From: Balneolaceae bacterium
Lineage (GTDB): Bacteria > Bacteroidota > Rhodothermia > Balneolales > Balneolaceae
Length of the DNA: 64,000 nt
Assembly (NCBI GenBank): GCA_017640665.1
Contig: JAEPQE010000001.1
Location: 1,443,262-1,507,261, forward strand
Reading direction: 5' to 3'
Shown: piece by piece, positions 1 to 64,000 of the stretch
How positions within the stretch are numbered: the stretch's first letter is position 1
Layout of the letters: every line of letters starts with the position of its first letter
Position numbers and translations under genes: made by a program
Notes under the pieces: model-generated
Databases searched by the model: none
What the model was told of the DNA's origin: nothing
Seen by the model: the letters and a program-made list of their open reading frames with translations, nothing else

Positions 1-1
1 G

Positions 2-838
2 TTGAGGACGGGATATAGGTCAAATGCAGGAACGAACAATGAGATGTACGCTCAAAACCCGAACAATTTAGACGGTGTTTCTACAGATTGGGAATTATTT
101 ATTCTTCCAAGAATAGGTGGGGTCGAAGATAATTTTGAGAAAACTGATAGCGATTTCGAACTTCTTTTTGTTGATCCAGCGGATTCCTTGTATACCCCGC
201 CACGTTTATTTGGGTCGGACTTTGAACGGGCAGATATGCCTGTATTTGCAAGGAATGTAACGAAAGGGACTCCTGCGGAACTCTTTTTACTCGATACCGA
301 TGAGTCGGAATCATTAACTGCCGGAGATCAACTGGTACTAGCTGAAGAAGTCAATACTAGTGTATATGTATATAGATATACCATTACGATAGATCCGGAT
401 GGTAACAACCCTCCAGACCCGGGTGAAAAAATTTATGTTTCTACTACAAAACAGTTCGGAAGTGGAGATACATTCCAATTTAGTGTACAGAGTGGCTCAG
501 TGAGTGATTCATTAGCAAGGTCGGAGATGGATGATATATTCGTGGCTCCGGATCCTTACATAGGTACTGCTTCATGGGAAAGACGGTCCAACTCAATTGG
601 TAGAGGAGAAAGGAAAATTGAATTTTTCAACCTTCCGAGAGTTTGTACAATCAGGATTTTCAATATCAGAGGCGAGTTAGTAAGATCCATTGAACATGAA
701 GGAGACTTCAATGATGGTTCGGCTTCATGGGATCTACTCACAGATAACAATGAAGATGTTGCTTACGGTGTTTACTTCTATCACGTAGAAGCGAAGGGCA
801 TAGGAGAATTCACAGGAAAATTTGCAATCGTTAAATAA
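2..838 (+). CDS. Secreted protein with sorting-type C-terminal domain (5' end outside window)
   Basis: Only the last ~278 residues lie in the window; the reading frame is open to the left edge, so the true start is upstream. The visible part is acidic and beta-rich. It ends in a ~75-residue module containing VCTIRIFNIRGELVRSIEH, then GVYFYHVEAK and a final KFAIVK. This is the shape of FlgD-like or T9SS type A C-terminal sorting domains (hydrophobic strand, FNIRGELVR turn, YGVYFY strand, short basic tail). By family knowledge such domains direct outer-membrane export by the type IX system and are then cleaved. A PorV/PorQ gene follows 7 bp later, which fits a cargo-plus-shuttle arrangement. 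The substrate or function of the body of the protein cannot be told from this fragment. Confidence 0.6.
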   Translation: MRTGYRSNAGTNNEMYAQNPNNLDGVSTDWELFILPRIGGVEDNFEKTDSDFELLFVDPADSLYTPPRLFGSDFERADMPVFARNVTKGTPAELFLLDTDESESLTAGDQLVLAEEVNTSVYVYRYTITIDPDGNNPPDPGEKIYVSTTKQFGSGDTFQFSVQSGSVSDSLARSEMDDIFVAPDPYIGTASWERRSNSIGRGERKIEFFNLPRVCTIRIFNIRGELVRSIEHEGDFNDGSASWDLLTDNNEDVAYGVYFYHVEAKGIGEFTGKFAIVK

Positions 839-845
839 TGAGTCT

Positions 846-1913
846 ATGAAATTCAGCTTAAAAACAATGAAAAATACATTAACATTATTTGTCCTGATTG
901 CATTAGTAGGTAGTGTTCAAGTTCTTGCACAAAGTAGAGTTGGAACTTCTGCAGCACCGTTTCTAACTATGGGAGTTGGAGCCAAAGGTCAGGCTTTAGG
1001 GCATGCGAATACCATAAACACATCCGGTGCCGAAGCTTTATTTTGGAATCCGGCTGCTATTTCTATTGAGAACGGTGGTGGAACTTTTGGTTCAGGATTT
1101 TTTACGGTGAATCAACTTTTTGTTGATGTAGAAGCTTATGGAGCAGGAATTGTTCTACCATTCAGTGAAGGTTCTGGTAAGAACTTTGGCTTAAGTATCA
1201 ACTATGTAGACTATGGTCGACAGAAAGTTAGAACGGTTGAACTTCAAGATGGTACTGGAGCGACCTATGGGGCTAATGATTTGAGTTTAGGAATCACTTA
1301 CGCACAGAACTTAACCGAATCCTTTCATTTTGGCGGTACCGCAAAATTTATTCAGCAGAAGATATATGATATGCATGCTGAGACATTCGCTGTTGATCTG
1401 GGATTCATTTTGAAAACTAATTACTTCAATGGACTTACTATTGGGGCTTCTATCAGTAATTTTGGTGGAAAAATGCAAATGGATGGTATTAACTCCGAGT
1501 ATTTTATCGACATTGATGGAACAAGTGAAGGGGACAACGAAAATATTTTGGGTAGGGTAAAAATGGACCAATGGGATTTGCCTCTTTCATTTAAGGTTGG
1601 GTTATCCCTGCCTGTAATTAAGCAGGAAAATCTGGAATGGCTGATTTTGTCAGAAGCTCAACAAACAAGTGATAATGATCTGAACGTTGATTCAGGTTCA
1701 GAGATAAGTTATATCTCTAATACTGTGAAATTCCATATAAGAGGTGGGTATAAAGACTTATTACTTGGAGACAGAGTAGATTCTCATATAACTTATGGAG
1801 CCGGATTTGTATTAAAAACGTCTTCTGGCCTTGCGATTGGAGTTGATTTTGCTCAGGTTCCATTTGAGTATTTAGGTCAAACCACAATTGTAGATTTAAA
1901 GTTATTCTTCTAA
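846..1913 (+). CDS. PorV/PorQ family outer-membrane protein
   Basis: About 355 residues when started at the ATG at 846. A TTG at 822 would overlap the preceding gene and is less likely. The N-terminus (MKFSLKTMKN, then a hydrophobic run ending VLAQ) is a signal peptide. The mature start, RVGTSAAPFLTMGVGAKGQA, followed by GAEALFWNPAA, is characteristic of the PorV/PorQ (UPF0164) beta-barrel family. Members of this family, such as PorV, shuttle type IX secretion cargo to the attachment complex at the outer membrane. Glycine and aromatic residues alternate throughout, as expected for a barrel, and the chain ends in hydrophobic KLFF. It lies between a sorting-domain protein and a parvulin lipoprotein with almost no spacing, so the three are probably co-transcribed. 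It may serve its neighbour specifically rather than be the general PorV. Confidence 0.82.
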   Translation: MKFSLKTMKNTLTLFVLIALVGSVQVLAQSRVGTSAAPFLTMGVGAKGQALGHANTINTSGAEALFWNPAAISIENGGGTFGSGFFTVNQLFVDVEAYGAGIVLPFSEGSGKNFGLSINYVDYGRQKVRTVELQDGTGATYGANDLSLGITYAQNLTESFHFGGTAKFIQQKIYDMHAETFAVDLGFILKTNYFNGLTIGASISNFGGKMQMDGINSEYFIDIDGTSEGDNENILGRVKMDQWDLPLSFKVGLSLPVIKQENLEWLILSEAQQTSDNDLNVDSGSEISYISNTVKFHIRGGYKDLLLGDRVDSHITYGAGFVLKTSSGLAIGVDFAQVPFEYLGQTTIVDLKLFF

Positions 1914-3665
1914 ATGTTTTTTAAACATAGTTTCTTTAAAGGCTGCTTTAGTTTTAAGCGGCCTTTCTTATTTATTCTGGTTTCATGCTTTATTCTAGTT
2001 CTGTCCACTTCGTGTTCTGATAAATTCGAACCTGGAAACGAGATTATTACATTGGTTGAAGGGGAGCCAATCAATATTGAAATTTTTGAAGCCAAGTACG
2101 TAAGGCATTTAATCCAGACCGGACGAAATGACACCCCAAAAGAACGCTACGCTTATTTAAATCAATTTCAGGATGAGATTCTTTTAGCCAATAAAGCAGC
2201 TGAATCAGGCTTTTTGGATCATCCAACATACCAGCGAACTATTTCTTTTGAGCAGAGAAAAGCAATGGTTGATTTCTTTTTTATAGATGAAATGGAAGAA
2301 AAACTAGAACCAGCAACAGATGAAGAAATTCGGCTTGCCTATGCAAAATCAAAGAGAAAAGCGTATGTCAGGCATTTATATTCTCAAAACGAAACAGAAA
2401 TAAAGGAATACTACGAGCGATTACTTGAAGGTGAGCATTTTATTGATCTGGCTAACGAACTTTATGAAACAAACGCTTACGATTCTTCAGCTGGGTATAT
2501 TGGTCCGGTTAAATACTACTCAGTAGATGATGCATTTGCAGAAGCCGCTTTTTCTACAAACCAGGGAGAGTTCTCTGAACCCGTTCGCTCAGATTTTGGG
2601 TATCACATTGTATATGTGGAGTATTTAGAGTTACCAGCAATTCTTACTGAAGATGATTATCAATTCAGAAAGCCGGGAATTGCTAGTCAGGTTCGGTTAA
2701 GGAACCAGGAACTTGAGGCAAATGAATACATCAGAGACTTAATGGAATCATTACTTGTTGAAGTTTCGGAAGAAAATATATTAAGTCTTAAAAAGGTGAT
2801 CGATGGATTGGCAGAAAATGCTATCATAAATAATAGTAACCAGAATGAAAACCAGTCATCTGATACTTGGAAAGACGCAGACTTCAGGCAACTTCAATCG
2901 GCAATGGACGGAGCTACTGTTCTTGCCACGTACATTTTTCAAGGGGAAAGAAAAGAGTTCACTTTTGATGACTATATGAAATGGTTACCCTATTTATCCT
3001 ATGCAGAATCTAAAGCTAGGACAGCGGCATCCGTAGGAAAAGGACTGAGAAATGAAGTATTTTACATGCTGGCAGATCAGGCAGGGTATCAGGCTGATGA
3101 GCGGGTACAAAAAGAAGTAAGGTTCAAAGGATATGAAGTACTTTCTGAGCTTTATCAGAGAGATTTAACCCGGCAGGCACTACAGGATACTTCTAAAGTT
3201 GAAATCCCTGAGGATATAAAAATCAGGCTCATCGGGAATCGGACTTTTGCTATGGATGCCTCTTACTGGCAAGTTTCCATTTCAGGGGTGGATGAAGGAT
3301 TAAAGTTGAAACAAGAATTGGAAGCTGGGGAATTTAATCCGGAACAAAGATCAACGTATCAGGAGTTTTCGGTCTCGGAACTACCAAACTCTGATCCTAA
3401 ATTCAGTCTTATTAGAAAAGCACTGGTTGGAACTCCGGTTATTGCCTTTTCTGAAGAGGAAGGTTGGCTGATCATTAATGTGTTGAACAGGGAAATACGC
3501 GAAACTACTGGTGACCAGGTAAGCAGTCAAATGCAAAGACGCTATAAAGTATACCGGTATTTAAGTAATGAAATTGAAAGCTTGCGGGAATCTACTGAAA
3601 TGAAGGTAGATACAGCGTTATTCAATGGTATGTATGATCTAAATAAGAAAAAAGAGAATAGCTAA
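1914..3665 (+). CDS. Peptidylprolyl isomerase lipoprotein (parvulin/PpiC type)
   Basis: 583 residues. The ATG directly abuts the stop codon of the PorV-like gene, which indicates translational coupling. The N-terminus is a lipoprotein signal with a lipobox around C34 (LSTSC). Residues ~151-236 form a PpiC domain: a YVRHLY strand, DLANELYETNAYDSSAGYIG, and a closing EFSEPVRSDFGYHIVYV. This resembles SurA/PrsA chaperones that help fold outer-membrane or exported proteins. The helical N-terminal region fits the SurA-N/trigger-like arm. The C-terminal half (~240-583) is charged and helical, with no second domain that I can name. Acting beside a PorV-like barrel protein and an exported substrate, it is plausibly a periplasmic folding factor for that pathway. 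Confidence 0.82.
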   Translation: MFFKHSFFKGCFSFKRPFLFILVSCFILVLSTSCSDKFEPGNEIITLVEGEPINIEIFEAKYVRHLIQTGRNDTPKERYAYLNQFQDEILLANKAAESGFLDHPTYQRTISFEQRKAMVDFFFIDEMEEKLEPATDEEIRLAYAKSKRKAYVRHLYSQNETEIKEYYERLLEGEHFIDLANELYETNAYDSSAGYIGPVKYYSVDDAFAEAAFSTNQGEFSEPVRSDFGYHIVYVEYLELPAILTEDDYQFRKPGIASQVRLRNQELEANEYIRDLMESLLVEVSEENILSLKKVIDGLAENAIINNSNQNENQSSDTWKDADFRQLQSAMDGATVLATYIFQGERKEFTFDDYMKWLPYLSYAESKARTAASVGKGLRNEVFYMLADQAGYQADERVQKEVRFKGYEVLSELYQRDLTRQALQDTSKVEIPEDIKIRLIGNRTFAMDASYWQVSISGVDEGLKLKQELEAGEFNPEQRSTYQEFSVSELPNSDPKFSLIRKALVGTPVIAFSEEEGWLIINVLNREIRETTGDQVSSQMQRRYKVYRYLSNEIESLRESTEMKVDTALFNGMYDLNKKKENS

Positions 3666-3671
3666 ATAGGT

Positions 3672-3977
3672 CTAGTTTTCTTCAACTTTGTCAATGGAAG
3701 CTAGTAAACTTTCTGCTTCTTTGATCAAATCTTCAGCTTTTTCTTTAGCCTCAACTACTACTTTTTCACCTTTTTCTTTAGCTTCAGACATTAGCTTTTG
3801 CTTTTCTTTTCTAAGCTCAGCAATTAAATCGGTTAACTCATCCCTGTAGTTGCTAAGGCGATACGAAAGACGGTCTCTTGTATTTTTTCCAGTATCCGGA
3901 GCATAAAGTAATGCCAATACGGTACCAGCCATTGCGCCTGTTAGAAGTCCTGCTATAAAATTTCCTGATTTACTCAT
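3672..3977 (-). CDS. YtxH domain-containing protein
   Basis: 101 residues. It opens with a glycine-rich membrane segment (FIAGLLTGAMAGTVLALLYAP) followed by the family hallmark APDTGKNTRD, then a long charged amphipathic helix rich in Lys, Glu and Ala (EKGEKVVVEAKEKAEDLI). This is the YtxH layout (Pfam 'YtxH-like', once called gas-vesicle-like), found in stress-related small membrane proteins. It is encoded 85 bp downstream of the RND operon on the same strand and ends 6 bp from the convergent parvulin gene. Its molecular role is not established for the family. Confidence 0.82.
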   Translation of the reverse strand: MSKSGNFIAGLLTGAMAGTVLALLYAPDTGKNTRDRLSYRLSNYRDELTDLIAELRKEKQKLMSEAKEKGEKVVVEAKEKAEDLIKEAESLLASIDKVEEN

Positions 3978-4062
3978 GACATTATTATTTATATCTGATG
4001 TTCAATGAATTAAGAATACCTAAAAAGACATCCAAATACCACTTCTGAACGTTAAAATGCAT

Positions 4063-7000
4063 TTAAGTTGGTTGTGGGATAGGAGATTCTGATCTTTGAA
4101 AGAGGTTTGAAATCCAAACTATTACCTGTTTGAAACCTACTGAAATTGCAGGTGTAATAAACAAGGTGAAAAGAACACCAAAGAACAACCCGCCGATAAC
4201 GGTTTTTGCAAGTGGAGACCAAATTTCTGCACCTGCTCCAAATTCCAGTGATAAAGGAATCATTGAACAGATTGTTGTTATGGCAGTTAGCAGCACAGGG
4301 CGCATACGGCGTTTGCATGCTTCAAGAATCGCATTCATAAAGTCTGAATTAGTACCAATATCGAATTCCATTCCTTTAGTTCGCAGATGCATATAATCAA
4401 CCAGTACAATTCCATTGTTTACGATGATACCTACCAACATAAACAACCCGATATTTCCGGTAGTGCTGAGCGGTGTTCCTAAAATCATTAACCCTGCTAA
4501 TGCTCCAAATAATGCCATCGGAATACAAAGCCAGATTACAAATGGGTCTCTGAAATTTTCAAAGAGGGAAGCCATAATCATAAACATTAATACCAAGGCT
4601 GCAAGTCCGGCGAATAAGAACTGTTGAGCACCATCCTGAGCTTCGCGGCTTGCTCCGGTAAATTCATACCGATAGCCTTCGGGCATAATCACTTCAGTAT
4701 TTACAAAGTCTGTAATTAATTCACGATATACATTAGCATCCCCATCAAACTGAATGCTTACATCCAGTAATATTTCACGGTCTCGCTTAGAGTAGGAATC
4801 AACACCTTTGGTTTCTTTAAACTCGCCAACGGCTACTACCGGAATTCGTTGGTCTTCATATTGAAGTACTTCGAGGTCAAACAAATCTTCCCGGGATTGT
4901 AAAGCGGTTTTTGCAGTTCGAACTTCAATAGGAATTTCTCTTCCACCGGTTCTGAAAAATCCTGCTTGATTTCCTAAGGTTTGAGTACGGAGGTTGCCGG
5001 CAACTTCACTAATACCAGCATTCATCATTCCAACCCTATTGCGATCAACAATAAACTGTAGCTCAGGGGTTGGATCAGTTCTGCCATTATCAACAGAAAT
5101 GATATTCGGGTCTTCCAGGAACTTATCTTCAATTTGCTTGGAAATGCGAAGTAGTTCGGTCATTTCGGGACCAATCAGACTAAGGCGGACCGAACCTCCA
5201 CCTGAACGGAATCCACGCCCTCCGAACCGAATTCCACCGCCCTCAACCGAAGCGCGAACAGTTACACCCGGCGCCACTAATTCCTGACGCAGGGCGGCAG
5301 CCAATTCACTGCTGGTGATTTCACGTTCTTCTACCGGGACTAATTGAAGTGTAAAACTCCCGCGATTAGATTGTGCCGTCCACCGGCTTCTTCCTATTGA
5401 TGAGATGAGCGTTTCAATTTCAGGCTTTTGTAGAAGTTGGTTTTCGAAATTTTCCATCACTTCAACAGTACGAACCAACTTTGTTCCTTCCTGCAGGGTG
5501 ATGTCTACATCAATTTCACCGGAATCAGTTTCAGGGAAACCCTCTTTAGCAATATTTTGATACATAAAGAATGTACCTGTGATAATCCCTAACAGGAGCA
5601 AGGTAGGAATCCATTTGTGTTTCAAAATCCATCTGAGAATGAAACTATAACTGTCTTCCAGTTTGTGAAGCGCAGAAAACATAAAACTTCGCTTATTGAA
5701 TTGATCTCTGTCTAATACCAGAATAGACAGCACGGGTACTAGTACAATCGAGGAGATAAAAGAAATAGCAATGGCGAAACTGATGGTAAGAGCAAACTCA
5801 CGGAAGAACACTCCTTGAATACCGGAAATCAATGTTATTGGGATAAAAACACCCAGGGTAGTTAGGGTGGAACCAAATAGTGGTCCGATTACCTCGTTGG
5901 TTCCTGTAAATGCAGCCTGATACCGGGTCATTCCGTCTTCAAGTTTCCGCGCAATACTCTCCGCAACAACAATGGCATTATCCACCAAAAGCCCAATTGC
6001 TAAAGCTAGAGCCGAAATAGTAAAGATATTCAATGTAAGATTGGCAGCATACATAGTCGCAAAACTTGCCGCGATCGAAACGGGAATAGAGAGAGCTACC
6101 ACCAATGAAATCCTCCATCCTCCCATAAAAACGAGAATAACAAGTACTACAACGATAAGAGCAAATAAAGAGGATTGAGCAAGATTGTTTATAGAGTCAT
6201 CTATTGCGCGACCTTCATCTGAAAGGATTCGAAGTTCCACTCCGGGTGGAAGAATCTCATTAATTTCAGGCACCACAGCTTTAACTGCATTTACCACATC
6301 CAATGTATTGGAATCAGAGTTTTTTTGTACCTCAATGGATACACTGTTATTTCCGTTTACATTGATAAGGCTGGTGACTTCCGTAAATCCATCGGACACA
6401 TCAGCAACGTCTTCAACTCGGATTGGGATACCACTATCGGAAACTTTGATGATCGTTTTTTTGATCTCATCTACCGTTTCATACATAGACTCCGCCCGAA
6501 CGCTGTAGCTTATATTCTGAGCAATCACATTCCCCATCGGTAATTGCGTATTGTTGCTTCTAATGGCGTTTTCCAGTTCCTGAGGTACAATATTGTGTTG
6601 AGCTAATTGCATTGGAGAGACATCAACATAGATTCGACGCTCGAGTCCGCCACGGGTATCGGCTGAAGCCAGCCCAACGATTCGTTCAAGGCTAGGTTCA
6701 ACTACATCGATGGCAAGATTTCGAAGCTCATCCAATCCCTTTAAACCCGAATTAATACTTAACTGCATAATGGGTCGGTTCTCAGGATCAAACTGGAAAA
6801 TAGTTGGTTCTTGTGCTTGCTCAGGTAAATCAGCTCTTATCTGATCGATCGCCTTTTGAACTTTAAGTTCCGTTTTACGGATATCGGTTCCTTCATAAAG
6901 GCGAAGAATTACAAAGGCATTTCCACGGCTTACCCGCGCTTCAAGACTCTCAATGCCTTCAATGGCTGCAACAGCACCTTCAATCGGAGTTACAATGATT

Positions 7001-7191
7001 CTATCTATATCTTCAGGGGCAACATTTTGATATCCTGAGGAAACTGCTAATACAGGAATATTCAGACTTGGGAAGAGTGTAACCCGAAGATTAGTAAGGG
7101 AAAAAACTCCAAAACCAACTACAATCAACGTACACATTATCACTGTGATCGGTCGATTTAAAATTCCTCCGGTAAGCGAAAATTTTCTCAT
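4063..7191 (-). CDS. RND efflux permease, AcrB-type (second permease of operon)
   Basis: 1042 residues, the usual length for HAE-type resistance-nodulation-division pumps: a transmembrane helix after NRPITVIMC, a large periplasmic porter domain, six helices at ~335-560, a second porter domain, and the final six helices from ~855. The TM4 proton-relay motif reads GLLVDNAIVVAE, so the first of the two AcrB relay aspartates (D407/D408) is kept and the second is Asn. At the AcrB Lys940 position in TM10 it has GIIVNNGIVLVDY, also seen in many Bacteroidota homologues. Its ATG overlaps the stop of the upstream permease by 4 bp (ATGA), so the two are translationally coupled. Two different permeases with one adaptor suggest a heteromeric or dual pump. 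The substrate is unknown. No TolC-like channel is encoded here. Confidence 0.9.
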   Translation of the reverse strand: MRKFSLTGGILNRPITVIMCTLIVVGFGVFSLTNLRVTLFPSLNIPVLAVSSGYQNVAPEDIDRIIVTPIEGAVAAIEGIESLEARVSRGNAFVILRLYEGTDIRKTELKVQKAIDQIRADLPEQAQEPTIFQFDPENRPIMQLSINSGLKGLDELRNLAIDVVEPSLERIVGLASADTRGGLERRIYVDVSPMQLAQHNIVPQELENAIRSNNTQLPMGNVIAQNISYSVRAESMYETVDEIKKTIIKVSDSGIPIRVEDVADVSDGFTEVTSLINVNGNNSVSIEVQKNSDSNTLDVVNAVKAVVPEINEILPPGVELRILSDEGRAIDDSINNLAQSSLFALIVVVLVILVFMGGWRISLVVALSIPVSIAASFATMYAANLTLNIFTISALALAIGLLVDNAIVVAESIARKLEDGMTRYQAAFTGTNEVIGPLFGSTLTTLGVFIPITLISGIQGVFFREFALTISFAIAISFISSIVLVPVLSILVLDRDQFNKRSFMFSALHKLEDSYSFILRWILKHKWIPTLLLLGIITGTFFMYQNIAKEGFPETDSGEIDVDITLQEGTKLVRTVEVMENFENQLLQKPEIETLISSIGRSRWTAQSNRGSFTLQLVPVEEREITSSELAAALRQELVAPGVTVRASVEGGGIRFGGRGFRSGGGSVRLSLIGPEMTELLRISKQIEDKFLEDPNIISVDNGRTDPTPELQFIVDRNRVGMMNAGISEVAGNLRTQTLGNQAGFFRTGGREIPIEVRTAKTALQSREDLFDLEVLQYEDQRIPVVAVGEFKETKGVDSYSKRDREILLDVSIQFDGDANVYRELITDFVNTEVIMPEGYRYEFTGASREAQDGAQQFLFAGLAALVLMFMIMASLFENFRDPFVIWLCIPMALFGALAGLMILGTPLSTTGNIGLFMLVGIIVNNGIVLVDYMHLRTKGMEFDIGTNSDFMNAILEACKRRMRPVLLTAITTICSMIPLSLEFGAGAEIWSPLAKTVIGGLFFGVLFTLFITPAISVGFKQVIVWISNLFQRSESPIPQPT

Positions 7192-10100
7192 GCGAGTACC
7201 TCTTGTTGTTCTTCTTCAAGTGGATCCAATTTATGTATATCATCAAAACCCAGTTTAGCTACCCCCTCATTCACCAATTTGTAAATGCTTGGCACAACAA
7301 ACAACATCAATATCGTAGACATCGTGAGCCCACCAATTACGGTTCTCGCCATAGGGCTCCAGGTTTCTGAACCAGAACCGAGCTCTAAAGCAAGAGGAAC
7401 CATCGATAGGATGGTGGTTAGCGCAGTCATCAAAATAGGGCGTAATCTTCGGGTTGCTCCCTGAACGATTGCCTCGTGTCGGTTGAGACCACGTGCTTGC
7501 AGAATCTTGATATAATCAATCATCACAATTCCGTTGTTAACTACAATCCCTGATAGAAGGATTAGTCCAACCATTGAGGTTACACTAATCGGAGTAGCTG
7601 TAATCCCCAGCATAATCAAGACTCCTGAAAGCGCCAATGGAATAGTGAAAATGATAATAAAAGGCTCAACCAGGCTTTCAAATTGAGAAGCCATAACCAT
7701 GTAAGTAAGAATCCCTGCAATCGCAAAAGCAATCAACAAAAAGTTAAAGGACTCAGCCTGTTCCTCTGCGGAACCTGCAAGGGCGTAACGGTATCCATCC
7801 GGCCATTCTACTTCATCAAGTAATGCTCGTGCTTGGACGGATGCTGATTTCAAATCCACACCATCCAGTTCGGTAAAAATTTCGATCACTCGCTCCTGAT
7901 CAATTCGTGTTACATTACTTGGTCCGGTATAGCGTTCAATTCGGGCAAGATTGCTGAGCGGCATCCATTGCCCCCCCGGGGTTTGAATCTGGATATTTTC
8001 TAAATCTGTCGAGGCTGCTTTTTGTGTTGGATCGAGTTCCACTTTCACTTCGAATTCCACACCCTGATCCACAAAACTGGTAGCTACACTTCCCTGAATG
8101 GCATCACTTACCGTACTTGCTACCTGATTGGTTGTCATTCCTACTAAGGAGATTCGCTCGCGATCCATGATAAGCCTGAGTTCTGGTCGCCCTTGATCGG
8201 CTGTACTATAGGCGCTTACAACTCCGTCAATTTGTGTGATGCGTTCTTTAACTCCATCTGAGAGCTCTTTTTTAACATCGGCTTCATAACCGAATATCTG
8301 AACGATTAATCCATTCTCACCATCAGGACTTAAGGGGTCCTGGATGATTTCCTGAACATCAATTCCGGGCACAATAGTTAACTCGTTCAGTAAATCGCTA
8401 ACAATTTCAAACTGGCTACGATTTCGTTCATTTAAAGGAACCAGTTCAACCCGAACCGAGCCGGTAAATCCACCAGGATTGTCAGCTCCCTCGATGCCTT
8501 CTTTATCCCCATAATCGGAAACGACCATGCGGGCTTCGGGAACTTCCTGCCGGATTACACTTTCCACTTGTTTGAAGGATCGCTCCAACTCAAGCAAGCT
8601 TACTCCGGCCTCACGGCTTACTTCAAGTGTAAAGGCACTTTCATCTACACGGGGGAAGAACTCTCCTCCGAGCTGATAGAAAATGGGAAGGGTAGCCCCG
8701 AAGAAAACAACAGAGATGAGAACAATTAATCCGCTTCGCTTTAAAGCAGAATCAAGTTGACGAGCGTATCTGCTTTCTAATTGATCAAGGAGATTACCGA
8801 AGTAATTAGCGAGTTTATTATTTGCTTGAAATGAAGCCTCTTTCTCTTTAAAAAACTGTGACGTCATCATTGGGATGAGTGTAAGAGCTACAAGAGAGGA
8901 AACAGAAAGAGAGAAGGATATGGTTAGAGCCAAATCACGAAACAGAAAACCTGCAATTCCAGGTACAAATAATATAGGTAGGAATACCACCAAGGTAGTA
9001 AGGGTAGAGATAACAACCGGAACGGCTACCTCTTTGGCTCCGAATACAGCAGCATCTTTACCACTTTTTCCCTCCTCACGGAATCTGAAAATATTTTCGA
9101 GCACCACTACCGCGTCATCAACAACAAGCCCAACTGCTAAGGTAAGTCCGGAAAGTGAAATAATGTTGAGACTTAAATCTGCAAAGTTCATTACCGCAAA
9201 AGTGGTTACGATAGAAACGGGGATCGAAATGGCAATGATAAGGGCAGAGCGTCCACTTCTCAGGAATGCCAACAAAATCAGCACAACAAGAAAAATAGCC
9301 TGTAGACCCGTTAACAGCAGATTTTGAATGGAAAGCTTGATAAACTCTGCTTTATTGGTAAGCACGTCTACTTCCACATCAATGGGTAGGCTTTCTTTGA
9401 TATCATCAAGGCTGGAAATCACTTCGTCGGCTGCAACAACAACATTGGCATCACTTTGTCGGTAGATGTTGATGATGATACCATCTTCACCATTTACCTG
9501 AACATTTCCGATGGGTTGAGCGATGCCGTCCTGTACATCAGCTACATCCTTTAAGTACAAAGAGCGACCATCACGTACAGCGATAACGGTATTTTGTATT
9601 TGTTCCACACTCTTCAATTCGCCCATAGTACGAAGTGAATACACGGTATTTCCTTCGGTTAGCTGTCCGGCAGGAACCTGAATATTCTCAGCATTTAACC
9701 GGTTTGAAATTTCTGAGATTGTTATGTTGTACAATCTCATTTTCTCATTATTGATCACCACATTAATCTGGCGCTCCAATCCGCCGGAAGTTTCCGCAGA
9801 TGCAATGCCGTTAATTCGTTCAATGCGCTGTTCTAGTACCTGTGTTGCATACGTTCTTAAGTCACGGGAGGAACGTACGTCTGAGGTTACAGCAAGCACT
9901 ACAATAGGTTCCTGATTCGGATCATAGCTGAAAACAAGAGGGGTTTCAGCATCTCTTGGGATAGACCGTTCTACAAACCCAAGTTGTTTTCTAACGTCAT
10001 TCTCAGCTTCATATAAATCAGTTCCCCAATTAAAATTAAGCTTTACAACAGAGGCCCCTTGGCTGGAAAGTGAGCGCACTCTTCTGATTCCGCTAATACT

Positions 10101-10319
10101 TCCCACTTGCTCTTCGATCGGTCGGGTTACAAGTGCTTCAATATCTTCCGGAGCTACGCCTTCGTAACCGGTAAAAATAGTGATGGTTGGAAAACTAACA
10201 TCCGGATATAAATTCAGCCGCAGCTGAAGAACCCCAAAAATCCCAAACCCAATCAGGATCAGGCTGGTCATTAAAAACGTAATGGGACGCTGAACTGCTA
10301 ATTTAGATAAACCGCCCAT
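7188..10319 (-). CDS. RND efflux permease, AcrB-type (first permease of operon)
   Basis: 1043 residues with the complete RND plan: TM1 in VQRPITFLMTSLILIGFGIF, two porter domains, and two six-helix bundles. The TM4 relay motif is GLVVDDAVVVLEN, with both aspartates, unlike the VDN of its partner. The C-terminal half contains GIVVNNGIVMIDYI. It starts 1 bp after the adaptor gene stops and overlaps the next permease by 4 bp, so adaptor and both permeases form one operon. It should sit in the inner membrane and use the proton gradient to export amphiphilic compounds through an outer-membrane channel encoded elsewhere. Whether it works alone or in a mixed trimer with its neighbour cannot be read from sequence. 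Confidence 0.9.
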   Translation of the reverse strand: MGGLSKLAVQRPITFLMTSLILIGFGIFGVLQLRLNLYPDVSFPTITIFTGYEGVAPEDIEALVTRPIEEQVGSISGIRRVRSLSSQGASVVKLNFNWGTDLYEAENDVRKQLGFVERSIPRDAETPLVFSYDPNQEPIVVLAVTSDVRSSRDLRTYATQVLEQRIERINGIASAETSGGLERQINVVINNEKMRLYNITISEISNRLNAENIQVPAGQLTEGNTVYSLRTMGELKSVEQIQNTVIAVRDGRSLYLKDVADVQDGIAQPIGNVQVNGEDGIIINIYRQSDANVVVAADEVISSLDDIKESLPIDVEVDVLTNKAEFIKLSIQNLLLTGLQAIFLVVLILLAFLRSGRSALIIAISIPVSIVTTFAVMNFADLSLNIISLSGLTLAVGLVVDDAVVVLENIFRFREEGKSGKDAAVFGAKEVAVPVVISTLTTLVVFLPILFVPGIAGFLFRDLALTISFSLSVSSLVALTLIPMMTSQFFKEKEASFQANNKLANYFGNLLDQLESRYARQLDSALKRSGLIVLISVVFFGATLPIFYQLGGEFFPRVDESAFTLEVSREAGVSLLELERSFKQVESVIRQEVPEARMVVSDYGDKEGIEGADNPGGFTGSVRVELVPLNERNRSQFEIVSDLLNELTIVPGIDVQEIIQDPLSPDGENGLIVQIFGYEADVKKELSDGVKERITQIDGVVSAYSTADQGRPELRLIMDRERISLVGMTTNQVASTVSDAIQGSVATSFVDQGVEFEVKVELDPTQKAASTDLENIQIQTPGGQWMPLSNLARIERYTGPSNVTRIDQERVIEIFTELDGVDLKSASVQARALLDEVEWPDGYRYALAGSAEEQAESFNFLLIAFAIAGILTYMVMASQFESLVEPFIIIFTIPLALSGVLIMLGITATPISVTSMVGLILLSGIVVNNGIVMIDYIKILQARGLNRHEAIVQGATRRLRPILMTALTTILSMVPLALELGSGSETWSPMARTVIGGLTMSTILMLFVVPSIYKLVNEGVAKLGFDDIHKLDPLEEEQQEVLA

Positions 10320-10320
10320 A

Positions 10321-11691
10321 TTATTCGGATGAAGAATTAGCAGTACGAATACTGTCCATAAGCGTACGGCGTTCTTCCTGACTCATATTTTGCATCCGTG
10401 TCTGCATCTTTTGGCGTTCTTCGTCACTCATGTTTGCAAAGGCTGCTCTACCAGGTCGATTGCCACCCTGACCAACACCACGTTGAGGCGCTGAAGATTG
10501 TCCATCAGTAAGAGATTGCTCAGGTGACGAAAATGTAGAACCTGTTGCAACACGGATGCGACCACCATCCTGCAGGCTTTGTTGGCCGGTAACTACAATC
10601 TGTTCACCGGGGCGCAATCCTGAAAGTACTTCCAGCCGATCTCCTTGTTCAATTCCGAGTTCTAAAGCACGAAGTTCGGCAACAGAATCGCCTTGAGATA
10701 CAAATACGGAATAAGTTCGATCCAGCTGTATGGTGTTGGATTCAGGATCAACAACGGTTTCAACTTTCTCAACAAGAGCACTTCTGGGAATTACAATTGC
10801 TCTGGGTTTATTCACGATATCAATCACATTCTCAGTAAGTACCCCGGGGTAGATGGAATTTCCAACCTGGGTGAGCGTGATAACAACCTCACCAAGCCCG
10901 GTTGTAGCATCAAGCTGCGGGCTTTTTCTTGATACAACACCTTCAGCAGTAGCTTCGGCTTCGTTAGAAACGCGGAGTTTTACGGGTTGGCCAATTTTCA
11001 CAAATCTCCAATCCTGAACGGGCAGATAGATGCGGGTTTCGTATCCAACCAGGTTAGCAACTTCAAACAGAGCCTGACCTGTAGTTGCGATATCGCCTTC
11101 CTCACCTGTGCGGGAAATAATTACTCCGCGAACAGGCGAACGAACTTCCGTAAAATTAAAATTTTCCTGAGCCTGAGTAAGTTGAGCTTTAGCAGACTCA
11201 AACTGAGCTAAAGAGTTCCGGAAAGTTGCGAAGGCTATGTCGTACTCAGATTCACTTATTAATTCTCTTTCCAGTAGTATTTTTTGCCGATCAAACTGAG
11301 AGCTGTCTCTCTGCATAGCAATTTTACTCTGCTCAAGCTGTGCTTTAGCTTGATTTAATTGGTCACGATAGGTGGCGTCATAAATTTTAGCAAGGATTTG
11401 CCCCTGTCGAACGGTATCTCCAAGATCTACATAAAAACGAGTTATTCGATTACTGACTTGTGGTGTAATCACGATTACATCCTGAGCTTTGATAGTTCCG
11501 AATGAGCGTACCTGATCTGCAATAGAGCTAAATGCTACATTTTGAGTTTCTACACTTGTGACTCTTGACTGTGCACCAAATCCTCCGGAGGCCCAACCTC
11601 CGCCTTGACTACTGCTTTGATTTGAATCCGAGTTGCCACAACCTGATAGGATAATGGTAATAAATAACGCCGTAAAGAATAGATTTTTCAC
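10321..11691 (-). CDS. RND efflux periplasmic adaptor (membrane fusion protein), lipoprotein
   Basis: 456 residues. A lipoprotein signal peptide has its lipobox at C18 (LSGCG), so the adaptor is probably anchored to the inner membrane by lipid. A lipoyl-like half-domain follows (ITRFYVDLGDTVRQGQILAK), then a coiled-coil hairpin (~110-175, Gln-rich), the returning lipoyl half (EVRSPVRGVIISRTGEEGD), a beta-barrel, and a membrane-proximal domain (~300-390). The last 60 residues are low-complexity and polar, ending in MSDEERQKMQTRMQNMSQEE repeats. That tail is unusual for AcrA-type adaptors and may be a periplasmic metal- or protein-interaction segment. First gene of the three-gene RND operon; the divergent transaldolase gene begins 174 bp away. 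Confidence 0.88.
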   Translation of the reverse strand: MKNLFFTALFITIILSGCGNSDSNQSSSQGGGWASGGFGAQSRVTSVETQNVAFSSIADQVRSFGTIKAQDVIVITPQVSNRITRFYVDLGDTVRQGQILAKIYDATYRDQLNQAKAQLEQSKIAMQRDSSQFDRQKILLERELISESEYDIAFATFRNSLAQFESAKAQLTQAQENFNFTEVRSPVRGVIISRTGEEGDIATTGQALFEVANLVGYETRIYLPVQDWRFVKIGQPVKLRVSNEAEATAEGVVSRKSPQLDATTGLGEVVITLTQVGNSIYPGVLTENVIDIVNKPRAIVIPRSALVEKVETVVDPESNTIQLDRTYSVFVSQGDSVAELRALELGIEQGDRLEVLSGLRPGEQIVVTGQQSLQDGGRIRVATGSTFSSPEQSLTDGQSSAPQRGVGQGGNRPGRAAFANMSDEERQKMQTRMQNMSQEERRTLMDSIRTANSSSE

Positions 11692-11865
11692 TGTTTTTGT
11701 CTTGTTATGAATGCGTACCGATAAGACCTATAATTTCGGGAAATAGTTCAGTATTAGATAACATCAGGTTGTAAAAAAAAGCAATGATAAGTTTACAATT
11801 CGAAATGGATTGAAGAACCAGTTTTCGTATTTTGACCTGAATCTAAACCTCGAAATCACTTACAC

Positions 11866-12522
11866 ATGAAATTTTTTATTGACACTGCTAATCTTGAAGA
11901 AATCCAAGAAGCTAATGACCTGGGAGTTCTTGATGGTGTAACTACCAATCCGAGCCTTTGCGCTAAAGTTGGAGTAAGAGATTTTGAAGGACATATAAAG
12001 AAAATCTGTGATATTGTAGAAGGAGATGTATCCGCAGAAGTAGTTTCAACCACTTATAATGAAATGGTTGAGGAAGGTAGAAAGATTGCAAAGATTGCAG
12101 ATAATGTGGTAGTTAAAGTTCCTCTGATTAAAGATGGGATTAAAGCGATTAAGACCTTTTCAGACGAGGGAATTAAGACCAATTGTACACTATGCTTTTC
12201 GCCAACTCAGGCATTGATTGCTGCAAAAGCAGGAGCTACCTACATTTCTCCTTTCCTGGGAAGGTTAGATGATATTTCCACAGAAGGTATGCAGTTAATC
12301 CGCGATATCGTTCAAATTTATCTTAACTATGGATATCCAACCGAGGTACTTGCTGCAAGTATCCGTCATCCGATGCATGTGGTTGAATGTGCAAAAGCAG
12401 GAGCTGATGTAGGAACTATGCCCCTGAATGTAATTACTGCGATGCTAAATCATCCTTTAACTGACTCAGGGCTTGCCCGATTCCTGAAAGATTGGGAAGA
12501 TCTTCAGAATAGTTTTAAATAA
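11866..12522 (+). CDS. tal: Transaldolase (short TalC/FSA-type fold)
   Basis: 218 residues, the compact transaldolase/fructose-6-phosphate aldolase (FSA) fold. It begins [13 protein letters not shown] and has the Schiff-base lysine K84 in VVVKVPLIK. Two positions separate true transaldolases from FSA in this family. FSA has Gln and Tyr there, whereas transaldolases have Glu and Phe. Here they are Glu58 ([12 protein letters not shown]) and Phe130 ([11 protein letters not shown]), so transaldolase is the better call: transfer of dihydroxyacetone units in the non-oxidative pentose phosphate pathway. Automated annotation may well name it FSA. It is a single gene with its own terminator, convergent with gamma-glutamyltransferase. 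Confidence 0.88.
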
Positions 12523-12544
12523 GCCAATACAGTTAATTACATTA

Positions 12545-12577
12545 AAAAAAGCGAAGGGATAATATCTTCGCTTTTTT
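12545..12577. terminator. Bidirectional Rho-independent terminator between tal and ggt
   Basis: An A6-GCGAAG arm and a CTTCGC-T6 arm are separated by a 9-nt loop. The stem is flanked by an A run on one side and a T run on the other, so it can terminate both the rightward transaldolase and the leftward ggt transcripts. Confidence 0.85.
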
Positions 12578-12601
12578 ATTTTTTCAGGATCTGATTAATA
12601 G

Positions 12602-14308
12602 TTAATACCCGATAGCGGCGCCATTCGGACTCGAAGAATCTGAATGACCCAAAATCAATCCCCGTTCGTGGTCGATGGTGATACCCATCAGGTTTCCTAA
12701 TCTCGTTCTGGACTGCAGGGTATGGCCCATTGCTTCCAGAGCCTTTCTTGTATCAGGAGACATAAGGTATTCTTCGTAAAGAATTCGATCCGGCAACCAT
12801 TGATGATGAATTTTAACCGCTTCAATAGCACGGTCAATCCGCATGTCGTACTCCAATACATTCAGTACTGTTTGAAAAACCGTATTAATGATGGTTCTTC
12901 CTCCGGGTGTTCCAATAACCAATACTGGCTTGCCATTTTTGGCCACGATAGTTGGAGTCATGCTCGAAAGCATACGTTTCTCAGGTTCAACAAGATTTGG
13001 AGTACTTCCAATTCGCCCACTACGGTTGGTAACACCAGGCTGTGGATTGAAGTCTCCCATTTCATTATTAAAGATAAAGCCGAGCTCATCAGAACCCATT
13101 TTAGATCCATAGCTTTGTTCAAGAGTATAGGTTACTGAAACAGCGTTTCCGTCACTGTCAATAACTGAAAAATGTGTGGTATTTGTGCCATCATAAATCT
13201 GACCAAATTTAGAAGAATCACTAGGGGAAGCTTTTTCGAAATCGATATTCTCGAACCGGTTTTTTGCGTGTTCCTTAGAAGTAAGATGATCGAGCGGCAT
13301 TTCGGGATTAAAATCGGGATCGCCTAAAAACTGGGCCCGATCGGCATAAGCACGGCGCATTGCTTCAGCCACCAAATGGAAGTAACCCGTTGAGTTGAAT
13401 TCAATTTCCTGCAAATCTGCCTGTTCCATGATATTCATCATTTCAATAAGGGCAACACCACCTGAACTCGGAGGAGGCATAGAAATGATATCATATCCTT
13501 TATAGGTTCCTTTCATCGGTTCCCGTTCCACCGCCTGATAAGCAGCCAGATCTTCCTCAGTAATCATGCCACCATTTTCCCGCATAAATTTGGCTATGCC
13601 TTTAGCTACTTCTCCTTTATAAAACCCATCGTGACCATGATCACGTATGAGCGTTAATGTTTTTGCCAGGGCTGGTTGCTTCCAAAGCTCTCCAACTTCT
13701 ACCTGTTTACCTTGGTCATTATCAAAGAAAGTTGCCATAAAGGGATACTCATCTGGTTGTGCGGCATATCGTTCTGCGTGATCTTTTAACATCCAGTTTA
13801 AAGGAAATCCATCTCTGGCAAGTTTAACAGCAGGGTCGACCAATACTTCCCAAGGTAAAGAACCATACTTTTGATGAGCCAGATACATTCCCGCAACAGT
13901 TCCCGGCACGCCAATTGATAGAGCCCCTCTGTGGTTTGAGTTATCCTTCACTTCACCATCTTCGCCTAAAAACATATCCTCGGTAGCAGCGAGAGGGGCT
14001 TTTTCCCGGAAATCAATAGTTGTTGAAGTTCCTTCAGAATCAAGGAAGACGATAAATCCACCCCCGCCAATATTCCCAGCGGGCGGGTGCGTAACTGCTA
14101 AAGCAAATGCAGTCGCTATAGAAGCATCGATAGCATTTCCTCCTTGTTTTAGAATATCTACCCCAATTTGAGAGGCGATATCACTGGTAGAAACTACCAT
14201 ACCATTTGAAGCATGGGTTTGTGCATTGGTTTGTTGAGTGAAAAGTGCCCCCAAAGTCAAAGTAAGGCATAGTAGTAGTCGTCGTTGTTTGGTCATCAGA
14301 AACCTCAT
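12602..14308 (-). CDS. ggt: Gamma-glutamyltransferase / glutathione hydrolase
   Basis: 568 residues with an N-terminal signal peptide (start at either of two in-frame ATGs, 14308 or 14296). It has the Ntn-hydrolase features of GGT: the self-cleavage site NTTHFSVIDSDGNAVSVTYT with the catalytic Thr at ~377, preceded by the large subunit (GGNAIDASIATAFALAVTHP, then PPPSSGGVALIEMM). The small subunit contains SSMTPTIV and GTPGGRTIIN, the glycine loop of the active site. It hydrolyses or transfers the gamma-glutamyl group of glutathione and related peptides in the periplasm, supplying cysteine and glutamate. It is transcribed alone and shares a terminator with tal. Confidence 0.93.
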   Translation of the reverse strand: MRFLMTKQRRLLLCLTLTLGALFTQQTNAQTHASNGMVVSTSDIASQIGVDILKQGGNAIDASIATAFALAVTHPPAGNIGGGGFIVFLDSEGTSTTIDFREKAPLAATEDMFLGEDGEVKDNSNHRGALSIGVPGTVAGMYLAHQKYGSLPWEVLVDPAVKLARDGFPLNWMLKDHAERYAAQPDEYPFMATFFDNDQGKQVEVGELWKQPALAKTLTLIRDHGHDGFYKGEVAKGIAKFMRENGGMITEEDLAAYQAVEREPMKGTYKGYDIISMPPPSSGGVALIEMMNIMEQADLQEIEFNSTGYFHLVAEAMRRAYADRAQFLGDPDFNPEMPLDHLTSKEHAKNRFENIDFEKASPSDSSKFGQIYDGTNTTHFSVIDSDGNAVSVTYTLEQSYGSKMGSDELGFIFNNEMGDFNPQPGVTNRSGRIGSTPNLVEPEKRMLSSMTPTIVAKNGKPVLVIGTPGGRTIINTVFQTVLNVLEYDMRIDRAIEAVKIHHQWLPDRILYEEYLMSPDTRKALEAMGHTLQSRTRLGNLMGITIDHERGLILGHSDSSSPNGAAIGY

Positions 14309-14495
14309 TTCTTTAAAGCCATAATTTAAGACTCAGAAAAGAGACAATTTCTTTTGAAAAAGCAAGGGCAGGATGGTTTAATAAAAAATCAGTCAGTTTC
14401 TAAGCTTTCCCAATCAAATTCTGATCAGTAATACTTGGTGCGCGAACGAAACTAATATTTCCCAACCCTGGAATTTAGTGAGGTATAGAGATAGG

Positions 14496-15302
14496 CTAAA
14501 GTTTACATGCTAACATCTGATGATAACTTCTGAACCCATTGTTCTGAATACATTTTAAAGAACCGATATTTTCTTTTTCACAAGAACATATTGGTTTTCT
14601 GTTCCATTGGGTTGCAATCTCTTTTGCTTTACCCAATAAGTATGTTCCCCAGCCTTCACCTCTGCAATCAAGGGAAATGATCATCCCCAGGTCGGCTACT
14701 TCAGGGTTACTATGGCTTTTTCTTACTTCACAAGTGCCTATTATTGAGGTTTCATTTTCCAGCAACAAAAAGACTTCTCCTGTTTCTATCAAATCACTTA
14801 TATAACCGGTAAGCCAGTCCTTGGGAGCTCCCATACTGTTGTGGCAAAAATCGACTATTCTGGAGAGGTCCTCTTTTTCTGATACTTTTAGTATAGGTGT
14901 TTTTTCTGGTACACTGGTTTCGATAACATCCGTAAACAAATAGGTATGCACTTCTACTGATTTCTGAAAATGCGTGATCAAAGAAAGAAATACAGGATTG
15001 TTTGTTCCAACAATTGCCGAAGTCACAGTATTCTCCGTAACGAATTTTTTAAAAATATCGCGACCTTTATCTAACCAGGAAGGGAGTACAAAAAACTGCA
15101 ACATACAACCATCATCATCAACACAAGCATATCCAATAGTTTGATTAGCGAAGTTTATACTCCAATGGTTGGATTCGTTCGTAAGGGATTCCCACATGCC
15201 GTCTTGAGGGGATGTTAAGCTTTCCCGCCAGCTTTTTTTTAAGGGTTCCAAGCTGCGTTCAGGGTCGCTTTTTTGAAACTTAAACTCAGAAATATCTTTC
15301 AT
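14496..15302 (-). CDS. GNAT family N-acetyltransferase
   Basis: 268 residues. The C-terminal ~140 residues are a GNAT domain: motif A is visible as ADLGMIISLDCRGEGWGTYL, the acetyl-CoA pyrophosphate-binding RxxGxG pattern, followed by a helix and PICSCEKENIGSLKCIQNNG, the typical 'N-xxS-xx-xxxxGF' end of motif B. The N-terminal ~120 residues (DGMWESLTNESNHWSINFAN) look like a degenerate second GNAT half, so this may be a double-GNAT protein. Substrate unknown. The gene is last in a leftward run of small accessory genes, 66 bp after the 59-residue membrane gene. Confidence 0.78.
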   Translation of the reverse strand: MKDISEFKFQKSDPERSLEPLKKSWRESLTSPQDGMWESLTNESNHWSINFANQTIGYACVDDDGCMLQFFVLPSWLDKGRDIFKKFVTENTVTSAIVGTNNPVFLSLITHFQKSVEVHTYLFTDVIETSVPEKTPILKVSEKEDLSRIVDFCHNSMGAPKDWLTGYISDLIETGEVFLLLENETSIIGTCEVRKSHSNPEVADLGMIISLDCRGEGWGTYLLGKAKEIATQWNRKPICSCEKENIGSLKCIQNNGFRSYHQMLACKL

Positions 15303-15368
15303 TAGTCAGTAGTGTCTGGTGTTGTTATTAAGTGACACAGGTGCACAGTTAGTTTTTTCAATCTGATA

Positions 15369-15548
15369 TTACTGCTGGTTTTTCGATCGTCTCTTATCTA
15401 TCAATGTACCTGTTAACCCTCCAAGTGCGCCTAGTACAGGAATAAGCGCTACAATCATTTTTGATGAGGAAAAAACGATACTCATAGTACACCCAATAAC
15501 AATACCAATAATGGTGAGAACTACCGATTTTTTTCTTTCTTCCTTCAT
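15369..15548 (-). CDS. Small two-helix membrane protein, unrecognised (59 aa)
   Basis: A 59-residue frame: MKEERKKSVVLTIIGIVIGC, a second hydrophobic run MIVALIPVLGALGGLTGTLI, and a basic tail DKRRSKNQQ. Charged Lys/Arg ends on both sides predict a hairpin with both termini in the cytoplasm. Its ATG overlaps the stop codon of the CPBP protease gene by 4 bp (ATGA), a strong sign that it is translated and coupled. No family is recognised. It could be a partner or substrate of the protease, or simply a small membrane protein of unknown role. Confidence 0.65.
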   Translation of the reverse strand: MKEERKKSVVLTIIGIVIGCTMSIVFSSSKMIVALIPVLGALGGLTGTLIDKRRSKNQQ

Positions 15549-16087
15549 AATAGCCTCTCTAAAACCGCACCCAGATTAGAATACAAGTGTAATATAATAG
15601 GAACCAGAACAGACTTCGTATAATGACGAGCCATACCATAAAACAGCCCATCAACGAATATTAAACCCAGAATCAGTATCGATGAATATTGAATATGAAT
15701 TAGTGAAAAAATGAGGGCAGGTATTACTATTGCACCAACTACTTTAAGCCTGGTTTTATTTATTTGCGAAAATATTAGTCCTCTGAAAAGTAATTCTTCT
15801 GATATTGGTGCGAGCAGAACAACTCCAAAAAAGCGTAATATAATTTCGAAGGTAGTATACTTTTCGGTCCATAATTCCGCTCCAGCTCCTCCATCTTCTA
15901 AATTATAGAAAAACTCCTCTATACCTATCAAAATTATAAAACCAAGCAACCAAATCAATACATGGTTTAATCCTGGAATAACCAAGCCAATGTCTTCTTT
16001 TAATGAAAGCTTTTTTTTCATTACAATAAAAAAGACAAGCACTATGGCAAGAATTGCCATTATGATATTAAAAAAGGTACTATCCAC
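15545..16087 (-). CDS. CPBP (CAAX/Abi) family intramembrane metalloprotease
   Basis: 180 residues with about five membrane helices. Motif 1 of the CPBP family is SEELLFRG (Glu97, Glu98, Arg102), followed by IFSLIHIQ with His131 as the second catalytic or metal site and a later PIILHLYSN. These are the residues of Rce1-type glutamic/metallo intramembrane proteases. Family members process prenylated or bacteriocin-like peptides or act in immunity. The GTG start directly abuts the stop of the upstream secreted-protein gene; an ATG nine codons later is the alternative. It overlaps the downstream 59-residue membrane gene by 4 bp. The target is unknown. Confidence 0.85.
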   Translation of the reverse strand: MDSTFFNIIMAILAIVLVFFIVMKKKLSLKEDIGLVIPGLNHVLIWLLGFIILIGIEEFFYNLEDGGAGAELWTEKYTTFEIILRFFGVVLLAPISEELLFRGLIFSQINKTRLKVVGAIVIPALIFSLIHIQYSSILILGLIFVDGLFYGMARHYTKSVLVPIILHLYSNLGAVLERLL

Positions 16088-16627
16088 TTATTGTTGATCC
16101 CCGATTCTGTTTGCACTGTATTCTAGTATAGTAAGGCGGAAACCGCTCTCGTATGTTCTCACAAGTTTAGCTTTATGTGAGTTAGGCTTTATATCGTAGA
16201 GTTCGAGGCGGTTTGTCCAGCTTCCGTAGCTATCGGTACCGGTTTCAAGCTCTATGAATTTTTCACCTTCCCAATGTCCTTCAATCTTAGTGGTATTACC
16301 GCTGTTCGCTTGCGCCCATACAACCATATACTTCTTTGAAGCAGGATCATAAGTTCTGTAAGTAATCGCTTTGTAGTCGATTCCATTTTCCCAGAAAATT
16401 CTATGATCATCAATAATAGAAGTGGAGTCATTAACATAAAATACATTCGAATAACCTTCGCCTGAATAAACATTGGAATCACCGGGTTTGTTAAGTCCTT
16501 GGGCTTCCCATTTCCATGTACCCAGCTTAAACGATAAAGATGAAATTGAGTGATGTTCTTGCGAACTGGCAGAGGAAGCAATCAGAACTAAGAAGCAAAG
16601 TAAAAGTATAGATTTGATGGGGTTCAT
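16088..16627 (-). CDS. Secreted protein, DUF1579-like
   Basis: 179 residues with a clear signal peptide (ILLLCFLVLIASSASSQ). The mature part has the pattern of DUF1579/lipocalin-like secreted domains: LSFKLGTWKWEAQG near the start, then GEGYSNVFYVNDSTSIIDDH, AITYRTYDPASKKYMVVWAQ, and IEGHWEGEKFIELE. The GxW plus antiparallel-strand rhythm suggests a small beta-barrel in the periplasm or outside. It stops exactly where the CPBP gene starts and begins 15 bp after the NTF2-like gene, so it is part of the same leftward operon. No catalytic residues can be assigned. Confidence 0.6.
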   Translation of the reverse strand: MNPIKSILLLCFLVLIASSASSQEHHSISSLSFKLGTWKWEAQGLNKPGDSNVYSGEGYSNVFYVNDSTSIIDDHRIFWENGIDYKAITYRTYDPASKKYMVVWAQANSGNTTKIEGHWEGEKFIELETGTDSYGSWTNRLELYDIKPNSHKAKLVRTYESGFRLTILEYSANRIGDQQ

Positions 16628-16641
16628 TTTAGAAGACCACT

Positions 16642-17160
16642 CTACTGTCTGGATTTTTCTAACTGGTTCACATATTGCTGGTTCCAGGTTTTATAATCAG
16701 CAAAATCCTGGTGATGTATTACTTTTCCGTTTTTGATGATAAGAACTATAGAAAGTGGCAGGTCGAATTGAAAAGGTTGACCATCCTTGGTAGTACCAAT
16801 GGTAGAGCTATAATGGAGAATTCCATATTGGAAGGCTACAACCCCGGAGGTATACTCCTCCTGAATTTCAAAACAGATATCAGACATACCGGCAAAACCT
16901 TTTACAAGAAAAGCGGTGATATCATCCGGACCTTTAAGTCTTTGATAATTTCCGTCTGCGTCAAATACAGAAGTTGTAGGATCTTCGAATACGGACTCTT
17001 CGGTATAAAATTCCCTTAACTCATCAAAATCCATACGGGTATAAAGTGATAAGTATTCTTTTACAACAGCGTCGAACTCGGTATTACTATTTTGAGCTGA
17101 AATGCTCGGTGAAAGCATCAGCAAATAGAAGAAGAATAAAGCCATCGAAGTATATTTCAT
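16642..17160 (-). CDS. Secreted NTF2-like / SnoaL-type protein
   Basis: 172 residues from the ATG at 17160; a GTG two codons upstream is possible. Signal peptide MALFFFYLLMLSPSISAQ. The mature domain has the cone-shaped alpha+beta pattern of nuclear-transport-factor-2-like proteins: VVKEYLSLYTRMDFDELREF, then YTEESVFEDPTT, GPDDITAFLVKGF and a final set of strands (GVVAFQYGILHYSS, IVLIIKNGKVIHHQDF). The family covers enzymes (ketosteroid isomerase type) and plain ligand-binding proteins, so function is open. It is the first gene of the sub-operon 17160-14496; a second NTF2-like gene lies across the AraC gene. Confidence 0.72.
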   Translation of the reverse strand: MKYTSMALFFFYLLMLSPSISAQNSNTEFDAVVKEYLSLYTRMDFDELREFYTEESVFEDPTTSVFDADGNYQRLKGPDDITAFLVKGFAGMSDICFEIQEEYTSGVVAFQYGILHYSSTIGTTKDGQPFQFDLPLSIVLIIKNGKVIHHQDFADYKTWNQQYVNQLEKSRQ

Positions 17161-17274
17161 ATCCACAATAGAGAGGTTAAATATTAACTTTAAAGTTTAA
17201 TTTATGAGAGAAAAACAGTCATTAACACGGCTTAAACAGGAGCAACAAGCTTGAATGGTTAAGGATTAGATTCT

Positions 17275-18192
17275 TCAGTTCATCCAAAATGGAGTCATGT
17301 CTGTATCATTATTCTTTGTAACCTGTGTCAAGCCAGTTCCATCAGCATTAACAATAAAGAGTTCTAAATCCCCTCCTTGTAATGCGTTAAAGACTATTTG
17401 TTGACCGCTAGGTGACCAAGACGTTTTATAAGCCCAAAAGCCTTCATTATTAAACGAATCGGTGTTTAATTCAGGAGTTAAGTTCTTTAACTCACCTCCA
17501 TCAGTATTCATCACAAAGAGGTTAATCTTTCCTTCCCGATCCGAAAGAAATGCAATTTTATTACTCGATCGTGAAGTAGAAGGCGCAAATTCATTTGCAT
17601 CACCAGAAGTAAGATTAGTAGCAATTTCCCCTTGAAATGGTTGGATAAAAATATCGTAATTGTCATTCCTTCCTGAAGCGAAAACAATTTCTTTACCGTT
17701 TTGCGTCCAATCCGGGGTAACATCATAATCCGAGGCATTCTTTAACGGGGTTACTTTTTTTCCATCTTTGTTTGCTACAAAAATAGTTGTTCTCCTGGTC
17801 CCCCAATTAAACTCTTCATAGACTATTCTATTTCCATCCGGCGAATACTTAGCATTGTATTCGTAATTTGATCGACCGGTAGCTTTTCGGGTATTGCTCA
17901 GCTTCCCATCTTTGAAATCTGCTATGCCAAGCTTCCACCCGCTAAATCTGTAGGTATTAAAAATGATCTTTGAGTTATCAGGAGAAGTTGCGGCATTGTA
18001 TTCCCCTCTTCCTTTAACTGAACCCTTCACCAGTAGGTTTGTACTTTTAGTGATGGGGTCATAGATCATCAAATCAAGGGTGCCGCCCGAATTTAACTTT
18101 CCGGAGCTTTTTGAAAAAAGAATTTTCGACTGAGCGAGACCCTCAAGACTCAAAAAGCAAAGGATCATTGATGCAATTATAAATCTAGTCAT
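17275..18192 (-). CDS. Secreted TolB-like beta-propeller protein (PD40 repeats)
   Basis: 305 residues with a signal peptide (ASMILCFLSLEGLAQ). Repeated WD40-like 'PD40' blades are visible: SPDNSKIIFNTYRFSGWKLG, SPDGNRIVYEEFNWGTRRT, TQNGKEIVFASGRNDNYDIF, SSNKIAFLSDREGKINLFVM, SPSGQQIVFNALQGGDLELF. Each has S-P-D-G/N-x-I-x-F, as in the TolB propeller. It is likely a periplasmic six-blade scaffold; nothing indicates an enzyme. Its start overlaps the stop of the DUF2911 gene by 8 bp, so the two are co-translated. Confidence 0.82.
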   Translation of the reverse strand: MTRFIIASMILCFLSLEGLAQSKILFSKSSGKLNSGGTLDLMIYDPITKSTNLLVKGSVKGRGEYNAATSPDNSKIIFNTYRFSGWKLGIADFKDGKLSNTRKATGRSNYEYNAKYSPDGNRIVYEEFNWGTRRTTIFVANKDGKKVTPLKNASDYDVTPDWTQNGKEIVFASGRNDNYDIFIQPFQGEIATNLTSGDANEFAPSTSRSSNKIAFLSDREGKINLFVMNTDGGELKNLTPELNTDSFNNEGFWAYKTSWSPSGQQIVFNALQGGDLELFIVNADGTGLTQVTKNNDTDMTPFWMN

Positions 18193-19273
18193 TGTTGTTC
18201 TCTATTGATGCTATTACACTATCAAAGTATTCATGTTGATTTTCGGGAGCCATAGATCTTGCTTTTTTGTAATAGTGCAGAGCCTGTTTTTTATTCCCAT
18301 CTTCCAGATGCGTTTCTGCCAAAGAGTCCATAAACGCCCAAATAGAAGGGTGTTGTGAATGATCAGAAACCAGCTTTGTAGCTGCTTCAATGGCCTTCTT
18401 GGTATCTCCGTTTTCAAGAAGAATATACACCGCTCTATTCAGTTCGCTGGGATGCTCAATTAATGTAATAGCTTCGTGCATCAAATTTTTAGCTTCAGTA
18501 TTGTATCCTTCTTTATTAATAATGATTCTGGACTTTATGTACAGAGAAAGACCCCTTCTCCAATTCGGATTTCCTTTGGGCTCGAGGGCTAAGGAGGCAT
18601 CAACCCATTCTAATGCCTGGTCTAAATGAATATTTCTGGAAAATAATGCGACAGCGGCATCATAATTTGCACCCCATAAAAACTGGCCCCTGCCTTTCAC
18701 TTCTGCTTTTAAGCTTTCAAAGAGTACATCGTTTGGGTTTAAAATTTCAATTGTGAACGGTACCTGGGTATTTTCCCATTCCAAGGCAGCGGTAAGGATT
18801 TTGCTGCTTTTATCAATAAAATCGTAGGTAAGCCATTCTCGATGAGGAATTTCCTGAGGCGCTACACTTACTTTCAGTACAGTTTCTTGTTCTGTTGGAT
18901 AGGTTTGACTCCATGATTCATGATATTTAGATAAAAGGATCACGAAGTGATCTTCATCTGGGATCATAAATAACCCGTATTTCCCCGCTTTGATTTCTTG
19001 CCCTTCCAGCAACGCATCATGTTCAAATTGTATAGTCGTATTTTCCCTGTCACCTGCACCCCATGGACTTCCATAAGGGACCAATCCTCCAAAGATAGCC
19101 CTGTCTCTTACATTGGGGCTACTATATTCTATGGTGATGTATGAAAGCCCTAACCTTTGGGAAACTGCTCCTCTTTGACTGGATTGAGGTATGTCTACGT
19201 TCTGAGCATATATATCAGAAAAGAATAGTAGAGCTAAAACTACTGGTACGATCTTAGTAAAGGTTAAGGTCAT
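18185..19273 (-). CDS. Secreted DUF2911 protein with TPR-like C-terminus
   Basis: 362 residues. A signal peptide is followed by the DUF2911 domain (~25-175): LSYITIEYSSPNVRDRAIFG, LVPYGSPWGAGDRENTTIQF, IKAGKYGLFMIPDEDHFVIL, and SKYHESWSQTYP. The C-terminal 180 residues are helix pairs of the TPR type (AVALFSRNIHLDQALEWVDA, NKKQALHYYKKARSMAPEN). DUF2911 proteins are common in Bacteroidota and have no established activity. It overlaps the TolB-like gene and begins 166 bp from the AraC-type regulator gene, whose stop faces it. Confidence 0.85.
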   Translation of the reverse strand: MTLTFTKIVPVVLALLFFSDIYAQNVDIPQSSQRGAVSQRLGLSYITIEYSSPNVRDRAIFGGLVPYGSPWGAGDRENTTIQFEHDALLEGQEIKAGKYGLFMIPDEDHFVILLSKYHESWSQTYPTEQETVLKVSVAPQEIPHREWLTYDFIDKSSKILTAALEWENTQVPFTIEILNPNDVLFESLKAEVKGRGQFLWGANYDAAVALFSRNIHLDQALEWVDASLALEPKGNPNWRRGLSLYIKSRIIINKEGYNTEAKNLMHEAITLIEHPSELNRAVYILLENGDTKKAIEAATKLVSDHSQHPSIWAFMDSLAETHLEDGNKKQALHYYKKARSMAPENQHEYFDSVIASIENNND

Positions 19274-19439
19274 TGCGTATAGTTTGGTTATTTAGCAATG
19301 CATAGTTATTGAATATTTGAATTACTATTTCATCAAATGCGTAGTTATGTATGAATCCGAACGATTTCGAAGTAGTGGGAATAGTAATGTATGTACCTTT
19401 TGGTGCGGCTTCAGGGCAAGGTTAACCTGTATACAAAAA

Positions 19440-20576
19440 CTAGATAGAGTTCCCTTTACTAGTCAGGTTCTTTTTAAAAGACGAAGGTGTTACACCAGTA
19501 TCTCTCTTAAAGGCAGTATTGAATGAGGATTTTGATTTAAACCCTACTTCTGATGCAATCCCTTCAATAGTCAGCATGTTCTTGGAAGGATCAGCCAGAT
19601 GTTTTTTTGCCAGTTGTATTCTATAACTATTTACGAACTCACTAAAACGTTTACCAAGCTCTTCATTTATAACCTGAGAAACATGGTTTTGCAAAATGTC
19701 TAAATGAGAGGCTACTTTTTTAAGGGTCAGATCTTGATCTAAGTACGGTTGGCTATGTTCGAAGTAATTAAGGATCGTTGCAAGATATTCCTTTTTTTTA
19801 TTATCAGATAAAGTTGATTTAGAGTATCTGAGTTTGTTTATGGGAGTAAAAAGAATGCTTTGATTTTTAAAGCCGATATAGCTGATTACAAAAACATGGA
19901 AGGCAAGGAATGCATTTAAAACCTTGTATGATGTAAAGCGAAAATCAAAATAGGGATCAAGGAGAATTCCAATGGTATTTATAAATGCAAACAAAAAATA
20001 TCCTAGTAAGAGGCTTTTTATCCATTTTATGTGAGATGAAGATTCCGGATCATTTTTTTTCTTTTTCTGATTTGCCAAAAGTTTAAGTGAAATCGAAAAA
20101 TATATCAGCACGTGTAAGTACCATAAGAGAAAATCAAAAACTAATTCTTCAGCTGTATACACCGAAACAAGAAAAGGCAGATTTTCACGCAGACTGTTTA
20201 ATCCCGAAAAGGTAGCTTCTCTAAATAAAAAGGGAGACAGTAAAATGTAGACAATCACCGCCGGCATAAAATGAATGAGCTCAGAGTATTTTACTTTCGA
20301 TTCATTTTTTATTCCCAGCAAAGATTTTGAATAGAGATATATAACAGGACCGTAAAGAAATAATGTTGTTTCGCCAAGTCCCAGCAGAAAATATCCGCTT
20401 TCAGTAAGTCGGATATTGATAAGAAGATACATTGAAAAGTCGATCACAAATATCAGAAGCAGAAGGGCTGCATAAGCGATAGGGTCATTTTTATTTAATC
20501 GCGGTACTATTAACCCTAAAAGAAAAAGGGCCTGAACGATACCTATTATTGTGATGACTACTGATAAACTGATCAT
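19440..20576 (-). CDS. Membrane-anchored AraC family transcriptional regulator (7TM-AraC)
   Basis: 378 residues. The N-terminal ~240 carry about seven hydrophobic helices (SLSVVITIIGIVQALFLLGL onward). The C-terminal ~110 form an AraC double helix-turn-helix: DQDLTLKKVASHLDILQNHV, VNSYRIQLAKKHL and the signature IASEVGFKSKSSFNTAFKRD, then GVTPSSFKK. This architecture is widespread in Bacteroidota and implies that a membrane signal is relayed directly to DNA. It lies between leftward secreted genes and the rightward lumazine-binding/serine hydrolase pair, with a 184-bp promoter-bearing gap before the latter, so either group could be its target. Confidence 0.85.
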   Translation of the reverse strand: MISLSVVITIIGIVQALFLLGLIVPRLNKNDPIAYAALLLLIFVIDFSMYLLINIRLTESGYFLLGLGETTLFLYGPVIYLYSKSLLGIKNESKVKYSELIHFMPAVIVYILLSPFLFREATFSGLNSLRENLPFLVSVYTAEELVFDFLLWYLHVLIYFSISLKLLANQKKKKNDPESSSHIKWIKSLLLGYFLFAFINTIGILLDPYFDFRFTSYKVLNAFLAFHVFVISYIGFKNQSILFTPINKLRYSKSTLSDNKKKEYLATILNYFEHSQPYLDQDLTLKKVASHLDILQNHVSQVINEELGKRFSEFVNSYRIQLAKKHLADPSKNMLTIEGIASEVGFKSKSSFNTAFKRDTGVTPSSFKKNLTSKGNSI

Positions 20577-20760
20577 ATACTATGAATAAAGTAAACCAAA
20601 ATTATTACATGTGATCACTTAAAATGTTACATCACTTTGAAATTTGAGAAGCCATTAAAAAGCAAAATTTGTTTGAATAGGTAAATCAAAACATAAATTC
20701 AATGTCCTTTGATTCTTCATGCCTCATTGTCCTCATGTAATTTCCATAAATAATGAAACA

Positions 20761-21240
20761 ATGATCGCTGTCAAAAAAAATACATTTAATAAAATAAGTT
20801 TATTCGTAATCTTGCTACTATTTCCTTTTGCCCAGGGTTTTGATAAAGAAGAGAGTCAAACAGAGACATCAGATAAGGAAGAAATCGAAAGAGCAATTAT
20901 AGGATATATCGAGAATTTTTTTCTTAATGACTACGAGAAGATGGAAGTTTTTTTGCACGATAGGCTATCTAAGAGAGGAATCAATGCTGATGGTTCATTA
21001 AATGTTGATGTGTCGAAACAAGATTTAAAGACTATGATGAGTAATAAATGGGCAATGCCATTGACGATGCAGAAAAACACGGTATCGAAAATTTTTATTG
21101 ATAAACAACATGTTGCAACAGCTGTACTTGATACAGGATACCCCAATACCAGATGGAAGGAGTATATTAACTTAGCAAAAATAGATGGTAAGTGGGTTTT
21201 ATTAGATATTTTTTGGTGTTTCGAAAATATTGAGGTTTAG
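20761..21240 (+). CDS. Secreted lumazine-binding-like (NTF2 fold) protein
   Basis: About 159 residues from the ATG at 20761 (MIAVKKNTFNKISLF). An upstream ATG at 20719 would put 14 non-signal residues before the hydrophobic segment and is less likely. A signal peptide is followed by the PF12893-type 'putative lumazine-binding' pattern: EEIERAIIGYIENFFLNDYE, MEVFLHDRLSKRGI, SKQDLKTMMSNKW, HVATAVLDTGYPNTRWKEYI, and the closing KIDGKWVLLDIFW. The ATG of the downstream serine hydrolase follows its stop without a gap. The family has an NTF2 fold and no defined reaction. A role as partner of the hydrolase is an inference from coupling alone. Confidence 0.72.
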   Translation: MIAVKKNTFNKISLFVILLLFPFAQGFDKEESQTETSDKEEIERAIIGYIENFFLNDYEKMEVFLHDRLSKRGINADGSLNVDVSKQDLKTMMSNKWAMPLTMQKNTVSKIFIDKQHVATAVLDTGYPNTRWKEYINLAKIDGKWVLLDIFWCFENIEV

Positions 21241-22260
21241 ATGAGAATTCTGTTCCAGTTAGCCTTAGGCTTCTTTGTACTTAGTACTGTAACAAAAGCT
21301 CAAACTTTGACAGGAAATGAATTGCTTCTGGAACTGGCTGATGAAGTAAATAAGCAGTATACCGATACACCGATCTTAAATGAGGATATACATAGTCTGT
21401 TGGTTAGTAAAAGTGGCAGGCTTGAAGCTGAGTATTACTACAATGGGTTTACAAAAGACAGCTTAAACAATATTAAATCTGTTACAAAAAGCATTGTTGG
21501 GCTACTTATAGGCATAGCTATCGATGAGGGATTCATAAAAGATATAGAGCAGCCTATACTTTCTTTTTTTGATGATTGCGAAGCTGAAGAATTGTTTCAT
21601 GAGAAGAAAAATATAAAGATACGAGACCTGTTGTCTATGCAATCGGGTATTGAGTGGAATAACAGAGCATTAATTAAAGATGATTGGTGGTTCAGTGATT
21701 CCCCACACTGTTTTGTGCTAAATAACTTTCCAATGGACTCAGAGCCTGGAGCTAAATTCTCATACAATTCAGCTGTTTCTCATTTGCTATCTGGAATTAT
21801 TTCAAGAAGTAGCGGAATCTCTACTAAAGATTTTGCAACGAAATATCTTTTTGATCCATTAGAGATTAAAGGTTTTTATTGGCAAACTGATAATGCAGGA
21901 GAATACCGGGGGAATTCAGAGTTATATTTGTTACCCAGAGATATGATCAAGATTGGTGAAATGCTCTTAAATGAAGGCATCTATAAAAAAAATAGAGTGG
22001 TTTCTAAAAGCTGGATTGCACAGATGACTACTTATCAGGCAGAAGGAAACTCACTTATGGATTATGGATTTCACTGGATGCTTTCAAAAGATGACCAGCC
22101 CTCTTTTTTCTTTGCCGGAGGTTCCGGAGGACATCATATTTTCGTAGTTCCTTCTAAAGAGCTAGTGGTGGTAACTACAGGTCATTGGGATAATGCAAGA
22201 TCTACTCTGGAGATTATGCAAGCAGTAAAACTAGGAATTATCGAAAAGTTTAATTTTTAA
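21241..22260 (+). CDS. Serine hydrolase, class C beta-lactamase family
   Basis: 339 residues with a short signal peptide ending TKA. Active-site elements of the penicillin-binding-protein/class C beta-lactamase fold: S80-V-T-K83 (NIKSVTKSIVGLLIGIA), Y175-N-S (KFSYNSAVSHLLSG), and a GGSGGHHIFV loop in place of HxG/KTG. This family includes D-aminopeptidases, esterases and cell-wall carboxypeptidases; nothing shows antibiotic resistance. It directly abuts the upstream lumazine-binding-like gene. A close paralogue sits at 48588-49634 with the same NIKSxxKSI motif. Confidence 0.85.
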   Translation: MRILFQLALGFFVLSTVTKAQTLTGNELLLELADEVNKQYTDTPILNEDIHSLLVSKSGRLEAEYYYNGFTKDSLNNIKSVTKSIVGLLIGIAIDEGFIKDIEQPILSFFDDCEAEELFHEKKNIKIRDLLSMQSGIEWNNRALIKDDWWFSDSPHCFVLNNFPMDSEPGAKFSYNSAVSHLLSGIISRSSGISTKDFATKYLFDPLEIKGFYWQTDNAGEYRGNSELYLLPRDMIKIGEMLLNEGIYKKNRVVSKSWIAQMTTYQAEGNSLMDYGFHWMLSKDDQPSFFFAGGSGGHHIFVVPSKELVVVTTGHWDNARSTLEIMQAVKLGIIEKFNF

Positions 22261-22276
22261 ATCTAAGAGTAATTTT

Positions 22277-22483
22277 ATGATGAGAATCGAAAAGAAGACA
22301 TCGTTCAAGAGTACAGGTATTCTGGTTGTCTTTTTATGGCTTCTAATTTCAGCTTGTGACGGTAGTTCGTGTAATGTTTCCACAAGTAAGCAAACAGGAG
22401 AAGTAATAGATAAAATTGAAAATCAGACCTTTGTTTTCAAAACATTTTGGAGTAATGGGCAATCTGTTTTTCCGGGAACTTAG
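22277..22483 (+). CDS. Small lipoprotein, unrecognised (68 aa)
   Basis: 68 residues. A charged N-terminus is followed by a hydrophobic stretch and a lipobox LISACDG with Cys27. The remaining ~40 residues ([20 protein letters not shown], then [18 protein letters not shown]) match no family I know. It lies 16 bp after the serine hydrolase and overlaps the 3' end of the convergent phytoene desaturase by 4 bp. It might be a C-terminally shortened copy of a longer lipoprotein, because the sequence stops abruptly. Confidence 0.5.
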
Positions 22484-23958
22484 GCCTCCCCAATCAAGTT
22501 TTGGGCGATAATACTGGAAGAAAGTACTCCTGGAAGTCCGGCACCCGGATGAGTACCCGCTCCTACAAAATAGAGATTGTCTACATCTTCAGATTTATTG
22601 TGAGGCCGAAACCAGGCAGATTGAGTAAGAATGGGTTCAACTGAAAAGGCAGATCCTTTATGGCTATTTAATACATCCTGAAAATGAAGTGGATCGATAT
22701 AATGCTCGGCTACCAGATTTTCCTGTAAATCAGGAAGGTAGTTTTCTTCGAGGAAGTTCATAATTGCATCCCGATATTTTGGAGCAAACGTATTCCAGTC
22801 CGTTCCACTATCTAAATGTGGAACAGGAGAAAGTACATAGAAACCCTCATGACCTTCTGGCGCTATGCTTGAATCTGTGATAGTTGGCATGTGTAAATAA
22901 AGGGAGAAATCATCTGCTACATGTTTTTTGTGGAAGATATCGTCTAGTAATCCTTTGTAGCGTTTCCCCAGAATGATATTGTGATGTGCTAATCCAGAAT
23001 CTAAATATCGCTTTTTGGTTCCAAAATAAATCACAAATAACGACATGCTGTACTTGGTACGATCAATTTTACGATCAGTATACTTTCTGCGGTGCTTCGG
23101 GTTAATCATATTTTTATAAGTGAATCCAACATCCGCATTGGAGACCACGATGTCAGCCTCCAGCTTTTCACCATTCTTAAGTTGAACTCCTACCGCTTTT
23201 CCATTTTTGACAAGGATTTCATCTACTTCGGTTTCAAGATTAAATTTTCCACCCTGTTCTGTAATCAGTCGTTCAAAAGCATTTACAATAGCACCGGTTC
23301 CACCCATCGCGTAATGAACTCCCCATTCTCGCTCCAGATAATGGATCATCGCGTAAATAGCGGTGGTATCAAACGGGTTGCCGCCGACTAAAAGTGGATG
23401 AAAAGAGAAGCACTGACGAAGGAAATCATCTTTAATAAATTGAGAGACATATTTGTACACATTCTTATAAGATTGAAGTCTTATCAAATCCGGCGCTACT
23501 TTCAGCATATCTGTGAACTTCAAAAAAGGCTGGTCTGCAAGTTCAGTAAAGCCTTTATCAAAAATAGCTTTCGTAGTTCCAAGGAACTCTTTATATCCTT
23601 CTTTATCAGAAGGGTTTCTTTTCTCAATTTCTTTTAGTGTGAAGTCATGATCGTTGTTGTAATCAAAACTTTCTCCGTTATGGTCAAAAATACGATAGAA
23701 GGGGTCGCAAGGTACAAACTCTACATAATCGGAACGCTTCTTACCGGCGGCATCCCATATATCATCAAACATAAAGGGAGCAGTAATAACAGTTGGACCA
23801 CCATCAAATTTAAAACCGTTTTGCTCGTATACATACGCTCGCCCGCCCAACTTATCTCGTTTTTCCAAAATGGTGACTTCATGTCCCGCAGAGAGTAGAC
23901 GCGAAGCAGCGCCAAGACCTCCGAAGCCGCTTCCGATAACAATAATCTTTTTCTTCAT
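22480..23958 (-). CDS. crtI: Phytoene desaturase / carotenoid oxidoreductase
   Basis: 492 residues, the normal CrtI length. The N-terminus holds the FAD dinucleotide-binding fold [20 protein letters not shown] followed by [14 protein letters not shown], and the substrate region [18 protein letters not shown]. The C-terminus carries the second FAD contact [18 protein letters not shown]. It introduces double bonds into phytoene on the way to lycopene and downstream carotenoids, consistent with the pigmented Balneolales. No phytoene synthase (crtB) or cyclase gene is nearby, so the rest of the pathway must be elsewhere. Diapophytoene desaturase or ketolase members of the same family cannot be ruled out by sequence alone. 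Confidence 0.88.
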
Positions 23959-24020
23959 AAATGAATGATCTTTAATTCAGGCACATAACCCAAATCTTCC
24001 ATCAATCAATCCCGAAGAAA

Positions 24021-24695
24021 TTAATCGTTTCCCTTTTGCTTGACGAAGCCTTTGTGTCCAAGGCCTTCAAGGCGTTGTTGGGCTTCAAGAGCAATAGCGG
24101 GATTGTAGAAGTCGCCAAAGTATACCCGGTAATATTTTTCGCCTTTAACAGTAACTTCTTCTACATAGCTGCTTCGAATTTCATCAGACTTTTTTTCAGC
24201 CGCGGCTCTGTCATTATAAGACCCGAGCTGCACGGTGTATTGCGCCTTTTTGATATTCTCAGGAAGGTTTTCTGTTCCACCTACCACATAAATTCGTACT
24301 CTCGCAGTACCAGGGCCAATCATTTCCACCTTTTCAGCGGCACCTTTAGATAAATCTATGATACGGTCTTTTGCAAAAGGACCACGATCATTAATACGAA
24401 CCTGAATACTTTTTCCATTATCAAGATTTTCTACCAGTACCTGGGTATTAAATGGTAAAGTTCGATGGGCAGCAGTAAGCCCGTTCATGTCATATTTTTC
24501 TCCATTGGCAGTTTGTCTGCCGTGGAAATCAGGTCCATACCAACTTGCCACACCAGTTTCTATAGCACTTATGTCTTTTGTAGACCGGGACGAAATAGAA
24601 TCAGACGTACCAGAACCCATTCGATTTGTTACGCCGCAAGCATTAAGGAGGAAAAGTATCGCCAGCAGAAATGCAGGAAGTGATAAACGATTCAT
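24021..24695 (-). CDS. rlpA: RlpA-type septal ring lytic transglycosylase with SPOR domain
   Basis: 224 residues. A lipoprotein signal with Cys20 (LLNACG) is followed by a double-psi beta-barrel domain: TGVASWYGPDFHGRQTANGE, LTAAHRTLPFNTQVLVEN, and VRINDRGPFAKDRIIDLS. The conserved His (AAHRTL) and Asp (NDRGPF) of the RlpA active site are both present, so a catalytic protein is expected. The last ~75 residues form a SPOR domain (QYTVQLGSYNDRAAAEKKSD) that binds denuded glycan strands at the septum. It is between crtI and a histidine kinase on the same strand, with modest spacing. Confidence 0.88.
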   Translation of the reverse strand: MNRLSLPAFLLAILFLLNACGVTNRMGSGTSDSISSRSTKDISAIETGVASWYGPDFHGRQTANGEKYDMNGLTAAHRTLPFNTQVLVENLDNGKSIQVRINDRGPFAKDRIIDLSKGAAEKVEMIGPGTARVRIYVVGGTENLPENIKKAQYTVQLGSYNDRAAAEKKSDEIRSSYVEEVTVKGEKYYRVYFGDFYNPAIALEAQQRLEGLGHKGFVKQKGND

Positions 24696-24755
24696 AAGTA
24701 GTAGATGATAATTAAGCCGTTCCGTAAATATATTCTCAAATCATGAAAATTAAAA

Positions 24756-25793
24756 TCAGGCGATATTAAAAAGTATTTTAAATGTAGTCCCTTTATCTAA
24801 TTCGCTTTCAACAAGGATTGTACTTTTCATTTCGGTCATTAGATTCTTCACAATAAATAACCCAAGACCGGTAGATTTTTCATTACCAGTAGGCGAAGCA
24901 GATAGCTTTTCGAACTTGGTAAAAAGCTTAGAACGATCAAGCTCAGACATACCCGGACCATGATCAATTACCGCAACCTGAACCTGATTACCTTCTTTTG
25001 TCGCAGAGATAGTAACGGTACTTCCTTTTGGAGAAAACTTATAGGCATTACTGATCAGGTTTTCAAGCACGCGTTGTACCGCGTCAAAATCTGCAATTAC
25101 ATCCGGGAGATCTTCATCAATTTCGATATTTGTTTTTATGTCTTTTTCACTTCCTAATAAAGTGGTTGAATCAGCGATCTCTCCAATGGCTTGAGTAATA
25201 GAAACAGGTTCGAGAATTAGCTTTGTGTTTCCGGTTTCAATTTTATTTGCATCAAGCATGTTGTTAATCAGGCTTTCCATTCTTTTACTGGAACTGAGGA
25301 TAATAGAGCTGAACTCACTAACCTCTTTTTCGGAGGTTTTCGAATCTTCAACCATAAGGCTAGATAGCGCCATTATTGAATTTAACGGGCTTCTTAAATC
25401 ATGCGAAACAACACCAATAAAATGATCTTTATCTTTATTAATTCTCGAAATTTCTTTAGAAGCCTGATCTCTTGACCTCATTAACCGATATGACCAGACA
25501 GCTAGCGCTAGAGAAATTAACAATAGAACAAGTACCACAAAAAAATAGATTTGAAGCTCTTCAAGTCTATCCTCTGCGGCTTGTAAATCGGTATCAGTTT
25601 TAAAAGTGTCATTAATTTGATAAAAAAACTGATTTTGATGTGCAGGTAGTTGGGGGCTAATAAGTCTCTTCTCATCAGGTATAGTATATTCAATATTTTG
25701 GGCTGACAGAGAAATGACTGTTAGGTTTAAAAAAACCATACATACGGCTATAGCAAGCCCATGATTAAAATAGTCTTCTAGCTTAAAACTCAC
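24756..25793 (-). CDS. Orphan sensor histidine kinase
   Basis: 345 residues: a signal-peptide-like N-terminus, a short periplasmic segment (~32-80), one membrane helix (YFFVVLVLLLISLALAVW), then HisKA with the phospho-acceptor His131 in GVVSHDLRSPLNSI. The HATPase domain has LENLISNAYKFSPKG (N box), DHGPGMS (G1) and STGLGLFIVKNLM (G2). It contains no PAS or HAMP domain and no receiver. No response regulator is adjacent; the nearest are at 40.9 and 46.4 kb. The periplasmic part is too short to hold a known sensor domain, so it may sense a partner protein. Confidence 0.85.
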   Translation of the reverse strand: MSFKLEDYFNHGLAIAVCMVFLNLTVISLSAQNIEYTIPDEKRLISPQLPAHQNQFFYQINDTFKTDTDLQAAEDRLEELQIYFFVVLVLLLISLALAVWSYRLMRSRDQASKEISRINKDKDHFIGVVSHDLRSPLNSIMALSSLMVEDSKTSEKEVSEFSSIILSSSKRMESLINNMLDANKIETGNTKLILEPVSITQAIGEIADSTTLLGSEKDIKTNIEIDEDLPDVIADFDAVQRVLENLISNAYKFSPKGSTVTISATKEGNQVQVAVIDHGPGMSELDRSKLFTKFEKLSASPTGNEKSTGLGLFIVKNLMTEMKSTILVESELDKGTTFKILFNIA

Positions 25794-26004
25794 CTAAAAT
25801 TGTAATTACCTAAAGTCGTTAGTCAGGCTTAATATAAGTTTTAAATAGTAAAGATTCCTTTTTTGATTTCTGTAAGCTCAATTAGATTTAACACTTAATT
25901 CGGTTATATAAATTTTAAATTCAGCTTGTTTTTTTTAAACATTTTCAATTTGTTTTTTCAAAAAATAATCAAGTAATTCATTTTTAAATTAATTACGTTT
26001 TAAA
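25794..26004. promoter_or_regulatory. Very AT-rich divergent intergenic region
   Basis: 211 bp between the leftward kinase gene and the rightward T9SS-sorted gene. From ~25860 it is dominated by T and A runs (for example two TTTTTT tracts and an AATTAATTA stretch). It must hold both promoters. I cannot single out a -10/-33 pair or an operator with confidence. Confidence 0.4.
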
Positions 26005-26523
26005 GTGGGTATAAAACAAATTTGGGCTTTTTCGGGGATCGTTTTTTTAGCGCTTATCTCTATAAATGTAAACGGTCAAACACTAATTTCTCCTCTTTCC
26101 GGATTTCAAGAAAACGGAAATATCTCGCTGGCATTCTCTGTAGGTGAAGTAGTTTCGGGAGATTTTGACTCAGAATCTTTTTCTTTCACTGCAGGTTTTG
26201 CCGGAATAAATGGTGGGGTATTGATTTCAAATGAGCTCTTGGGTAATAACTTGCCAAGGCAGTTAAAACTGAGTCAGAATTACCCAAACCCTTTTAACCC
26301 TACTACAAATATTGAGTTTACTCTTCCAAAACAAGCAGAAGTAAAGCTGGAAGTTTTTAATTCCATAGGAATGAAGGTGGCGGTTCTCGTCGATGAGAAT
26401 AAACATGCAGGATACCACACAGCCCGGTTTGACGCTTCTTCATACTCAAGTGGTATGTATTTCTATCGCCTTACTGCAGATGGGAATATTGTATCCACAA
26501 AGAAAATGATTTTAATCAAATAA
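26005..26523 (+). CDS. Small secreted protein with T9SS type A sorting domain
   Basis: 172 residues. The only usable start is GTG at 26005, since an in-frame TAA lies 12 bp upstream. A signal peptide ends near NVNGQ. A ~50-residue N-terminal part (LISPLSGFQENGNISLAFSV) is followed by a T9SS type A C-terminal domain: [47 protein letters not shown] and terminal KKMILIK. By family knowledge this directs export through the type IX apparatus and anchoring to the cell surface. The passenger is very short, so the protein may be a surface stub or an adaptor. The S74 protein gene follows after 18 bp. Confidence 0.85.
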   Translation: MGIKQIWAFSGIVFLALISINVNGQTLISPLSGFQENGNISLAFSVGEVVSGDFDSESFSFTAGFAGINGGVLISNELLGNNLPRQLKLSQNYPNPFNPTTNIEFTLPKQAEVKLEVFNSIGMKVAVLVDENKHAGYHTARFDASSYSSGMYFYRLTADGNIVSTKKMILIK

Positions 26524-26541
26524 TTATCAAATATATCTAAT

Positions 26542-29004
26542 ATGTTTAATATGTTTAATAGGATAAAATTTACAACATTTTTGTTGTTTATAGCTCTCTT
26601 TTCTGTGAATATTTATGCTCAGGTTCCTCAGGGATTTAATTTTCAGGCGATAGCCCGCGGAGTAGATGGCTTGCCACTAATTAATCAGGAATTAAGTGTA
26701 CGAATAAGTGTACTTGAAGGGTCAGAAACAGGTACAGCTACTTATGTGGAAACGCATACGTTAACTACAAACACAGCTGGGCTCTTGCAGTTGGTAATTG
26801 GGCAGGGTACACCTGTCGAATCATCATTTGGTGATGTAAATTGGTCAGGTTTTGATAACTATGTAAAACTTGAAATCGACCCTGCAGGAGGTACTGAATT
26901 TGAAGAATTGGGTACTTCACAACTTCTTTCAGTTCCGTACGCAATTTTAGCTGAGAATGTAGTAAATGGTGGCTCAGGAGGAGGCTTCCCGCTAACTATT
27001 AATCTGAATACTGCTGATACCGATTCGTCTTTTATTATAAATATTGATGGTACTAGTACAGCGAAGCCGTTTCAAGTATTCAGTAAATCGACTGGGTTTA
27101 ACGGAGCAGTATGGGGCGAAGCAATAAGCGACGGTTCAAATCCTGCAAACCAACGTGGTACGTATGGAATGGCGAATGGAAATGGAACAGGACAACACAT
27201 TGGACTATTTGGTGGCGCAGTTAATTTTGACGGAACAGGAGGTTCCAGAACTGGAGCGTATGGTCAGGCTGCATCAAAGGCTAAGTTTAATTACGGAGTA
27301 CGGGGTTTAGTTCAAGGTGATGGATCAGGTGATCTGGTAGCGGTTGGAGAAGAGGTTGACGGAGATTTCGGTTCATACAATATTGGTGGCGGTTTCTACT
27401 CAAGTGGAAACCTAAATGGAAATGTAGGAGTCGAAGGTATTGCTTCAGGAGACGATGGAAGTAGAATTAACTTTGGTGTAATTGGTACGTCTAGGTCTAC
27501 TGCAGAAGGATTTAATGTAGGAGTACGTGGAGAAGCAAGAGGTTCGCAATCTTTTAATACAGCGTTGGAAGGTGAAGCAAATGGGGCGGGAACCAAAAAT
27601 CTTGGTTTGAGACTAAATGTTTATGACGGCTCCTCTAACATAGGTATGGAAGTAAATGCAGATACCGCCGCAATATTGAATGGAGATGTAATTATTAATG
27701 GAGCCCTTGTTCATAATGGGAGTAGCTCGGGAGGCGGAGCCGTAACTAAGTATGATTTTGATACCACAAATCCTGATTCTGCTTTTAAGATTAACGTGAC
27801 AGGTCCGAATAATGCAACAGGTTTGATTTCAACGGCAACTTCTGATGGTATAAATGCAGGGCTTGAGGGACATTCAGACTCAGGGTCAGGAAACGATAAT
27901 CTTCAAGTTGGCACTTATGGCGAAGCGGCCGGAGAAGGAACAGGTACACATATGGGGGTATATGGAGTTGCTACAGGCCCGGAATCTGGATCCGGTGATG
28001 TGGGAAGAAGATATGGTTTATACGGTTCGGCAAGATCTACCGGAAGAGAAAACATCGGTGGATTTGGAATAGGTCGCGGGGCCGGTGATGGGGAAGTTAT
28101 TGCTCTAGGTGATGAATTTGCGGGCGGTGATTTCAACGTTGGAGGCTTTAATATTGGTCTCGTAGGATTTGCAAGAGATAATGTGAATGGAAATGTTGGC
28201 ATAAGAGGCTATGTATACGGCACTGAAGGTGGTAGAGAAAACAGAGGGGTTTCGGGAGAAGCAGTTGCCACAGGAACAGGAAGAAATATTGGTGCTCAAA
28301 CGATAACACATAGTTCTCAGTCTGATAATATCGGATTTCACGCGCTAATGTTTGACGATGGATCAGGAAACAACTCAATCAATAATTATGGAACCAGACT
28401 TGAAGTCAATAACCAGGCGAGTGGCGAAAACATAGGGCTTTGGGCAAGTGTGGATGGAGTAGCGCCAAACAATACCGGTATGAAGCTTGAAGTATCCAAC
28501 GGAACCACAGACAATATCGGTTTAATAGTTAATGCAGCTACTGCTGCTGAGTTAAACGGCAATGTGTTTATTAATGGCGATTTAAACTATTCAGGAGCGC
28601 TGAACAATACATCAGATCGGAATCTGAAAGAAAATATTCAACCACTTCAAAACGGGCTGGAAACCATAATGAAGCTAAATCCTACCACCTATAATTTCCG
28701 TGGTAATGGAGAGTATAATGGTCTAAAGCTATCTATGGGTATCCACTATGGATTAATTGCCCAGGAAGTAGAACAAGTACTTCCCTCACTTGTGAAGGAC
28801 AATGTTCATACTTATTCAGAATCTGTGAATAGTACAACTGGTCCAAATCAAAGCAATGGGGATGAAGTTATAAAAACCATGGATTATAAAACTATGAACT
28901 ATACAGAGCTTATTCCGGTGTTGATTAAAGCGGTTCAGGAACAACAGGAAGAAATTGATCGCTTAACAAAAGAAGTAGAGCGCTTAAAATCGGAGAAGAA
29001 ATAG
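26542..29004 (+). CDS. Surface protein with C-terminal S74 self-cleaving chaperone domain
   Basis: 820 residues; tandem ATGs at 26542 and 26551 give alternative starts. A signal peptide precedes a ~120-residue N-terminal module found in many Bacteroidota surface proteins (VPQGFNFQAIARGVDGLPLI ... LLSVPYAILAENV). Two ~255-residue glycine-rich repeat units (~149-403 and ~404-690) resemble beta-helical tail-fibre shafts. The last 130 residues form a Peptidase_S74 intramolecular chaperone: SDRNLKENIQPL holds the catalytic Ser691/Lys696 pair, and HYGLIAQEVEQVLPSLVKD follows. S74 domains trimerise the fibre and then cleave themselves off. A C-terminal coiled coil is visible (QEEIDRLTKEVERLKSEKK). 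It has no T9SS domain of its own. Confidence 0.82.
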   Translation: MFNMFNRIKFTTFLLFIALFSVNIYAQVPQGFNFQAIARGVDGLPLINQELSVRISVLEGSETGTATYVETHTLTTNTAGLLQLVIGQGTPVESSFGDVNWSGFDNYVKLEIDPAGGTEFEELGTSQLLSVPYAILAENVVNGGSGGGFPLTINLNTADTDSSFIINIDGTSTAKPFQVFSKSTGFNGAVWGEAISDGSNPANQRGTYGMANGNGTGQHIGLFGGAVNFDGTGGSRTGAYGQAASKAKFNYGVRGLVQGDGSGDLVAVGEEVDGDFGSYNIGGGFYSSGNLNGNVGVEGIASGDDGSRINFGVIGTSRSTAEGFNVGVRGEARGSQSFNTALEGEANGAGTKNLGLRLNVYDGSSNIGMEVNADTAAILNGDVIINGALVHNGSSSGGGAVTKYDFDTTNPDSAFKINVTGPNNATGLISTATSDGINAGLEGHSDSGSGNDNLQVGTYGEAAGEGTGTHMGVYGVATGPESGSGDVGRRYGLYGSARSTGRENIGGFGIGRGAGDGEVIALGDEFAGGDFNVGGFNIGLVGFARDNVNGNVGIRGYVYGTEGGRENRGVSGEAVATGTGRNIGAQTITHSSQSDNIGFHALMFDDGSGNNSINNYGTRLEVNNQASGENIGLWASVDGVAPNNTGMKLEVSNGTTDNIGLIVNAATAAELNGNVFINGDLNYSGALNNTSDRNLKENIQPLQNGLETIMKLNPTTYNFRGNGEYNGLKLSMGIHYGLIAQEVEQVLPSLVKDNVHTYSESVNSTTGPNQSNGDEVIKTMDYKTMNYTELIPVLIKAVQEQQEEIDRLTKEVERLKSEKK
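26986..28611 (+). repeat. Internal duplication inside the S74 surface protein
   Basis: Two ~255-codon units: unit 1 starts LTINLNTADTDSSFIINIDG and ends NIGMEVNADTAAILNGDVII; unit 2 starts KYDFDTTNPDSAFKINVTGP and ends NIGLIVNAATAAELNGNVFI. Both carry the same order of GxGTGxHxGxxG, NxGVRG/IRG and DGSGN segments. The copies are clearly diverged, so the duplication is old. Confidence 0.7.
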
Positions 29005-29028
29005 TCTCAGTTTGTCGTATTTTACGGA

Positions 29029-29060
29029 CCCCCGTTTATTAAATAAGCGGGGGTTTTTTT
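29029..29060 (+). terminator. Rho-independent terminator of the S74 gene
   Basis: CCCCCGTTTATT pairs with AAATAAGCGGGGG (one bulge), followed by seven T. It ends 18 bp before the rhomboid gene. Confidence 0.88.
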
Positions 29061-29077
29061 ATTAGCTTAAATCTCTT

Positions 29078-29668
29078 ATGCCCCTTACTTATACAATTAT
29101 TGCCATTAACGTAGTAGTTTCGCTGGCCGCTTTCTCGGTCCCTAGAATTATGGAAATTGGGATGTTCATGCCTTACAGAACTATGCGACAGAATACCTGG
29201 TATGAGTTGATTACTTCGGGCTTTTTGCATGGCGGGTGGACTCACCTGGCGTTCAATATGATAACACTATTTTTCTTTGGTCCGATTCTGGAGCAAACGA
29301 TTGGGAAAGAGCACTTTGTTATTCTTTATTTTACAGGATTGCTGGCTTCTTCAGTACCTTCTCTAATCCGGCATAAAGATAATCCCGAGTATGCTACTAT
29401 TGGTGCTTCCGGTGCTGTGGAAAGCGTGCTGTTCGCATTTATTATTCTTTATCCATTCGAGAATTTATATCTGATGTTTATCCCGATCGGAATTCCAGCG
29501 TTCATTTTTGGTTTTCTATTCATTGGATATAGTATTTGGGCGAGTAAAAAAGAGGGAAAGATCAATCACGAAGCGCACATCGGTGGAGCAGCCTGGGGAC
29601 TGATCTACATGTTTGCTTTTGTACCCAATACCATCGATCATTTTTTGACCATGATCGGGGTTTTATAA
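29078..29668 (+). CDS. Rhomboid family intramembrane serine protease
   Basis: 196 residues, six membrane helices expected. The hallmark residues are present: LHGGWTHLAFNM after helix 1, the nucleophile in GASGAVESVLFAF (Ser111), and the dyad histidine in HEAHIGGAAWG (His167). Rhomboids cut single-pass membrane proteins within the bilayer. No obvious substrate is adjacent. It has its own short transcription unit between a strong terminator and a convergent serC. Confidence 0.9.
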   Translation: MPLTYTIIAINVVVSLAAFSVPRIMEIGMFMPYRTMRQNTWYELITSGFLHGGWTHLAFNMITLFFFGPILEQTIGKEHFVILYFTGLLASSVPSLIRHKDNPEYATIGASGAVESVLFAFIILYPFENLYLMFIPIGIPAFIFGFLFIGYSIWASKKEGKINHEAHIGGAAWGLIYMFAFVPNTIDHFLTMIGVL

Positions 29669-29682
29669 AGAGTAAATAGTAT

Positions 29683-29720
29683 AGTTCGTAAGGGTAATTC
29701 ATGAACTACCCTTACGAACT
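29683..29720. terminator. Perfect 14-bp hairpin between convergent rhomboid and serC
   Basis: Arms 29683-29696 (AGTTCGTAAGGGTA) and 29707-29720 are perfect inverted copies around a 10-nt loop. There is no T run on either side, so intrinsic termination is not certain. It may instead protect 3' ends or stop read-through between convergent transcripts. Confidence 0.5.
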
Positions 29721-29751
29721 AAGAGGTTAAAGCCATAAGGTTGGTTTGTAA

Positions 29752-30834
29752 TTATCCTTTCTTTGCTCTGAACTCTTTCATGAAGCTTACCAGTGCTTCC
29801 ACACTCTCACGAGGGCAAGCATTATAGATACTGGCACGGATTCCGCCTACGCTACGGTGACCTTTCAGAGCAACCAGATTCCGGGTATTAGCTTCTTTGA
29901 GAAATTCAGCCTCTAATTCCTCAGTTCCCAACCTGAAACACACATTCATATTTGAACGGGAAGCCAATTCAGCAGTTCCTCGGTAAAAATCATCCGAATC
30001 GATTTCATTATACAGAAGGGCGGCTTTGTCTTCATTAAAAGTCTTGAAATACTCAAGTCCTCCTTTTTCTTCAATCCATTCTAAAACCAGATTCACCATA
30101 TATACCGCAAAGGTTGGAGGAGTATTAAACATTGCTCCATTCGCGTGAGTACGGTAATCAATCATAGTTGGTAGGCCAGGCTTATTCGCCTTTTCGAGAA
30201 AGTTTTTTCGGATAATTACCACGGTTACACCGGCCGGACCAAGATTTTTTTGTGCTCCGGAATAAATGATTCCATACTTATCCAGGCTAATCGGGCGGGA
30301 AAGAAAATCAGAGGAAGCATCACAAACAAGAGGTATGCCATTAGTCTCCGGTTCGGTGGCAAACTGAGTTCCAAAAATGGTGTTATTAGAAGTGATGTGA
30401 ACGTATTTAGCATCCGAAGATAAATCCAACTCTCCTGCACCGGGTACTCTGTTGAAATTAGATTCAGCGCTGGTGAAAGCTTCATGTACATTTCCAAAGG
30501 TGTTAGCTTCTTTAATAGCCTTTTTTGACCACGCCCCGGTATTCATATAATCGGCTGTTTCTCCTTCGCCTAAAAAATTGAATGGAATTGTGAAAAACTG
30601 AGTGCTCGCCCCGCCCTGAAGGAACATAATCTCGAAGTCATCGCCAAGTCCAAGAATGTTGGAAAGCCGTTCCCTGGCTTCAGCATCTACTTTGGTATAT
30701 TCTGGTCCGCGGTGACTTTTCTCCATAATGGATGTTCCGGTTCCCTGATAGTCAATAAACTCTTCTTGTGCTTTCTGTAAAACTTCTAAAGGCAGAATCG
30801 CAGGTCCTGCGCTAAAATTGTGTACTCGTTTCAT
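29752..30834 (-). CDS. serC: Phosphoserine aminotransferase
   Basis: 360 residues, standard length. It starts MKRVHNFSAGPAILPLEVL, the SerC opening, and has QGGASTQFFTIPFNFLGEGE for phosphate and cofactor contacts. The PLP-binding lysine is in IIYSGAQKNLGPAGV. The C-terminal VGGIRASIYNACP binds substrate. It converts 3-phosphohydroxypyruvate plus glutamate to phosphoserine (and serves pyridoxal biosynthesis). The DUF1015 gene lies 24 bp upstream on the same strand, a linkage seen in other Bacteroidota. Confidence 0.95.
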   Translation of the reverse strand: MKRVHNFSAGPAILPLEVLQKAQEEFIDYQGTGTSIMEKSHRGPEYTKVDAEARERLSNILGLGDDFEIMFLQGGASTQFFTIPFNFLGEGETADYMNTGAWSKKAIKEANTFGNVHEAFTSAESNFNRVPGAGELDLSSDAKYVHITSNNTIFGTQFATEPETNGIPLVCDASSDFLSRPISLDKYGIIYSGAQKNLGPAGVTVVIIRKNFLEKANKPGLPTMIDYRTHANGAMFNTPPTFAVYMVNLVLEWIEEKGGLEYFKTFNEDKAALLYNEIDSDDFYRGTAELASRSNMNVCFRLGTEELEAEFLKEANTRNLVALKGHRSVGGIRASIYNACPRESVEALVSFMKEFRAKKG

Positions 30835-30858
30835 TTACTTTTTGAGTGTGAGTGATGA

Positions 30859-32070
30859 TTAAAATGTGTGAATTAAAACTCCTGAACGTAATTTAGGCTC
30901 AAACCAAGTCGATTTAGGAGGCATCAGTAAACCAGCATCAGAAACTGCAATAAGTTCACTTACGCTTGTCGGAAACATACTTATACCTAGTTCTGCTTTT
31001 CCTGAATCTACAAGTTTTTCTAATTCTTTGGTGCCCCTGATTCCACCAACAAAATCAATATTCTTGTCTGTTCTCTGATTGGTAATGTTTAAATAAGGTT
31101 CAAGAATGTATTCTTGTAACCGAGCCACATCAAGTGAAGAAGAAACATCTTTCTTTTTCGATTCCGGAAGTGTTAACCCAAACCAGGTTCCTTCTTTATA
31201 CAGCGAAATATTGCCTTTGGCAGCAGGAATCGGAGAAGCCTTTTCCGTAATGGTAAAATCATTTCTAAGTTTTTGAAGAAAGTCTTCAGGCAATGAATGA
31301 ACAACCCGGTTGTAGGAAAGTATGCTCGTTTCTGATTTTGGAAATAGTACCGCAGGAAAGAAATTGTATTCCTCTTTGCCATTGTGTTCCGGATTCTGAG
31401 ATTCCATTTCATGAGCGGCTCGAGCGGCACTTGCGCAACGATGATGTCCATCAGCTATGTAGAATTTTGGGATATCAGAGAATGCCAGCACAATTGCGGT
31501 AACTTCATCTACCCTCCAGAAAGAATGTTTAACACCATCATCGGATTCAAAATCATAAAGAGGGGTGTTCGATTTACAATGTTCTTTTATGAGATTGTTT
31601 ATGTGATCATTATCCTTATAGGTAAGCATAACAGGCTCGGCATGTGCTTGCTGAGTAAGAATGTGCTTGGTACGGTCGTCTTCTTTATCTGGCCTGGTTA
31701 GCTCGTGTTTTAGGATAATTTCGTGATCGTAATCTTTTACACTAACGCACCCGAAAACGCCTGTTTTAGAATTACCTTCCCAACCCAATCGGTAAATATA
31801 AAGTGCGTCGGTTTCTTCCTGTAAAAAATAGGGTGAGCTCAAAAGGGAAGATAAATTATCTTTTCCTTGCTCATAGACTTCGGCAGCATATATATCAACA
31901 TCAGAAGAGAGGTCAATCTCAGGTCTGATGATATGAAGAAAACTAGTCGGATTATTTTCAGCTAGTTTTAAAGCCTCTTGTGTATTTATCACATCATAGG
32001 GAACGGAAGAAACTTCATGCACAATTTCTTCTTTTGGTCTCCACGCTTTGAAAGGCTTAATAATGGCCAT
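30859..32070 (-). CDS. DUF1015 family protein, linked to serine biosynthesis
   Basis: 403 residues covering the full DUF1015 family. It opens IIKPFKAWRPKEEIVHEVSS then PYDVINTQEA. The central motif is FYIADGHHRCASAARAAHE (the DGHHR signature), and it ends GLLMPPKSTWFEPKLRSGV. DUF1015 has no fully accepted activity. Members often neighbour serC or serA, and the HH-R signature resembles ParB/sulfiredoxin-like nucleotide-using kinases, so a serine-related kinase is one idea. It is the first gene of a two-gene unit with serC. Confidence 0.9.
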   Translation of the reverse strand: MAIIKPFKAWRPKEEIVHEVSSVPYDVINTQEALKLAENNPTSFLHIIRPEIDLSSDVDIYAAEVYEQGKDNLSSLLSSPYFLQEETDALYIYRLGWEGNSKTGVFGCVSVKDYDHEIILKHELTRPDKEDDRTKHILTQQAHAEPVMLTYKDNDHINNLIKEHCKSNTPLYDFESDDGVKHSFWRVDEVTAIVLAFSDIPKFYIADGHHRCASAARAAHEMESQNPEHNGKEEYNFFPAVLFPKSETSILSYNRVVHSLPEDFLQKLRNDFTITEKASPIPAAKGNISLYKEGTWFGLTLPESKKKDVSSSLDVARLQEYILEPYLNITNQRTDKNIDFVGGIRGTKELEKLVDSGKAELGISMFPTSVSELIAVSDAGLLMPPKSTWFEPKLRSGVLIHTF

Positions 32071-32184
32071 ATTTTATAGGTACAAATCTTGTTTAATTAG
32101 GGCAGACAAGGTAAAGAAAAAAGAAGTTTATTAATTTTAAATCAGCTAAAACTTTAACTGACTTAAACAAAAAAAGCTAGGAAT

Positions 32185-32511
32185 ATGATTAGTGGAGAAA
32201 ATTTAAACGCGGATCAACAGGATCAATTACTTTTTATGATGCTTATACAGCAACATCAGCAAATTGGGATGATGGGGCTAGGTAAAATCAAAAACCCTGT
32301 AACCGATGAAATGGAAAGAGACCTTTCCTCTGCGAAGTATGCTATTGATACCTTAAATGCTCTGGAAAGATATACGGCTGGGAATCTCCCAAAAGAATTA
32401 AAAGGCTATTTAGATCAAACGCTTACTACTCTCAGGTTAAATTATGCTGACGAGCTTAAAAAGGGAGATGACACAGCTCCGGAAGAATCTGAAAAAGATT
32501 CGGATGCTTAA
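32185..32511 (+). CDS. DUF1844 family protein
   Basis: 108 residues, almost entirely DUF1844: DQQDQLLFMMLIQQHQQIGM, LGKIKNPVTDEMERDL, AKYAIDTLNALERYTAGNLP, and LDQTLTTLRLNYADELKK. The family is a small conserved helical protein of unknown function. The acidic tail is dispensable-looking. Its stop overlaps the start of the NUDIX gene by 8 bp, which implies coupling. Confidence 0.88.
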   Translation: MISGENLNADQQDQLLFMMLIQQHQQIGMMGLGKIKNPVTDEMERDLSSAKYAIDTLNALERYTAGNLPKELKGYLDQTLTTLRLNYADELKKGDDTAPEESEKDSDA

Positions 32512-32944
32512 ACCAGTTATTGCGGCAGGGGGTGTTCTTTTTCATGTTAAACCGGAAGATAATAACTTCTTTGTACTGCTGATTTATAGAAACGGGTTTT
32601 GGGATCTCCCGAAAGGCAAGCTCGAAAAGGGAGAATCAATTCCAATGTGCGCTGCAAGAGAAGTGGCAGAAGAAACAGGCTCTGAGCTCCCGGTAATTAT
32701 TGCATCATTAGGAACTACTTATCACGAGTATAAGGAAAAGAAAAACCATTTTGGAAAAACCACCTATTGGTATTCAATGATTTACCCACGATCACAGGAT
32801 TTAAAGCCACAAAGAAGCGAGGGAATCGAAAAAATTGAATGGGTTGAATTGTCTAAAGCAAAAGAAAGTGTAGGCTTTGAAAACCTGAGAGAAGTCCTGT
32901 ACCGATTTGAAAATCACAGACATAAAAAAAGGCATGATTTATAA
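32504..32944 (+). CDS. NUDIX hydrolase
   Basis: 146 residues from the ATG at 32504. An upstream ATG at 32444 would overlap the preceding gene by 68 bp and adds a non-conserved stretch. The Nudix box is intact: GKLEKGESIPMCAAREVAEE then TGSE, matching GX5EX7REUXEEXGU. The front part (AAGGVLFHVK) and WDLPKG match MutT/diadenosine-polyphosphate-type members. It likely cleaves a nucleoside diphosphate-X compound; the substrate is not predictable. It overlaps the DUF1844 stop by 8 bp. Confidence 0.85.
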   Translation: MLKPVIAAGGVLFHVKPEDNNFFVLLIYRNGFWDLPKGKLEKGESIPMCAAREVAEETGSELPVIIASLGTTYHEYKEKKNHFGKTTYWYSMIYPRSQDLKPQRSEGIEKIEWVELSKAKESVGFENLREVLYRFENHRHKKRHDL

Positions 32945-32955
32945 ATCATGCCTTT
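32928..32955. terminator. Perfect 28-bp palindromic terminator between NUDIX and tonB
   Basis: A 14-bp arm AAAGGCATGATTTA is followed immediately by its exact complement; A7 precedes it and TTTCG follows. The NUDIX stop lies inside the palindrome. It can terminate the rightward gene, and the A run gives a T tract for leftward transcripts. Confidence 0.75.
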
Positions 32956-32976
32956 CGAATTTCGAAAAACTAAATT

Positions 32977-33633
32977 TTAGTTTTGCAGTCTGAATACAAT
33001 CGGTAAACTGTATTGAACCCGAACCGGACGTCCGCGTTGCATACCCGGAGTGAACTTAGCTTGTTTCACTGCTTCAAGTGCAGCTTCATCACAGCCACCA
33101 CCAATTCCACGAATTACACGAGGATTTTCAACCTGCCCTTGCTCATTAACAATAAACTGGACGGTAACACGACCTTCAATACCAGCTCTTCGAGCCATTT
33201 CAGGGTATTTTACCTTTCTTTGAAGGTCTGCAAGCCCACCTTTCAGCGTAGGCATAGTTTCTACCACTACAAAGAAATCTTCTTCTTCATCATCAGACGG
33301 TGGAGGTGGAGGTGGAAGGTCAAGCGGACCATCAAGGTCTAGCTCGGCATCCAAATCCAGAATTTCATCCTCAATAATCTCGTCGTTTGGTACTTCAACA
33401 GGTACCGGTGGACGCGGAGGTGGGGGAGGGGTTTCAATTTGTTTGGTTTGTATTACTTCCTCCATCACAACTTCCTCTTGTTCTTCAACAGCTGGTGGAG
33501 TTGGTGGTTCACTGTACAAGTTAATTTTAACCAAACCAATGATAAATAGTAGTGCGACAATCAGACCAGATTGAAGAAGAATGTTATAAGATCTTCTTAA
33601 ATCTACTCCTGCATGTTTTCTTTCATTAATCAT
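32977..33633 (-). CDS. tonB: Energy transducer TonB (first of two)
   Basis: 218 residues: a cytoplasmic start, one membrane helix (LQSGLIVALLFIIGLVKINL), a proline-rich periplasmic linker (ETPPPPPRPPVPVEVP) with an acidic stretch, and a TonB C-terminal domain (~125-218). The domain includes MPTLKGGLADLQRKVKYPEM, RVTVQFIVNEQGQVENPRVI, and GIGGGCDEAALEAVKQAKFT, in the Bacteroidota TonB form. It would pass energy from an ExbB/ExbD motor to TonB-dependent outer-membrane transporters. No exbB/exbD is adjacent. A second, related gene lies directly upstream. Confidence 0.9.
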   Translation of the reverse strand: MINERKHAGVDLRRSYNILLQSGLIVALLFIIGLVKINLYSEPPTPPAVEEQEEVVMEEVIQTKQIETPPPPPRPPVPVEVPNDEIIEDEILDLDAELDLDGPLDLPPPPPPSDDEEEDFFVVVETMPTLKGGLADLQRKVKYPEMARRAGIEGRVTVQFIVNEQGQVENPRVIRGIGGGCDEAALEAVKQAKFTPGMQRGRPVRVQYSLPIVFRLQN

Positions 33634-33759
33634 ATTCTATCCTGATTTCAAATGATTTTTGGGGACTAAAAAAGAACGGGTTTTTTTAGTAAGTCCGCAA
33701 GTCATTTATTTAACAATTATAGTTTCGTAACGAAAATAGTGTGTATTTCGTTTATTCAC

Positions 33760-34398
33760 TCATTTTTGAAGCCTGAAAATGACAGTCTGAGTCATTTTTA
33801 CATCAACAAAATTTCCATTCTGAATGCCCGGAGTAAAGTTCATTAGCTTGATTACGCGCATCACTTCCTCATCACATCCGCCGCCTATTCCCCTCAAAAT
33901 TACTGGATTTTCGATTTCTCCTTTTTTATTTACAACAAACTGTACAATCACTTTTCCTTCAATGCCAACCGAAATAGCTTCCTTAGGGTAAATGATTTCA
34001 CTGTAAAGCTTAGCAATTCCTCCCTTCATTTCGGGCATGATTTCTGGTAAGAGTTCGAACTTATTGTCCAATTTAATTGGCGGTGGTGGTAAAGGTATTG
34101 CATCACCAAATTCTGTGGGACCAAAATCTATCGGATCAGGTTCAATAGGGCTATCTTGGGGGAGCACATTAAATACTGAAGGTTTTATTGGAGGTGGTGG
34201 AGTATCTGGTGGTAGAATGGGAGGTAATATAAGTGGGGTAAAGTCTGGTTCAGGTATTATATCACTTATATCAATTACCTTTGGTTCAAAATCAATATTT
34301 GTAGCCGCTATCATAAATAACAACGAACAAATAATTCCCACTTCTATAAAAAGTGTGTGTTTAGAGCGTAAATCAGCTTTTGGACTTTTCTTGATCAT
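33760..34398 (-). CDS. Energy transducer TonB (second of two)
   Basis: 212 residues with the same order as the neighbour: membrane helix (FIEVGIICSLLFMIAATNID), proline-rich linker (PLILPPILPPDTPPPPIKPS), and TonB domain (MPEMKGGIAKLYSEIIYPKE, KVIVQFVVNKKGEIENPVIL, GIGGGCDEEVMRVIKLMNFT). The two C-terminal domains are clearly paralogous, whereas the linkers differ: this one lacks the Glu/Asp-rich block. Separate promoters are likely, given a 126-bp gap. Different linker lengths and compositions suggest service to different receptors. Confidence 0.88.
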   Translation of the reverse strand: MIKKSPKADLRSKHTLFIEVGIICSLLFMIAATNIDFEPKVIDISDIIPEPDFTPLILPPILPPDTPPPPIKPSVFNVLPQDSPIEPDPIDFGPTEFGDAIPLPPPPIKLDNKFELLPEIMPEMKGGIAKLYSEIIYPKEAISVGIEGKVIVQFVVNKKGEIENPVILRGIGGGCDEEVMRVIKLMNFTPGIQNGNFVDVKMTQTVIFRLQK

Positions 34399-34486
34399 CT
34401 TGCACCTCTCTTTATCTTGTTAATGCCTGTATCAAGAAACAGAAGCAGAATGCTTTATAACATCACATTAACATGCAGGGGAAGAA

Positions 34487-34876
34487 CTATTCTTCAAACA
34501 TTCGTTTAAAGATGGGTTTGAGAAGTAAAACTGCTAACCCGGAACCAAGCGCATCGGCTATGAAGTCATACAATTCAGGACTACGATTTGTAGGCAGGAT
34601 GAACTGAAAGAGTTCAATCAATAATCCGTAAAAAAGTCCCAGAGCAAATACATTGAACAGGTTGGGTTTTGTTTGTTTCCAGAGTGCGCGGACTACTCCA
34701 AATAGAAAAGTCCAGGCAGCGAACGCAAATAGATGGGCTACTTTGTCATAGCTCCAAATATTGATGTTGGAAAGGCTATTTGCAGGGAATAGCGTTCCTA
34801 CAAGAATTACTATAGTAACCAGAACAAATAGTAAAACTGTTAGCTTTCGGTATTTAAATAATAGCGTCTTGATGAT
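34487..34876 (-). CDS. VanZ family membrane protein with no canonical start codon
   Basis: An open frame of 131 codons begins immediately after the nnr stop (34883-34885) in the same frame. It encodes four hydrophobic helices and the VanZ signatures: LFPANSLSNINIWSYDKVAH, then LIELFQFILPTNRSPELYDF and DALGSGLAVLL. The N-terminal helix (KLTVLLFVLVTIVILV) is needed for the family, but no ATG, GTG or TTG occurs upstream of it. Only ATC ATC (34876, 34873) and, later, ATT or CTG codons are available. Possible explanations are a rare AUC/AUU start, stop-codon read-through from nnr, or a base error. The given start is therefore tentative. VanZ proteins are linked with glycopeptide/lipoglycopeptide tolerance or phosphatase-like membrane functions. 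Confidence 0.7.
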   Translation of the reverse strand: MIKTLLFKYRKLTVLLFVLVTIVILVGTLFPANSLSNINIWSYDKVAHLFAFAAWTFLFGVVRALWKQTKPNLFNVFALGLFYGLLIELFQFILPTNRSPELYDFIADALGSGLAVLLLKPIFKRMFEE

Positions 34877-34882
34877 TGTGTC

Positions 34883-36373
34883 TTAAATAAGATCCAGTGG
34901 CTCCAACGTTTTATTGGAGGATAATATATGGTGGTCTGCTTTTTCTTTTCCATCTAAAAGTGCAAAAACTGCCGCAAGTTCCGGTTTTTTTTCCTGAAGC
35001 CAGAATCCGGCTGTTTTTCCAGCCAAGACATCCCCAAAACCAGCTCGGGAAAATATACGGGTATCATACCCGGTAACTAAGGTTTGGTTTTCACTCACAA
35101 TTACAGAAGGTAGCCCTTTTGAAAGGATAGTTGCATCAAGTTGCGATGCTAAATTTCGAGCTATGGTTAATCTGTCATCCGAATCGATCCCTGTAAGCGT
35201 TTTTAGTTCGCCGGGGTGAGGGGTAAGGATCCATTCAGCATATTTCGGTTTTTGTAACAAGCTTTCTTCAGATAAAGCAAACAGAGCGTCTGCATCAATT
35301 ACAACTTTACCTGAAAACTCAGAAAGAAAATATCTTACAAAACTAACAGTCTCTGGGTTTCTCCCTAAACCAGGGCCAATCAACACAGAACCTTGCTTCT
35401 CAGAAACTAAGGAGGTAACATCCTTTAAATGATTCGAGGAGAAATAGGAGTCAGTAGAATCCCCAACCGGTTTTTTGATAATCTGAACAAGGTTCTTCTC
35501 ATAAATCTCAAGCAAACCTTTTGGGGTGATGAGTACCACGCCTCCAAGCCCGGTCGACCAGGCACTTTTGGTTGCAAGTACTGCGGCTCCGGTTAACCCT
35601 TCTGATCCGGCTATTACATATAACACACCACCATCATATTTATGCTTTCTTTGGGGTGATGAAGTACGAAGCCTGTCTACCCATTCAACATCGATAAGGA
35701 AGGTATCGGAATTTTTGAACGATGAAGGAAAAGGTAGTTCACAGAAAATAATCTCTCCGCAATACTCATATCCTGAATTCATAAAGAATCCCTGCTTTAA
35801 TGTTCCAAAGGCAAGCGTATAATCCGCTTTAATTGCCATTCCAAGAACTTTTCCTGAATCTGAACACAAGCCTGTTGGGATATCCATTGCAAAAACCGGA
35901 AAATCTTGATCATTTACCCATTCGATAACCTTTTTGTAAGGTGATCTGACTTCCGAATTTAATCCCGTGCCCAGCATCCCATCTATCATGAAGTCGAAAG
36001 ATGCGTTCATTGGTAGCTCATCCGGAGAGGAATAGAAATGAATATCATGATCGAGCTTTTGAAGGAGCTTCAGGTTTTTGCTGCAATCTTTAGATAAGCC
36101 CTCCATCCCCGAAACAAAAAGAACAGAACTTTTGATACCATGCTCTCTAAGTATTCGGGCTACAACCAGCGCATCTCCGGCATTATTTCCTTTCCCACAA
36201 ATAAAAAGACCATGAGTATCGGTTGTAACTTGTTGAAGGATAAAATCAGCGGCGCGAGTCCCCGCGATTTCCATTAGGGTAAAGCCATCAATTCCAAATT
36301 CAGAAATAGTACGCTCATCAAGCTTCCTACTCCCTTTGGCAGTGAACAGCTGATATGAGTGTGGTATCTTCAT
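34883..36373 (-). CDS. nnr: Bifunctional NAD(P)H-hydrate epimerase/dehydratase
   Basis: 496 residues, a fusion. Residues ~1-215 form the epimerase (NAXE/YjeF-N): FICGKGNNAGDALVVARILR for substrate binding, and VFAMDIPTGLCSDSG. Residues ~225-490 form the ADP-dependent dehydratase (NAXD), with VLIGPGLGRNPE, LTPHPGELKTLTG, VIDADALFALSE and SRAGFGDVLAGKTAGF, the ribokinase-like phosphate loop. Together they repair damaged NADHX/NADPHX in the cytoplasm. The protein is followed in the same frame by a VanZ-like open frame after the single TAA stop. It lies 9 bp after proS and is probably read from the same transcript. Confidence 0.93.
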   Translation of the reverse strand: MKIPHSYQLFTAKGSRKLDERTISEFGIDGFTLMEIAGTRAADFILQQVTTDTHGLFICGKGNNAGDALVVARILREHGIKSSVLFVSGMEGLSKDCSKNLKLLQKLDHDIHFYSSPDELPMNASFDFMIDGMLGTGLNSEVRSPYKKVIEWVNDQDFPVFAMDIPTGLCSDSGKVLGMAIKADYTLAFGTLKQGFFMNSGYEYCGEIIFCELPFPSSFKNSDTFLIDVEWVDRLRTSSPQRKHKYDGGVLYVIAGSEGLTGAAVLATKSAWSTGLGGVVLITPKGLLEIYEKNLVQIIKKPVGDSTDSYFSSNHLKDVTSLVSEKQGSVLIGPGLGRNPETVSFVRYFLSEFSGKVVIDADALFALSEESLLQKPKYAEWILTPHPGELKTLTGIDSDDRLTIARNLASQLDATILSKGLPSVIVSENQTLVTGYDTRIFSRAGFGDVLAGKTAGFWLQEKKPELAAVFALLDGKEKADHHILSSNKTLEPLDLI

Positions 36374-36382
36374 GAAATTGGT

Positions 36383-37849
36383 TTAATACGCTTTCGCGAA
36401 CAAAACTTTTTGCTTCGATGGATTTCCGGTAACCATACATTTACCTGCTTTGCCTTCAGTTAAAGGGATGCAGCGAATCGTTGCCTTGGTTTCATTCTTG
36501 ATGAGTTCTTCAGTCTCAGCAGTTCCGTCCCAATGGGCGTAAACAAACCCTCCTTTTTCTTCCAGAACAGATTTAAATTCCTCATAAGAATCTACTTCTG
36601 AAGTCTTTTCATCCCGGCGCTTTTTAGCCGTTTCAAACAGATCATTTTGAATGGTTCCAAGGAGTTCCTGAACCAGTGTTCCAATTCCCTCTCTGGATTC
36701 GAAGCTTTTGTTTTTGGTGTCACGGCGGGCAAGCTCCACATTTCCTTTTTCAACATCACGTGGGCCAACAGCAATTCGAAGAGGTATTCCGGTGGCTTCG
36801 TGTTCGGCAAACTTAAAGCCGGGTTTGTAATTGTCGCGATCATCCAATTTCACACGGATTCCTAATTCTTTCAATTCATTGTAGATGGAATCTCCATATT
36901 CAAGAACGACAGCCCGTTGTTCGTCATCACGATAAATAGGAACTATTACAACCTGAGTTGGAGCCAGTTTAGGAGGAAGAACTAGGCCCTGATCATCTGA
37001 ATGAGTCATAATTAATCCACCAATCAATCGGGTTGAAACGCCCCAGCTTGTTGCCCAAACTAGCTTGTGATCGCCATCACTATCCTGGAATTTCACATCA
37101 AAGGCTTTGGCAAAATTCTGTCCAAGGAAATGTGAAGTTCCTGCCTGAAGTGCTTTTCCGTCTTGCATTAATGCCTCAATGCAGTAGGTGTCTTCTGCTC
37201 CGGCAAAGCGTTCGCTTTCGGTTTTAACTCCGGTAATCACCGGCATTGCCATATAGTCTTCGGCAAACGTACGATATACTTCCAGCATTTGAAGGGTTTC
37301 GTCAACCGCTTCCTGTTTGGTGGCATGCGCGGTATGCCCTTCCTGCCAAAGGAATTCCATGGTTCGGAGAAACAACCGTGTTCTCATTTCCCATCGAACC
37401 ACATTCGCCCATTGATTAATCAGAATCGGGAGGTCACGAAAGGATTGTATCCAGTTTCGATAAGTATCCCAGATAATGGTTTCTGAAGTAGGACGAACAA
37501 TCAGCTCTTCTTCCAATTTTGATTCAGGATCTACTTCTACACCACCGTCAACGGCCTTTAAGCGACTATGGGTAATCACAGCACATTCTTTGGCAAATCC
37601 TTCTACATGTTGAGCTTCTTTGCTCAGAAAAGATTTTGGGATAAAAAGAGGGAAATAGGCATTCTCATGTCCGGTTTCTTTAAACATGCCATCCAGTCCG
37701 GCTTGCATGTTTTCCCAAAGCGCCATTCCGTTTGGTCGGATAACCATACATCCCCGGACCGGAGAGTGTTCCGCCAGTTTTGCTTCCTTTACTACATCCA
37801 GGTACCACTGCGAATAATCCTGTTCTCTTTTCGTAATCTTTTGTGCCAT
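36383..37849 (-). CDS. proS: Prolyl-tRNA synthetase
   Basis: 488 residues, the archaeal/eukaryotic-like short form without the INS editing insertion. Class II features include [20 protein letters not shown] (motif 2 neighbourhood), [20 protein letters not shown] and [20 protein letters not shown] (motif 3). The anticodon-binding domain follows from ~295 ([17 protein letters not shown]), and the extreme C-terminus [20 protein letters not shown] is the zinc-binding-like extension typical of this subtype. It charges tRNA-Pro. It is upstream of nnr by 9 bp, and a tRNA gene lies divergently 201 bp away. Confidence 0.95.
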
Positions 37850-38050
37850 TATCTGTTGTTAGCTGCGTTCAAATGATAGAATTGAAGGTAACAAACTTAG
37901 AAATGAGATTTGGGAGATTTAACTAAAAAATTGTTACGACTAAGCGAGGAAAGCCTTATATTTGATGCTCTTTGAAATTATTGAGCCACAAAAGCATAGA
38001 AATACAAAATGGTTGCATTTTGATTTTCGAAATTTGTGGTTTAACAAATT

Positions 38051-38127
38051 GGCGTGGTAGCTCAGATGGTTAGAGCGCACGACTCATAATCGTGAGGTCG
38101 GCGGTTCAATTCCGCCCCACGCTACCA
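38051..38127 (+). tRNA. tRNA-Met (CAU), elongator; tRNA-Ile2 not excluded
   Basis: 77 nt with cloverleaf arms: acceptor GGCGTGG/CCACGCT (G1-U72 wobble), D-arm GCTC..GAGC, anticodon stem CACGA/TCGTG with loop CTCATAA (anticodon CAT), T-arm GCGG TTCAATT CCGC, and a genomically encoded CCA. It lacks the C1-A72 mismatch and GGG/CCC anticodon-stem pairs of initiators, so it is an elongator. A lysidine-modified tRNA-Ile2 shares this anticodon loop and cannot be excluded without TilS-identity analysis. Confidence 0.92.
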
Positions 38128-38138
38128 AAGAAATTTAG

Positions 38139-38172
38139 AGCCCGGTTCAATGAAATGAGCAGGGCTTTTTTT
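38139..38172 (+). terminator. Terminator after the CAU tRNA
   Basis: AGCCC pairs with GGGCT over an 18-nt loop, followed by seven T at 38166-38172. This is suitable to end the tRNA transcript. Confidence 0.65.
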
Positions 38173-38251
38173 ATGTTCTTCATTTTTATTTAGTGTGATA
38201 TACAGATAACTTTATATAGACTCTTTCCAAAGAAAAAATTTATGCTTAGAT

Positions 38252-39535
38252 ATGAATAGAATTATTATCCTTGTCGCCTTAATAGTACTAACAGCACAAT
38301 CAAGAGAAACGAAAGCTCAAACCTTCCAGCTCGATGAAAATGGAGTTACAATAACATGTGATGGTGCAAGTGTTGGAGTTACTGGCGAAGTAGGAGGGAC
38401 TATCTATACCGCTGTTGATGATAATTCACTTCGGGATAGTGTGAGTACAGGAGCTGATTTGACAGAGGTTTGTACTAGTTTGGTGACAAACTTGTCTGAA
38501 TTATTTGAGGGCAATATATCTTTTAATCAGAATATAAGTGTCTGGGATGTAAGTTCGGTAGTAGTAATGAATTCGCTTTTTTCACAAGCAGAGTCTTTTA
38601 ATCAGGATATTAGTAATTGGGACGTAAGTTCAGTGGAAAATATGGAAGAACTTTTCTTTAGAGCCAATTCTTTTAATCATGACATTAGTAGTTGGGATGT
38701 TAGTTCTGTTACAAATATGAGTAGTTTATTTGCGCAAACAAATCTATTCAATCAGGATATTGGCAATTGGGATGTTAGCTCGGTTACAAATATGGAAGGG
38801 GTATTTAATGCAGCGCTCGCATTTGATCAGGATATCGGAAGTTGGGATGTTAGTTTAGTTACTGACATGTTTGCAATGTTTTCCGGTGCTTCATCTTTTA
38901 ATCAAGATATAAGTGCTTGGGACGTAAGCTCAGTGACCAAAATGCAGGCAATGTTTAGTAGAGCGACTAACTTTAATCAAAATATTGGTAATTGGGATGT
39001 TGGTTCAGTTGTGAATATGAGGCTAATGTTTCGACAGGCTACTTCTTTCAACCAAGATATTGGAAGTTGGGACGTAAGCGCAGTCACTACTATGCTCAAT
39101 ATGTTTGATGGAGCAACCATTTTTAATCAGGATCTAACAAATTGGTGTGTTGAAAAAATTACTTCTGAGCCAATAGGTTTTTCAACTGAAAGCGCCCTTA
39201 CAGAAGCTAACAAACCCATTTGGGGTACATGTCCGGAACCTGTATCGAATGAATACAGTGAGAATATTCCAGAGAAATATAAGCTTCTGCAAAACTATCC
39301 AAACCCGTTCAATCCAAGTACACAGATTCAATTTGATCTTCCTGAAACAGGTAGAGTAAAGTTTTCTGTTTATAATATGCTTGGTCAGCAAGTAGCGGTT
39401 CTTTTGGATGAAGTGAAAACTGCAGGTTCACATTCCATTAATTTTGATGCAGGTGAGCTTACTTCAGGAACTTACATCTATCGCCTAAGTACTCCGGATG
39501 GTGTTATTTCCAAACAAATGATGCTAATTAAATAA
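38252..39535 (+). CDS. BspA-type repeat surface protein with T9SS sorting domain
   Basis: 427 residues: a signal peptide (to ~22), a short leader, eight 25-residue repeats (~91-290) of the form [20 protein letters not shown], then a partial ninth. This is the DUF285/BspA leucine-rich-like repeat found in bacterial adhesins. The C-terminal ~90 residues are a T9SS type A sorting domain: [52 protein letters not shown], and final KQMMLIK. It is a likely exposed adhesin. It stands alone, with a TM2 gene 102 bp downstream. Confidence 0.93.
38522..39157 (+). repeat. 75-bp tandem coding repeats in the BspA gene
   Basis: Eight 75-bp units plus a partial ninth encode FNQDIxxWDVSSVxxM. Units differ at third positions and in the spacer after Met, so they are old and maintained by protein constraint. 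Confidence 0.9.
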
Positions 39536-39637
39536 CTAATCAAGGGTATTTTTCCTAGTCGACATTTATGAAGAAACTTATTTTCTTATTCATCGAAGGA
39601 GTTCAGCATTTAAATCCACAAAAAAGTATCAACCATC

Positions 39638-40276
39638 TTGAAAAAATCTGATCAGTTTGAATTAGTAGCGCAGGCGAGACAAGTTTTTGAAGAAGCTTCC
39701 AAGAGATATGAAGGGTTGCTTTCCAATCTGGATGAGACAGAATCGGTACGTACTACAAGTCTGGCTATTACTATTTCAGATTCACTTAAAAACCTGAACC
39801 GTAAGGTCAATGCATTTCAAGTCGGTAATATCGACCTGAATAAGTTGATGGATGAATTTATTTTTGAAGAAGAAATGATTTCGGGAGAACTGGAGATTCA
39901 AACGAATAGTCATGTCCAGTTAAAGCGTTTTGCAAAGCGGTTACTTCAGAGTATTAAAGATTTTATTTCAAAAACAGGTGGAAAGAAAAGAAAGGTCAGG
40001 GATGTTGTGGTTAATCAGTACAGCTCTAAGCAGAAATCAAAAGCGATTGCTTATCTGCTTTGGTTTTTTGGTGGGTTTGGGACCTTAGGACTTCATCGGT
40101 TTTATCTCGGAAGAATCGGAACTGGAATAGGATGGTTATTTACAGGGGGAGCTTTCTTTCTTGGTGCAGCGTATGATTTATTTGCCTTATCCGGTATGGT
40201 AGATGATCAGAATTATATGAACCAGTTAAGAGAAGTGAAGCTGAAGTCGTTGTCGGATAAAAATACTAGCCAATAA
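39638..40276 (+). CDS. TM2 domain-containing protein
   Basis: 212 residues starting at TTG 39638; an in-frame stop at 39611 and the absence of ATG/GTG in between leave no better start. The first ~125 residues form a charged helical, probably coiled-coil, cytoplasmic part (SKRYEGLLSNLDETE and following). From ~133, SKQKSKAIAYLLWFFGGFGT, GLHRFYLGRIGTGIGWLFTG and AAYDLFALSGMVDDQ match a TM2 domain, two helices with the DLF motif. TM2 proteins have no agreed function. It is monocistronic, facing the convergent RR gene across 584 bp. Confidence 0.85.
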   Translation: MKKSDQFELVAQARQVFEEASKRYEGLLSNLDETESVRTTSLAITISDSLKNLNRKVNAFQVGNIDLNKLMDEFIFEEEMISGELEIQTNSHVQLKRFAKRLLQSIKDFISKTGGKKRKVRDVVVNQYSSKQKSKAIAYLLWFFGGFGTLGLHRFYLGRIGTGIGWLFTGGAFFLGAAYDLFALSGMVDDQNYMNQLREVKLKSLSDKNTSQ

Positions 40277-40308
40277 AAAAGCCGTCCCCAAATCAATGGT
40301 TGACGGCT
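40273..40308 (-). terminator. Leftward terminator between TM2 and RR genes
   Basis: On the minus strand, AGCCGTC (40302-40308) pairs with GACGGCT (40280-40286), followed by a run of T (A-tract at 40275-40280 on the plus strand). It would end a leftward RNA that enters from the regulator side. Confidence 0.6.
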
Positions 40309-40860
40309 AATATCATCTACAGACGGCTATTACCCCATTTGCAGTTAAAACATACCTGAATGTCGGCGATTGCTCAATAGATGCTTTTACGTAATTTGAC
40401 TACGTATTTATACGTAATAGACGTCTCATTTTCTATAATGGTCAATCCTTAACTCGTTTCAGGATCTTATGAGCCGAACTCAAAAGTCTTTCTTTCCACT
40501 TTTACCTAGTTAAAAGTGGAGCAAAACCCACCGGCGAGGATTTATTCGGGGCAGCTATTCTCCGCTTCAGGCGAATAATCAAATGTTCTGAGTACAGAAC
40601 TGATTTTTTGCATCTCTGAAGCTGTGATGAATATCTGCTATTCCTTCATAATTCCTATGCCGGTAATTTTTACTTCAGATTAAATTAAATGCCTTCAAAA
40701 CTTAGTCCAGAAAAAATGGGCAAGCCCTGAAATTAAAGGGAGTGAGGATCGTAATCGTTCTGATTAACAACGTTTCGTGAAAACGAAATCTTCATTATTT
40801 CTGGCGACTTTTGCGCGACTTTTGTGCACTCAAAAGGTGCATGTAAAAACAAAAGAAATA
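40309..40860. other. Structured non-coding stretch between convergent genes
   Basis: 552 bp with no credible gene. It contains three TACGTA hexamers (40388, 40401, 40411) and a 9-bp hairpin TCCACTTTT...AAAAGTGGA near 40495-40520. Near the right end are a direct repeat GCGACTTTTG (40804 and 40815) and a GTGCA inverted pair at 40825-40841. Its minus strand is bounded by a terminator at the left. It may be a small RNA, a long 3' UTR of the regulator, or a decayed mobile element. Confidence 0.4.
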
Positions 40861-41499
40861 TTAAACCAAATGTTTATTCTGAAGAGCGTATCGGACTAAA
40901 CCGGCCGTGTTTTTCTGCCCAAGTTTTTTGAGGAGGTTAGTACGGTGTTTATCTACGGTTCTGGGGCTAATAAATAACTTTTTCGCAATCTCAGAGCTGG
41001 TCATTCCTTCTACTAACAATGACAAAACTTCTTTTTCGCGATGGGTAATCTGTTTTTTGCCTTTTCGCATTCTGGCCAGACGCAGGTACTCACGGGTCAT
41101 CATTTTTGAAAATTGTTTACCCAGGAAATTCTCGCCATTCGCTACTTTTAAAGCGGCGTCGATCAACTCAATTCGATGTGCGGATTTTAACAGAAGTCCA
41201 TTCGCACCGGAATCGAGAAAGTCATTCAGAATGGCATCGTTATCAGAGTCTGCCATCATTAATACGTTGGCGTCGGGATATTTTTCTATAATTTTATTAG
41301 CCAGCTGAATTCCGCTTATTTCAGGCATTGAAAAAGATAAGACGCACAAATCAGGCTTCACACTTTCATAAGCGGTAAGTACCAACGCACCATTGTCGAC
41401 TTCACTGCAAATTTCGAAGTCGGCTTCGCGAAGGATGGAGCTTAGTCCATGCCGGAATATTTCGTTGCCGTCTGCAACAATCGTTTTGATTGTCCCCAT
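40861..41499 (-). CDS. Atypical NarL/LuxR-type response regulator lacking the phospho-Asp
   Basis: 212 residues: receiver-like domain (~1-120) and LuxR helix-turn-helix (~145-212: ITHREKEVLSLLVEGMTSSE, IAKKLFISPRTVDKHRTNLL, KKLGQKNTAGLVRYAL). The receiver has lost key residues. Where NarL-type proteins have an acidic pair, it reads VADGN. The phospho-acceptor Asp in PDLxxxDxxMP is Ser55 (PDLCVLSFSMPEISG), and the switch Thr in VLMxT is Ala (VLMMADSD). The conserved Lys (GLLLKSAH) is kept. Phosphorylation by a standard kinase is therefore not expected, so the protein may act constitutively or be controlled by ligand or dimerisation. Confidence 0.85.
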   Translation of the reverse strand: MGTIKTIVADGNEIFRHGLSSILREADFEICSEVDNGALVLTAYESVKPDLCVLSFSMPEISGIQLANKIIEKYPDANVLMMADSDNDAILNDFLDSGANGLLLKSAHRIELIDAALKVANGENFLGKQFSKMMTREYLRLARMRKGKKQITHREKEVLSLLVEGMTSSEIAKKLFISPRTVDKHRTNLLKKLGQKNTAGLVRYALQNKHLV

Positions 41500-41612
41500 T
41501 TAAGACCTCCCCAGGCTCAATGAGTTGTATCTGATATCTTTAAAAAGGACTGCTAAAGTAGTTAAAAAAATCAGTTTGGCAAAAATTATGTTTGCTTGTG
41601 GTAACTCTTTAA

Positions 41613-41640
41613 GGTCATCCCGGACTTGATCCGGGATCCT
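41613..41640. repeat. REP-like dispersed palindrome (form 1)
   Basis: ATCCCGGA CTTGA TCCGGGAT: 8-bp arms, 5-nt loop (41617-41637), within GGTCATCC...GATCC context. This pattern is widespread in bacterial genomes as a repetitive extragenic palindrome. Confidence 0.7.
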
Positions 41641-41696
41641 AGAGAGGTTTAAAATTAGATTATGAGCTTAGCCTAAGATCAAAGCCTTTACATAAA

Positions 41697-41740
41697 ATCC
41701 TGAAACAAGCCTGTGCTGAACTCGATTCAGTATTCAGGAT
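41697..41740. repeat. REP-like dispersed palindrome (form 2)
   Basis: ATCCTGAA (41697) and TTCAGGAT (41733-41740) arms surround a 28-nt loop with an inner CTGAACTCGATTCAG hairpin, followed by GACGTC. The arms match the palindromes at 60537-60557 and, in part, 60060-60076. Confidence 0.65.
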
Positions 41741-41744
41741 GACG

Positions 41745-42170
41745 TCAAATGGAAATACATATAAAAACAGACAACCCAGCCTTCACAGTCCAAAGTATAG
41801 TTCGCACCCAATTTGTATTTACAAGACTGGTTATAACAATGTCATCTTTGCCTTTGGCTAGTTTAGCGTGGTTTGGCACAGATAAAAGAAAGGTAGAAGT
41901 CCAGATCAGGCATACTAAGTAAAAGCCAATCGCATTCAGGCTGAATAACTCATCATTCCACCAGAGAAAACCAGAGGTGATCAGTTCAGTAATCATCACT
42001 GGAATTACGATAAAGCTGATTCTTCTGTTATGAAAAGGGTGGAAATTTAAAAAATCAGCTTCATCAACAAAGTGAAAAGCAGGGTAGTGTACCAACTGAA
42101 TCGTCCAGATTAGCCCGGTAAGGAAAAGAGAAGCCGAAAGATTTATGAGAAAAATGAGGTTTAAGTCCAC
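41745..42170 (-). CDS. Four-helix membrane protein of unknown function
   Basis: About 141 residues from a GTG at 42170 (VDLNLIFLINLSASLFLTGL). A start further upstream would overlap the aspS start on the other strand and adds residues that look non-coding. Four membrane helices are visible, with the motif WTIQLVHYPAFHFVDEADFL FHPFHNRR between helices 1 and 2 and a closing NTNWVRTILWTVKAGL. The conserved-looking HYP and HNRR suggest a DUF1772-like (integral membrane) protein, but I cannot assign a family firmly. It is divergent from aspS. Confidence 0.6.
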   Translation of the reverse strand: MDLNLIFLINLSASLFLTGLIWTIQLVHYPAFHFVDEADFLNFHPFHNRRISFIVIPVMITELITSGFLWWNDELFSLNAIGFYLVCLIWTSTFLLSVPNHAKLAKGKDDIVITSLVNTNWVRTILWTVKAGLSVFICISI

Positions 42171-42253
42171 GGAAGCAAGCGATTCGTTTTCATAATGCGT
42201 ATTTTCTGCGCCTTTGCAACATAAAATATCACTCCACGATTCATCGAACAACA

Positions 42254-44026
42254 ATGACCTTAAAAAGAACACATACCTGTGGCGAGTTAAAAGCAGAACA
42301 TATTGGGCAGGAAGTAACCCTTAATGGATGGGTTGGGCCAAGAAGAGACCTGGGCGGACTTATTTTTATTGATCTCCGCGACAGATACGGAGTTACACAA
42401 ATTGTATTTACTGAAGAAGATGCAAAGTTACATTCCCGAGCCGAAGATTTGAGAGCAGAATATGTAATAGGCATTAAGGGAAAAGTAATTGAGCGTGGTG
42501 ACGAAAACATCAACCCGAATTTGATTACCGGTGAAATAGAGATCGAGGTAAACGAACTAGTGATTTACTCTGAAGCCGAAACTCCGCCTTTTGAAATCAA
42601 AGATGGGATTGCAACCAATGAAGAAGTTCGGTTAAAATATCGATATCTGGATCTGCGTCGTCCGGAAATGCAGCAAAAATTAATGCTGCGTTCAAAAGCG
42701 TATCAGGCGATTCGTTCATATTACCATGAGCATGATTTTGCAGAGGTTGAAACTCCCGTATTGATGAAAAGCACTCCTGAAGGAGCACGTGATTATCTGG
42801 TTCCGAGTAGGGTAAATGCAGGTAAGTTTTTTGCACTTCCTCAAAGTCCGCAGACCTACAAACAATTATTAATGGTTTCGGGGTACGACCGTTATTTCCA
42901 GATTACTAAATGTTTCAGAGATGAGGATTTACGAGCTGACCGCCAGCCGGAATTCACACAGATTGATGTGGAGATGAGCTTTGTAGATGAAGAAGCCGTG
43001 TTTTCTCATCATGAAGGATTAATGCAAAGGATTTTCAAGGAAACAATTGGTGAGGACATTGAAGCTCCGTTTCCGAGAATGAGCTATGAAGACGCCATGA
43101 ATACCTATGGTTCTGATAAACCGGATACTCGTTTTGGTTTGGAATTTGTTGATTTTTCAGAAATTGTAAAGGATGCTGAATTTAAAGTATTCTCAGGCAC
43201 CGTAGCCAATGGAGGAGGTGTTGTAGGATTTACGATTCCGGGATTAGGAACAATGGGTCGTGGTGAAATAGATCGCTGGACAGATCGCGCAAAGAAAGAG
43301 GCGGGAGCTGGTGGATTGATTTACATTAAAATGCTGGAAGATGGTCCGCTTTGTAGTGTTGGAAAGTTCCTTACACCCGAAATTGTAAATGAGATGGTTG
43401 AGGCATCAGGAGCAAAAACCGGAGATCTTGTTTTCATGTTGGCCGGACCAAAACCAGAGGTATTGGAGCAACTCGGACATCTTCGTTTAATGATTGGTGA
43501 AGCTTTTGATCTGATTGATAAAAAAGCGTTCAATTTGCTTTGGGTAACAGATTTCCCATTGTTGGAATGGGACGAGGAGACTCGAAGATATCATGCGATG
43601 CATCACCCGTTCACTTCTCCAAAAGAAGAAGACATGGACAAACTGGATTCCGACCCTGCTTCGGTTAATGCCCGTGCTTATGATTTGGTTCTTAACGGTT
43701 CTGAAATTGGTGGGGGTTCAATCCGGATTCACAACAGAGGCGTACAACAAAAAATGTTTGAACTTTTAGGAATCGGAGCAGAAGAGGCGGAAGAGAAATT
43801 CGGATTCTTACTTGACGCTTTCAAATACGGAGCGCCTCCACATGGTGGAATAGCACTGGGATTGGATAGGATTGTAATGCTATTAACAGGAGCGGGAAGT
43901 TTGCGGGATGTTATTGCGTTCCCAAAAAATCAACGTGCTCAAAGTATGATGGACAACTCTCCGGCGGAAGTAGATATTGAACAATTGAATGAACTTCATA
44001 TTTCTTTAAAAAGAACGTTGAAGTAG
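42254..44026 (+). CDS. aspS: Aspartyl-tRNA synthetase
   Basis: 590 residues, the bacterial form with a GAD insertion domain (~310-425) in the catalytic module. The OB-fold anticodon domain opens with VTLNGWVGPRRDLGGLIFID and YGVTQIVF. Class II motifs include PQSPQTYKQLLMVSGYDRYF, CFRDEDLRADRQPEFTQID (motif 2) and PPHGGIALGLDRIVMLLTGA (motif 3). It attaches aspartate to tRNA-Asp. It is transcribed alone from a short divergent promoter region and ends in a hairpin. Confidence 0.97.
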   Translation: MTLKRTHTCGELKAEHIGQEVTLNGWVGPRRDLGGLIFIDLRDRYGVTQIVFTEEDAKLHSRAEDLRAEYVIGIKGKVIERGDENINPNLITGEIEIEVNELVIYSEAETPPFEIKDGIATNEEVRLKYRYLDLRRPEMQQKLMLRSKAYQAIRSYYHEHDFAEVETPVLMKSTPEGARDYLVPSRVNAGKFFALPQSPQTYKQLLMVSGYDRYFQITKCFRDEDLRADRQPEFTQIDVEMSFVDEEAVFSHHEGLMQRIFKETIGEDIEAPFPRMSYEDAMNTYGSDKPDTRFGLEFVDFSEIVKDAEFKVFSGTVANGGGVVGFTIPGLGTMGRGEIDRWTDRAKKEAGAGGLIYIKMLEDGPLCSVGKFLTPEIVNEMVEASGAKTGDLVFMLAGPKPEVLEQLGHLRLMIGEAFDLIDKKAFNLLWVTDFPLLEWDEETRRYHAMHHPFTSPKEEDMDKLDSDPASVNARAYDLVLNGSEIGGGSIRIHNRGVQQKMFELLGIGAEEAEEKFGFLLDAFKYGAPPHGGIALGLDRIVMLLTGAGSLRDVIAFPKNQRAQSMMDNSPAEVDIEQLNELHISLKRTLK

Positions 44027-44052
44027 GAACGTTGGTTGATTAGCCTCGGAAA

Positions 44053-44093
44053 CACTAAAACACAAATACGTTTAGTGATTTTGTGCTTTAGTG
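44053..44093 (+). terminator. Terminator-like hairpin downstream of aspS
   Basis: CACTAAAACACAAA (44053-44066) pairs with TTTGTGCTTTAGTG (44080-44093) with one G-U pair. No long T run follows, so it could also be a dispersed repeat hairpin of the CACTAAA type. Confidence 0.5.
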
Positions 44094-44116
44094 GCAGATA
44101 TTAGTTAGCATTATTT

Positions 44117-44824
44117 ATGAAAACAGCAGGTATTGACGGTTGTAAACTAGGTTGGATTCTCATCAGCTTTGATAAGAATGAGGAGAAATACCAGGTTATC
44201 GAAACAGAAGAAGATTTAAAAACTGCTTTTGCATTATACGACCGGATCTTTATCGATATGCCTATCGGTCTGGAAGATGAAGAATATACCCGGGAGTGCG
44301 ATGCATTGTTGAGAAAAGAGCTGGGAGGAGAGTACGCGTCCAGTGTATTTACTCCACCGATCCGTCCTGCGCTTGATGCTCCGAGTTATGTAGAGGCTAA
44401 TATGATCAGTTTTGAATGGACAGAGAAAAAGCTTTCGCTACAGGCATGGAACATCACCCCAAAAATAAAAATGCTGGACCGGTTGTTAAGAGAGAATGAA
44501 GAGCTCAAAGAGAAAGTATTGGAGAGTCACCCTGAACTTTTGTTTCAAAAGCTGAACGATGGGATGATCTTTCAGAAGAAGAACCTGAAAAAAGGAATCA
44601 GGCATCGTTTAGGGCTTATAAAAGAAGAAGAACCCATCGCGGATGATTTCTTCCGGGACATAAAAGAAGAATGGCGAAGAAGTGACGTGGGTGAAGATGA
44701 TATCGTGGATGCAATGGTAATGGCCTATTACGCTAAGAAATCTCAAACCGATGGCATCCGAACTATTCCAACAGAAGTGAGCTACGACTCTGAAGGCCTG
44801 CCCAAAGCGATACACTTGGTTTAA
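44117..44824 (+). CDS. DUF429 domain protein (RNase H-like fold)
   Basis: 235 residues. DUF429 signature: MKTAGIDGCKLGWILISFDK at the start, then FIDMPIGLEDEEYTRECDAL, SSVFTPPIRPALDA, ESHPELLFQKLNDG and DDIVDAMVMAYYAKK. The Asp at IDG, the Asp at IDMPIG and the acidic pair DDIVDA fit the predicted metal-dependent RNase H-like active site. The family's substrate is not known. It is transcribed alone. Confidence 0.85.
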   Translation: MKTAGIDGCKLGWILISFDKNEEKYQVIETEEDLKTAFALYDRIFIDMPIGLEDEEYTRECDALLRKELGGEYASSVFTPPIRPALDAPSYVEANMISFEWTEKKLSLQAWNITPKIKMLDRLLRENEELKEKVLESHPELLFQKLNDGMIFQKKNLKKGIRHRLGLIKEEEPIADDFFRDIKEEWRRSDVGEDDIVDAMVMAYYAKKSQTDGIRTIPTEVSYDSEGLPKAIHLV

Positions 44825-44826
44825 AC

Positions 44827-44870
44827 ATTGAACAAGGAACGTAGAACATCAAACTTCGAAGTTCATAGTT
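44827..44870. repeat. Dispersed intergenic repeat fragment, GAACAAGGAACGT type
   Basis: A TTGAACAAGGAACGTAGAAC motif followed by CATCAAACTTCGAAGTTC. From general experience, short sequences of this form recur in intergenic regions of Bacteroidota and relatives. Only one copy is in this window, so this is recognition rather than proof. Confidence 0.4.
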
Positions 44871-45048
44871 CTCTGATCGATGCTCAACTGTTCTTATAGT
44901 GTTAACAAATCGCTAAGATAGATTCTTTGTATAGTCTCAGGAACGATTTTGGGGTTTAGATTGATTATTTTAGTGCAGTTAAATAATTGTCGTTCAACGA
45001 GTAACATTTGGATTGAGCGATAGAACAATCAATTTAAAAGAGGAAAAT

Positions 45049-45651
45049 ATGGCTTATTCACTACCTGATCTCCCATATGCTTATGACGCTTTAGAACCAC
45101 ATTTTGACGCGCGTACGATGGAGATTCACCATACGAAACACCATCAGGGATACACTAACAAAGTAAACGCAGCCTTAGAAGGAACCGAATTTGAAGGAAA
45201 AGATATAGAAGATGTGCTTTCAAATATTGATGCGCTTCCAGCTGACAAGCAACAAGCTGTAATCAACAACGGTGGTGGATTTGCAAATCACTCTCTATTC
45301 TGGAGTGTTCTTTCACCAAAAGGCGGTGGAAGTCCATCAGGTGATCTTGCAGCTGCAATTGATAAAGCGTTTGGCAGCTTTGATGCTTTCAAAGACGAAT
45401 TCAGCACAGCGGCAGGAACCAGATTCGGCTCAGGCTGGGCTTGGTTAGTGGTTGACAATGGCGATCTTAAAGTAATTTCAACTGCAAACCAAGATAGTCC
45501 GATTATGAACGGATTAACTCCAATTCTAGGATTGGATGTTTGGGAGCACGCATATTACCTGAACTATCAAAATCGACGCCCCGATTACGTTTCAGCTTTC
45601 TGGAATGTAGTAAACTGGGATGCGGTAGCAGAGAACTACGGTAACGCGTAA
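45049..45651 (+). CDS. sodA: Superoxide dismutase, Mn type
   Basis: 200 residues from the ATG at 45049, preceded by AAAGAGGAAAAT. A GTG/TTG upstream at 45013 would add a non-conserved 12-residue leader. Metal ligands: His27 ([12 protein letters not shown]), the His of NHSLFW, and Asp/His of [10 protein letters not shown]. Metal preference follows family rules. A Gly is present at [10 protein letters not shown], and the outer-sphere Gln is in TANQDSP, as in MnSOD, not the FeSOD arrangement. The enzyme removes superoxide in the cytoplasm. A bacilliredoxin follows after a strong terminator. Confidence 0.95.
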
Positions 45652-45675
45652 CTTTTGACCAACGACCTTGGACAG

Positions 45676-45707
45676 CCGACGAAAGACTTTCTTTCGTCGG
45701 TTTTTTT
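45676..45707 (+). terminator. Rho-independent terminator of sodA
   Basis: CCGACGAAAG (45676-45685) and CTTTCGTCGG (45691-45700) form a perfect 10-bp stem, loop ACTTT, followed by T7. Confidence 0.95.
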
Positions 45708-45883
45708 ATTATCATTAGTCTTAGGTCAATGGCATTTCGTCTTTAACTGCCTCCCCTAATTTGAGTCAAATTCTCAGTTACGATACAGAGCTTTCCTTCT
45801 TTGATAAGGAGGGGATAGAAGGTAGGTCGATTAAGGGCAATTATTTACTTAAATTATTATTGAATTAAACCTGGAGAAAAATT

Positions 45884-46339
45884 ATGCAATTTGGATTTGG
45901 AATGGGCCCGGATACTTCGTGGATGAGGGAGGAGCTCACCAAATACGGAGTTGAGGAGCTAAAAACAACGGAAGATGTAGATCGTGCGATGAAAGAATAT
46001 AAAGGCACGATGCTAATGGCAATTAACTCGGTGTGCGGTTGTGCTGCAGGAAATGCACGTCCTGGATTAGGGATCGCTCTTGAGAATTCTGAGGCGAAAC
46101 CGGATCACATGGTTACTGTATTTGCAGGTCAGGATAAAGAAGCAACGGCGCATGCCCGTGCGTATTTCAGCGAATTTCCGCCTTCTTCACCTTCATTCGC
46201 TTATTTTGTGGATGGAGAAATCAAAGCAATGATTCCCCGTCACAGGATCGAGGGAAGAACCAGTCAGGATGTAGCTGCTGACTTAAAAATGGTATTTGAA
46301 GCCTTCGCAAATAAAGAAAGTGAAGCTGAAGAAAAATAA
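45884..46339 (+). CDS. Bacilliredoxin (BrxA/BrxB family)
   Basis: 151 residues with the thioredoxin-like fold of the YphP/YqiW family (DUF1094). The active-site motif is Cys51-Gly-Cys53 (AINSVCGCAAGNARPG), as in Bacillus BrxA/B. The C-terminal half has TVFAGQDKEATAHARAYFSE and PPSSPSFAYFVDGE. Family knowledge: these proteins remove bacillithiol from oxidised proteins (de-bacillithiolation). Whether this organism makes bacillithiol cannot be seen here, so the thiol partner is uncertain. It has an own terminator and lies 232 bp after sodA. Confidence 0.9.
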   Translation: MQFGFGMGPDTSWMREELTKYGVEELKTTEDVDRAMKEYKGTMLMAINSVCGCAAGNARPGLGIALENSEAKPDHMVTVFAGQDKEATAHARAYFSEFPPSSPSFAYFVDGEIKAMIPRHRIEGRTSQDVAADLKMVFEAFANKESEAEEK

Positions 46340-46364
46340 AATTATTCTAAAGTTACTTTAATAA

Positions 46365-46396
46365 AAACCCGCTACATTCGTGTAGCGGGTTTTTTT
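46365..46396 (+). terminator. Rho-independent terminator after the bacilliredoxin gene
   Basis: AAACCCGCTACA and TGTAGCGGGTTT form a perfect 12-bp stem capped by a stable TTCG tetraloop, followed by more T. Confidence 0.95.
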
Positions 46397-46430
46397 ATGC
46401 TTAAGGGTCCCAATAAATTACAGGACTTTT

Positions 46431-46814
46431 ATGGAACAAATATCAAAGAAGGCTATTATTGTTGAGGATAATCTCATCCTTTCAATTCTCTATGAGAACA
46501 TGATGAAAGAGATGGTATTTAAAACCGTTGGAGAAATTCGGGATGGAGAAACAGCGGTTAAATTGATCCGAAAGTACGCTCCCGACGTAATAATAATGGA
46601 TATTATGCTGGAAGGAGATATGGACGGCATTCAGGCAGCTCATCAGATTCGTGATTTTACTACCGTTCCGATTTTATTTATTACCGGAAATTCAGGAAAT
46701 GAACATGTGGAAAGGGCTAAAAAAGTATCAAATTCAAAATTCCTTGTAAAACCGATTTCAGAACAGAAACTAAAAGATGCCGTTAATGAAATGGTGGATA
46801 ATCAGGTTGCATGA
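46431..46814 (+). CDS. Receiver-only response regulator
   Basis: 127 residues, a single CheY-like domain with no output domain. Conserved residues are present: Glu12/Asp13 (VEDNLILS), phospho-acceptor Asp57 (PDVIIMDIML), the switch Thr (ILFITGNSG), and Lys (KFLVKPIS). It should be phosphorylatable, unlike the regulator at 40861. Single-domain regulators relay to a partner protein or phosphotransferase. No kinase is adjacent; the orphan kinase at 24756 is a candidate only by exclusion. Its stop abuts the convergent mscS stop, with 0 bp between. Confidence 0.88.
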   Translation: MEQISKKAIIVEDNLILSILYENMMKEMVFKTVGEIRDGETAVKLIRKYAPDVIIMDIMLEGDMDGIQAAHQIRDFTTVPILFITGNSGNEHVERAKKVSNSKFLVKPISEQKLKDAVNEMVDNQVA

Positions 46815-48500
46815 TTATTTGCCAGCTCCAAAGTCTACTTCTTTTCCATCTTTGAATATTCTTAATCCATCCGGGTTTCCTTTATTTCCACCGGGACCAA
46901 AAGCTTGTACACCGGTTGCCAGCTCATCTTCCGTTCGGGATTGCCCAACTTCTCTGGGCTGATCTTTAAAGAAAGAATCTACATGAAGCGTTTGTGTTGG
47001 GAAGGCGAACTCTACACCAACCTCTTTAGCGAGACGAAGGATCTCTAAAAAGAAATTATGCCGCTGTTGAAGTTCCGTACTCCAGTCAGGCACATCAAAG
47101 AATACATAAATAAGCACATCCAAAGAGTGGGCACCAAAAGAATTGAAATGTACTTCGTAAAAATCCTGCCGGAAATGTTTATTCGCTTTGATAATGCCTT
47201 TTATGCCCTCTACAAAGGCTTCCATTTGTTCAGGAGAAGTAGAATAGGTCAAGTTGAGAACAGTTCTCAATCTGCGATATTCGCGCATTCCATAGTTGTC
47301 GATATCGGTAGTAGCAACCTGGGAGTTTGGAACAGAAACCAAAGAATTATAAAACGTACGAACTCTTGTGGTTCGGAAACCTACTTCTTCAACTACACCT
47401 TCCACATTACCTACTTTAATCCAGTCCCCGATTTTAAAGGGGCGGTCTGCAAAAATGGTAATTGATCCGAAGAAGTTAGCGAGCGTATCTTTCGCAGCAA
47501 GGGCAACAGCAAGACCTCCAATTCCAAGTCCGGCAATTAAGGAAGCAACATTATATCCGTTATTTTGAAGGATCAGGATTACTCCCATTACTACAATAAA
47601 GAAACGCAGTGTTTTGCGGATGAGTGGTACAAGTTGATCATCCAGCTTATTTTCTGTTTTTGAAGTGATGACGCTCAAATACTTTGCAAACACATCAGCC
47701 AAATTATAGAATAGCCATACAAATCCTGCAGAAATTGTGATCTCTAGGATGGTGGACAGGTAAAGGTTTACAGTAACCGAAAGCTGGAGGTTTGTATAGC
47801 TTACAAGAAAGAATGTCATTAAGAAGATGAAGCCCGCAGGACGTTCAACGCCATCCAATAAATCATCATCCCAGCTAAAACGAGTCTTCTTTGTTATTCT
47901 TCTTATATAGTTGTCGAGAATGAATTCAAACACTTTTCTTAGTACAATTCCAAGCAGCAGCCATATAAATACAGCGAGGTATTGCCAGACTTCAACACCT
48001 AACCACTCGTGTTTTGTCCATTCGGGGAGTTGATCAAGAAGTGCTTCTACTATCCCTGAAAAAGTGGCTTGGTACAAGTCCGGAATTTGCTGGATGGTAG
48101 CGGAAGAGAATACCCATTGATTATTTTGCCTTATCAGATAGACTTCGGGGAGCTCTTCAAATAAAATATACTGATGGAGACCGGAAAGGCTGTCTGTGTG
48201 ACTAGGATTATTCGGCACATCCTCATACACAACTAATAAGCCTCGTGCATCAAGTATCTTTCTCAGTTCTGTGGCCAGTTCTACTTTTTCATCTTTGGAT
48301 TCATCAGAAAGCTTAAAAGGTAGAATTACCCGGTCCAGGTTTTGATGCCCTTGTTGCTGCCAGTGCAAGAATGTATGAACGGCTCTTCTAGGGTTAGATA
48401 AATATCCATTCTGATCTGAACCTTCTCCAACCTGAAACCCAAATAGTTGAGTCGGTAAGGCGATTAACAAACCCAAAAAAATAATTCTGCACTTTTTCAT
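46815..48500 (-). CDS. Mechanosensitive channel, MscS family
   Basis: 561 residues from the ATG at 48500, where MKKCRIIFLGLLIALPTQLF is a signal peptide. A frame opening 12 codons earlier gives a poorer start. A ~130-residue periplasmic domain precedes four or five helices. The pore helix and MscS core are clear: LIAGLGIGGLAVALAAKDTL, FFGSITIFADRPFKIGDW, then VGFRTTRVRTFYNSLVSVPN and the beta/C-terminal domain. The channel opens on hypo-osmotic shock. The extra N-terminal domain places it among larger MscS homologues rather than small MscS. Confidence 0.9.
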   Translation of the reverse strand: MKKCRIIFLGLLIALPTQLFGFQVGEGSDQNGYLSNPRRAVHTFLHWQQQGHQNLDRVILPFKLSDESKDEKVELATELRKILDARGLLVVYEDVPNNPSHTDSLSGLHQYILFEELPEVYLIRQNNQWVFSSATIQQIPDLYQATFSGIVEALLDQLPEWTKHEWLGVEVWQYLAVFIWLLLGIVLRKVFEFILDNYIRRITKKTRFSWDDDLLDGVERPAGFIFLMTFFLVSYTNLQLSVTVNLYLSTILEITISAGFVWLFYNLADVFAKYLSVITSKTENKLDDQLVPLIRKTLRFFIVVMGVILILQNNGYNVASLIAGLGIGGLAVALAAKDTLANFFGSITIFADRPFKIGDWIKVGNVEGVVEEVGFRTTRVRTFYNSLVSVPNSQVATTDIDNYGMREYRRLRTVLNLTYSTSPEQMEAFVEGIKGIIKANKHFRQDFYEVHFNSFGAHSLDVLIYVFFDVPDWSTELQQRHNFFLEILRLAKEVGVEFAFPTQTLHVDSFFKDQPREVGQSRTEDELATGVQAFGPGGNKGNPDGLRIFKDGKEVDFGAGK

Positions 48501-48587
48501 GAAGTTATACCATCCAAATTCAATTTTGAGTACCAAAGGTAAGGAAAGCGCAGCTAGGAGGAAAAGAGAGTAGCCTAAAATAATAGG

Positions 48588-49634
48588 TCAATTTAATTCC
48601 AGCCTGCTTTCCAAATATGGGATGATATGATCTTCGAGTAAGACAAATACAGGGCGTTTGTAGGTTCTCCTGCGGCTTGCATTGGTAACGGAGGAGGTCA
48701 TAACAACAACAGCATCAAGTTCCGGGATCATCATGATATATTGGCCGCCATGCCCCCACGCAAAAAGGGTGGTGTATTTTCCTGTACGCTTATTCCACCA
48801 CTGGTAACCGTAGCCATAAGGATTATAATTGCTGTAGGTATAAGTTTTGAAGGAGTCAATAATCCAATCCATCGAGATAATTTGCTCTCCCTCCCAAACG
48901 CCTTTATCAATAAGCATTTGACCAATTTTCAGCATGTCAGATGGTTTCAGCGCAAGATTATTTCCACCCATATAATATCCTTGTGGGTCACGGTCCCAGC
49001 CACCAACGGTGACATCAAGAGGAGCAAATAAAAACTTTTCGGCAAAAGCTTTGGTACTCATTCCTGCCGCTTTAGTAATAATTACGGAAAGGAGATGCGA
49101 AGTCCCGGTGCTATATACCATCCGGCCATCAATTTGAGAAACAAAATCCTGATCGAGAGCATATTCGACCCAATTATCGCTCATTACCCAGGCTCCGTAA
49201 TTTCCTGAACTGGTAGAGCGTAACCCGGTTTGCATGCTCAATAGATTGCGAACAGTGATTTGTTCTTTTTTTGGATCGGGGTTTTCTTCAAAATATTCGG
49301 GGAAGTAAGTACTGATAGGTTCATCAACAGATGGTATAAACCCTTCTTCGATAGCGATACCAACTAGAAGGCCAATAATACTTTTCGAAGCAGACTTAAT
49401 ATTGAAAGCCCGATTTGGAGAGCGCCCATTAAAGAAAGACTCCCCAAGCAGTTCTCCATGCTGTTGGATAAGCAGGCTTCTTAAAGATGATATCTCATCC
49501 GCTTTCTCAAAAATCTCAGAAAGTTCATCTTTCTCTTCTGATAACGGTTGAGCGATTGCAGAAGTTGAAGCAATCAGGAGCGTAATCAAAAGAATAAGGA
49601 GTCTATTCTTCTTTAACAGAGTCGGAGTCTTCAC
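48588..49634 (-). CDS. Serine hydrolase, class C beta-lactamase family
   Basis: About 348 residues from the GTG at 49634. An ATG at 49676 or a frame from 49715 are alternatives, all overlapping the neighbouring 96-residue gene. The signal peptide LLILLITLLIASTSAIAQ is best served by the later starts. The active-site motif S-A-S-K lies in NIKSASKSIIGLLVGIAIEE; the Tyr motif region is GRMVYSTGTSHLLSV. HGGQY replaces KTG (WGHGGQYIMMI). It is a paralogue of the hydrolase at 21241-22260, and the two have the same KSI(I/V)GLLxGIAI stretch. It is likely periplasmic; the substrate is unknown. Confidence 0.83.
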   Translation of the reverse strand: MKTPTLLKKNRLLILLITLLIASTSAIAQPLSEEKDELSEIFEKADEISSLRSLLIQQHGELLGESFFNGRSPNRAFNIKSASKSIIGLLVGIAIEEGFIPSVDEPISTYFPEYFEENPDPKKEQITVRNLLSMQTGLRSTSSGNYGAWVMSDNWVEYALDQDFVSQIDGRMVYSTGTSHLLSVIITKAAGMSTKAFAEKFLFAPLDVTVGGWDRDPQGYYMGGNNLALKPSDMLKIGQMLIDKGVWEGEQIISMDWIIDSFKTYTYSNYNPYGYGYQWWNKRTGKYTTLFAWGHGGQYIMMIPELDAVVVMTSSVTNASRRRTYKRPVFVLLEDHIIPYLESRLELN

Positions 49635-49893
49635 CGGAATTTTTATGTCGAAAAGTAACCGGAATACTGCCTTCATAGGGTGTGCCGATGTGATAAAGTT
49701 CCCATTCTGAATCATAGTTTAAAATGCGATATCTGAGTAAAGAGACCAAATTTTCGGAACTACCGTTTTCGTCATCCCATTCAAAAGTCTCTACCCGGAA
49801 ACGAAGATTGCGCTTTTCTCCGTTCACATATACATCAAGATTGGCGACTTTATCTACATTTGGGATCGTAAATTGTACACGTACATTATGCAT
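49603..49893 (-). CDS. Small protein of unknown function (96 aa)
   Basis: 96 residues, MHNVRVQFTIPNVDKVANLD then VYVNGEKRNLRFRVETFEWD, with a second half RILNYDSEWELYHIGTPYEG and an acidic tail NSGEDSDSVKEE. The secondary structure looks all-beta. No signal peptide or membrane segment. It overlaps the following serine hydrolase by about 30 bp in another frame, which supports a translated, coupled gene. No family is recognised. Confidence 0.6.
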   Translation of the reverse strand: MHNVRVQFTIPNVDKVANLDVYVNGEKRNLRFRVETFEWDDENGSSENLVSLLRYRILNYDSEWELYHIGTPYEGSIPVTFRHKNSGEDSDSVKEE

Positions 49894-50038
49894 AGTTGCG
49901 TGGGTTTAGTTAAATCTGAGATCTAAACGTCAACAATCGTACCAAAGTTGCAAGGTGCTTGATTTCAAGCGTTAATTGATCATAAAAGCCTGAAAAGTGT
50001 TCGGAAATAAACAATAAGTGTTCGTTTTTGGACGGTTT

Positions 50039-50065
50039 CATTAGCCATTAGCCATTAGCCATTAG
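50039..50065. repeat. 7-bp tandem repeat CATTAGC
   Basis: Nearly four perfect copies of CATTAGC in the gap before the permease block (right side of the serine hydrolase region). Low-complexity repeats of this kind vary in copy number and are common in intergenic DNA. Confidence 0.75.
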
Positions 50066-50108
50066 TTACACACATTAATAGTTAATGGCTTGAAACTAAT
50101 AGCTAAAT

Positions 50109-52766
50109 TCACTCACTCTTTAAACTTTTGACAGGATTCATTAGAGCCGCCTTTATTGATTTGTAACTCATCGTTAACCAAGCTATTCCAAGGGCGATTA
50201 ATCCGGAGATCAGATAAACGAAAAGGTTTACATCAATCTGATAAGCAAAGTTTTGCATCCAGTTTTGCATTAGATACCAGGTAGCCGGCCATGCAATCAG
50301 GTTGGCTATCGCGACAAGGAAAATAAATTTTTTTGAGAGTAAAAAAGCAATCTGAAGAACGGATGCTCCCAACACTTTTCGAATGCCAATCTCTTTTGTA
50401 CGTTGAAGTATGAAGTAACTAATAAGACCATATAATCCAAGGCACGCGATCAGGATGGTTAGAATCGTGAATGCGGTAACCAGTTTGAAAAACCGTTGAT
50501 CAGCCTGATACATCTCATCCAGGTGTTCATCTAGAAAGCGGAAATGGAAAGGAAAGTCGGGGACTGCTTCCTGCCAGGTTTGTTCTAAGGAGGTAAGGAT
50601 AGTGTTGGCATTCCCCGGACGAACCCGTACAAATAAATTTTCCATATTGGTGGGGGGGATATACATTACCAAAGGTTGTATTTCCCGGTGTAATGAAGCA
50701 AAATTGAAATTCCTTGTTACACCAATAATCTGACCTTCTGTGATTTGATCGACCTGGATGTGTTTACCGATTGGATCATCCCAGCCAAATACTGCAGCCG
50801 CAGCCTCATTTAATATAATTCCGCTTGTGGCGTCTGTTGAATAGGATTCATTGAACCCTCGTCCTTTAATAAATTCAATCCCCATGGTTTCAAAATAGCC
50901 GAAGTGGGCACCATAGATATTCATAGGATAGCCTTCTTCATCTTCTGCATCCCGAGAGAAGATGGGGACACTCCCGTTATCACCGTCCAGTAACCCACCG
51001 CCCATTCCGGCGTTAATCACATTAGGGTTCGATTGAATCTGTTGTCTGATCAAATCATAACGACGAGTAAGTTCTCGTCCATCCATGTGGAGAACTACAA
51101 TCTGATCTTGTTCAAAACCTAAGTCTCTTTGTTGGATAAATTGAATTTGCTCTCGAATAATAAAACTGCCGGTTATTAAAAGTATGGCAATAGAAAACTG
51201 AGCAACAACTAATACTGTTCGAATATCAAAGCTGGATTTCTTGCGGAAGAAATCACCCTTAAGCACTTTTGTTGGCTTGAATGAAGACATAACCAAAGCA
51301 GGATATAGGCCTGAAATTATTCCAAGTAATAAACCAATTACCAGAAAAACAGGAACTATAAATCTGAAATCCTCGATATAGATACCGAGTTCCATTCCTA
51401 ATAGTGATGAGACGAACCTTGAAAATGGTATGACAAAGATAATTGCGAGTATAACGCTTAGAAAAGCCATAAGAATTGATTCTCCAAGAAACTGCCGAAC
51501 TAAGCCAGATCTTCGTGCGCCTAGAGTCTTGCGAACCCCTACTTCTTTCCCCCGCCGTATAGATTGAGCGGTACTTAGATTCATGAAATTAAAACATGCA
51601 ATCAGAAGTAAAAAAGCGGCCACAGCCGACATCCCCAAAATATATCCCCGGTTTCCGGTTAACAGGTTCGTGCTGGCATTCTGGAGATCAGAATTGAGAT
51701 AGACTTCTGAAAGTGGTTGAAGATGGAGAATCCGGTTTTCGCCGACATCACTACCCATATTAGTAACTAAAAAGTCTTTAAATTTGGCTTCTAATTCTTC
51801 CGGCTTAGTTCCATCCCGAAGGCGCACATAAGTATAAAATGAGACCCAGCCCCAACTTTCTACTGTAACAGGATACCCGGGAGGAGCGGAGAAAGAGTGA
51901 AAGCTGATTATACAATCAAACTTCAGGTGCGTATTCTGCTGAATAGGAGCGAGAACTCCTGTAACAGTTAATGTTGTAATATTATCAAGGGTTAGCGATT
52001 TACCGATTGGGTTTTCTTCCCCGAAATATTTTTCGGCCATTTCACTTGTAAGAATCACAGAGTTGATTTCATCAAGTGCTGTATTTGCATTACCCTGTTT
52101 CAAAGGGAAATTGAACATTGTGAGAAAAGAAGAGTCGGCATAGGCCACATCATATTCATAAAACTGCATATCCTCATGCTGAATAATATTGCTGTCTACA
52201 AAACGAAACCGCACTACCTCCTCAACTTCCGGATAGGTTTCAAGTAAAGCAGGACCCATGGGTGGAGAAGTAGTTGCAAAATGCCGGGCGCCGGGTCGGT
52301 TAATCTCCTGGAATGTAAGGCGATAGATTTGATCCGGGTTTTCATGAAAGTTATCAAAAGTGAGTTCCTGCCGAACATAAGAGAAAATTACTATACAACA
52401 GATGAGAGCCATAGAAAGCCCAAAAATATTAATAAATGAATTTCCTGAGTCTCGGTAGAGGTTTCGAAAACCAATTTTCATGTAGTTTGGCAACAATGAT
52501 GGAATCCATGCTTTTTGTTGCCACGGTGGTGTTGCGGTATTCTTTATGGACCTTGTTTTGTAGAACTCAGTGCCAACAGAATTAGCCTCGCCGATCTCAT
52601 TCAGAGCCTTTAAAAAAGCTTCTTCTATTGATAGACCTTCTTTTTGGAGATGTTCAATTTCATCAAGCAGGTGAGACTCCAATTCTTCAATATCTCCGTC
52701 TTCATATCCTGGGTTTTTTCGAAGATTCAGTTTCCATTCTTTAATAGCTTTTTCTAAATCAAACAT
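50109..52766 (-). CDS. FtsX-like ABC transporter permease with cytoplasmic prefix (third of three)
   Basis: 885 residues. A ~70-residue helical prefix (MFDLEKAIKEWKLNLRKNPG, YEDGDIEELESHLLDEIEHL) precedes a membrane helix, an extracytoplasmic MacB-PCD domain, FtsX four-helix core 1 (LSTAQSIRRGKEVGVRKTLG), a second MacB-PCD domain, and FtsX core 2 (YFILQRTKEIGIRKVLGAS). Such proteins use ATP hydrolysis by a separate LolD/MacB-type ATPase to move lipoproteins, peptides or drugs, or to signal mechanically. No ATPase gene is adjacent. The prefix is shared almost identically with the two upstream paralogues, while the rest has diverged. It starts 9 bp after the middle permease ends. Confidence 0.88.
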   Translation of the reverse strand: MFDLEKAIKEWKLNLRKNPGYEDGDIEELESHLLDEIEHLQKEGLSIEEAFLKALNEIGEANSVGTEFYKTRSIKNTATPPWQQKAWIPSLLPNYMKIGFRNLYRDSGNSFINIFGLSMALICCIVIFSYVRQELTFDNFHENPDQIYRLTFQEINRPGARHFATTSPPMGPALLETYPEVEEVVRFRFVDSNIIQHEDMQFYEYDVAYADSSFLTMFNFPLKQGNANTALDEINSVILTSEMAEKYFGEENPIGKSLTLDNITTLTVTGVLAPIQQNTHLKFDCIISFHSFSAPPGYPVTVESWGWVSFYTYVRLRDGTKPEELEAKFKDFLVTNMGSDVGENRILHLQPLSEVYLNSDLQNASTNLLTGNRGYILGMSAVAAFLLLIACFNFMNLSTAQSIRRGKEVGVRKTLGARRSGLVRQFLGESILMAFLSVILAIIFVIPFSRFVSSLLGMELGIYIEDFRFIVPVFLVIGLLLGIISGLYPALVMSSFKPTKVLKGDFFRKKSSFDIRTVLVVAQFSIAILLITGSFIIREQIQFIQQRDLGFEQDQIVVLHMDGRELTRRYDLIRQQIQSNPNVINAGMGGGLLDGDNGSVPIFSRDAEDEEGYPMNIYGAHFGYFETMGIEFIKGRGFNESYSTDATSGIILNEAAAAVFGWDDPIGKHIQVDQITEGQIIGVTRNFNFASLHREIQPLVMYIPPTNMENLFVRVRPGNANTILTSLEQTWQEAVPDFPFHFRFLDEHLDEMYQADQRFFKLVTAFTILTILIACLGLYGLISYFILQRTKEIGIRKVLGASVLQIAFLLSKKFIFLVAIANLIAWPATWYLMQNWMQNFAYQIDVNLFVYLISGLIALGIAWLTMSYKSIKAALMNPVKSLKSE

Positions 52767-52775
52767 AATTTACTC

Positions 52776-55421
52776 CTATTCATCCTTCAAACTATCAACT
52801 GGATTAGACCAGGCTACTTTTACGGTTTGATAACTCACTGTTATAATTGCCAACAACATCACCACTATTCCGGCTATGATGTAACTGTTCATTTCGTTAT
52901 TGATTCGATAGGCATAATTTTGCAACCATTCTTCAGCAAGGAAATAAGTAACAGGTGCAGCGATCAAAAAAGAGATTCCGATTATTATGAGTACTTCTTT
53001 GTTGAAGACCAAAAGAAGATCACTCATTGTGGCTCCCAGAATTTTACGGATTCCCATTTCTTTGCTTCGTTTTTCTGCATTAAAAGTAGCCAAGCCAAAT
53101 AGCCCCAGGCAGGCGATAACAATAGCAATGATGGAAAAGGCAAAGAATACTTTTCGTTGACGAGTATCGCTCTCGTAAAGTTGAGCGAATTGCTCATTCA
53201 CGAAACGGTACTCAATTGGATAGAGCGGAGAGAAATTGTTCCAGATCTCAGTAATCTGAGGTAGTAACCCGGAAATATTTTCCGTGCTTATCTTAAGAAC
53301 TATATTTCTATAATCCCGGGTCATTGAAACCACTAAAGGATCTATTTGGTGATGCAGCGAGGCAAAGTGAAAGTCTTCGACTACTCCAATTACTGTTCGG
53401 GGAACTTCATCCCGGTAGGCGTTCCCTATTTGCTTACCTACAGCTTCAGAGATAGTCCACCCAAGAAATTCAACTGCTCTTTCATTGATGATAATGGCTG
53501 AAGCAGAGTCTGTAGAGTAGGCTTTATCAAAGTCGCGTCCCACTACCATTTCCAAATCAAAAACCTCTGAAAAACTATCATCGATGAATAATGTATTCAT
53601 CGTTAAAGGGTTTTCATAGCTTTCTACATTAAATGAATATGTATCAAAAAAACCTCCTGGTGAGCCCGACATAACGCTTGCTTCTTCCACGCCTGGAATT
53701 CCCTTTAGTTGCTCAAGCATTTGAGGGAGATTGTTTCGAGCTGTAGAATTGTTAACTGATATATCCAGTAGTTGATCAGGTTGAAAACCCAACGATTTAT
53801 CGGAGATGTAATCCAGCTGCTTATTAACAATCGAAACTCCAATAATTAGCAAGCTCGATATCGCGAACTGAAAGATAATCAGTCCTTTGCGTGTTACTAG
53901 CTGGGAAGTGCCAAAGCTGATTTTTTCTTTCAACGCCTTTATTGGTTTAAACGAAGAAAGAAAGATAGCGGGGTATACTCCAGCCAAAAACCCGGTAAGT
54001 AGTAAAATCGAGATCGTCATTAGTATGATCTCAGTCGAGAACAGGTTAATTGAAATTGAAGTGCCAATCATCTGTTCAAATGGAGGAAGGAAAAAGTACA
54101 CGAGAATAAAAGAGATAAATCCAGCAAAAAAGGCCATTAGAAAAGCTTCTGACATAAACTGAGCAAACAGAATTAGTCGTTGTGCTCCTAATGTTTTTCT
54201 GACGCCAACCTCCTTGGCACGGCTAACAGAGCGGGCAGTTGCAAGGTTTATGAAATTAACGCCAGCCACCACGATGATCAGGATGGCAATGATTCCGAAA
54301 ATATAGATTACTTTTTTATCACCATGTTCAACCTGCCAATCGAATGCCAGAAAATTGGAGAAGTAGACCTCATCAAGGGGCATCAGGTTTAGGTCAATAC
54401 GACGATTCATTTCGGCCATATTATCGCCGAAGTATTTATCCATAAAAGCGGGTAATTGAGGCTCAATATCGGCAAGCTCTACACCTTCACTTAGCAAAGC
54501 GTATGTATGTACCTGATTCCAGCCCCACTGATTGTAAAAATTGTAATCACTAAAGGTGATAATGCTCACTGCAAGATCAAAATTAACATGACTTTTAGCA
54601 CCTTCAGGGACTTCAAAAACCCCTGTTACTTCAAAACTGTCTTCGCCATCAATTATGATATTTTTCCCAATAGGATTCTCAGTACCAAAGTATTTTTGGG
54701 CAGTTTCTTTTGATAATACTACCGTATAAGGTTCAACCAGTGCTGTTTCCGGATTGCCCGCAATAAACGGATATGTGAATACCTGGAAGAAATTTTTATC
54801 AGCCATATATAAGCGCGACTCCATAAAGTTCTGGTCGTCAATGCTGACTACTCCATCTCCGGGTCCAAGCGTAGCAGCCATTTCAATCATATCTGGAAAT
54901 TCCGCTTCCAATCCGGCTCTAAAGGGGTTTGAAGTAATTCCGACAAGCTCAGTGCCTTCTGGTCTTTCCATCATGCGGTGCACTTTATATATGCGATCAC
55001 CTTTCTCATGAAAGGTGTCGTAGCTCAATTCATTTTGGATAAAAAGGTAGATAAAAAGAGCGCTGGTGATCCCAATCACTAGTCCCAGAATGTTTAAAGA
55101 GGTATAAAGCTTATTTCTGAGTAGGTTTCTTCTGGATATTTTGATGAAGTTGTTGAGTATACCTAGGTTGATACCTGAGGAGTTGTCCAGATATGGTTTT
55201 GTAGTTGAGGTTTTGTAGAACTCAGTAGCTACTTTTTTAACGTCTCCTATTTCTGATGATGCGTTTTGGAAAGCTTCATTTTCTGATGCCCCCGACTCAA
55301 TCAATTCATCTATGCGATCTCTAAGATGAGATTCTAGTTCTTCAATATCACCGTCTTCGTATTCCCGGTTTTTGCGAAGGCTTTGTTTCCAGTTTTTGAT
55401 TTTTTTTTCTAAATCGAACAT
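52776..55421 (-). CDS. FtsX-like ABC transporter permease with cytoplasmic prefix (second of three)
   Basis: 881 residues from the ATG at 55421, which matches the MFDLEK start of the paralogues; a GTG three codons upstream is less likely. Same order as its neighbours: prefix (IKNWKQSLRKNREYEDGDIE), MacB-PCD, FtsX core 1 (LATARSVSRAKEVGVRKTLG), second MacB-PCD, and core 2 (NAEKRSKEMGIRKILGATMS). It lies between its paralogues with a 1-bp gap after the first permease (the ATG follows the TAA closely), so the set is co-transcribed. The extracytoplasmic domains differ from both siblings, so each may handle a different ligand. Confidence 0.88.
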   Translation of the reverse strand: MFDLEKKIKNWKQSLRKNREYEDGDIEELESHLRDRIDELIESGASENEAFQNASSEIGDVKKVATEFYKTSTTKPYLDNSSGINLGILNNFIKISRRNLLRNKLYTSLNILGLVIGITSALFIYLFIQNELSYDTFHEKGDRIYKVHRMMERPEGTELVGITSNPFRAGLEAEFPDMIEMAATLGPGDGVVSIDDQNFMESRLYMADKNFFQVFTYPFIAGNPETALVEPYTVVLSKETAQKYFGTENPIGKNIIIDGEDSFEVTGVFEVPEGAKSHVNFDLAVSIITFSDYNFYNQWGWNQVHTYALLSEGVELADIEPQLPAFMDKYFGDNMAEMNRRIDLNLMPLDEVYFSNFLAFDWQVEHGDKKVIYIFGIIAILIIVVAGVNFINLATARSVSRAKEVGVRKTLGAQRLILFAQFMSEAFLMAFFAGFISFILVYFFLPPFEQMIGTSISINLFSTEIILMTISILLLTGFLAGVYPAIFLSSFKPIKALKEKISFGTSQLVTRKGLIIFQFAISSLLIIGVSIVNKQLDYISDKSLGFQPDQLLDISVNNSTARNNLPQMLEQLKGIPGVEEASVMSGSPGGFFDTYSFNVESYENPLTMNTLFIDDSFSEVFDLEMVVGRDFDKAYSTDSASAIIINERAVEFLGWTISEAVGKQIGNAYRDEVPRTVIGVVEDFHFASLHHQIDPLVVSMTRDYRNIVLKISTENISGLLPQITEIWNNFSPLYPIEYRFVNEQFAQLYESDTRQRKVFFAFSIIAIVIACLGLFGLATFNAEKRSKEMGIRKILGATMSDLLLVFNKEVLIIIGISFLIAAPVTYFLAEEWLQNYAYRINNEMNSYIIAGIVVMLLAIITVSYQTVKVAWSNPVDSLKDE

Positions 55422-55422
55422 G

Positions 55423-58023
55423 TTATTCACTTTTTAAACTTTTAACGGGATTCATTTGAGCTGCACGTATTGCTTTTCCACTTACAGTGGCAAGGGCGAG
55501 GAAAAGCGCAAGTATTCCGGTAGTAGGAAATATCCACCAGTTTATATCTGTTTTGTAGGCGTAATTTTTAAGCCATTCATTCATAAAAAACCAGGCTGTT
55601 GGCGTTGCTATAAGAAACCCGATGCCAACTAATTTCAGAAGGTCAATGCTTACAATACTTACAATTTGAGGGGTAGAAGCTCCCAGTACTTTCCTGATTC
55701 CAATTTCCTTAGTTCGCTTAGCCACAGTAAAAGATGCGAGACCAAATAAACCTAATATGCCAATGAATATGGCCAAACCTGCAAATGAGCCGAAAACTCT
55801 TACAAGTTTATCCTCTGCTTCATATTGGTTTTGTAAGTCATCGGCAAGGAAAGAGTAATCAAGAGGGATGGAAGAAAACTGCTCCCATTTTTCCTGAACA
55901 TTGGTGATTACCTGAGGAAGGTTGGTTTCAGGATTTACTTTGAGAGTAACATATCTTTGTTGTCTGCGTGGACCAAATAATGCGAGGGAGTAAACTTCAG
56001 AATGTAATGATCTATAGTTGAAATCTTTTAGAACTCCTATAATTTGATATTCATTAGAACCTCGTAGTAATTTATGTTGTATTGCTTCTTCAGGAGTCCA
56101 ACCAAAATCCTTGGCCGCAGCTTCGTTTATAACAACCGCAAACGAATCACTCTCAAAGCTTTCTGAGAAAACTCGGCCCGCAAGAACTTCTAGCTCAAGT
56201 GTCTCTATATAATTAAAATTGATGAACGAATAATCCATGTTATGCGCTTCTGAGTTAGGAGAATCAGGTTGCCACATTGAATTAATAAAGAAAGAGCCAG
56301 GCACAGAAAACCCTGAGCTCACGCTTTCAACTCCTGAGATTTGTTTAATCTCATTCATAAAGATATTCAGGTCATTGCCCAAAAAATTAGCTTCTTTTAC
56401 AAGCAAAATATTGTCTGGATTAAACCCCAAACTGGTACTCTTCATATGCTGAATCTGGTTATAAATGATTGCTGTGCCAGCTAGTAGCGCGATAGAAATA
56501 GTAAATTGAAATACAATCAGACCTTTGCGTAAGAAACTATTTTCTTCAGATTTGAACGCACTTTTTAAGACTCTTGAAGGTTGAAAATGACTCAGGATCA
56601 GAGCCGGATAGCCTCCGGATAATAAACCTGTTAATAAAGTAACCAGGATGATTAACACAATGTTTTCTAGGGAAACAAAATCAGAGATTGCTATAGAGGT
56701 TCCTGCAATATTATTAAGAAAGGGAAGCGCGGTATAACTAATTAATAGTGCAAATAAGGCAGCAATTAAAGCAATTAAAGCAGACTCACCTAGAAACTGA
56801 AAGGCAATTTGAGTGCGGCTTCCTCCAATCGTTTTTCGCAAACCTACCTCTCTTGCCCTTTCCATAGATCTGGCTGTGGCAAGATTCATGTAATTAATAG
56901 AGGCCAATATCAGAATGAAGATGGCTAAACCCGTGAACAAATAGAGATATTGAATATTCCCAACAGACTCTATCTCCACAGAAACTCCCTGACCCAGATG
57001 TATATCACTTATGGGTTGAAGGTGGGGAATGAATAAATCTCCCTCCAGTCCAGTGTTAGACCCTATTTGACTGGCAATCAAATTTTTAAGCTCTTCTGTT
57101 ATACTATCAATTTGCTGATCAGGATGTAGCAATAAGTAAGTCTGATAATTATTTTGACCCCAACTTGTTCTGGAAATATTTAAAGACGCAATAAAATCAA
57201 AGTATATATGTGAATTAGAGCGAGGGGTAGCAAGCACACCTGTGACTTCCATTTCTGTATTTCCTATCGAAAGAGTTTTTCCGATGGGATCTTCATCTCC
57301 AAAATATTTTGAAGCTGAGTTTTCAGTTATCAAAATAGTATTTGGTTGGTCTAAGTTTGGTGTTCCTTTGAGAACTTCAAAAGAGAAAATGTCAAAAAAT
57401 CCTTCTTCAGCAAGCAGAAAATCAGGTTCTACAAATTCATGTACACCAAAAGCAACCACAGGGCTTATAACTTGTACACGCACAGCTTTTTGAACCCCGG
57501 GAAGGTTTTCAGATGCCGCTACAGCCAATGAAGAAGGGGTGTAGGAAATAGTTCCTTTTAAATCAGGTAAATCAAATTCGCGAAGTACCCGATAGCTTCG
57601 GTCCGAATTTTCATGGAACTTATCATAAGAGCTTTCATATTGCACATACATTGCAATTAATAAACAAGCCGCTAATCCAACAGAGAGTCCAAGAACATTG
57701 ATAATGGAGTAGCTTTTTTTCAGGGTAAAGTTACGCCAGGCTATTTTAACGTAATTGGGCAGGAGAGCCATGACACCGGAAGATTGTTCCCAATGGATTT
57801 TTTTTGCTCGTGTTTTGTGGAGTTCAGAAGCAACGGAATCGATATTGCCAATCTCTTCTGAAGCTGTTTCAAAGGCATTTTTTTCGGATATTTCTGCATT
57901 TATTAAGTCATCCATTCGATCCCTTAAATGAGATTCCAGCTCTTCGATATCTCCGTCTTCATACCCTCTGTTTTTGCGAAGACTTCGTTTCCATTCTTTA
58001 ATTGCTTTTTCTAAATCGAACAT
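55423..58023 (-). CDS. FtsX-like ABC transporter permease with cytoplasmic prefix (first of three)
   Basis: 866 residues: prefix MFDLEKAIKEWKRSLRKNRG then YEDGDIEELESHLRDRMDDL, MacB-PCD domain, FtsX core 1 (LATARSMERAREVGLRKTIG), second MacB-PCD, and FtsX core 2 (TVAKRTKEIGIRKVLGASTP). It begins 11 bp downstream of the PadR gene, the first structural gene of the operon. By family knowledge, prefix domains of the DUF1700/HAAS type accompany PadR regulators, so the prefix may contact or sequester the regulator. That role is inferred, not shown here. Confidence 0.88.
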   Translation of the reverse strand: MFDLEKAIKEWKRSLRKNRGYEDGDIEELESHLRDRMDDLINAEISEKNAFETASEEIGNIDSVASELHKTRAKKIHWEQSSGVMALLPNYVKIAWRNFTLKKSYSIINVLGLSVGLAACLLIAMYVQYESSYDKFHENSDRSYRVLREFDLPDLKGTISYTPSSLAVAASENLPGVQKAVRVQVISPVVAFGVHEFVEPDFLLAEEGFFDIFSFEVLKGTPNLDQPNTILITENSASKYFGDEDPIGKTLSIGNTEMEVTGVLATPRSNSHIYFDFIASLNISRTSWGQNNYQTYLLLHPDQQIDSITEELKNLIASQIGSNTGLEGDLFIPHLQPISDIHLGQGVSVEIESVGNIQYLYLFTGLAIFILILASINYMNLATARSMERAREVGLRKTIGGSRTQIAFQFLGESALIALIAALFALLISYTALPFLNNIAGTSIAISDFVSLENIVLIILVTLLTGLLSGGYPALILSHFQPSRVLKSAFKSEENSFLRKGLIVFQFTISIALLAGTAIIYNQIQHMKSTSLGFNPDNILLVKEANFLGNDLNIFMNEIKQISGVESVSSGFSVPGSFFINSMWQPDSPNSEAHNMDYSFINFNYIETLELEVLAGRVFSESFESDSFAVVINEAAAKDFGWTPEEAIQHKLLRGSNEYQIIGVLKDFNYRSLHSEVYSLALFGPRRQQRYVTLKVNPETNLPQVITNVQEKWEQFSSIPLDYSFLADDLQNQYEAEDKLVRVFGSFAGLAIFIGILGLFGLASFTVAKRTKEIGIRKVLGASTPQIVSIVSIDLLKLVGIGFLIATPTAWFFMNEWLKNYAYKTDINWWIFPTTGILALFLALATVSGKAIRAAQMNPVKSLKSE

Positions 58024-58034
58024 AATACTTACCT

Positions 58035-58379
58035 CTAGTCAGTAGCCCATTGCGGAGTTGGACCCCATATTTTAGCGAATACTTCATGGATGCTTAACCA
58101 CTGCTCCTTCGCTGTTTGAAGTTCTTCTAAACCAATTTCCGTAATGGAATAATATTTCCTTCTTCTCCCTTCATTAGAAACCACCCATTTAGATTGTATG
58201 CATCCATCTTTCTGGAGCTTGTGCAGGACCGGGTAGAGCATTCCGTCCGACCACTCGAGCGTGCCGCCGGAAAGGTGTTTCACATCCTGAATGATTTGAT
58301 AGCCGTAGCTTTCGCCTCGTTTAAGGATTGTTAAAATAAGTGGGCGTGTTGACGCCGCCATAAGTTCTTTTGATAGCAT
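58035..58379 (-). CDS. PadR family transcriptional regulator
   Basis: 114 residues with a winged-helix DNA-binding fold of the short (PadR-s1/LmrR-like) class: MLSKELMAASTRPLILTILK, GESYGYQIIQDVKHLSGGTL, EWSDGMLYPVLHKLQKDGCI, EGRRRKYYSITEIGLEELQT. The C-terminal helix (AKEQWLSIHEVFAKIWG) forms the dimer arm. It heads the permease operon, with its stop 11 bp before the first permease. Its own promoter region carries a palindrome overlapping the -10 box, so autorepression is likely. Whether it senses a small molecule or a membrane signal passed by the permease prefixes is unknown. Confidence 0.93.
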   Translation of the reverse strand: MLSKELMAASTRPLILTILKRGESYGYQIIQDVKHLSGGTLEWSDGMLYPVLHKLQKDGCIQSKWVVSNEGRRRKYYSITEIGLEELQTAKEQWLSIHEVFAKIWGPTPQWATD

Positions 58380-58395
58380 AATGTATACCTTGAGG

Positions 58396-58435
58396 TTCTA
58401 TGCATGAGAATACATAGAAGTTCAATGTAAGTCAA
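58396..58435 (-). promoter_or_regulatory. Likely padR promoter with overlapping palindromic operator
   Basis: On the minus strand, TTGACT (58430-58435), a 17-bp spacer and TATTCT (58407-58412) form a sigma70-like promoter ~28 bp upstream of the PadR start. The palindrome TTCTATG-N10-CATAGAA (58396-58402 and 58413-58419) lies across the -10 box. It contains ATGC-N8-ACAT, one mismatch from the ATGT-N8-ACAT operator of PadR-type proteins. Occupancy would block polymerase, giving autoregulation of the whole permease operon. Confidence 0.6.
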
Positions 58436-58553
58436 CACGAAAGAATTTTGGAATGGTTACAACACTTACTGTGAGCGATAGCGACGCTTTCTCAAGTTCG
58501 GGATACTAAAATACTGAGATCAATTCTCTCAAATTTCTGGGATAGTAGATATC

Positions 58554-59312
58554 TTAAATATACTTTTCCGCCCAGGTTCCGAGCACTTTGCCAACGAACT
58601 CGCTATCGGTTTTTTCATGAAGCAGATGGTCAGCGGTGTCTAGTGAGATAAAGCTTTTTGGATGCTTGGCAGCAACAAAAATTTTCTGGGCGTTATCAAT
58701 ACCAACCGTATTATCGATAGGAGAGTGGAAGATGATGAGCGCACGATCCAGATTTTTGATATAGTCTTTCATTCTAACTTCTTCCAGATCATCAACAAAC
58801 TGCTTTTTAATGGTGAAGGGTCGACCCGCAAGTTTGACTTCCGCTTCTCCTTTCTCTTCAATCTCATCCAGGCTCATTTCGAAGTTTTGTTTAACATGCT
58901 CTGGTTCAGCAGGAGCAGCAATAGTGGCAACCGCTTTAACGGATTCCATTTGATTAGCGGCCTGGAGTACTGCCGCCCCACCCAATGAGTGCCCAATTAG
59001 AATGGAAGGTCCTTCATACTTCTCTGAGAGAAATCTACATGCAGCAACAAGGTCGTCGATATTGGAGGAGAAATTAGTATTGGCGAAATCTCCGGCGCTT
59101 TCTCCTAATCCTGTAAAATCAAAGCGTAGTGTTGCAATTCCAACTTCAGCAAGCTGGCGCGTTATGTTACCAACAGCCCTCAAATCTTTGGAGCAGGTAA
59201 AACAATGTGCAAAGAGTGCGTAGGCTTTGATGTTTTCTTCTTCAGGAAGATCCAGTTTGGCAGCTAAGGTTTCTCCAAGTGCTCCGGTAAACTCGACTTT
59301 TTTTGAAGGCAT
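58554..59312 (-). CDS. Alpha/beta hydrolase, stand-alone
   Basis: 252 residues. Nucleophile elbow GHSLGGAAVLQAANQM (Ser109), oxyanion region AHCFTCSKDLRAVGNITRQL, GLGESAGDFANTNF, and acid/histidine near FHSPIDNTVGIDNA and LDTADHLLHEK (His). The AHCFTCSKDL opening is typical of hydrolases that in other bacteria are fused to an OsmC peroxide-stress domain; here no OsmC part follows. Esterase or thioesterase activity is plausible. It is read alone, upstream of and in the same direction as padR, 174 bp apart. Confidence 0.85.
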   Translation of the reverse strand: MPSKKVEFTGALGETLAAKLDLPEEENIKAYALFAHCFTCSKDLRAVGNITRQLAEVGIATLRFDFTGLGESAGDFANTNFSSNIDDLVAACRFLSEKYEGPSILIGHSLGGAAVLQAANQMESVKAVATIAAPAEPEHVKQNFEMSLDEIEEKGEAEVKLAGRPFTIKKQFVDDLEEVRMKDYIKNLDRALIIFHSPIDNTVGIDNAQKIFVAAKHPKSFISLDTADHLLHEKTDSEFVGKVLGTWAEKYI

Positions 59313-59406
59313 GTTGTTGGTATAATTGGTTAATCGTTAATCGCTTCTGTATCATAAAGCTATACATTTTTTATGCTTTTGTGATTCCGTTGCAAACACA
59401 ATAATC

Positions 59407-59820
59407 ATGAATCCATTTCATCTTGCTTTTCCGGTTAAAGACCTTGAAGAAACGCTCACTTTTTATACTGAAATCCTTGGTTGTACTACGGGTCGGACTT
59501 CCGATCACTGGATTGATTTTAATATGTGGGGGCATCAGGTGGTTGCACATCTTAGCCCGGATGAAGCCAGGGAATCTTCAAAAAATGCAGTAGATGGGCA
59601 CGGAGTTCCCGTTCGGCATTTCGGGGTAATTCTGGAAATAGATGAATGGGAAATACTTGCCGAAAAAGTAAAGTCTGCTGGAATTCAGTTTGTGATAGAA
59701 CCCTATATCCGTTTTAAAGGCGAGTCCGGCGAACAAGCCACCATGTTCTTCCTCGACCCAAGTGGAAATGCTCTCGAATTCAAAGCCTTTGGGGATAAAA
59801 ATCAGATTTTTGCTAAGTAA
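59407..59820 (+). CDS. VOC family (glyoxalase/bleomycin-resistance fold) protein
   Basis: 137 residues, one vicinal-oxygen-chelate domain: [60 protein letters not shown], and [17 protein letters not shown]. The paired beta-alpha-beta-beta-beta units and the metal ligand candidates (His at FHLAF, His at VRHFG, Glu at ALEFK) agree with a metal-dependent member. Many family proteins are glyoxalases or resistance proteins; the reaction is not predictable. It stands alone and is divergent from the hydrolase. Confidence 0.82.
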
Positions 59821-59951
59821 GCCGCTTCGCGGAATTATAAATGAAAAATTATGAATTTTGAGATGGGGAGAAGTAGCTTGAAATTTATTAAGCACTTTGC
59901 GATTTCAAATAGTTTCAACTTGTCTCTTTTCAAAAGGACATAACCAATCTC

Positions 59952-60004
59952 ACCTTTAGGGGAGTACGCCGAAGGCGGGAGGGGTGTTGGTGTGGCAACT
60001 AATT
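59952..60004 (+). repeat. DUF559-unit leader repeat, copy 1
   Basis: ACCTTTAGGGGAGTACGCCG followed by AAGGCGGGAGGGGTGTTGGT, closely similar to 60574-60626. It is located ~150 bp before the first DUF559 gene. Confidence 0.65.
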
Positions 60005-60059
60005 TATGAATCGAATGACACCCTCTGTCTTCATTCGCTTTCGCTCATGACTCCACCTT

Positions 60060-60076
60060 ACTGAATCAAGTTCAGT
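60060..60076. repeat. REP-like palindrome, ACTGAA-TCAAG-TTCAGT
   Basis: 6-bp arms ACTGAA and TTCAGT, loop TCAAG, same core as the palindrome at 60537-60557. The 337-bp gap 59821-60157 before the DUF559 gene also has a small CCGCTTCGCGG hairpin at 59822. Confidence 0.6.
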
Positions 60077-60157
60077 ACAGGCTTCTCAAGAGAGGACTTT
60101 TTGAGGCATTAATAAAATTCTTTTGTAAGGAATAGAGTTTTGTTTGGTCTAACAGGT

Positions 60158-60535
60158 ATGGCTAGAAATGAAATCATACCGTATAACCCCAGACTTAGAA
60201 AGTTTGCAAAGGAACTCAGGCAGAATTCTACATTAGGTGAAATTCTACTTTGGAAAGAAATCAGCAGAAGAAAGTTAGAAGTTCAGTTTCATCGGCAGGT
60301 TCCAGTTCATGAGTATATCATCGATTTCTATTGTCATGAATTGAAGCTAGCCATCGAGGTAGATGGGGGTTCGCATGATAACCCAATCCAAAAAGAGAAA
60401 GATTTGATTCAGGATTATAACCTTGAGCAGCTTGGAATTACTGTCATCAGAATCAGCGATTGGGATGTAAAGAGGAATATGAGCTCGGTGGTTAGTTTCA
60501 TTGAACGCAGAGTTAAAACAAAGTTAGAATCATAA
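60158..60535 (+). CDS. DUF559 endonuclease-like protein (intact copy)
   Basis: 125 residues from the ATG at 60158 (MARNEIIPYNPRLRKFAKEL). A TTG at 60140 is less likely. DUF559 pattern: NSTLGEILLWKEISRRKL, VQFHRQVPVHEYIIDFYCHE, LKLAIEVDGGSHDNPIQKEK, LEQLGITVIRISDWDVKRN. The PD-(D/E)XK-like core has Asp in IIDFY and Glu/Asp in AIEVDGGSH, as in Vsr-related nucleases. These genes are recurrent with intergenic repeats in Bacteroidota. Function in vivo is not established. The preceding leader carries the repeat noted at 59952. Confidence 0.85.
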   Translation: MARNEIIPYNPRLRKFAKELRQNSTLGEILLWKEISRRKLEVQFHRQVPVHEYIIDFYCHELKLAIEVDGGSHDNPIQKEKDLIQDYNLEQLGITVIRISDWDVKRNMSSVVSFIERRVKTKLES

Positions 60536-60536
60536 G

Positions 60537-60557
60537 ATCCTGAATCAAGTTCAGGAT
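60537..60557. repeat. REP-like palindrome directly after the first DUF559 gene
   Basis: ATCCTGAA TCAAG TTCAGGAT: perfect 8-bp arms, 5-nt loop, then GACGAAC. It starts 2 bp beyond the stop codon and may serve as terminator. Confidence 0.7.
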
Positions 60558-60573
60558 GACGAACAAATAGTCC

Positions 60574-60626
60574 TCCCTTTAGGGAAGTATACCGAAGGGA
60601 CGGAGGGTGTTAGTGTTCGGTAACTA
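60574..60626 (+). repeat. DUF559-unit leader repeat, copy 2
   Basis: TCCCTTTAGGGAAGTATACC followed by GAAGGGACGGAGGGTGTTAG; aligns along its length with copy 1. It sits ~75 bp before the second DUF559 gene. Confidence 0.65.
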
Positions 60627-60701
60627 ACTTCATGCCAAGCCAATCTCAAACTATTAAATAATTCTCATGTAAGGAATTCTACTTTCGCTACTCTTATAGA
60701 T

Positions 60702-61070
60702 ATGTCAGAGACAAAACACATATTAAAGAGTACAGAAAAGAAGAGGAATTCCATGTTAGGAGAGATATTACTTTGGAAAGCATTGAGTGGAGGGAAGCTG
60801 GGAACAAACTTTCAGCGAAAAGTTTCTATTCAGGATTTTATAATCGGTTTTTATAGCGAAGAGCTTAAAATGGCAATAGAAGTCGATAAAAACTCAGAGT
60901 ATGATCCCGTTCAAAAAGAAATAGATCAGCTTCGGGATAATCGATTACATGAGTTAGGAATAACTGTACTTAGGATTGAAGATCAGGAAATAAAACGAAG
61001 TCTTAATTCAGTACTTCGTTTTCTGGAACACAAAATTCAGTATGTCCAGCAAGGGAATAAAGTAGCTTAG
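60702..61070 (+). CDS. DUF559-like protein, probably inactive copy
   Basis: 122 residues, related to the copy at 60158: SMLGEILLWKALSGGKL, TNFQRKVSIQDFIIGFYSEE, LKMAIEVDKNSEYDPVQKEI, LHELGITVLRIEDQEIKRSL. The core Asp of IIDFY is Gly here (IIGFY), and AIEVDGGSH has become AIEVDKNSE, so the predicted nuclease site is lost. The frame is open and the start sits in the same relative place after the leader repeat. It may be a decaying paralogue or have a regulatory use. It overlaps the convergent ABC-F stop by 4 bp. Confidence 0.75.
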   Translation: MSETKHILKSTEKKRNSMLGEILLWKALSGGKLGTNFQRKVSIQDFIIGFYSEELKMAIEVDKNSEYDPVQKEIDQLRDNRLHELGITVLRIEDQEIKRSLNSVLRFLEHKIQYVQQGNKVA

Positions 61071-63025
61071 CTTAATTCTGATTCCACAGCTTCAATTCTA
61101 TTGGAATAATCTTCCCATTGGTACATCAGGTCAGTCAGGGACTTTTTGAGTTCTTCATACTCCAGCGTGACTTCCTTAACTTTCTCATTGTCATCATAGA
61201 AATCAGTTTGAGCCATCAGTTCTTCAATCTCAGCTTTGCGCATCTCCTTGGTTTCTATCTCCTTTTCGACTTTCTCAAGTTTCAGTTTGATAGGCCGTAC
61301 CTTCTTATTCAAAGCATTCCGTCGCTCGGCCTCGAGGCGCCGTTCTTCTTTTCGAGAGAGGTTTGATGATGACGACACCTCGTTTTTTATCTTTTGTCCT
61401 TCTTCAACCTGCTCTGCTTCCTCTTTCTTTTTATCCAGAAAATAACTCACATTCCCCAAATAAGTACGGATTCGTCCGGGTTGGATTTCGAGTACTTTGT
61501 TAACGATTGGGTCAAGAAAAGAACGATCGTGAGACACAATCATACAGGTTCCTTCATACTGCTGAATGGCTTGCTGAAGAATATTCTTACTACTCATATC
61601 CAGGTGATTGGTAGGCTCATCAAAAATGAGGAAGTTAGCAGGAGAAAGCAGCATCTTTGCCAAAGCTAGTCTTGATTTTTCGCCACCTGAAAGCACTTTC
61701 ACTTTCTTAAAAACATCATCTCCTGTAAAAAGAAAGCTACCTAAAATGGAGCGTAAACGACTTTCCTTTTCCATGGAACCAGCCTGCATCATTACTTCGA
61801 GTGGATCGGCATTGAGATCAAGTTCGTCTGCCTGATGCTGTGCAAAATAGGAGGTGGTTACATTATGCCCTTCTTTTCTAACCCCAGCTTGTATCGGCTC
61901 ATTACCCGAAAGAATTCGAATCAAGGTTGATTTACCTGCTCCATTAGGACCAACAACCGCAATTTTATCTCCACGATCAATTTCGTAATCAAGTCCTTCG
62001 AATACCGTGTTATCACCATAGCGCTTAGTGATGTTCTCCAGCTTCATTACCACTTGTCCACTACGTTCGGGAGGTGGGAATCGAAAAGAGACACTCGCGA
62101 ACTCATCCCCAACTTCAATACGGTCAATTTTTTCGAGCTGCTTCACACGACTCTGAACCTGACGAGCTTTAGTAGCTTTATATCGGAATCGATCAATAAA
62201 TTCCTGGGTTTCTTTAATCTGCTTTTCCTGGTTTTTCTGCGCGTTTACTAGAAGTTCACGCTCCTCTTCCCACTTCTTTTCATAGAAAGAATAATTGCCT
62301 GCATAATCGCTCATGCTACCTTGTCGGATAGCCAAAGTCCGGGTAGTCAGAATATCCAAAAAGGCCCGATCGTGAGATACTACGATTACGGCTCCATCAT
62401 AATTTTTTAGGAAGCCTTCAATCCACTGAAGAGATTCAATGTCCAGGTGATTGGTTGGCTCATCCAGCAGGAGGTAAGTCGGTTCTCGTAGCAAAAGTTT
62501 GGCGAGAGCGATTCTCATTAACCATCCGCCACTGAATTCAGAAGTCGAGCGATTAAAGTCATCTTCAGAGAACCCAAGTCCCATTAGGACTTTCTCAATT
62601 TCAGAGCGGAGTGTATACAATCCGGAGGTCTCCAGCTGAGTTTGAAGCTCTCCGTATTTCTCCATTAATCGTTCATACTCTTTCGAATCATGATCAACTC
62701 TGGCCAGTTGCTCCTGAATAGACTTAACCTTCATCTCCAAATCGAACAGCTCTTTGAAGGCCGTTTCAACTTCTTCAATCGCAGTTAATTTGAAATCAGG
62801 GTCAACACCATCCTGGGGGAGATAGCCAAGGGTTTCAGAGCCCGCCATTGAAATCTGTCCGGCATCCATTTCCTGAATACCCATAATAATTTTCAACAAG
62901 GTAGATTTCCCGGCTCCATTCGGACCTACCAATCCTACACGATCGCCGGGATTAATGATGGTACTGATACCGTCGAGAAGATCTCGGTCGCCAAGAGAAA
63001 GAGTTATATTATCGAGCTGAAGCAA
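61067..63025 (-). CDS. ABC-F family ATPase (ribosome-associated type)
   Basis: 652 residues, two nucleotide-binding domains and no membrane part. Walker A appears twice (VGPNGAGKSTLLKI, VGPNGAGKSTLIRI). Signatures are FSGGWLMRIALAKLLLREP and LSGGEKSRLALAKMLLSPAN, with Walker B LLLDEPTNHLDIESLQWIEG and FLIFDEPTNHLDMSS. A P-site-tRNA-interaction-motif-like linker lies between (FYEKKWEEERELLVNAQKNQ), and the C-terminal ~90 residues are a coiled coil. This is the YdiF/Uup-type arrangement: ribosome stall resolution or translational factor. Whether it protects against an antibiotic cannot be told. Confidence 0.92.
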   Translation of the reverse strand: MLQLDNITLSLGDRDLLDGISTIINPGDRVGLVGPNGAGKSTLLKIIMGIQEMDAGQISMAGSETLGYLPQDGVDPDFKLTAIEEVETAFKELFDLEMKVKSIQEQLARVDHDSKEYERLMEKYGELQTQLETSGLYTLRSEIEKVLMGLGFSEDDFNRSTSEFSGGWLMRIALAKLLLREPTYLLLDEPTNHLDIESLQWIEGFLKNYDGAVIVVSHDRAFLDILTTRTLAIRQGSMSDYAGNYSFYEKKWEEERELLVNAQKNQEKQIKETQEFIDRFRYKATKARQVQSRVKQLEKIDRIEVGDEFASVSFRFPPPERSGQVVMKLENITKRYGDNTVFEGLDYEIDRGDKIAVVGPNGAGKSTLIRILSGNEPIQAGVRKEGHNVTTSYFAQHQADELDLNADPLEVMMQAGSMEKESRLRSILGSFLFTGDDVFKKVKVLSGGEKSRLALAKMLLSPANFLIFDEPTNHLDMSSKNILQQAIQQYEGTCMIVSHDRSFLDPIVNKVLEIQPGRIRTYLGNVSYFLDKKKEEAEQVEEGQKIKNEVSSSSNLSRKEERRLEAERRNALNKKVRPIKLKLEKVEKEIETKEMRKAEIEELMAQTDFYDDNEKVKEVTLEYEELKKSLTDLMYQWEDYSNRIEAVESELS

Positions 63026-63142
63026 TATCCTGATGAATAAAGTTAATCAAAGACCTAAAATACCCATAAAATGGAAGCAAATTGAAATATTTAGCTACAA
63101 TATTCTCTAAAAATTACACCTAATAATGATTATGTTTAGGAT

Positions 63143-64000
63143 ATGGTATTACTGATATTTTATTTGACGCTTGCTATCGCAGTGTCGTTTTTGTGCTCCA
63201 TTCTGGAAGCCGTTCTTTTGTCGATTACTCCTTCTTTTGTAGCACTAAAAGAGCGCAAAGATGTAAAGACGGGGCTACTGCTCCGTAAGCTAAAAGAAGA
63301 TATAGATCGGCCTTTATCTGCTATTCTTACGTTAAACACCATAGCTCATACAGTTGGAGCTGCCGGAGTTGGGGCTCAGGCCCAGGTAGTGTTTGGCAAC
63401 TCGTATGTGAGTCTTACATCTGCTATTCTAACCTTGTTGATATTGGTATTTTCTGAGATCATTCCAAAAACATTGGGTGCAAACTATTGGAAAGTAATGG
63501 CTGTACCTGCGGCAAGGGCAACAAATTTTTTGATCTGGATTACATATCCTTTTGTGCTGCTTTCAAAAGGAATAACCAAGTGGTTAGGCAATGGGGAAAA
63601 AGGACCTACACTAAGTCGGGAAGAGTTTTCTGCTATGGCTGAACAGGGAGTTGAAGAAGGGGTCTTTGAGGAGGGAGAATCCGCGATTTTTAAAAATCTG
63701 ATCCGGTTTTCTTCCCTCAAGGTAAAAGATATTATGACTCCCCGAATTGTGGTTATAAAATTTCAGGAGGATACAAAGATTGATGAAGCACTAGGCAAAG
63801 AACTACATGTTTCCAGGGTTCCGATTTTTGGTAAAAATGAAGAGGATATTACCGGATATATTTTGAAACTGGATCTGTACTCAAACCTGGCGGAAGGAAA
63901 TGAATCAAAGACTTTGAAGGAGATAAAGCGTGAAGTACTTATCGTGCCCGAAACTATGTCTCTAAAGATGTTATTGGAGAGCTTTCTGGATAAGCAGGAA
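63143..64000 (+). CDS. CNNM/CorC-type transporter with CBS domains (3' end outside window)
   Basis: 286 codons up to the right edge, still open. The CNNM (DUF21) membrane domain is visible: MVLLIFYLTLAIAVSFLCSI, LEAVLLSITPSFVALKERKD, VFSEIIPKTLGANYWKVM, YPFVLLSKGITKWLG. A CBS region follows from ~210: VKDIMTPRIVVIKFQEDTKI, HVSRVPIFGKNEEDITGYIL. Members (CorB/CorC, HlyC-like) are magnesium or other divalent cation exporters or their regulators. It is divergent from the ABC-F gene by 117 bp. Confidence 0.88.
   Translation, partial: MVLLIFYLTLAIAVSFLCSILEAVLLSITPSFVALKERKDVKTGLLLRKLKEDIDRPLSAILTLNTIAHTVGAAGVGAQAQVVFGNSYVSLTSAILTLLILVFSEIIPKTLGANYWKVMAVPAARATNFLIWITYPFVLLSKGITKWLGNGEKGPTLSREEFSAMAEQGVEEGVFEEGESAIFKNLIRFSSLKVKDIMTPRIVVIKFQEDTKIDEALGKELHVSRVPIFGKNEEDITGYILKLDLYSNLAEGNESKTLKEIKREVLIVPETMSLKMLLESFLDKQE

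Follow-up and report, generated by a model that had tools for sequence, protein, structure and literature searches.

Initiation at a codon other than AUG, GUG, or UUG is well known from infC, the gene for translation initiation factor IF3, which starts with AUU, AUC, or AUA and is autoregulated. The pcnB gene of E. coli reportedly starts with AUU. Apart from infC, few bacterial genes are known to have conserved non-canonical starts, and genes of this kind are missed or shortened by gene finders that allow only ATG, GTG, or TTG. In Streptomyces, sigR is reported to start with GTC and infC with ATC, and initiation of sigR is described as repressed by IF3, keeping its product low (PMC5472188). 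Conserved starts that lower yield have likewise been reported in Staphylococcus, namely AUU in cvfC1 and AUA in ccpN, both of which are described as having extended Shine-Dalgarno motifs (PMC13009471). The gene examined here, which encodes a VanZ-like membrane protein, has a probable, conserved AUC-type start of the kind seen in infC, sigR, cvfC1, and ccpN, and is a new, VanZ-family member of that set; its odd feature is that no Shine-Dalgarno match precedes it in the lineage of the genome under study. Like sigR, it is a gene other than infC with a conserved non-canonical start. It differs in that sigR is the first gene of a coupled pair, with N-terminus and IF3 dependence reported from experiment (PMC5472188), whereas vanZ is the second gene and is known by comparison.

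The window is a stretch of 64,000 nucleotides from a Balneolaceae genome (GCA_017640665.1, contig JAEPQE010000001.1; hereafter G000). The locus of interest comprises the following features:

34883..36373, minus strand: nnr, bifunctional NAD(P)HX epimerase/dehydratase, upstream of vanZ (matches to the YjeF_N and Carb_kinase profiles)
34874..34882, minus strand: gap of 9 nt between the nnr stop and the proposed vanZ start
34874..34876, minus strand: preceding ATC, an alternative initiator (tandem ATC ATC)
34871..34873, minus strand: proposed initiator ATC, the second of the two, matching ATC or ATT in 11 other genomes
34487..34873, minus strand: vanZ-like gene, taken to begin at the proposed AUC; 128 codons plus TAG

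The nnr gene ends with TAA (34885-34883, minus strand), and the frame that follows (34882-34487, minus strand) reads DTIIKTLLFKYRKLTVLLFVLV...MFEE, 131 amino acids, to a TAG at 34489-34487. This frame matches the Pfam VanZ family (PF04892; E 1.2e-8, 36.1 bits), passing the curated cut-off of 30.1 and bearing out the family assignment made in a preliminary description of this DNA; the gene differs from the family in its start codon. Two TonB_C genes, recognized by profile matches, lie downstream. The preliminary description had further claimed that the VanZ frame is in frame with the nnr TAA and has no usable ATG, GTG, or TTG, and re-reading of the window confirmed both statements. After the nnr stop the codons are GAC ACA ATC ATC AAG ACG CTA TTA TTT AAA TAC, and no ATG, GTG, or TTG occurs ahead of the third membrane helix. 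A downstream canonical start was rejected because the earliest in-frame candidate is 87 codons in, past the conserved DKxxH motif.

A whole-genome search recovered vanZ in 86 of the 92 genomes of the family, and its start was read in all 86 (30 loci from the family search and 56 fetched regions). A canonical start is absent from 12 of these genes, which belong to G000, to G040 and G039 of the same genus, to G036, to seven genomes of genus group g2, and to G034. All 12 have ATC (11 genomes) or ATT (G039) 41-42 codons ahead of DKxxH. Among the other 74 genes, 72 have ATG or GTG 38-50 codons ahead of the motif; the remaining two are a locus cut by a contig end (L132) and one that has an ATG and lacks the DKxxH anchor (L166). 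Codon 41 before DKxxH is ATG in G032 and GTG in G033, and these starts stand five codons ahead of a conserved KY, the exact place of the Balneola-type ATC. The second ATC of the window stands six codons ahead of KY, within one codon of the G032 and G033 starts, and the exact start column moves by one codon between subgroups. The codon is doubled as ATC ATC in G000, G040, G008, G036, and G003 and as ATT ATT in G039; G034 and the Balneola group have ATC once. Further cases came from one scan of public genomes, in which 44 of 54 named loci were read (L032-L075); seven of the 44, including that of Balneola sp. EhC07, have no canonical start and carry ATC 41-42 codons before the motif. When start type was mapped on an nnr tree built from 29 genomes, at least three changes were required, at least two of them forced by strongly supported branches. 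Close relatives with ATG and GTG versions of vanZ constitute a natural experiment. Comparison with the same locus in relatives had been proposed in the preliminary description as a check, and its outcome is that the non-canonical codon is conserved. No report of this vanZ start was encountered in the literature searched, which excluded most subscription journals.

Codon choice at this position departs from that of isoleucine codons elsewhere in the same genes. The other isoleucine codons of the 12 genes (n = 132) are ATC in 39 cases, ATT in 60, and ATA in 33, and four other mostly isoleucine columns of vanZ have mixed codons. The chance of finding ATC at 11 of 12 starts is p = 1.3e-5 if genomes are treated as independent, and p = 1.2e-3 when the five close Balneola genomes are collapsed into one (7 of 8), other shared ancestry being ignored. 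Between G000 and G040 the synonymous sites of vanZ are saturated (pS 0.84, pN 0.14), and ATC ATC AAG is identical. Over 127 codons compared between these genus mates, mismatches number 34, 9, and 75 at codon positions 1, 2, and 3, a distribution by which the vanZ frame is judged to be coding. Several genera have retained AUC even as synonymous sites became saturated, a pattern suggestive of selection for weak initiation. Taken with coding constraint and the match in position to the ATG and GTG of relatives, the conserved codon makes an AUC start well supported by comparison, and the AUC of vanZ is probably genuine, a weak start signal that evolution has maintained.

Three options had been offered for this locus in the preliminary description, and only one, an AUC or AUU initiator, was sustained, given ATC or ATT in 12 of 86 genomes and a canonical codon (ATG in G032, GTG in G033) at the equivalent position. 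The suggestion of a wrong base, with ATG as the real codon, draws on the general point that a codon from a single genome can always be wrong, and nothing else was found in its favor; a sequencing or assembly error is effectively excluded because eleven further genomes of several genera, along with the named records, show ATC or ATT at this place. Read-through of the nnr stop, yielding an Nnr-VanZ fusion in which vanZ would need no start of its own, is compatible with the window, G040, and G034, where the frames match and a single in-frame stop (TAA, TAA, and TAG, respectively) separates the genes. Those are 3 of the 12 AUC/AUU genomes, however. The phase from nnr stop to ATC is 0 in four of the 12 and 1 or 2 in the other eight, and in G005, which has phase 0, two in-frame stops intervene. 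Such a fusion is very unlikely because nnr is out of frame in eight genomes and a second stop is present in a ninth; moreover, the bases between the nnr stop and the ATC are not conserved, and relatives with canonical starts have a separate ATG or GTG for vanZ.

Initiation at another near-cognate codon (the first ATC, AAG, or ACG), or in a different frame with a subsequent frameshift, is improbable, if less so than a fusion. The tandem ATC ATC of five genomes and ATT ATT of one, with AAG and ACG next in the window, supply candidate codons, but only one ATC is present in the Balneola group and in G034, and AAG and ACG are not conserved; since nnr lies in phase 0, 1, or 2 relative to vanZ, no common frameshift fits. 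It is also highly improbable that vanZ is decaying in this clade after loss of its start. A start codon by the usual rules is indeed missing and the window gene has no Shine-Dalgarno match, but purifying selection contradicts decay: five pairs from the Balneola clade give a low dN/dS of 0.07-0.14 (0.12-0.60, and noisier, for the first 25 codons alone), third-position bias is evident, and internal stops are absent. Family motifs are kept over a saturated synonymous distance, and G032 and G033 have a canonical codon (ATG and GTG, respectively) in the corresponding position, which also argues against decay.

Signals for ribosome binding at vanZ vary within the AUC/AUU group. In the 17 nt upstream of the window gene there is no Shine-Dalgarno match, and pairing with the anti-Shine-Dalgarno is -0.4 against a mean of 0.2 for shuffled sequences; a match is also absent from vanZ of G040, G008, G036, G039, G003, and G034. 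Five close Balneola genes show moderate pairing (-4.0 to -5.7 versus -2.2 to -3.1 for shuffles). The 16S 3' end is intact in G040 and has one mismatch, outside CCTCC, in G003. It was not found by pattern in G000 or G039, and tRNA-Ile(GAU) was absent from the tRNAs found in scanned G000 loci; the two observations on G000 suggest that the rRNA operon is missing from its assembly. G000 encodes three Met(CAU) tRNAs, one of which is a normal-looking initiator with a CAU anticodon and a GGG/CCC stem. A special initiator tRNA was considered and rejected, as none of the 30 of 36 tRNA loci scanned (six were not scanned individually, some of them lying inside scanned loci) held an initiator-like tRNA with another anticodon.

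The infC gene provides a positive control for AUC starts in the Balneolaceae. Of 83 genomes with a match, 30 loci were read (L086-L115), and in all 30 the start is ATC GCN behind GAGG; one locus (L109) additionally has an ATG 14 codons upstream. Gene callers limited to ATG, GTG, and TTG would misplace this start. Both infC and, probably, vanZ have a conserved near-cognate start in the same family, but infC encodes IF3 and pairs strongly with the anti-Shine-Dalgarno (-5.8 to -7.2 in 13 loci), whereas the window vanZ encodes a membrane protein and lacks a Shine-Dalgarno match.

The frequency of such starts was surveyed by comparing 784 kb of G000 with 791 kb of G040 (469 ortholog pairs, about a fifth of the genome), a survey that is blind to genes also having a canonical codon within their first 12 codons. 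It flagged 27 pairs. Of these, 17 were re-read codon by codon, and 15 share an ATG, GTG, or TTG; only vanZ and an Omp85 gene have no plausible shared start. The other ten flagged pairs comprise aspS and four more with ATG in both genomes, one that overlaps a tRNA array, and four short ones. Among real genes here the start-less pattern seldom arises by accident, as it occurs in only 2 of the 469 pairs. The Omp85 gene (L175:773-2806, in G000 outside the window) matches the POTRA and Omp85 profiles and has no ATG, GTG, or TTG ahead of its signal peptide core. GAGG precedes by 7 nt an ATT in G000 or an ATC in G040, pairing with the anti-Shine-Dalgarno is strong (-6.4 and -6.8), and G039 has ATT. 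Most other relatives read have TTG or ATG; in the G031 homologue (L271), too, the first 33 codons include no canonical start. With infC and Omp85 beside vanZ, initiation at AUC or AUU appears to be rare in this lineage, yet not unique to one gene.

Overlapping or nearly touching gene ends are the classic coupled arrangement, and in the canonical relatives read the nnr-vanZ gap is -4 to +3 nt. In the AUC/AUU group it is 3-20 nt. IF3 is reported to repress non-canonical starts (PMC5472188) and, in an in vitro survey, to disfavor weak third-base pairs (PMC10158994). Re-initiation in E. coli is described as helped by a Shine-Dalgarno sequence without needing one, as declining with distance, and as lowered by excess IF3, less so where a Shine-Dalgarno sequence is present (PMC2268962). 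From these reports we infer that ribosomes departing from nnr initiate at the vanZ AUC at a low level modulated by IF3. The ordinary initiator tRNA, with its CAU anticodon, would read the AUC, and initiation would presumably be weak and, as in infC, governed by IF3. With no Shine-Dalgarno match at the window gene, termination-reinitiation from nnr would be the likeliest source of ribosomes, and those that end nnr 9 nt upstream probably re-initiate at the AUC. Comparison establishes the conserved codon, the coding constraint, and the positional match to the ATG and GTG of relatives, from which use of the AUC and coupling to nnr are inferred; control by IF3 is suggested by the identity of the codon. 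Overall, it is highly likely that vanZ is functional and is started weakly by the AUC at 34873-34871, or possibly by the preceding AUC, at a level expected to be set by IF3 and with nnr as the likeliest supplier of ribosomes. Several points count against this reading: an AUC without a Shine-Dalgarno sequence should be very weak, and infC and Omp85 do have one; the tandem ATC gives two candidate start codons, and the start column is offset by one codon between subgroups; and the gap in G003 is 20 nt, whereas termination-reinitiation is reported to drop steeply with distance and to be nearly eliminated once about 20 nt intervene (PMC10666635). The window gene, 9 nt behind a stop and with no Shine-Dalgarno match, makes near-cognate re-initiation testable.

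More speculatively, and on balance doubtful, envelope genes started by AUC or AUU (vanZ, Omp85, and others, to a total of perhaps about ten at the surveyed rate) may form an IF3-sensed group beside the AUC-started infC, with vanZ as the extreme member that has no Shine-Dalgarno sequence and would be fed only by re-initiation from nnr. Elsewhere in the window, positions 38252-39535 (plus strand) encode a repeat protein rich in units of the FNQDIxxWDVSxVTNM type, with a C-terminal tail that we take to resemble a secretion sorting domain.

Follow-up and report, generated by a model that had tools for sequence, protein, structure and literature searches.

A PadR-headed operon of three duplicated permeases whose homogenised N-terminal prefix resembles a HAAS domain

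The operon and its products

The window analysed here, a stretch of 64,000 nucleotides, carries on its minus strand an operon with the order padR, permease 1, permease 2, permease 3, whose genes lie almost end to end, with one overlap. Its features are as follows.

58035..58379, minus strand: padR, 114 aa, PadR-family repressor, heading the transcription order
55423..58023, minus strand: permease 1, 866 aa, duplicated FtsX/MacB_PCD (type VII) permease (PF12704 and PF02687, each twice)
52776..55430, minus strand: permease 2, 884 aa, architecture as permease 1; GTG start, the Met of MFDLEK being codon 4
50109..52766, minus strand: permease 3, 885 aa, architecture as permease 1 by profile matches
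57808..58023, minus strand: HAAS-like prefix of permease 1, residues 1-72 (NF038403, 39.8 bits, and model)
55206..55421, minus strand: HAAS-like prefix of permease 2, beginning at the internal ATG, codon 4 (NF038403, 44.3 bits)
52551..52766, minus strand: HAAS-like prefix of permease 3 (NF038403, 40.1 bits)

The padR product belongs to the PadR family (86.9 bits against Pfam PF03551, cut-off 27) and reaches 88 bits against TIGR03433 padR_acidobact, under the curated cut-off of 101.8; its orthologues in two relatives, G033 and G002, are 92% and 82% identical to it. The permeases are of the ABC type VII kind by their FtsX and MacB_PCD domains and their fold. Against TIGR03434 (ADOP) they score 283.9-328.7 bits and do not reach the curated cut-off of 622.3, and we regard them from their sequences as relatives of this family, not members. 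Permease 1 was modelled with AlphaFold (mean pLDDT 87.7). The best structural match of this model is YbbAP of E. coli (9ge6_A; Z 25.2 with an rmsd of 8.1 over 660 residues), followed by BceB (Z 20.6, rmsd 8.1 over 479) and then MacB.

A preliminary description of this DNA had pointed to a prefix shared by the three permeases beside the PadR gene, which the coordinates and the identity computation confirm: residues 1-72 are 64, 62 and 68% identical in the three permease pairs, as compared to 34, 36 and 35% for the rest (~780 residues). For pairs drawn from different operons at a body identity of 30-42%, prefix identity averages 37.6%, with a 95th percentile of 49.3% (n=1550 pairs), so that the likeness of the three prefixes is well beyond background.

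Identity of the prefix domain

All three prefixes exceed the cut-off of 30 bits of the perm_prefix_1 model (NF038403). In a Pfam search with 89 prefixes, PF22564 (HAAS) was the commonest family, with 15 members at E<=1 (best E 4e-4) and the next family at 7; the operon's own three prefixes gave no match to HAAS in this search. By hhalign, the prefix profile aligned with 17 HAAS domains from genomes of the same phylum over 66 columns that include all three helices (E 8.7e-5, Prob 60), whereas seven permease body segments run as controls gave E 0.15 or worse. The model of the isolated prefix of permease 1 consists of three helices (H4-16, H23-42 and H47-75), and in the full-length model the third is broken at residues 59-60 (H47-58 and H61-101). 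The prefix model thus displays the three consecutive helices, the third one kinked, that are characteristic of HAAS, and the passages on HAAS in Ravi et al. 2024 (PMC11237479) describe a kink where helix 3 of the prefix breaks. At the kink position, the prefix consensus conserves a G, and the proline of the GxP motif is mostly absent by eye. The matches listed in a structure search with the prefix model (Foldseek, VIA) were helical look-alikes, the HAAS structure (DUF1048, 2O3L) not being among them, and the prefix profile found no credible match among PDB sequences (best E 0.03). Residues 70-90, which join the prefix to TM1, are modelled with low confidence. On these profile and model comparisons, we identify the prefix as a predicted divergent HAAS domain.

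The same genome harbors six more PadR-permease operons (L103-L108) with another prefix, which is of the perm_prefix_2 type and has a GDLEE-Y motif. This is a second PadR-linked prefix without detectable HAAS similarity; its assignment as a HAAS domain was rejected for want of profile support (E 0.026, Prob 2). Paired permeases of this type display no special homogenisation, their identity being 62-80% both within and between operons.

Association of the prefix with PadR

When the permeases of this genome were collected by a MacB_PCD search, which is blind to PadR, a PadR gene accompanied 12 of 12 prefix-bearing permeases versus none of 17 prefix-less duplicated ones (Fisher p 1.9e-8). The 12 prefixes comprise six of perm_prefix_1 and six of the perm_prefix_2 type (three of the latter above that model's cut-off, two just below it and one weak), and their permeases are distributed over nine operons; the nine PadR genes above the Pfam cut-off stand at the heads of these operons, one each. 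A wider survey, in which loci were chosen by the prefix alone across the class and phylum, yielded 90 prefix proteins. A PadR gene lies beside 86 of them, upstream in 83 cases (70 operons) and just downstream in 3; one of the remaining four is at a contig edge, and three are without PadR. In about 15 of the 90, the prefix sits on something other than a permease (another multi-TM protein, a one-TM protein or a pentapeptide-repeat-like one), and again PadR is adjacent. Since PadR is found beside the prefix on permeases and unrelated membrane proteins alike, the domain goes with PadR and not with the permease. Canonical HAAS loci have an adjacent PadR in 17 of 17 cases, and the operon in the window displays the same dyad of a standalone PadR gene next to the domain. 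A scan of genome contigs yielded five loci, mostly distant relatives.

This distribution bears on the suggestion that the prefix serves as a module for assembly or ATPase regulation and that PadR only ties permease dosage to an unrelated cytoplasmic signal. The low-confidence region that links the prefix to TM1 would be compatible with such a module, as would the retention of coupling helices (see below), and PadR proteins can bind small ligands. However, the prefix also occurs beside PadR on one-TM or pentapeptide-like-repeat proteins that are not ABC permeases, and we therefore hold this explanation to be improbable.

Some loci of the survey deserve separate mention. Three prefix_1 permeases (L133:7413-10091, L172:5018-7744 and L198:2816-5509) have no PadR in the ~1.5 kb upstream and could be either orphan receptors or permeases served by a PadR from another locus. 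At L178:4657-5730 and L200:4125-5168, prefix_1 is carried by single-TM proteins beside PadR; the extracytoplasmic part of these proteins resembles by eye carboxypeptidase-regulatory-type repeats. The PadR operons contrast naturally with a locus of the same genome (L109-L111, C1:14-51 kb), where 14 duplicated permeases of about 790-820 aa, all without a prefix, form a tandem array that has no PadR and is bordered on either side by genes for DarD/LolD-like ATPases.

Homogenisation of the prefixes within operons

The prefix had been described as almost unchanged among the three permeases, and this had been ascribed to a constraint that preserves the segment. At the DNA level, identity is 74-81% for residues 1-36 and only 56-59% for residues 37-72, such that the first part of this statement holds for the first ~36 residues but not for the second half. 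The proposed constraint is contradicted by the comparison of orthologues: of 18 orthologue-like pairs, 15 have a prefix that is more diverged than the body, and for the window permeases and those of G033 the values are 85, 87 and 67% in the body and 81, 61 and 64% in the prefix.

Homogenisation is not peculiar to this operon. In eight of nine multi-permease operons, the prefixes are 58-93% identical at a body identity of 33-55%, as compared to about 40% in matched pairs from other operons. The exception is L102 of the same genome, whose prefixes are 32% alike under one PadR. Of its two prefix_1 permeases (L102:10884-16647), the second is similar to L123, a locus with a PadR of its own, and L102 is possibly a recent merger of two operons.

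Several observations indicate how the likeness arose. Where two permeases have the same amino acid, their codons also agree in 79% of cases for residues 1-36, 65% for residues 37-72, 48% for residues 73-108 and 42% in the far body, and mean nucleotide identity drops at residues 73-84. Permeases 1 and 2 of G033 have a prefix stretch in common that is absent from both of their orthologues. Tree tests reject the topology of the body for the prefix sequences (AU p 0.006) and, conversely, the prefix topologies for the body. These patterns point to gene conversion, or an equivalent exchange, that is confined to the domain and ends near its boundary, and it is to this, not to unusual constraint, that the prefixes of one operon would owe their likeness. 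The preliminary description had allowed for conversion over a wider stretch as the source of the likeness; conversion is indeed seen at the DNA level, but its tract is not wider than the prefix.

Divergence of the prefix and of PadR between operons

A whole-protein mirror-tree comparison with PadR gave 0.64 for the prefix and 0.70 for the body and hence did not single out the prefix, for which reason tests at fixed body divergence were used instead. Among pairs at a body identity of 28-42%, mean prefix identity rises from 34%, where the PadR proteins are 35-45% identical, through 38, 43, 46 and 62% to 75% under the same PadR, while body segments are nearly flat across the same classes. With body identity removed, the rank correlation between prefix and PadR identity is 0.34 (permutation p 0.002, for pairs that are not independent); ten body-segment controls have a residual rho of -0.15 to 0.16, the highest (residues 592-663) with p 0.012. 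For pairs including non-first genes, the residual correlation is 0.39. As an example, permease 2 of L196 has a body 56% like that of permease 2 in the window, yet its prefix is 32% and its PadR 42% identical. In these sequence comparisons, the prefix thus tracks PadR at constant body divergence. The coevolution is not tight, because PadR changes at a slower pace than the prefix (92% versus 61-81% identity between the window operon and G033). The correlation may in part reflect genomic linkage of neighboring genes; since PadR adjoins the first prefix, linkage contributes to it.

The main rival to selection for a common partner is neutral concerted evolution, in which the prefixes would be the sole recombinable stretch and PadR a plain repressor of a transporter operon. 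That homogenisation reaches synonymous sites too, that the bodies, mostly at 45-55% nucleotide identity, are hardly able to convert and that the prefixes diverge between orthologues all agree with it. It leaves unexplained, however, why the prefix is found with PadR in unrelated membrane proteins, why PadR is absent beside prefix-less permeases and why, between operons, prefix identity follows that of PadR even when non-first genes are counted, and we consider it unlikely. The proposal that PadR is the common intracellular partner of the permeases gains support from the co-occurrence of the two, the HAAS relatedness of the prefix and its tracking of PadR, though the earlier interpretation as a whole is only partly supported.

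Predicted operators upstream of padR

Two 19-bp palindromes that are conserved in G002 and G033 lie upstream of padR and are predicted to be its operators.

58411..58429, minus strand: predicted PadR operator 1, TACATTGAACTTCTATGTA, 8/9 paired positions, from conservation and position
58386..58404, minus strand: predicted PadR operator 2, TGCATAGAACCTCAAGGTA, its start 25 bp downstream of that of operator 1

Predicted operator 1, which is identical in G002 and has one base changed in G033, fills the spacer between a -35 element TTGACT (58430-58435) and a -10 element TATTCT (58407-58412). A sigma-70 promoter scan found hexamer matches no more often than by chance, so that it is by position and conservation only that the promoter is assigned. 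Comparable tandem palindromes precede many other padR genes in related operons. Within three mismatches, operator 1 occurs in one place only in the 3.8-Mb genome, and the exact matches of a degenerate consensus are operators 1 and 2 only; its one-mismatch sites are no commoner than those of a reversed control. The palindrome pair covers the padR promoter and has no further occurrence in the genome, so that autoregulation is the likely output and the regulon is likely this operon itself, much as with LltR of Listeria (PMC6624303).

Coupling to an ATPase

There is no ABC ATPase gene in the operon, as had been noted before, the nearest being an ABC-F-like gene of the window about 3 kb away; the operon thus lacks the cognate ATPase of a type VII ABC transporter. 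The permease 1 model has a short cytoplasmic helix in each repeat.

56827..56856, minus strand: short cytoplasmic helix, residues 390-399, permease 1, repeat 1 (model; motif REVGxRKxxGAxR)
55687..55713, minus strand: same helix in repeat 2 of permease 1, residues 771-779 (model; motif RTKEIGIRKVLGAS)

In the model, these helices appear to sit where coupling helices meet the ATPase in MacB and LolCDE. Conservation of the two coupling loops is 0.61 and 0.58 in the prefix permeases versus a body mean of 0.46, and 0.66 and 0.62 versus 0.49 in prefix-less ATPase-linked permeases. A genome search for a LolD/MacB partner found seven DarD/LolD/MacB-like ATPases, all outside the operon. Among the surveyed relatives, no ATPase gene is co-conserved with the block, and it is absent beside most; one relative (G033, L120:11487-19712) has a LolD-like gene and two prefix-less permeases directly upstream of its PadR-permease block.

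From the missing ATPase gene, the preliminary description had raised the possibility of a purely signalling function. The absence of an ATPase gene from the operon and from the neighborhood of most relatives would fit receptors that neither transport nor use an ATPase. However, in both coupling loops the motif is better conserved than the body on average, just as in the prefix-less ATPase-linked permeases, and because these helices are kept and seven ATPases are available elsewhere in the genome, a purely signalling role is not favored and appears very improbable. An ATPase shared in trans would be the simplest reading.

A model for the operon

The best explanation of the operon as a whole, to which we assign a probability of roughly 60%, is that it constitutes a HAAS-PadR signalling unit whose single repressor takes its input from three permeases that differ in their outer domains. 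PadR would bind the two tandem palindromes over its own promoter, such that the operon is repressed. The cytoplasmic N-terminal three-helix domain of each permease would bind PadR, as has been predicted for HAAS. Upon meeting its substrate or membrane stress outside, a permease would cycle, probably with a LolD/MacB-type ATPase in trans, as the retained coupling helices suggest; the HAAS domain would then capture or alter PadR, and the operon would be expressed. Gene conversion among the 5′ ends of the permease genes keeps the prefixes matched while the bodies diverge, and the selective reason for this may be that one PadR must read all three permeases. We put forward more tentatively, at somewhat less than even odds, that many sensors thus feed one repressor and that conversion confined to the docking domain keeps the receptors, unlike as their outer domains are, readable by a single PadR, which would amount to concerted evolution of an interface for signalling within one operon.

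Relation to known systems

The HAAS-PadR dyad has been predicted from gene neighborhoods as an alternative to two-component systems, and the HAAS fusions listed include FtsX-like TM plus MacB/PCD proteins, e.g., ACO32024.1 (Ravi et al. 2024, PMC11237479). The central idea of the preliminary description had therefore already been predicted, and the operon is a member of this kind of system. Like the dyad, it combines a PadR gene with an adjacent gene for a membrane protein whose cytoplasmic N-terminus forms a three-helix domain. It differs in that most of the prefixes are too divergent for the Pfam HAAS model and are usually without the GxP proline, and in that, unlike in the dyad as described in the pertinent passages (PMC11237479), several permeases stand under one PadR with homogenised prefixes.

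The operon further resembles the ADOP (TIGR03434)/TIGR03433/NF038403 arrangement in its duplicated orphan permeases, the prefix above cut-off, the PadR neighbor and the lack of an adjacent ATPase, but the scores of permeases (284-329 versus 622) and PadR (88 versus 101.8) are lower, and the genome is of the Balneolaceae type, not Acidobacteria. It also has parallels in LltR/LadR/LstR of Listeria, PadR-type repressors whose operon likewise encodes a membrane protein, there of the DUF1700 (HAAS-type) kind, though the membrane module differs; in the lltR mutant, the own operon is up >100-fold, which is the strongest response, and the sections on these systems report no contact between a prefix and PadR (Hauf et al. 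2019, PMC6624303). The permeases have the type VII body fold and coupling loops of YbbAP, BceAB, MacB and LolCDE, but the operon has no cognate ATPase gene and has PadR instead of a histidine kinase. In BceAB, transport is tied to gene regulation.

A non-exhaustive literature search returned no paper on operon-wide homogenisation of a docking domain; while the kind of system is known, the prefix-copying pattern looks new. PadR-linked orphan duplicated permeases are present in several phyla. The homogenised prefixes, the way they follow PadR when body divergence is fixed and the single operator pair lend independent support to the HAAS-PadR dyad and make it testable through exact pieces, i.e., 72 residues and two 19-bp sites. 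If the proposed docking holds true, an operon would gain new receptors for one transcription factor merely by copying the docking domain.

Elsewhere in the window, two adjoining ORFs (60140-60535 and 60702-61070; 131 and 122 aa) resemble diverged copies of one small protein, with motifs in common such as LGEILLWK and ELKxAIEVD.
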